Of a stretch of DNA of 20,630 bases, positions 1 to 20,630 are shown one piece after another (the stretch's first letter is position 1; every line of letters starts with the position of its first letter). The notes beneath the pieces were generated by a model. The model did not search any database and was not told where the DNA came from. It saw nothing but the letters and a program-made list of their open reading frames with translations. Made by a program: the position numbers and the translations under genes. The DNA comes from a virus, in IMG/VR virus record IMGVR_UViG_3300029319_000655, positions 1-20,630 of that record; one strand, written 5' to 3'.

Positions 1-1
1 C

Positions 2-1057
2 TTTAGAAAATTTGGTGATGCCTTACCAAAAGTTATTCTAAAGAAAGTAAAAGATCATCCATACGAAGAAGTAACGCTGCATCATTGTGTAAGACCAAAC
101 GACAAACTCAATCCATATAAAATGGATAATAAGTCTATGGCGTTTACGTCAATCTATTATCACAAGGACGAAAACCAAATAATATCTGTCGGTGGTTACA
201 ATGAGTTTCCATACATTGTGCCTAGATATCTAAAATCACCTAGTGAAGTTTATGGACGTTCTCCGTCTATGACAGCTCTGCCTGATATAAAAATGTTAAA
301 CAAGATGGCAGAAACAACTATCAAAGCTGCACAAAAAATGGTTGACCCACCATTGTTAGTGCCAGACGACAGTTTTATTTTACCAGTAAGAACGCAGCCA
401 GGAGGATTAAATTTTTACAGGTCAGGATCAAGAGATCGTATTGAACCATTAAACATAGGAGCTAACACTCCTGTAGGATTAAATCTTGAAGAACAAAGAC
501 GCAGATCCATACAACAAGTTTATTTTATTGATCAATTAATATCAGAGCAAAACCAACGTATGACAGCAACAGAGGTCATGCAACGTAACGAAGAAAAGAT
601 GAGATTGCTTGCACCTGTCCTTGGCAGATTGCAAGCAGAAATGCTGCGTCCATTGATTGACCGTGTGTTTAATATTCTATTAAGAAATAAAAAACTGCCT
701 GAGCCGCCAGAACAACTGCAAGGTGAGACAATTGATATTGAGTATGTATCACCACTTGCACGTTCACAAAGACAAGGTGATGTACAGGCAATATTGCGAG
801 CAATGGAAATGATTGCTCCACTTGGTGACAGGATGCCAGTTATGGATCACATTGATCCTGATATGTTGGTAAAACACGTCACCGATGTTTTAGGTGTTCC
901 TCGTAAAGTTCTAAGATCTGATCAAGAAATTGCAGAGATTAGATTACAAAGAGCAAAAGCAGAAGCTGAAGCTGCACAACAGCAAGCAATAATGCAAGAA
1001 GCTCAAGCAACTGGACAGTTAGCCCCAATGGCTAAGGTCTTAACACAAGGAGAATAG
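2..1057 (+). CDS. Portal (head-tail connector) protein, 3' part
   Basis: The frame is open from base 2, so the gene begins upstream of the window. The ATG at 122 is an internal methionine, because the codons before it read as normal protein. About 351 C-terminal residues are visible. The sequence matches the podovirus portal family (T7 gp8-like, 'head-tail connecting protein'): a segment with SPSMTALPDIKMLNKM and a double-proline PPLLVPDD stretch, then the helical RMTATEVMQRNEEKMRLLAPVLGRLQ region typical of this family, and an Ala/Gln/Glu-rich coiled-coil tail. Twelve copies would form the ring at the capsid vertex through which DNA enters and leaves. The TAG stop abuts the next ATG. It is followed by a Bbp19-like gene, scaffold and capsid, the expected order of a head module. 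Confidence 0.9.
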   Translation, partial: FRKFGDALPKVILKKVKDHPYEEVTLHHCVRPNDKLNPYKMDNKSMAFTSIYYHKDENQIISVGGYNEFPYIVPRYLKSPSEVYGRSPSMTALPDIKMLNKMAETTIKAAQKMVDPPLLVPDDSFILPVRTQPGGLNFYRSGSRDRIEPLNIGANTPVGLNLEEQRRRSIQQVYFIDQLISEQNQRMTATEVMQRNEEKMRLLAPVLGRLQAEMLRPLIDRVFNILLRNKKLPEPPEQLQGETIDIEYVSPLARSQRQGDVQAILRAMEMIAPLGDRMPVMDHIDPDMLVKHVTDVLGVPRKVLRSDQEIAEIRLQRAKAEAEAAQQQAIMQEAQATGQLAPMAKVLTQGE

Positions 1058-1282
1058 ATGGATGAAAAAGAAAAAGCCAAAATACTAAAACAACTTATAA
1101 GTGATTATAAAATAGTTTTTGGATCTGAACAGGGCGAACGTGTCCTGGAGGATTTAAAAAAAAGATGTCATTTTTACGCAACGACTAACGTAAAAGGTGA
1201 CAGCCATGAGTCAGCTTTTTATGAAGGACAGAGAGCTGCCGTCTTATGGATTGATAATGTCCTTAAACAAAAGGAGAACTAA
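1058..1282 (+). CDS. Bbp19-like small phage protein
   Basis: A 74-residue soluble protein that starts directly after the portal stop, with AGGAG upstream inside the portal 3' end. The pattern is that of the Bbp19-like family of phage head modules: DYKIVFGSEQGERVLEDL near residues 16-33, a Cys/His pair just after it (residues 37-38), then a Phe-Tyr-Glu-Gly-Gln-Arg core (residues 54-59) and a final hydrophobic helix. The biochemical role of the family is not established to my knowledge. Its constant place between portal and scaffold suggests a part in head assembly. The assignment rests on motif recall without a profile search, so the family name is likely but not certain. Confidence 0.7.
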   Translation: MDEKEKAKILKQLISDYKIVFGSEQGERVLEDLKKRCHFYATTNVKGDSHESAFYEGQRAAVLWIDNVLKQKEN

Positions 1283-2134
1283 ATGTCAGAAGAAGTACAG
1301 ACAACTGTAGCGGAGGAGCAACAAACTCCCACGCAATCTGCAACGACAACTGAAGCTCCTGCTAGATTTATTGATAGTCTAGCAGAAGACATAAGAAACG
1401 AACCGTCATTGCAAAACATACAAGACGTGGATCAACTAGCAAAAGGCTATGTCCACGCACAAAGAATGGTAGGGGCAGATAAAATACCACTACCTAACAA
1501 ACACGCAACTGACGATGACTGGAATCAATTCTATTCTAGACTTGGTAGGCCAGACACACCTGAAGGTTATGAAGTACAGTACACACCGCCAGCGGAAGGG
1601 TACGAACCAACAAATCTTCCAGGATTCCAAGAGGCGGCTTTTAAAGCAGGACTAAACTCTGACCAGGCACAACAATTATTGAACTGGTATTCAGGAATAG
1701 AAACTGCAGCATTGGAAACAAACGAAGCCGCATCAGAAATGCATCGAACAACAGCAGAGCAAGACCTTAGACAAGACTGGGGATTGGCTTATGATAAAAA
1801 ATTATCAGAAGCAAACGGTGTGTTTAATAAATTTTTTGGAAGTGAAATGGCACAAGTCACATTGGAAGATGGATCATTGCTTGGCAACAATCCACAGTTT
1901 ATTAGAGCTTTGACAAACTTAGCTGCTAATTTTGCTGAGGATACAATCACAGCAGATCAAACATCTTCTGGTGCTATGACACCGCAAGAAGCAAATGCAG
2001 AAATAGCCAAGCTAACAGCACCTGGTACTGCATATTGGGATAAGTTACACCCGCACCATCAACAAGCTGTTGATGATGTATTTGCTTTGCGGCAAATGGC
2101 ACACCCAGATTTAACAGAACAATCCAAAACTTAG
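1283..2134 (+). CDS. Capsid scaffolding / assembly protein
   Basis: A 283-residue acidic protein with a low-complexity Thr/Gln/Glu/Ala N-terminus (residues 1-27). Residues 52-71 read LAKGYVHAQRMVGADKIPLP and residues 80-98 read WNQFYSRLGRPDTPEGYEV; this pair is characteristic of podovirus scaffold/capsid-assembly proteins. A helical region with an LRQDWG motif (about 162-167) follows. Scaffolds line the inside of the procapsid and leave or are digested on maturation. Its position immediately before the capsid gene supports the call. Its ATG abuts the TAA of the preceding gene, with AGGAG just upstream. I see no protease domain. Confidence 0.85.
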   Translation: MSEEVQTTVAEEQQTPTQSATTTEAPARFIDSLAEDIRNEPSLQNIQDVDQLAKGYVHAQRMVGADKIPLPNKHATDDDWNQFYSRLGRPDTPEGYEVQYTPPAEGYEPTNLPGFQEAAFKAGLNSDQAQQLLNWYSGIETAALETNEAASEMHRTTAEQDLRQDWGLAYDKKLSEANGVFNKFFGSEMAQVTLEDGSLLGNNPQFIRALTNLAANFAEDTITADQTSSGAMTPQEANAEIAKLTAPGTAYWDKLHPHHQQAVDDVFALRQMAHPDLTEQSKT

Positions 2135-2148
2135 GACTCTGTTTGACA

Positions 2149-2178
2149 GCTGAGTATAGATCAGCCGATTAGCAATCG
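2149..2178 (+). promoter_or_regulatory. Two abutting short hairpins in the capsid 5' leader
   Basis: The gap 2135-2251 (117 bases) has no gene. It contains two perfect inverted repeats with no base between them: GCTGA-(7 nt)-TCAGC at 2149-2165 and CGATT-AGC-AATCG at 2166-2178. A TTTGACA heptamer precedes them (2142-2148). A T-run (2213-2222) and a strong AGGAGG (2241-2246) follow. The position suggests an mRNA leader element, such as a stabiliser or processing site, for the highly expressed capsid gene. The stems are short and could be chance. I find no tRNA shape or known ribozyme core, and no T-run sits directly after them, so they are not a standard terminator. Confidence 0.4.
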
Positions 2179-2251
2179 TAAAATGTAAGAGAACCCGTAA
2201 GGACAATTTTCTGATTTTTTTTAACTTAACATTGTAAAGAAGGAGGACTCC

Positions 2252-3127
2252 ATGAGTTCACAAATTACAACTGCATTTGTCGAGCAGTATTCTGCTAACG
2301 TACAAATGCTGTCACAACAGATGGGTTCGCAACTGCGTTCTGCTGTGGATGTTGAGAGTATCACAGGAAAAAATGCGTTTTTCGAACAAGTCGGCTCAGT
2401 AGCTGCTGTAAAGAAAACGTCAAGACACTCTGATACTCCGCAACTTGACACACCACACGCAAGAAGACGTGTAAGTCTAGAAGACTACGTTTGGGCGGAT
2501 CTTATCGATGATGTTGACAAAGTTAGAATGTTAATCGATCCAACAAGCTCTTACGCAAAAGCAGCAGCAGCTGCGATGAACAGAGCTATTGATGACGTTA
2601 TCATTACAGCTTTGGGCGGCACAGCGTTTACTGGCGTATCTGGTGGAACATCAACTGCTCTACCAAGTGCAAGTAAATTCGCAACATCAGATCAATCAGA
2701 TGGGTTGACAATTGCTAAATTATTAGCAGCTAAAAAGCGTTTTGATTTACAAAGCGTTGATCCATCAATCCCTAGATACATCGTATGTGGGCCAAATCAG
2801 ATTTCTGATTTGTTAGCAACTACTGAGATTAAATCTAGTGATTTTAACACAGTTAAGGCTCTAGCTCAGGGTGATATTGACAGCTTCTTAGGCTTCAAGT
2901 TTATCACTTCAAACAGACTAAACCTTGACTCAACAAACACGGATGACAGGCTTTGCTTTGCCTTCACTCAAGACGCAGTAAAACTTGCTATTGGCAAGGA
3001 CATTACAGCTAAAATTGATGAGAGAAACGACAAAAACTACTCTACTCAAGTTTACTACTGTATGTCAGTTGGTGCGACTAGAATGGAAGAAGTAAAAGTT
3101 TTCCAAATACCGTGTCACGAAGCATAA
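2252..3127 (+). CDS. Major capsid protein
   Basis: A 291-residue protein of the phage capsid family found in BPP-1-like and marine podoviruses, expected to adopt the HK97 fold. Diagnostic parts are the N-terminal arm with FVEQYSANVQMLSQQMGSQLR (about residues 9-29), a basic HARRRVSLEDYVWADLIDD segment (about 69-87) where the E-loop joins the body, and the helix KAAAAAMNRAIDDVIITALGG (about 102-122). The C-terminal part has the VCGPNQISDLL helix and beta strands ending in VKVFQIPCHEA. It has the strongest ribosome binding site of the window (AGGAGG, 5 bases before ATG) and its own leader, as expected for the most abundant virion protein. Scaffold lies upstream and a decoration candidate downstream. 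Confidence 0.9.
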   Translation: MSSQITTAFVEQYSANVQMLSQQMGSQLRSAVDVESITGKNAFFEQVGSVAAVKKTSRHSDTPQLDTPHARRRVSLEDYVWADLIDDVDKVRMLIDPTSSYAKAAAAAMNRAIDDVIITALGGTAFTGVSGGTSTALPSASKFATSDQSDGLTIAKLLAAKKRFDLQSVDPSIPRYIVCGPNQISDLLATTEIKSSDFNTVKALAQGDIDSFLGFKFITSNRLNLDSTNTDDRLCFAFTQDAVKLAIGKDITAKIDERNDKNYSTQVYYCMSVGATRMEEVKVFQIPCHEA

Positions 3128-3139
3128 TAGGAGGACAAT

Positions 3140-3604
3140 ATGGCTACAGTATATTCAGTTCAAAAAACTAAATACAACCAGAACGTACCTTCTGAAAAAG
3201 TCAAAGCTAATGAGCTTGGCGGTAGAATGAGAGTTGCTTACGCACAATACGAAGCATCTTCTCTAGCATCTGGTGATGACATCGAAATGTTTATCTTACC
3301 AGACGGTGCAAGAATATTGCACGGCTACCTAGCACATGACGCTATGGGCAGCTCTACAACACTAAGTGTTGGACACGGAGCATACAAAAATGCAGATGGT
3401 ACATCTGTCGCAAAAGACGTAGATGAGTTCTATGCAGCAGCAGCTTCTACTTCAGCTCAAAAAGTTGACGTAGCAAACACTCTTGCTCTTGGATCAGGCA
3501 TCGAAGTTGACGCTGATGGTGACGGTTACAATGTAACTGTAACTATGGGCGGTGCAGCAGGTACTGGCTCAATTGAATTAACAATGTTTTACGTTGTTGA
3601 TTAA
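3140..3604 (+). CDS. Probable capsid decoration / cement protein
   Basis: A 154-residue beta-rich protein encoded 12 bases after the capsid stop, with AGGAGG upstream. It shows alternating strand-like segments rich in Gly, Ala, Thr and Val (for example MFILPDGARILHGYLAH near residue 50) and an Asp-rich turn DADGDGYNVTVTM near residue 125. I see no catalytic motif, signal peptide or membrane segment. In BPP-1-like phages a small jelly-roll cement protein follows the capsid gene in the same position, so the role is inferred from position, size and predicted beta content. It could alternatively be another head-surface protein. A strong hairpin follows its stop codon. Confidence 0.6.
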   Translation: MATVYSVQKTKYNQNVPSEKVKANELGGRMRVAYAQYEASSLASGDDIEMFILPDGARILHGYLAHDAMGSSTTLSVGHGAYKNADGTSVAKDVDEFYAAAASTSAQKVDVANTLALGSGIEVDADGDGYNVTVTMGGAAGTGSIELTMFYVVD

Positions 3605-3612
3605 TTAACTAC

Positions 3613-3632
3613 AGGCGGGCTTCGGCCCGCCT
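3613..3632 (+). terminator. GC-rich TTCG hairpin after the decoration gene
   Basis: A perfect 8-bp stem, AGGCGGGC-TTCG-GCCCGCCT, very GC-rich in an AT-rich genome and closed by the very stable UUCG tetraloop. It begins 8 bases after the decoration-protein stop. No T-run follows; the next bases lead into GGAGAAAAA, the ribosome binding site of the small gene at 3649. It is therefore more likely a 3'-end protector or partial attenuator that keeps capsid and decoration mRNA abundant relative to downstream genes than an efficient intrinsic terminator. Confidence 0.6.
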
Positions 3633-3648
3633 ACTTATAGGAGAAAAA

Positions 3649-3798
3649 ATGTCTAGACCAGGATTATATGCAAACATTAATCGTAGAAAACGTCTTGGAA
3701 TATCAAGATCAAAAAAAGATTCTACAATTACAGATAAAGCCTATGCAAATATGCAAGCAGGCTTTCCGAAAAAAAAGAAAAAAACATTAGTAGGTTAG
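3649..3798 (+). CDS. Small basic virion-module protein, 49 aa, TLVG tail (copy 1)
   Basis: A short gene: ATG at 3649, TAG at 3796-3798, preceded by GGAG at 3640-3643. The 49-residue product starts MSRPGLYANINRRKRLG and is strongly basic. It ends in five lysines followed by TLVG. Small proteins beginning with an (R/K)PGLYANI-like stretch occur in many marine T7-like phages next to capsid and tail genes; the function is unknown to me. The basic character suggests nucleic-acid or capsid-interior binding. The last residues KK-x-TLVG recur in the next two proteins, which supports all three being real genes. No catalytic or membrane features are visible. Confidence 0.75.
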   Translation: MSRPGLYANINRRKRLGISRSKKDSTITDKAYANMQAGFPKKKKKTLVG

Positions 3799-3807
3799 GA
3801 GAAAACT

Positions 3808-3960
3808 ATGCCAGGACACACTGATAAAAAAATGAAAAATAACAATAATAAAAACAAAAACCTTGCAGCTATGTATGGAAATCCAAACGTAGTTACTAGA
3901 GGTGATGTCATAGCAGCTGCGATAAAAAATAAGAAAAAGAAAAATACGTTGGTAGGCTAA
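3808..3960 (+). CDS. Small basic Asn/Lys-rich protein, 50 aa, TLVG tail (copy 2)
   Basis: A short gene: ATG at 3808, TAA at 3958-3960, with AGGAG at 3797-3801. The 50-residue product begins MPGHTDKKMK, continues with an Asn/Lys run, then LAAMYGNPNVVTRGDVIAAA, and ends in four lysines, Asn and TLVG. The TAA overlaps the ATG of the next gene by one base (TAATG), so translation is probably coupled. I recognise no family. The Asn/Lys-rich N-terminus looks disordered, and residues about 19-40 could form a helix. The same C-terminal tail as its two neighbours argues for a shared origin or a shared partner. Confidence 0.7.
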   Translation: MPGHTDKKMKNNNNKNKNLAAMYGNPNVVTRGDVIAAAIKNKKKKNTLVG

Positions 3961-4232
3961 TGGCACGCAGAGAACACCAGAATCCATCTGGGGGTCTGAA
4001 CGCAAAAGGCAGAAAATTTTACGGTGTAAAAGCACCTGTAAGCAAAGGCACAAATCCAAGACGAGTGAGTTTTGCTGCTAGATTTTCTGGTATGAAAGGG
4101 CCACTTGAAAAGGACGGCAAGCCAACAAGATTAAAACTTGCCTTACAAAAATGGGGCTTTGGTAGTAAAGAGGCAGCTGCAAAATTTGCTGCAAACAATA
4201 AAAAATCTAATAAAAAAACACTTGTAGGATAA
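3960..4232 (+). CDS. Small basic conserved phage protein (DUF6321-like), 90 aa, TLVG tail (copy 3)
   Basis: A 90-residue basic protein. Its N-terminal half contains GGLNAKGRKFYGVKAPVS and NPRRVSFAARFSGMKGPLEK. The second half contains KPTRLKLALQKWGF followed by a short Ala-rich helix. The GGLNA-GR...FxxRxxGMKG pattern is found in a widespread family of small phage proteins that I recall as DUF6321; function unknown. It ends in KK-TLVG like the two genes before it. The start overlaps the previous stop (TAATG). Location between head and tail genes suggests a minor virion or head-completion part. The high positive charge would suit contact with packaged DNA; this is inference. Confidence 0.75.
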   Translation: MARREHQNPSGGLNAKGRKFYGVKAPVSKGTNPRRVSFAARFSGMKGPLEKDGKPTRLKLALQKWGFGSKEAAAKFAANNKKSNKKTLVG

Positions 4233-4233
4233 T

Positions 4234-4821
4234 ATGACATCAGTAGTAGAAATATGTAACTCAGCACTTAACAGTTTAGGTGCTGCAAATATTACAGCGT
4301 TAACTGAAGATTCTCGTAATGCAAGGCTTTGTAACCAGCGTTACGAACCTGTACGAGATGCAATATTTAGAACTCATTACTGGAACTGTCTTGTAAAAAG
4401 AGTTGAACTAGCTGCAGATAGCACAGCTCCAGCTTATGAATACACAAAACAATATACATTACCAGCAGACTGCATAAGAATAATGCAAATTGGTGGTTTT
4501 CATAACGGCTCATCATCTATGCTTGACAATGGCCAAACTTTTAAAGTCGAGGGTAGAAAAATAATTACAGATGAACCTGAAATATTTTTAACGTATTTAG
4601 CAAAAATTACAGACCCACAGCAATACGATACGTTACTTGTAGAAACATTAGCGGCAAGATTAGCTGCTGAACTTGCATATGCCATCACACAATCCAACAC
4701 CCTAGCATCACAGCTGCAAGAAGTTTATCAGAGTAAACTTAGAGAGGCACGATTTGTAGATGCAACAGAAGGCACACCGTACGATGTTGATGCAAGCACG
4801 TTTATCAATTCGAGGTACTAA
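4234..4821 (+). CDS. Tail tubular protein A / head-to-tail adaptor (T7 gp11-like)
   Basis: A 195-residue protein with the signature of the gp11-like adaptor family: EICNSALNSLGAANITALTED at the N-terminus, then LCNQRYEPVRDAIFRTHYWNC (about residues 32-52) and the strand-rich YTLPADCIRIMQIGG segment (about 74-88). The C-terminal half is helical and Ala-rich. Twelve copies would sit under the portal and connect to the nozzle. The length is close to T7 gp11 (196). The gene follows the previous stop by one base, and its TAA overlaps the ATG of the nozzle gene (TAATG), consistent with coupled synthesis of the two tail parts. Confidence 0.88.
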   Translation: MTSVVEICNSALNSLGAANITALTEDSRNARLCNQRYEPVRDAIFRTHYWNCLVKRVELAADSTAPAYEYTKQYTLPADCIRIMQIGGFHNGSSSMLDNGQTFKVEGRKIITDEPEIFLTYLAKITDPQQYDTLLVETLAARLAAELAYAITQSNTLASQLQEVYQSKLREARFVDATEGTPYDVDASTFINSRY

Positions 4822-7343
4822 TGGCTAAAACTACTTTTGGTTTTACTAATTTTACAGCAGGTGAGTTGTCTCCAAGATTAGATGGTAGAACTGATTTGGC
4901 AAAATATTTTAATGGTTGTAAAACTCTTGAAAATATGACGATACATCCGCACGGTGGAGCATCACGCAGACCAGGATCAAAATTTATATCTGAGGTAAAA
5001 ACAAGCGGTGACACGACAAGATTGATACCTTTTGAATTTTCAACAACACAAACTTATATGATGGAGTTTGGTGACGAGTATATAAGATTTCATAAAGATA
5101 ATGGTATTATTACAGAAACTGGTAAGACAATATCAGGAATTACAAAAGCTAACCCAGGAGTAGTTACTGCAACCTCACACGGTTATTCTAATGGTGATTA
5201 TGTAATTTTGTCTGGCATAGTTGGCATGACAGAACTTAATGGCAGACAATTTAAAGTTGCAGGAGTTGCAACAAATACATTTCAGCTGCAAGACATGGAT
5301 GGTAATAATTTTGATACATCATCACTGACAACCTATGCCTCTGCTGGCACTGCATTTAAAATATATCAAATTGCATCCCCTTACGACAAAGATGATTTGT
5401 TTCAAATCAAATATGCACAATCTGCTGACGTTATGTATATTGTGCATCCAAGTTATGACATTCGTAAACTTACACGCACAGGCCACACTTCTTGGTCATT
5501 ATCAACAGTATCTATAAGCGGCAGCCCTAGCCCTGGTCTAAGCGGAGCAGATGACAGACCTAGCTCAGTTGCTTTCTTTGAACAGCGTCTAGTTTTTGCA
5601 GGCACAAACAACAACCCGCAATCTTTGTTTTTTAGTGTTGCTGGTAGTTATGAAAACTTTGCAACTGGTACAAATGCGACAGACGCAATGATATACACAA
5701 TTGCATCTAACCAGGTAAATGCAATACGTTATTTATCATCTACAACAGAATTGCTAATAGGCACAGTCGGAGGTGAGTTTGTTGCAACATCAGGATCTAA
5801 CAGTGAACCTATCACGCCAACAAATATTCAAATTACAAGGCAAACAAACTATGGATCTGCAAACGTGGACGCTATACAGATTGCAAACGTCACAATGTTT
5901 TTACAACGTGCAAAAAGAAAAGTTAGAGAATTAGTTTATAATTATGAGGTTGATGGATACATAGCACCTGACATGACTATCCTGGCTGAACATATTACTG
6001 AAGGCGGCTTGACATCTTTTGCATATCAACAAGAACCAGACAGTATTTTATGGGCAACAAGGAATGATGGTACTTTACTTGGCTTAACGTATCAAAGAAA
6101 CGAAAAAGTTATAGGATGGCACAGACATATTTTAGGCGGATACAGTGATACAGGAAAAACCATAAGTAGAAAATTTTTAAGTTTTACAGCTAATGCATCA
6201 AACGTAAGTGTAGCAAACGACACTATTACAATAAACTCACACGGCAAAAGCACTGGAGATCCTGTTTATTATTTTACGTCATCAAATGCTATAGGCGGTC
6301 TTACGACTGATCTTTTATATTTTGTTATTTCTGTTGACAGCAATACAATCAAACTGGCAACAACTTCTGCAAACGCTACTGCGGGTACAGCTGTAGATAT
6401 AACGTCAGCACCAGGTACAGATACTACACAATATGTTTTTGATGGTGTGAATATTGCAACTGACGTTGTTTATTCTGCCAATCATGGATTATCAACTGGA
6501 GATTTTTTTTATTATAGAAGCGGTGGCGGTGGTCTATCAGGATTGACAAACAATGCTAAATATTACGTTCTTAAAATAGACAGCAATCAATTTAAGATTG
6601 CAACAGACAGTGATGTAAAAACTTTTGTCAACTTACAATATGATGTCAGTGTAACAGGTACAATAACTGACAAAATACTGAAAGATGCAAAAGTAGAATC
6701 TATTGCAGTAATACCGTCAGATAGTGATGAGTACGAGCTATACATGATCACAAACAGATACATTAACGGGGCAACGAGAAGGTATGTAGAATATCTGCAT
6801 GATTTTGATTTTGGTGTTTCACAAGATGATGCGTTTTTTATTGATAGCGGTTTAACATATAACAGCGTGCCAACCACAACAATATCAGGACTAGATCATT
6901 TAGAGGGTGAGACTGTATCTATACTTGCTGACGGTGCATCACATCCAAACAAAACTGTATCAGGCGGATCTATAACACTTGATAGATCTGCACAAAAAGT
7001 ACACGTTGGATTGAATTATGATTCAATTTTACAAACGCTAAGATTAGAGGCTGGATCAGCTGCAGGTGTAGCACAGTCAAAAATAAAAAGAATAAACGAA
7101 ATTACAGTAAGACTTCACAGAACATTAGGTGTTGAAATAGGAGGTGATTTAGAAAACATGGAAAATATACCATTTAGATCTAGTGCAGCTCTTATGAACA
7201 ATCCTATAAACTTATTTAGTGGTGATAAAAAAATAGAACTGAGAGATGATTACAATACAGATGGACATGTGTTTGTTAGACAAACACAGCCACTGCCATT
7301 GACAGTTTTAGCAATTTATCCTGAAGTCACTGTATATGATTAA
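4821..7343 (+). CDS. Tail tubular protein B / tail nozzle (T7 gp12-like)
   Basis: An 840-residue protein whose start is typical of the nozzle family: GFTNFTAGELSPRLDGRTDLAKYFNGCKTLENM, then HPHGGASRRPGSKFI. Six copies would form the tip of the short tail. The length is similar to T7 gp12 (794). The middle holds inserted beta modules marked by three HG-x-S-(N/T)-GD motifs at residues 119-126, 473-480 and 554-561, each followed some 30-45 residues later by a 'F/I-x-(I/L)-A/Q' strand. Comparable modules are often annotated in databases as 'ubiquitin-activating enzyme E1 FCCH domain'. They probably decorate the nozzle surface. The C-terminus (IYPEVTVYD) is conserved in character, and the stop overlaps the next gene by 8 bases. 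Confidence 0.9.
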   Translation: MAKTTFGFTNFTAGELSPRLDGRTDLAKYFNGCKTLENMTIHPHGGASRRPGSKFISEVKTSGDTTRLIPFEFSTTQTYMMEFGDEYIRFHKDNGIITETGKTISGITKANPGVVTATSHGYSNGDYVILSGIVGMTELNGRQFKVAGVATNTFQLQDMDGNNFDTSSLTTYASAGTAFKIYQIASPYDKDDLFQIKYAQSADVMYIVHPSYDIRKLTRTGHTSWSLSTVSISGSPSPGLSGADDRPSSVAFFEQRLVFAGTNNNPQSLFFSVAGSYENFATGTNATDAMIYTIASNQVNAIRYLSSTTELLIGTVGGEFVATSGSNSEPITPTNIQITRQTNYGSANVDAIQIANVTMFLQRAKRKVRELVYNYEVDGYIAPDMTILAEHITEGGLTSFAYQQEPDSILWATRNDGTLLGLTYQRNEKVIGWHRHILGGYSDTGKTISRKFLSFTANASNVSVANDTITINSHGKSTGDPVYYFTSSNAIGGLTTDLLYFVISVDSNTIKLATTSANATAGTAVDITSAPGTDTTQYVFDGVNIATDVVYSANHGLSTGDFFYYRSGGGGLSGLTNNAKYYVLKIDSNQFKIATDSDVKTFVNLQYDVSVTGTITDKILKDAKVESIAVIPSDSDEYELYMITNRYINGATRRYVEYLHDFDFGVSQDDAFFIDSGLTYNSVPTTTISGLDHLEGETVSILADGASHPNKTVSGGSITLDRSAQKVHVGLNYDSILQTLRLEAGSAAGVAQSKIKRINEITVRLHRTLGVEIGGDLENMENIPFRSSAALMNNPINLFSGDKKIELRDDYNTDGHVFVRQTQPLPLTVLAIYPEVTVYD

Positions 7344-7776
7344 AATTGTACCGTTCGAATTTGAACATGCTAAATATATTGCGTACAACGAAATGAACGC
7401 AGATATTGTAAATGTAAAAGAAAGATACCTTAAAAATCTTGAACAGCTTGTAAAACCTAAAACAAGTTGGACAGGTATAATAGACGATAAAATTATTGCG
7501 GCAGGAGGCATGGTTGAATTATGGGATCATGTGTATGAGGGTTGGGTTATGGCTACAGCTGATATACAAAAACATCCTGTGGCAACAGCAAGAATTATAA
7601 AAAAAATTTTTGCAAAGGTTATGGTTGAACATGAGGTGCATAGATTACAAACAACTGTAAAAGCAGATTACGAAATAGGACATAAATTTGCTAAATGGTT
7701 AGGACTTGAAAAAGAGGGTTTGATGAGAAAATATTTAGACGATAACGATTATTATTTATATTCGAGGATTTTTTAA
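7336..7776 (+). CDS. GNAT-fold internal virion protein (T7 gp13-like)
   Basis: A 146-residue protein resembling the GNAT-like T7 gp13 family (T7 gp13 has 138 residues). Visible elements are an N-terminal MIKIVPFEFEHAKYI strand-helix typical of acetyltransferase folds, a central strand near WVMATADIQKHP, and C-terminal HRLQTTVKADYEIGHKFAKWLGLEKEG with the usual GNAT order of strand, helix and 'GF/GLEKEG' turn. The canonical acetyl-CoA loop (Q/R-x-x-G-x-G/A) is not seen; QKHPVAT stands in its place, so catalysis is doubtful. The gene overlaps the nozzle gene by 8 bases, has no independent ribosome site, and leads the ejection-protein cassette. A virion-assembly role is more likely than a metabolic one. 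Confidence 0.75.
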   Translation: MIKIVPFEFEHAKYIAYNEMNADIVNVKERYLKNLEQLVKPKTSWTGIIDDKIIAAGGMVELWDHVYEGWVMATADIQKHPVATARIIKKIFAKVMVEHEVHRLQTTVKADYEIGHKFAKWLGLEKEGLMRKYLDDNDYYLYSRIF

Positions 7777-8264
7777 TGGCAACAGCAATATTAGGTGCGG
7801 GAGCATCAGTACTGGGAGGCAGAGCTGCCGAGCAAGAAGGACAGTTTAATAGACAGATAGAAGAACGTAATGCAGAAAAATTACGCATGGACGCACAAAC
7901 TGCAATTAAACTAGGCAACAGAGACGTAAAAATATTTGAAAGAAAATTTGCAAACTTGCAGGCACAAACAGAAATGGCATTTTTAAAATCTGGTGTAAAA
8001 TTAGAAGGCACAGCACTTGAAGTTTTAGAAAACAACTATGCACTTGCTGAACTAGAAAAAGAAACAATCAGATACAATGCACAAGTAGAGTCTGCCGATA
8101 AAGTAGAACTCAGTGTCATAGCTCAAATGGAAGGTGAGGCCGCATACGCAAGAGGCAAAAACCAAAAGAAAGCATCTTACCTACAAGCTGGGCAAACATT
8201 GTTAGGTGGAGGCGGGCAGGCAGCTAGTCAAAAATCAAGCGGTAATAAATATTGGTGGATATAA
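7776..8264 (+). CDS. Internal virion protein (T7 gp14-like)
   Basis: A 162-residue protein with a short Gly/Ala-rich hydrophobic N-terminus (AILGAGASVLGG), a long highly charged helical body (about residues 20-140) and a Gly-rich segment with aromatic C-terminus (LLGGGGQ...YWWI). This layout, the size (T7 gp14 has 196 residues) and its place between the gp13-like and gp15-like genes identify it as the smallest ejection protein, which in T7 forms the outer-membrane part of the DNA-translocation channel. Its ATG overlaps the previous stop (TAATG), with GAGG upstream. Identity rests on architecture and position more than on sequence motifs. Confidence 0.75.
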   Translation: MATAILGAGASVLGGRAAEQEGQFNRQIEERNAEKLRMDAQTAIKLGNRDVKIFERKFANLQAQTEMAFLKSGVKLEGTALEVLENNYALAELEKETIRYNAQVESADKVELSVIAQMEGEAAYARGKNQKKASYLQAGQTLLGGGGQAASQKSSGNKYWWI

Positions 8265-8267
8265 ATT

Positions 8268-10100
8268 ATGGTAAAAATTCCTACATACGAAACAAGCACA
8301 GATGCTAGATCACCACAAAGCAGAGTAAGACCACAGCTGCAATCAGGTGCATCATCTGTATATCAAGAAGCTGCAAGACTTGCTGAGACAGCTGGTAATG
8401 TTGCTGCAACTTTAACTGAGAAACACACAAAAATCAGACAGGATCAAGAATTTTTTGATGCTTTTGAAAAATTACAAAAAGGTGATCCTGAAAACAATCA
8501 GCCAGGTGTAAATGAATTATTTACAACAGCATCATCAAGCAGTGATTTTGAAAACGCACTTGTTGATTTTGACACAGCATCTAAGGCGTGGATGAATCAA
8601 ATTGCTGATGGATTAGAAGATAAAATTGTTAAAGAAAGATTTTTACTAAAAGGCAGTGAAAGTTTGCTGAGTAATTATTTACAAGCTGAAAGAACAATTT
8701 ATGGCAACGCAAGAGAGTCATATAACATAACAATAAAAGAGCAAGTAAACAATTCTATATCTAATTACATTTCAGCCACGAACGCAAAAAATACATTGGG
8801 TGCAGCACAAGCGTTTGACGAGTTGTTTGGAAAAAAAGATGCAGACGGGAATATTGTTGTAATGTCTTACGGTGAAAGATTAAAAGACAGAGGCATGTTA
8901 CCAGACGGTGTTACTGCAAAACAATTTGATGACAACACAGAGGCAGCACTTGAAACGGTCTATGCTGCAGACCTTATAGAAAATAATCCTGCAGAATTTA
9001 TAAGATTAGACGCACAAGGATTTTTTGATAAATTAGATGCATCAAAATTGCCAGCGTTACGAGAAAAAGCAAAAAATAATTTAACAAGCCAAACAATAAA
9101 TAGTTTACTTACATACTTACCAATTGACGGTAATCGTAGTTTTGAGGAGTCAGCAAATCTGTTTGCAGAAGCAACCGCAGGTACTTTTGGCGGCCAAGAA
9201 AGTTTTGTAAATTTGTATAATACTCTTGATCAAGAAGGTAAAAACATATTTCAAGACGCAATAAACTCAAGACACAACCAGCAAAAATCTGAAATTTCAG
9301 CAAAAAGAAATAATGATTTATTCCGAGAGCAAGAAGCTAACAAAGAAATATTTGACAAATCATTAGAAACTTTAACAACAACATTAAGTATTAGTGAAAT
9401 TAATAGTCAAGATTGGCAAGGTGAAGAAGGTTTTCGTATGCAACAACAACTATCTGAATTAGTTGTAAAACGAGAAGCAGGAGAGTTGCCAACAGATCAA
9501 GGTATGCAACAGTACAATCAAATTTTTCCAAAAATTGTAAACAAAGAAATAACATCTTTAACACAACAATTTACTTTGCCAGGAGAAACAGTTGCAAAAA
9601 GTATAATAGAACGAACTGGAGGTATGGATGGCATTGGATACAATCAATTTAACACTTTTAACAATTTAATAAAAAACAGAACCAATGACGATTTTGTAAG
9701 GCAAGAAGCAGAATTTCAAAAATTCTTACAGGCTTATGAGCCACAAGTTATGGGCAGTCCTGCAATGCTGCAATTTAACACTTTTGCAGATGCACGTTAT
9801 TTTGACTTTACTTTAGCAATGCGTGCTGCCTATGATGCTGGCCTTGCCCAAGGAAAAGCACCATCAGATCTTTTGTTCTCTACAAGTCCTGATTTTATTT
9901 TAAGAGACATAAATGCGTATGTTCCAACTAACGACACAATGATGAAAGAGATGATGCAATCACTTATACCTGAAACAGAAGTGCCTCAATCAAAATTAGA
10001 TTGGGAAGCTACAGCACCACAAAAACCAACAGACATGCCTTTTGCAGAATTTACTCTTACAGATGAATACAAAGAATGGAAAGCAAGAGAGCCTGAATGA
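8268..10100 (+). CDS. Internal virion protein (T7 gp15-like)
   Basis: A 610-residue protein, predicted almost entirely helical and rich in Gln, Asn, Glu and Lys. It starts MVKIPTYETSTDARS and continues with an Ala-rich helix (about residues 28-50). No signal peptide, membrane span or catalytic motif is visible. By order it corresponds to T7 gp15 (747 residues), which builds the periplasmic tube of the ejection machine together with the gp16-type protein. The C-terminal FTLTDEYKEWKAREPE is shaped like the docking tails of such proteins. No clear Shine-Dalgarno precedes the ATG at 8268; re-initiation after the stop three bases upstream is likely. Its TGA overlaps the next ATG (ATGA). Confidence 0.72.
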   Translation: MVKIPTYETSTDARSPQSRVRPQLQSGASSVYQEAARLAETAGNVAATLTEKHTKIRQDQEFFDAFEKLQKGDPENNQPGVNELFTTASSSSDFENALVDFDTASKAWMNQIADGLEDKIVKERFLLKGSESLLSNYLQAERTIYGNARESYNITIKEQVNNSISNYISATNAKNTLGAAQAFDELFGKKDADGNIVVMSYGERLKDRGMLPDGVTAKQFDDNTEAALETVYAADLIENNPAEFIRLDAQGFFDKLDASKLPALREKAKNNLTSQTINSLLTYLPIDGNRSFEESANLFAEATAGTFGGQESFVNLYNTLDQEGKNIFQDAINSRHNQQKSEISAKRNNDLFREQEANKEIFDKSLETLTTTLSISEINSQDWQGEEGFRMQQQLSELVVKREAGELPTDQGMQQYNQIFPKIVNKEITSLTQQFTLPGETVAKSIIERTGGMDGIGYNQFNTFNNLIKNRTNDDFVRQEAEFQKFLQAYEPQVMGSPAMLQFNTFADARYFDFTLAMRAAYDAGLAQGKAPSDLLFSTSPDFILRDINAYVPTNDTMMKEMMQSLIPETEVPQSKLDWEATAPQKPTDMPFAEFTLTDEYKEWKAREPE

Positions 10101-13100
10101 TAATTAATGAATTACAAGAAATGCGAGCTGTTGGTGCATCAGAAGAAGAAATACGCCTATACCGTGATAACAAAATACGAGAAATGAAGGCTGTTGGTGC
10201 AACCGATGCAGAAATACAAACCGAGCTTGGCGGTTCTAAATTAAACAACACAACACAATCATCTTATTGGTCTGATTTAGAACAAACGAGACCCTTATCA
10301 TATAGTGAAAAAGCAGAAAAAAAATTATTAAGCAAAGTTAATTCACAACAAAACTTTATGCCAGAAGTTTCTTACACACCTGCTGGCCCACAACTAGATC
10401 CTGTTTCACAACTAATTGTAGAAGACGAAGCTAGACAGTCACCTATAGATAATAAATTTGAGTTTGGCAGATATTTTAAAAGAGGTCTCGGCATGTCAAA
10501 TTTTAATTTGATGTACCAATATTTTACAGACGGTTCTTTACCAGAAGGCTACACAGCTGATACTACACAACCAAGTAGATTTGAAAGAGTAACAGAACAA
10601 GTTGCAAACATTGTTGCGGATTTGCCAATTTACGCAACAACAGCGTATTTTGCTACAAGAGCTGAAAGAGGCAAAACAAAAGGTTTAGCTCCGTTGTATG
10701 CTGCAGGTTTTGTAAATGGTGCTATTAGAGAAAGTTTTATGACTGCACTAGAACAAGGAGATGTAGATACATGGTCAGAGTGGTGGAATATTTTCACACA
10801 CGAAGCAATACAAGCAGGCAACAAAGAAGGTTTAACCTTAGCAGGTTCTATTGGAGCTGGTAAGGTTGCAAAAAATTTATCGGCAAAAGCACTGGCTCAC
10901 CCTAGGTTAAGTAAATACAACTTACCAAGAGAGCTGTCAGCAATACCTGAATATTTAGCAACTGTTGGCGGTTTTAATATAATCGGTGGATTACTTGAAG
11001 GTCAAATGCCAACCAAACAAGAAGTCATAGATTCTTTTTTTGTAGTTGGTCTTTTGATGAGTGGTGCAAAAGGAGCATCTTATGCAGCCGATAGATATAA
11101 ACAAAAAATAAAAGAATCTGAAAAACCACCGCACGAAACAATAATAGAAATAGAAAAAAACAAAACAATAAAAGAAGATATAGTTAGCAAAAATAACACT
11201 GATAGAACTAACAATTTTAAAGTTACACAAGAACGTCTTACTGAGCTGCGGCAAAAAATAAATGAAGGGCCACTAGAATATTTAGAAAGTAAAGAACTAA
11301 AATTTTTAGAAGATGCACAACTGAAACAAGAAATACCTGGAGCAAGAGACGCAACACTTTCACCAGAAACAATTAATACAATACCATTAGTTGAGTTGTT
11401 AAATGAAAAACTTTATAACAAAAGAAAAGTTAGAAGTATATTAGATGAAGATGCTATTTTTAAAAATCATCCTGAAATAAAAAGACTAGAGCAAGAAGCA
11501 AATAATATTAAAAGAACAGAAATTGTTGCAGAGGAAAAAGGTCAGTACAGCAAAGAAACAGGATTTGCAGAAGCCTGGCAAAAAGAAAACAATTGGAAAA
11601 CTGTTGTTGAAGAATTATCTAACACAGAAGCTGCACCTGCAAATAAAAAAGCAATATTATTGTTAGGCGGTGCTGCAACTGGTAAAACAAGTTACGCAAA
11701 CAGAATTAACCAAGGCAAAGAAAAATATCAAACTATTGATCCTGATATTGTAAAAGAGCATCCACAGTTTGCAGAAACATATCAAAAAGGCAAAGGTGCA
11801 AACGCATTACATTTAGAAAGCAAAGCAATTGCTGCACAAATATTAGGTAATTTAGTAAACCAGGGCAAAAACATAATATATCCTATGGTTGGCTCTGGCG
11901 GCACTGGCAAAATACAAACTGTAATAAGTGCCTTACAAAAAAAAGGATATGAGGTTAGTGTAGCATATTTAAAAATACCAAGGTCAGAAGCTATTTATAG
12001 GGCAGTAAAGAGATCTATTGAAAGCGGTAGATATGTTCCACTTGACTATATAAGAAATGCAAGTAAAAATTCGGAGATAAATTATGAATACGCAAAAAAC
12101 ACAAGAGAAGTTGTTGAAGCAAAAAGAATCGACAACAGCTCAGGACAACCAAAAATTACAGAACAAAAATCCACTGAGCCTATCGGAGACGTTGCTGGAA
12201 CAAGACGAGATGGGTCTAGACCTGGTGATCCAGGAGCTGACAAAGTAACAATACAAGATCGTATAAGTTTTGAGCCACCGCCAGAAACAGGATTTAATTT
12301 TAAACAATTTAAAAATAACCTTATTAAAGATTACATTGATAAATTACATCCTATTCTGTTAGCTGTTAGAAGAACAGAGCAAGGTCAAATAAAAGGTGGA
12401 GAACTTAATGTTTACGAACAATTAAGAATACAGCCTGGCATGGTAGGGCGTGCAGAACATTTTATAAATACAGGTACATTAAAATTCTCTGACTTGTCTA
12501 TAACAGGCAAAGGTTTGTTTGACATACTATCACCATTAAAAAATGTAACTGAATACAAATCTTTTGCAGAATATGCTGTTGCAAAAAGAGTATTAGAACT
12601 AAGTGAAAGAGGTATTGAAACGGGCGTTGATATTGCAAAAGCTAGAACAGTTGTAAAAAATGGCAAAGAAAAATTTGATGGTGTTTTTACAGAGCTGCGT
12701 CAATATCAGTTAGAACTTCTTACATACCTAAAAGATGCTGGCATTATAAATGAAAAATCATTTAAGGTAATGCTAGAGGCTAACAAAGATTATGTACCGT
12801 TTGGTCGAGTGATGGAAGAAGGTGCAGCAGGAGGCAGCATTAGTAAATCTGTAAGCAATCCAATAAAACAAATTAAAGGAAGTGAAAGAGTCATTATAGA
12901 TCCACTAGAAAGTATTTTTAAAAATACATATCATTTTATAACTCTTGCTGAACGAAACATTGCTAATAAAAAATTTATTGATTTTACACAAAAGTATAAA
13001 GGGGAGTTTCCTGAAGTATCAATAGTTAAGGGCAAGTCAAAAGCAATACAAATAAAAAAAGGTGAATTAGATAACGTATTGAGTGAAGCTGCAAAAGCAG

Positions 13101-14839
13101 ACCTAGCAACAGCTGAAAACCTAACAATTTTTAGAAGAGACGGGCAGACTGTAGGAGACACACAAATAGTTATATTTCGTAAAGGTAAAAAGGAAATATG
13201 GGAAGTAGGGCCTGAATTTGCAGAGGTAATAAAAAATTCAAATGCAACATCAATGTCTGCGTTAGTAAATTTTTTAGCAATACCATCGAGGTGGTTAAGA
13301 TCTGGGTCAACTCTTGCACCAGATTTTGTAATGAGAAACTTACTAAGAGATACAACCACTGGTGCTGTCTTTACTAAATCAGGTCGAGGCATTGGAGGCT
13401 TGCCAATAATTACAACACTACGAGGTATAACTTATTTAGCTTTAGGGCGTAACAAATTAAATGCAGACTCTGTGGTAAGAAAATTTGAAAAATCAGGAGC
13501 TTTGCAATCTATGATGGTAAGTTTTGACAGAAAATATTTTGATAAAAAAATACAAAATGAATTGTACAGCACTCCTGTAAGAAACCTGGTTAAAAATCCA
13601 TTAGAGATGTTAAGGATAGCATCTGAATTAGCTGAAGCAACAACAAGAGTATCTGAGTTTAATTCAGCTTACAAAAAAGCAAAATCACAAGGCTTGTCAG
13701 AAAAAGCTGCATTGGAAAGAGCTGGCTTTGAGGGCAGGGATATAACAATTGATTTTGCAAAAATTGGTGCAAAGATGTCAGCTGTTAATAGTATTGTAGC
13801 CTTTTTCAATGCAAGATTACAAGGTTATGCAAAACTTTATGAGTCATTTAGAGATCAACCAATGACAACCTCTGCTCGTATTTTTTCATATATTGCAGCA
13901 CCGTCTGCATTACTATGGTATGTAAACCACGATGATCCTAGATATAAAGCTCTACCAAGTTGGCAAAAAGATTTATTTTGGATAATTATTGCTGGTGAAG
14001 GTGACGATGCAGTAGTTTACAGAATACCAAAGCCTTTTGAGTTAGGAGTTGTTTTTGGAACAGGCACAGAAAAAATGTTAGATTTTATTTCAGGAGAGGG
14101 TAACAAAAAAGACATAGCTGCTTTTGTAGGAGATTTGTTAGAAGATAACGCCAAAGGACTTTTGCCTATACCACAATTTCTTATGCCTGCTTTTGAAAAC
14201 TGGGCAAACAGAAGTCTGTTTACAGGGCAACCAATAATACCAAGAGGCACAGAAGGTATTTTACCAGAATATCAATATACGCCATACACAAGTGAAGTTG
14301 CAAAAGCGTTAGGGGCATTAATATCTGAAATTGATCCTACATTACCTATTGCTTCACCCGCAAGAATAGACGCTATTATAAGAGGGTGGACAGGCACATT
14401 AGGTAATTATGCGGTAAATTTAGCTGATGCTGCTTTAATTAAATCAGGGCTTGTAGAAGATCCAGTTAAGCCAGAACGAACTCTTGCAGATATGCCTTTT
14501 ATCAAAGCATTTATAGTTCGTAACCCGTCAGCAGGATCAGAGTTTATTGAAAAATTTTACAAACTATATGAGCCAGTACGCCAGGCATTTGACACTGTAA
14601 ACAAGGTATCTGACCCAAGACAAAAAATAGATGTAATTAACGATATAAATACTAGGCTTGGGTTTGACTCAGCTGGCTTGCAAGGCTATGCGGATGCTTT
14701 GTCAGCACAAAGAAAAACAATAAATTTAATATATAATAACAAACAAATTAGCCCTGCACAAAAAAGGCAACTTATAGACGATATTTATAGGCAAATGATT
14801 GACATTGCTAAAGCTGCAGTAGAATTGTTTGATAAATAA
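10097..14839 (+). CDS. Giant ejection protein at the T7 gp16 position: polyvalent protein with zeta-like kinase and LPD38-like region
   Basis: A 1580-residue protein (T7 gp16 has 1318). In order: a tandem N-terminal repeat, EMRAVGASEEEI (8-19) and EMKAVGATDAEI (29-40); hydrophobic helices (about 175-190, 285-300, 313-330) suited to membrane contact; a charged linker (about 335-495); a P-loop kinase domain resembling zeta toxin (about 495-675) with Walker A GGAATGKTS (524-532), an acidic TIDPD (547-550) and a late GRYVP (644-648); a Pro/Gly-rich linker (676-730); a helical region with DYVPFGR (898-904); and an LPD38-like region (about 1050-1260) with LAPDFVMRNLLRDT and FNARLQGYAKL. Such mixtures define 'polyvalent proteins' of phages and conjugative elements. 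Position after gp13-15-like genes implies it is packaged and ejected. No lytic transglycosylase motif was found. The start overlaps the previous stop (ATGA). Confidence 0.82.
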   Translation: MIINELQEMRAVGASEEEIRLYRDNKIREMKAVGATDAEIQTELGGSKLNNTTQSSYWSDLEQTRPLSYSEKAEKKLLSKVNSQQNFMPEVSYTPAGPQLDPVSQLIVEDEARQSPIDNKFEFGRYFKRGLGMSNFNLMYQYFTDGSLPEGYTADTTQPSRFERVTEQVANIVADLPIYATTAYFATRAERGKTKGLAPLYAAGFVNGAIRESFMTALEQGDVDTWSEWWNIFTHEAIQAGNKEGLTLAGSIGAGKVAKNLSAKALAHPRLSKYNLPRELSAIPEYLATVGGFNIIGGLLEGQMPTKQEVIDSFFVVGLLMSGAKGASYAADRYKQKIKESEKPPHETIIEIEKNKTIKEDIVSKNNTDRTNNFKVTQERLTELRQKINEGPLEYLESKELKFLEDAQLKQEIPGARDATLSPETINTIPLVELLNEKLYNKRKVRSILDEDAIFKNHPEIKRLEQEANNIKRTEIVAEEKGQYSKETGFAEAWQKENNWKTVVEELSNTEAAPANKKAILLLGGAATGKTSYANRINQGKEKYQTIDPDIVKEHPQFAETYQKGKGANALHLESKAIAAQILGNLVNQGKNIIYPMVGSGGTGKIQTVISALQKKGYEVSVAYLKIPRSEAIYRAVKRSIESGRYVPLDYIRNASKNSEINYEYAKNTREVVEAKRIDNSSGQPKITEQKSTEPIGDVAGTRRDGSRPGDPGADKVTIQDRISFEPPPETGFNFKQFKNNLIKDYIDKLHPILLAVRRTEQGQIKGGELNVYEQLRIQPGMVGRAEHFINTGTLKFSDLSITGKGLFDILSPLKNVTEYKSFAEYAVAKRVLELSERGIETGVDIAKARTVVKNGKEKFDGVFTELRQYQLELLTYLKDAGIINEKSFKVMLEANKDYVPFGRVMEEGAAGGSISKSVSNPIKQIKGSERVIIDPLESIFKNTYHFITLAERNIANKKFIDFTQKYKGEFPEVSIVKGKSKAIQIKKGELDNVLSEAAKADLATAENLTIFRRDGQTVGDTQIVIFRKGKKEIWEVGPEFAEVIKNSNATSMSALVNFLAIPSRWLRSGSTLAPDFVMRNLLRDTTTGAVFTKSGRGIGGLPIITTLRGITYLALGRNKLNADSVVRKFEKSGALQSMMVSFDRKYFDKKIQNELYSTPVRNLVKNPLEMLRIASELAEATTRVSEFNSAYKKAKSQGLSEKAALERAGFEGRDITIDFAKIGAKMSAVNSIVAFFNARLQGYAKLYESFRDQPMTTSARIFSYIAAPSALLWYVNHDDPRYKALPSWQKDLFWIIIAGEGDDAVVYRIPKPFELGVVFGTGTEKMLDFISGEGNKKDIAAFVGDLLEDNAKGLLPIPQFLMPAFENWANRSLFTGQPIIPRGTEGILPEYQYTPYTSEVAKALGALISEIDPTLPIASPARIDAIIRGWTGTLGNYAVNLADAALIKSGLVEDPVKPERTLADMPFIKAFIVRNPSAGSEFIEKFYKLYEPVRQAFDTVNKVSDPRQKIDVINDINTRLGFDSAGLQGYADALSAQRKTINLIYNNKQISPAQKRQLIDDIYRQMIDIAKAAVELFDK

Positions 14840-14842
14840 TTT

Positions 14843-14883
14843 TTGACATATTTGACCGAATAACCTAAAAAAAATAATATAAT
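14843..14883 (+). promoter_or_regulatory. Possible sigma70-type promoter upstream of the tail-fibre gene
   Basis: The 109-base gap 14840-14948 contains a perfect TATAAT at 14878-14883, a TTGACA at 14843-14848 (29-base spacer, too long) and a TTGACC at 14852-14857 (20-base spacer, at the outer limit). The two TTGAC copies form a 9-base-spaced direct repeat, which could also be an operator. An RNA from here would begin near 14890 and immediately meet the terminator at 14909-14935. AT-rich sequence produces such matches by chance, so confidence is modest. Confidence 0.35.
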
Positions 14884-14908
14884 CTACAAATATGTCTGTA
14901 TTTTAACC

Positions 14909-14935
14909 AAGCCGTTGAAAGACGGCTTTTTTTTT
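14909..14935 (+). terminator. Rho-independent terminator between ejection genes and tail-fibre module
   Basis: A textbook intrinsic terminator: AAGCCGT, loop TGAAAG, ACGGCTT, with a run of nine T at 14927-14935. It ends the long head-tail-ejection transcript that finishes with the gene ending at 14839. The tail-fibre ATG is only 14 bases beyond the T-run, so fibre expression must rely on read-through or antitermination; no promoter fits between them. Confidence 0.85.
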
Positions 14936-14948
14936 ACCTAGGAAAACT

Positions 14949-17081
14949 ATGACACTTAGCACACTTACTGTGAAAAACAGCTATTCTGGTAATGGCTCAA
15001 CCACGGCATTTAACTACACTTTTGGTATAAACAGCACGTCTGAACTAAAAGTTATTATAAGAAGTTCATTAGGCACTGAAACCACAAAAACTATTACAAC
15101 ACATTACACTGTTGCTGACTCAGGAGCTGCGGGCGGCACTGTAACATTTACATCTGGTAACACGCCAGCATCAGGTGAGACTGTCGTTCTTATAAGAGAC
15201 ACGGATCTAACACAAGAAACAGACTATGTTGCAAACGATCCGTTTCCTGCTGAAACACACGAAGATGCACTGGATAAAATGCAAATGCAGATCCAGGAGA
15301 TACAGGAAGAAGTTGATAGAACAATAAAGTTGTCTCGTACAAATACGATGACATCGACAGAATTTACTGAAAATGCTACAAGCCGTGCATCTAAGGTTTT
15401 ATCTTTTGACAGCTCTGGTGAGTTATCAGTTACAAACGAAATAGGTAACTTCTTAGGTAACTGGGCCACAGGCACAGCATTTAGTTTGCGTGATATTGTT
15501 AGACAAAACTCTACATCTGACTCAAGCACATACAAAAACGTATATATTTGTACTACAGCTCATACATCTACAGGATCATATTTAACACAAAACGATACGT
15601 CAAACTGGGCTTTACTTGTTGAGGTTGCGTCTTTTGATACTTTACAAGAACTTAACGATACAAACATATCAAGCCTAGGATCAGGGCATGTCCTTATTTA
15701 TGACGGATCTGATAGTTTTGACAACAAAGCTATAAGCGGTGATGCTACACTTGCAGCTAACGGTGCATTAACTATTGCAAACAGTGCTGTAGAAACAGCT
15801 ATGATTGCAGACGATGCCGTCACAGCAGCTAAGATGGCTGACGATGCAGTAGCAACAGCAGCTATAGCAGCAGATGCAGTAACAGGTGCAAAGATTGCAG
15901 ATGATGCTATTGACAGTGAACATTATACAGACGGGTCAATTGACACGGCTCACATTGCAGACAGTAACGTAACCACAGCAAAAATTGCAGATGATGCTAT
16001 TACAAATGCAAAATTAGCTGATGACGCTGTAGCAGCTGCGGAGCTTGCGGCCACAGCAATCAGTGGACATACAGCAATTACCAGCGGTGTTGATACAACA
16101 AATGACGTATTGTTGTTACACGATGCAGATGCCTCTGCGAACAAAAAGATTTCTGTTGCAAACCTAATATCAAGTGCAGGTGGTTTGACAGACGTTGTTG
16201 CTGACACAAGCCCACAACTAGGCGGTAACTTAGATACAAACTCACATAACATACTTATAGATGATGCACATTTTATTGCAGACGAAAATAGCAACGAACA
16301 AATAATATTCCAAACAACTGCTTCAGCTGTAAACCAGTTTGATATAACCAATGCTGCAACAGGTAATGCTCCAAGCATATCAGCTACAGGTGATGACACA
16401 AACATCAGTATGAGCTTACTACCTAAAGGTAGTGGCGTAGTATTACTTGACGGTAACGGCAGCTCTGGAGGTGTATCAGTATCTGATGGATTAATAGATA
16501 TCAGAACAGGCACAGGCAATGTTGCTAAAGTCAAATTTTATTGTGAGTCATCAAACGCACACGCACAAACCTTACAGGCAGCTCCTCATTCAGCAGGAAG
16601 TTCTGCAGTATTAGTTTTACCTACAGCATCTGGTACTTTAGTTGGCACAGGTGATAGTGGTTCTGTATCAAATGGCATGCTTGCTGGATCAATTGCAGAC
16701 AGTAAACTTTCTACAATATCTACAGCAGGTAAAGTCGATATAGGTGCATTAGAAATAGATGGTGCAACTGATATTGGCGGTGCGTTAGCAGACGCAGATT
16801 TATTTATCGTAGATGACGGTGCAAATGGCACAGAAAGAAAAGCAGCTGCGTCAAGAATAAAAACTTATGTTGGTGCAGAGGCTGGTGCATTTTCTATTGC
16901 AAACCTGGACATTGATGGTGGCACAGATATAGGTGCTGCAATACAAGATGACGACTTATTTATTATTGATGATGGTGCAGGCGGAACAAATCGTAAGGTT
17001 GCTGCATCTAGAATTAAAACGTACGCACAAGGCACAGGAGCTAGTAAAGGCTTTGCAGTTGCCATGGCTATAGCATTATAG
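14949..17081 (+). CDS. Tail fibre protein with T7 gp17-type N-terminus
   Basis: A 710-residue protein. Residues 1-150 match the T7 tail-fibre N-terminal anchor: GSTTAFNYTFGINSTSELKV, a HYTVADSGAAGGTVTFTSG strand pair, then FPAETHEDALDKMQMQIQEI and a coiled coil into the shaft. Residues 285-371 are nine imperfect ten-residue repeats with consensus (K)-I-A-D-D-A-V-x-x-A, a likely trimeric shaft. Residues 601-641 and 653-693 are an internal duplication, and the protein ends GFAVAMAIAL. Six trimers attached at the portal-adaptor region would mediate adsorption. The start has a GGA 6 bases upstream and follows the terminator closely. The next gene begins after an AGGAGG. Confidence 0.88.
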   Translation: MTLSTLTVKNSYSGNGSTTAFNYTFGINSTSELKVIIRSSLGTETTKTITTHYTVADSGAAGGTVTFTSGNTPASGETVVLIRDTDLTQETDYVANDPFPAETHEDALDKMQMQIQEIQEEVDRTIKLSRTNTMTSTEFTENATSRASKVLSFDSSGELSVTNEIGNFLGNWATGTAFSLRDIVRQNSTSDSSTYKNVYICTTAHTSTGSYLTQNDTSNWALLVEVASFDTLQELNDTNISSLGSGHVLIYDGSDSFDNKAISGDATLAANGALTIANSAVETAMIADDAVTAAKMADDAVATAAIAADAVTGAKIADDAIDSEHYTDGSIDTAHIADSNVTTAKIADDAITNAKLADDAVAAAELAATAISGHTAITSGVDTTNDVLLLHDADASANKKISVANLISSAGGLTDVVADTSPQLGGNLDTNSHNILIDDAHFIADENSNEQIIFQTTASAVNQFDITNAATGNAPSISATGDDTNISMSLLPKGSGVVLLDGNGSSGGVSVSDGLIDIRTGTGNVAKVKFYCESSNAHAQTLQAAPHSAGSSAVLVLPTASGTLVGTGDSGSVSNGMLAGSIADSKLSTISTAGKVDIGALEIDGATDIGGALADADLFIVDDGANGTERKAAASRIKTYVGAEAGAFSIANLDIDGGTDIGAAIQDDDLFIIDDGAGGTNRKVAASRIKTYAQGTGASKGFAVAMAIAL
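15801..16061 (+). repeat. Decapeptide-encoding repeats in the tail fibre shaft
   Basis: Nine imperfect coding repeats of about 30 bases (units of 10, 11, 9, 10, 10, 10, 10, 10 and a truncated last unit). Typical units are MIADDAVTAA, KIADDAITNA and KLADDAVAAA; the units with HYTDGSIDTA and HIADSNVTTA are most diverged. Regular Ile/Ala-Asp-Asp-Ala spacing suggests a repeating trimeric shaft segment whose length could change by slippage or recombination. Confidence 0.7.
16749..17027 (+). repeat. 52-residue-period internal duplication in the tail fibre C-terminus
   Basis: Residues 601-641 (16749-16871) and 653-693 (16905-17027) align over 41 positions with about 30 identities by hand. The shared frame is L-x-IDG-x-TDIG, DLFI-x-DDGA, GT-x-RK and AASRIKTY. 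The two copies are diverged at the DNA level, so the duplication is not recent. Confidence 0.75.
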
Positions 17082-17090
17082 GAGGAAAAT

Positions 17091-17420
17091 ATGGCTCAAG
17101 ATTTTGAAAGAGTTTTAAAACAAAACGTAGGCACGTCTGCTACAGAAGTCAGAGCTGCTGCAAACAGTGATGATGCTATTATTGGCATGCGTTTTGCTAA
17201 TAAAACAGGATCAACTGTAACAGTAGATGCCACTGTAAAAAACTCATCAACAAGCTATTACTTAATTAAAGATGCACCTGTACCAGCTGGCGGATCTTTA
17301 GAATTAATTGATGGCGGCTCAAAAGTAGTATTGCAGTCAGGAGACTCAGTAGAGGCTCTTTGTAATACAGCTAGTGCAGTTGATTGTATTTTATCAGTTG
17401 TTGATACAATAAGTGAATAA
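17091..17420 (+). CDS. Small beta-rich protein of the fibre module
   Basis: A 109-residue protein just after the tail fibre, with AGGAGG at 17080-17085. It begins MAQDFERVLKQNVG and then alternates strands and Gly/Asp turns: IIGMRFANKTGSTVTVDATVKN, a YYLIKDAPVPAGGSLELI hairpin and a C-terminal IDC/VDT strand region. The mid-part 'P-V-P-A-G-G-S-L-E-L' resembles small jelly-roll or Ig-like domains attached to virions of marine phages. No catalytic motif or signal peptide is visible. The likely role is a fibre-associated structural protein or a fibre capping domain; this is inferred from position and fold appearance only. Confidence 0.65.
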   Translation: MAQDFERVLKQNVGTSATEVRAAANSDDAIIGMRFANKTGSTVTVDATVKNSSTSYYLIKDAPVPAGGSLELIDGGSKVVLQSGDSVEALCNTASAVDCILSVVDTISE

Positions 17421-17433
17421 TTAGGAGAATAAT

Positions 17434-18000
17434 ATGGCAGCTACAATTCCAACTAACGGTATAGTTTTAAACTCAGGTTTAAATGTTGCTGATGGTGACA
17501 TAACACTGGCTAGTGGGCACGGTATAAATTTTGCAGCTACTTCAGATGCAACTGATATGTCATCAGAGTTACTTGATGACTATGAAGAGGGAACTTTTAC
17601 TTTTTATATAAAAGACGGTAGTAACAATGCAGTTACCATGAACACTGGTTATGACGATGGTCAATACACAAAAATAGGAAATATGGTGCACGCCCGTGGT
17701 TATGCTGTTGTAACAAGTATTGGAAGTGCTAGTGGTAACATGAACTTACAAGGACTGCCCTACGCCATAGGAGATTCTAATCACAATTATACATCTATGC
17801 AGGTAGGTTATTTTTCTAACATGAAAGCAGCTAACAGTAACGTCTTCCAAGGTATAACTTTGGGAGGTTTTGGAGCAATTGGTGCTACTACAATAACATT
17901 GTCCACAACAGATCAAGATGGAGGCATGTCAACTCTACAAGCTGATGAAATAAATAATTCAAATTTTAACATGATGTGGGAAATACATTACAGAGTTTAG
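17434..18000 (+). CDS. Adhesin / receptor-binding protein with DYEEGT module (first cassette)
   Basis: A 188-residue protein preceded by AGGAG. Residues 1-45 resemble fibre trunk sequence (GIVLNSGLNVADGDITLASG). From residue 46 it has LLDDYEEGTFTFYIKDG followed by YDDGQYTKIGNMVHARG, a module widespread in marine phage fibres, and ends in a beta strand IHYRV. The same DYEEGT...Y-x-K-(I/V)-G layout appears in the 341-residue protein at 18306. It lacks the long N-terminal anchor of that protein, so it probably assembles on another fibre component. Receptor binding is inferred from family resemblance and location. It is followed at once by a 97-residue protein that has a paralogue after the second DYEEGT gene. 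Confidence 0.65.
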   Translation: MAATIPTNGIVLNSGLNVADGDITLASGHGINFAATSDATDMSSELLDDYEEGTFTFYIKDGSNNAVTMNTGYDDGQYTKIGNMVHARGYAVVTSIGSASGNMNLQGLPYAIGDSNHNYTSMQVGYFSNMKAANSNVFQGITLGGFGAIGATTITLSTTDQDGGMSTLQADEINNSNFNMMWEIHYRV

Positions 18001-18011
18001 GAGGAAACAAT

Positions 18012-18305
18012 ATGGCGATAACAAAAACAACAGAAGTAGATAAAATAGAAGTAGTTGGACAGCACAAAGCTGTTCAAGTGCGAACAGCCACCATTATTAA
18101 AGAGGATGGAACAGAACTAACTAGGTCTTTTAGAAGACACGTTTTGCATCCTGGAACCCTTGATGCAAGCAACAATTTAGTTGACACTGATATTTCAGCA
18201 GAAGACGCAGATGTAAAGGCTATTGCAACTGCAGTTTGGTCTGATGCCGTAAAAACTGCTTGGAAAAATAAGTTGATAGCCGATAAGTCTGGCCCAGGAG
18301 CGTAA
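18012..18305 (+). CDS. Conserved 97-residue fibre-module protein (paralogue 1)
   Basis: I place the start at the ATG at 18012, not at an in-frame ATG at 17976. AGGAGG lies at 17999-18004, the upstream ATG is inside the previous gene without a ribosome site, and the paralogue at 19351 starts with the same MAITK. The product is compact and charged: KIEVVG-x-HKAVQV, a RHVLHPGTLD turn, a SAEDADV helix start and a C-terminal VWSD...WKNKLIADKS helix. It has about 73 identities over 97 positions with the protein at 19351. The function is not known to me. Pairing with each DYEEGT adhesin suggests a dedicated assembly factor or fibre component. Its stop abuts the next ATG. Confidence 0.78.
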   Translation: MAITKTTEVDKIEVVGQHKAVQVRTATIIKEDGTELTRSFRRHVLHPGTLDASNNLVDTDISAEDADVKAIATAVWSDAVKTAWKNKLIADKSGPGA

Positions 18306-19331
18306 ATGAGCTACATCGGACAAGGACTACCAGCTGATACTTTTCAGGGGTACACAACAGACAGCTTTACAGGTGACGGCAGTGCTACGACATTTACGTT
18401 GTCAAAGCAGCCTTTTTCTGAAAACAGTTTAATCGTTGTCATCAACAACGTCATACAAAAACCTACAACAAACTTCACCGTATCAGGCACAACACTCACA
18501 ATTGTTGGCACAGCTGTGGCATCAGGTGATGTAATCTACGCTATACACACAGGTGGCGTATTGCCTATTGGTGAAGCAAACAGAGTTGATCTCAACGGTG
18601 CATCCGATCAGCTTATTCTCGATGCGGATGCCGATACAACAATCAGTGCTGACACTGATGACCAAATAGATTTTAAAGTTGGTGGCACAGACCAAATAAA
18701 ATTAACAGATGGTGTTTTAGCACCAACAACAACTAATGATGTTGACCTAGGTAGTACAAGTCTAAGATTTAAAGATGTGGCTATATCAAATGATATTGCA
18801 CATTTAGATAATGCTGGGACTGGAAGAACACTTTACGATAGGTCTGCTAATATGTTAGGTAATACAGGAACAAACCTAACTGCTGCTTCACTCTATGTAG
18901 GAGGCACAGGTTCAGCTAATCAACTTGATGATTATGAAGAAGGTACATGGACACCGACATTTAGTGATGGTTTCTATGCTATGGGTAGTTTTAGTATTCA
19001 ATCAGGACGATATGTTAAAGTTGGAAGACAAGTATTTATTCAGATGTATATAGCAACTGGAGCTTCAGGCTGGACTTCTAATGGTAATCAAATAGTTGTC
19101 AATGGACTTCCTTTTACTACGACAAATGATTCTTCAATATATAACAGAGGTTTTGGTGGTTTTGGATATTCAACTATGAAAGACTCTAATGGTCACATAA
19201 TTACAAATAGTGATGCTACATCATTTAAACTATATAGAGATGGTTATTATAGTTTTACAAGAGGAAGTAACCATACAGGTGGTAATAATGAAACACTTAT
19301 ATGTGGTCTTGTTTATGAAACAACAGCATAA
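18306..19331 (+). CDS. Tail fibre / adhesin with anchor domain and DYEEGT module (second cassette)
   Basis: A 341-residue protein starting MSYIGQGLPADTFQ. Residues about 20-85 resemble a short T7-fibre-like anchor (FTGDGSATTFTL, then NSLIVVINNV and TIVGTAVASGDVIYAI). Residues 95-130 carry the Asp-rich NGASDQLILDADADTTISA trunk seen in marine phage fibres. From about residue 205 it shows LDDYEEGTWTPTFSDG and RYVKVGRQVFIQ, as in the protein at 17434, with a Gly/Ser/Asn-rich C-terminal domain ending ETLICGLVYE. The first half of the gene is visibly less AT-rich than the second, suggesting a recombined distal domain. The start directly follows the TAA of the preceding gene. Confidence 0.78.
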   Translation: MSYIGQGLPADTFQGYTTDSFTGDGSATTFTLSKQPFSENSLIVVINNVIQKPTTNFTVSGTTLTIVGTAVASGDVIYAIHTGGVLPIGEANRVDLNGASDQLILDADADTTISADTDDQIDFKVGGTDQIKLTDGVLAPTTTNDVDLGSTSLRFKDVAISNDIAHLDNAGTGRTLYDRSANMLGNTGTNLTAASLYVGGTGSANQLDDYEEGTWTPTFSDGFYAMGSFSIQSGRYVKVGRQVFIQMYIATGASGWTSNGNQIVVNGLPFTTTNDSSIYNRGFGGFGYSTMKDSNGHIITNSDATSFKLYRDGYYSFTRGSNHTGGNNETLICGLVYETTA

Positions 19332-19350
19332 TATTTAAAAGGAGAAAACA

Positions 19351-19647
19351 ATGGCAATAACAAAAGAAACAGAAATAGTAAAAATAGAAGTGGTTGGAAA
19401 GCATAAAGCTGTTCAAGTTGCTACTGATACTGTTATTAAAGAGGATGATGCAGAAATATCTCGTAGCACACATAGACATGTTCTACATCCAGGCACTTTA
19501 GATGATAGTGATAATTTAGTTGAAACTGATTTATCTGCAGAAGATGCGGATGTTCAGGCAGTTGCAAACTCTGTGTGGTCTGACTCTGTCAAAACTTCAT
19601 GGAAAAATAAATTAATAGCCGATAAGTCAGATTTTCCAGGAGCATAA
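19351..19647 (+). CDS. Conserved 98-residue fibre-module protein (paralogue 2)
   Basis: A paralogue of the product at 18012, with the same MAITK start, KIEVVG, HKAVQV, RHVLHPGTLD, SAEDADV and WKNKLIADKS blocks. Differences are spread along the chain (for example Q/K, F/T, A/S), so the copies have diverged rather than just been duplicated. AAAGGAG precedes the ATG. It follows the 341-residue DYEEGT adhesin as paralogue 1 follows the 188-residue one. Function unknown; a partner or chaperone of the preceding adhesin is the simplest reading. Its stop lies one base before the next ATG. Confidence 0.8.
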   Translation: MAITKETEIVKIEVVGKHKAVQVATDTVIKEDDAEISRSTHRHVLHPGTLDDSDNLVETDLSAEDADVQAVANSVWSDSVKTSWKNKLIADKSDFPGA

Positions 19648-19648
19648 G

Positions 19649-20161
19649 ATGAGCCAGACACAGGTAGAGAGATTATTTATAGCGGATAAAGAAAAAATTA
19701 TGGCTGAAACTTGGAGACTGCACACCAGTTTACAAACAAGTAATGGAGATAATATACTTACATCTAATTTAGAAAGAGCTGACACTAGCATTGTTGATGG
19801 TCAATTGAATGCAGGCATGACAGAATCATCAGGTGTGTTTACATTTCCAAAAACAGGTTTTTATAGAGTAACTTTTAGTGTTTACTATTATTCAGATGGT
19901 CAAGGAGATACTAATTATTGTGGAGCTTTAATTTTAGTCACAACAGATAATTCTACTTATGCAAACACAGCAATAGGATATGAAAGTATGCCAGCAAGTA
20001 GTGACCACGCTCATTTAACTGTAACTCAAAACATTGATGTTACCGATACATCAAACGTAAAAGTAAAATTTAATTGTAACACAGACAGAGATGCAACAGC
20101 AGTTGGACATAGCACACAAACTAGAACAAGCATGACATTTACATATTTAGGAGATACATAA
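19649..20161 (+). CDS. C1q/TNF-like beta-sandwich adhesin
   Basis: A 170-residue protein. A helical N-terminus (VERLFIADKEKIMAETWRL) leads to a domain with the marks of C1q/TNF-type jelly rolls in phage fibres: SGVFTFPKTGFYRVTFSVYYY (about residues 81-101), a central ALILVTTDNSTYA pair of strands, a DVTDTSNVKVKFNC strand, and the C-terminal TSMTFTYLGDT. Such domains trimerise and often form the receptor-binding tip. The start at 19649 is favoured by its tight spacing to the previous stop and GGAG upstream; the ATG at 19700 would drop the helical part. Binding specificity cannot be read from the sequence. Confidence 0.68.
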   Translation: MSQTQVERLFIADKEKIMAETWRLHTSLQTSNGDNILTSNLERADTSIVDGQLNAGMTESSGVFTFPKTGFYRVTFSVYYYSDGQGDTNYCGALILVTTDNSTYANTAIGYESMPASSDHAHLTVTQNIDVTDTSNVKVKFNCNTDRDATAVGHSTQTRTSMTFTYLGDT

Positions 20162-20162
20162 A

Positions 20163-20489
20163 ATGAGATTACCAGACGGTAGGCCAGACCATATAGAGGA
20201 TTATTTAATTAAAGTTCGTGCTGGACAATGGTTTGGTTGGTCAGACAGCAAAGATAAAATTTATGCTAACTTGATAGTGCATGACGGTGGTAGTAAACCA
20301 TCAGAGGCAGACTGTGTTGCAGGACTAAAAGCCATGCAAGATGCGTGGGATTTAGAAAATGACTCTTACAAGTCTAAACGTAGAGCAGAATATCCAAGCA
20401 TTGCAGATCAATTAGATGATATATATCATAATGGTATTGATGGTTGGAAAGCTACAATAAAAGCAGTAAAGGATAAATACGCAAAATGA
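20163..20489 (+). CDS. Probable tail-fibre assembly / small conserved marine phage protein
   Basis: A 108-residue soluble protein with the conserved C-terminal pattern YKSKRRAEYPSIADQLDDIY, then H-x-GIDGWK and a final lysine-rich helix ending KDKYAK. This R-x-x-EYP-I-DQLD-x-(I/L)-(Y/W)H pattern is common in small proteins beside tail-fibre genes of marine and other tailed phages and is often labelled tail-fibre assembly or XkdW-like. The N-terminal half (about residues 11-60) has Trp-Phe-Gly-Trp and an acidic helix. It lies between an adhesin gene and a new fibre gene, whose ATG overlaps its TGA (ATGA), so synthesis is coupled. A chaperone role is inferred, not shown. Confidence 0.65.
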   Translation: MRLPDGRPDHIEDYLIKVRAGQWFGWSDSKDKIYANLIVHDGGSKPSEADCVAGLKAMQDAWDLENDSYKSKRRAEYPSIADQLDDIYHNGIDGWKATIKAVKDKYAK

Positions 20490-20630
20490 GTTATATAGGA
20501 AGAGACATAAGAACAGGAGCATTCAGACAGCTCGATGACATATCATCAGGGTTCGACGGTTCTGATACCACGCACACTATGCAGGTCAACTCGACCAATG
20601 TCAGCGTCGGTGATGTGAATCAAATACTTT
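20486..20630 (+). CDS. Start of a further tail fibre gene (truncated by window end)
   Basis: The first 48 codons are open to the window edge. The product begins MSYIGRDIRTGAFRQLDDIS, then SGFDGSDTTHTM and a strand with SVGDVNQIL. The MSYIG start and the (F)-D-GS-x-TT-x-(T)-(L/M) block are shared with the anchor domain of the 341-residue fibre, so this is probably another fibre with the same virion-attachment end. Its codons are noticeably richer in G and C than the genes just before it. It overlaps the preceding stop as ATGA. The distal domain and length are unknown from this window. Confidence 0.7.
   Translation, partial: MSYIGRDIRTGAFRQLDDISSGFDGSDTTHTMQVNSTNVSVGDVNQIL

Follow-up and report, generated by a model that had tools for sequence, protein, structure and literature searches.

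Why should a putative phage ejection protein carry a kinase of the zeta-toxin type, and what could such a kinase phosphorylate? The question is raised by a virus record of 20,630 nucleotides, which in its full length we refer to as the window, in which a first-pass annotation had placed a zeta-like kinase domain inside a protein at the T7 gp16 position, proposing that it is carried in the head, injected before the DNA and active on nucleotide-sugar or nucleotide substrates. A kinase in an ejection protein would work prior to the expression of any phage gene.

The main genes of the window all lie on the + strand in a T7-like order: connector, scaffold/protease position, capsid, gp11, gp12, GNAT (gp13 position), gp14-like, gp15-like, a 1580-aa protein and tail fibre. 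The 1580-aa protein thus follows the gp14/gp15 genes and precedes the tail fibre, as expected of a T7 gp16-type gene. The genes around the kinase are as follows:

7336–7776, + strand, GNAT-like protein at the gp13 position (phrog_308 internal virion protein, 3.4e-12)
7776–8264, + strand, gp14-like internal virion protein (phrog_418 internal virion protein, 1.5e-15)
8268–10100, + strand, gp15-position protein of 610 aa (matches in the phage collection to pelagiphages only)
10097–14839, + strand, gp16-like ejection (polyvalent) protein of 1580 aa, comprising N-terminal module, kinase insert and LPD38 C-terminal half (from the ORF, LPD38 and pelagiphage alignment)
14949–17081, + strand, tail fibre (phrog_13893 and phrog_1640 tail proteins)

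The capsid protein is 66–71% identical to those of its best-matching Pelagibacter phages, including HTVC010P, and by this comparison the phage is a marine relative of the HTVC010P-type pelagiphages (viruses of SAR11 bacteria). Together with the pelagiphage matches at the gp15 position, the capsid identity makes a SAR11-like host likely. The GNAT-like protein is conserved across pelagiphages, the gp12-position tail protein (4821–7343) matches a ubiquitin-activating enzyme E1 FCCH domain model (6.5e-15), and in the deposited HTVC010P genome the gp16-like gene (L010 6916–10539) is split across several annotated ORFs. The neighbours of the kinase gene are virion genes, and the PF08998 profile recognised no epsilon gene in the 20.6-kb fragment, in line with the earlier remark that none is seen nearby, a weak check because this profile was silent in the control genomes too.

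Aside from one insert, the 1580-aa protein aligns end to end with HTVC034P gp44, Lederberg_8 and HTVC204P gp40. Its parts are:

10097–11191, + strand, N-terminal module, residues 1–365, common to pelagiphage isolates
11192–12301, + strand, inserted stretch, residues ~366–735, replacing the ~60-aa linker of relatives
11192–11593, + strand, charged pre-kinase part of the insert, residues 366–499, without known domain
11594–12166, + strand, zeta-type kinase domain as modelled, residues 500–690 (Pfam, AlphaFold and Foldseek)
12137–12331, + strand, low-complexity linker, residues 681–745, less constrained
13934–14503, + strand, LPD38 domain, residues 1280–1469 (Pfam 1.7e-40)

The kinase-bearing stretch of ~370 aa sits where relatives have a shorter linker (~60 aa in HTVC034P), and both flanks align. 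In the alignment of gp16-like proteins it is absent from HTVC034P, Lederberg, HTVC204P and Manatee Spring phage, and it is present in four IMG/VR relatives (L001–L004, the window group). A sequencing artefact was rejected, as the same in-frame insert recurs in these four. Residues 495–676, the extent first given for the domain, do cover it; the inserted stretch is larger. The pre-kinase part is confined to the window group among all loci compared, GC is about 0.30 over residues 361–490, and hydrophobic segments (Kyte-Doolittle maxima) occupy residues 282–331, just N-terminal of the insert. LPD38, listed as phage-only (PMC5512222), and Zeta lie within the same 1580 aa, between the gp15-like and tail-fibre genes, which bears out the polyvalent-protein setting proposed before. 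A Pfam search found no N-terminal lytic transglycosylase in the protein; that of T7 gp16 has been called phage-specific (PMC8954989).

The domain has, with near certainty, a zeta-type kinase fold, as judged from profiles and a structure model. Pfam Zeta_toxin (PF06414) matches residues 513–680 at 9.6e-16 and 58.2 bits, against a cut-off of 22.3 bits, over positions 12–186 of the 199 in the profile. When solved structures were searched with a profile built from the window protein and the four relatives, Zeta (1gvn, 1.1e-7) came first and PezT (9.5e-4) second. The AlphaFold model (pLDDT 84.7, pTM 0.81) was built from 21 sequences of phage and bacterial relatives, replacing a poor five-sequence run (pLDDT 43). 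Its top four Foldseek matches in the PDB are all epsilon/zeta structures (3q8x/1gvn, E 1e-9 to 5e-9, TM 0.77–0.79), with PezT (TM 0.67–0.72), AvrRxo1 (0.62–0.67) and bacterial polynucleotide kinase (about 0.6) further down; the viral structure matches include many phage proteins labelled 'Zeta toxin domain' and one annotated Acb1. True TA Zeta proteins of the epsilon/zeta type, the best relatives among solved structures and on plasmids, share about 30% identity (E 1e-4 to 1e-3; the TA yardstick was a plasmid zeta of a probiotic Enterococcus lactis). Neither NCBIfam nor PADLOC matched the domain meaningfully. With the DAC16 zeta as query no relatives came up in IMG/VR, and A3 was too diverse to serve as a scan query. 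A chance motif was rejected, the P-loop plus DxD pattern alone arising in 32 of 20,000 shuffled versions of this protein, as were crassvirus cargo proteins as a precedent, 'zeta' there being a group name.

The lower matches bear on a different identity, an enzyme resembling polynucleotide kinase that would work on the ends of DNA or RNA and mend nicked incoming DNA or cleaved tRNA. Bacterial Pnkp is matched at 8e-9 (4xrp) with a TM of about 0.6, there is a PHROG polynucleotide kinase match (0.0072), and related proteins have DNA-acting neighbours (ParB, methylase, helicase). However, Zeta is clearly ahead both in the sequence-profile comparison (2.1e-13 vs 8.2e-9 for Pnkp1) and in fold (TM 0.79 vs about 0.6), and the window protein is without a phosphatase or ligase partner, leaving this identity quite improbable.

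To what extent, then, is the active site that of a zeta toxin? The relevant residues are:

11666–11692, + strand, Walker A GGAATGKTS, residues 524–532 (K530 = Zeta K46; codon 11684–11686)
11738–11746, + strand, D548-P-D550 (D550 = Zeta D67)
11810–11818, + strand, H572-L-E574, H-x-E motif (alignment)
11882–11896, + strand, acceptor loop P596-M-V598-G-S600, for Zeta E116-G-T118-G-R120 (P-x-V-G signature)
12011–12040, + strand, R639 and R645-Y-V-P (GRYVP), = Zeta R158 and R171

The Walker A, TIDPD, strand and R...R...GRYVP read earlier are all at the places given for them: T546-I-D548-P-D550 stands 18–20 residues beyond the Walker lysine, followed by GYEVSVAYLKIP. Zeta K46, D67 (the catalytic base, PMC3062530), R158 and R171 are kept as K530, D550, R639 and R645, and the H-x-E motif, which TA Zeta does not have, is common to nearly all aligned phage zeta domains. 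The acceptor side differs. Zeta contacts UNAG through D67, T118, R120, T128 and E100 (PMC3062530), and in the alignment against TA Zeta the window protein reads A, V, S and V at the places of E100, T118, R120 and T128, so that four of the five published contacts are replaced in the window; Zeta E116 is replaced by proline. At residue level the domain keeps the ATP side of a zeta kinase but not its UNAG site, and UDP-GlcNAc is not supported as its substrate. In this respect the first-pass annotation had to be revised, whilst its kinase fold, polyvalent setting and gp16 position all stood. With the UNAG pocket missing, the kinase probably acts on a target other than UNAG.

Iyer et al. (2017, PMC5512222) proposed that zeta domains of polyvalent proteins weaken the cell wall as injection proceeds; a kinase of UNAG or UDP-sugars, whether brought in at infection or produced late, would in this way weaken peptidoglycan and ease DNA entry or lysis. 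The best solved and plasmid relatives of the domain are true epsilon/zeta TA Zeta proteins, as this proposal would have it, and both substrate and site can vary among zeta kinases: ng_zeta1 acts on UDP-sugars via contacts unconserved in streptococcal zeta (PMC5923241), so a different UDP-sugar mode is possible. We nevertheless consider a UDP-sugar substrate unlikely, given the four replaced contacts, the report that a PezT variant in which the T118-equivalent threonine is changed to valine is non-toxic (PMC3062530), and the few ejected copies, which, extrapolating from the six copies of gp16 (PMC8954989), could hardly drain a large UDP-GlcNAc pool.

Amongst the best 80 LPD38 relatives in IMG/VR, this kinase is found in four contigs, those of the window group. 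Another 74 of the 80 have shorter N-terminal parts and no kinase-profile match, although the profile could miss very divergent zetas. L082 and L084, also among the best 80, encode a different zeta: their distant LPD38 protein (L082 ORF 2902–8598, also in L084), of ~1,850 aa, combines a histidine phosphatase (4e-40) with a zeta-like kinase (GGTGAGKT), a separate zeta acquisition through which a single putative ejected protein has both enzymes. LPD38-type proteins in L142, L143 and L144 have methyltransferase or ddrB-ParB domains N-terminal of the common C-terminal half, cargo which points to a general cargo slot.

The kinase is under purifying selection in the window group. Between its three main lineages the kinase dN/dS is 0.14–0.19, similar to that of the structural modules, whilst the post-kinase linker reaches 0.30–0.47, and the amino-acid identity of the kinase is as high as, or near, that of the structural C-terminal half. 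Synonymous divergence is unequal between modules of the gene, and L002 and L003 are 98–99% identical in their N-terminal and kinase parts, but 83% in the C-terminal part, which implies that the module or its flanks recombine.

The P-x-V-G loop is not confined to the window group, recurring in L138, L151, L152 and L153, and a scan of IMG/VR yielded 149 related loci, of which 80 were kept. In these 80 kinases the equivalents of K, DxD, H, E, G119 and R158 never vary and that of R171 hardly does; the P of P-x-V-G is kept in 78 and the V in 73, frequencies which, like that of DxD, are partly ascertainment because the P-x-V-G and DxD stretches were the two search patterns, the H-x-E and R positions being in neither. 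Most of these kinases lie in ORFs of ~700–1,250 aa, followed directly by a phrog_684 virion structural protein and by a tail fibre, the start of which resembles that of the window's tail fibre. Others belong to classic polyvalent proteins, with fusions to ART-PolyVal (L151), ddrB-ParB (L152, L241) and a weak ART plus LPD38 (L153). In one 3,347-aa protein (L236 345–10385) a P-x-V-G zeta kinase is joined to InPase and ddrB-ParB as well as to a methylase and a strawberry-notch (DarB-type) helicase. Isolates in the phage collection match the signature kinases only at a distance. In the tree the window groups with the P-x-V-G kinases at modest support (77/87), a suggestive grouping which may be affected by long branches, within a larger set including Bacteroides and halovirus zetas with V at the T118 place (90/90).

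The conservation also bears on whether the domain is an enzyme at all. The proline at the Zeta E116 position, where an acid is lost, could lower activity, and the domain is part of a structural protein whose relatives do without it, as would suit a catalytically weak or dead P-loop domain with no role beyond helping the ejection protein to fold or assemble under nucleotide control. Yet K530, D548, D550, H572, E574, R639 and R645 are conserved in the window and in essentially all 80 related phage kinases, which, with the low dN/dS, makes loss of catalysis a rather improbable account; we predict, with some confidence, that the domain is an active kinase.

Our preferred reading, to which we give about an even chance, is that the domain is ejected as cargo, uses ATP to phosphorylate an altered (non-UNAG) acceptor, and acts at DNA entry in takeover or counter-defence. 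The 1580-aa protein would be packed in the head and ejected together with the gp14- and gp15-like proteins, and its ejection is probable by analogy: an HTVC010P-type phage is said to have gp14/15/16-like internal virion proteins (PMC10504331), and the published T7 model has the N-terminal part of gp16 in the periplasm and six copies of the C-terminal part in the cytoplasm (PMC8954989). Our literature search found no publication on pelagiphage virion proteomics. The N-terminal module, hydrophobic segments included, would lodge in the envelope, whilst the kinase and the LPD38 half would reach the cytoplasm, where ATP is found; that the segments at 282–331 precede the kinase would place it on the ATP side. 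There it would move phosphate from ATP onto a host acceptor via K530, D550, R639 and R645. With the UNAG contacts replaced by the P-x-V-G loop, and with ART, ParB, InPase and DarB-type neighbours elsewhere, the acceptor would most likely be a nucleotide-type molecule or a nucleic-acid end of the first infection minutes, rather than bulk UDP-GlcNAc, and the few copies per virion suggest an acceptor needing no bulk consumption. More speculatively, and we hold this as a doubtful though possible extension, the P-x-V-G zeta kinases could constitute a distinct phage enzyme class which phosphorylates a new acceptor (a nucleotide signal, NAD or a nucleic-acid end) right after ejection, disarming or taking over the host, and which in this pelagiphage relative has been built into the DNA-ejection channel protein.

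The insertion of a zeta kinase into a gp16-like ejection protein, here in a pelagiphage relative, and the P-x-V-G acceptor loop both appear to be new: a literature search, mostly outside subscription journals, found no paper on a pelagiphage gp16 zeta insertion or a P-x-V-G loop, nor on a phage zeta-toxin kinase in anti-defense. HTVC010P-type pelagiphages are abundant ocean viruses, and the ejection proteins of the isolates compared are without a kinase domain. The P-x-V-G signature, common among related IMG/VR loci, is a clear case where the label 'zeta toxin' would mislead on substrate.

The window protein resembles several known systems in part. Like T7 gp16, it is large, putatively internal, and encoded after gp14/gp15-like genes and before the tail fibre, but T7 gp16 lacks a kinase and carries a transglycosylase at its N terminus (PMC8954989), and the two proteins show no sequence match, the link resting on position and PMC10504331. 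The HTVC010P-type gp16-like proteins (HTVC034P gp44, Lederberg_8, HTVC204P gp40) share its gene order and 38–41% identity over the C-terminal half, yet are about 1,230–1,250 aa long, with a short linker and without the kinase. With the Zeta/PezT toxins (PF06414; 1gvn, 3q8x, 2p5t) the domain shares fold, Walker A, catalytic Asp and the two phosphate-side arginines, the similarity extending to the N-terminal helix of TA Zeta; unlike them, it has lost UNAG contacts, has the P-x-V-G loop and H-x-E motif, and lies in a 1580-aa virion-region carrier, with no recognised epsilon in the fragment. Zeta-like kinases in polyvalent proteins and MuF fusions were described in 2017 (Iyer et al., PMC5512222), and those of cyanophage PSS2 (a 1499-aa MuF-zeta) and haloviruses HCTV-1, HCTV-5 and HVTV-1 are likewise one domain of a large phage protein, the PSS2 and HCTV-1 zetas adjoining or being fused to Mu F-type head proteins. 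PSS2 and its relatives, however, read D-G-T at the acceptor loop, where the window has P-M-V-G in a T7 gp16-like LPD38 carrier. The P-x-V-G kinases of uncultivated podoviruses (L138, L151, L152 and most of L173–L252) share both loop signature and virion-gene neighbourhood with the window, but whilst theirs are C-terminal in a separate protein, often of ~1,100 aa, upstream of phrog_684, the window kinase lies inside the LPD38 protein itself.
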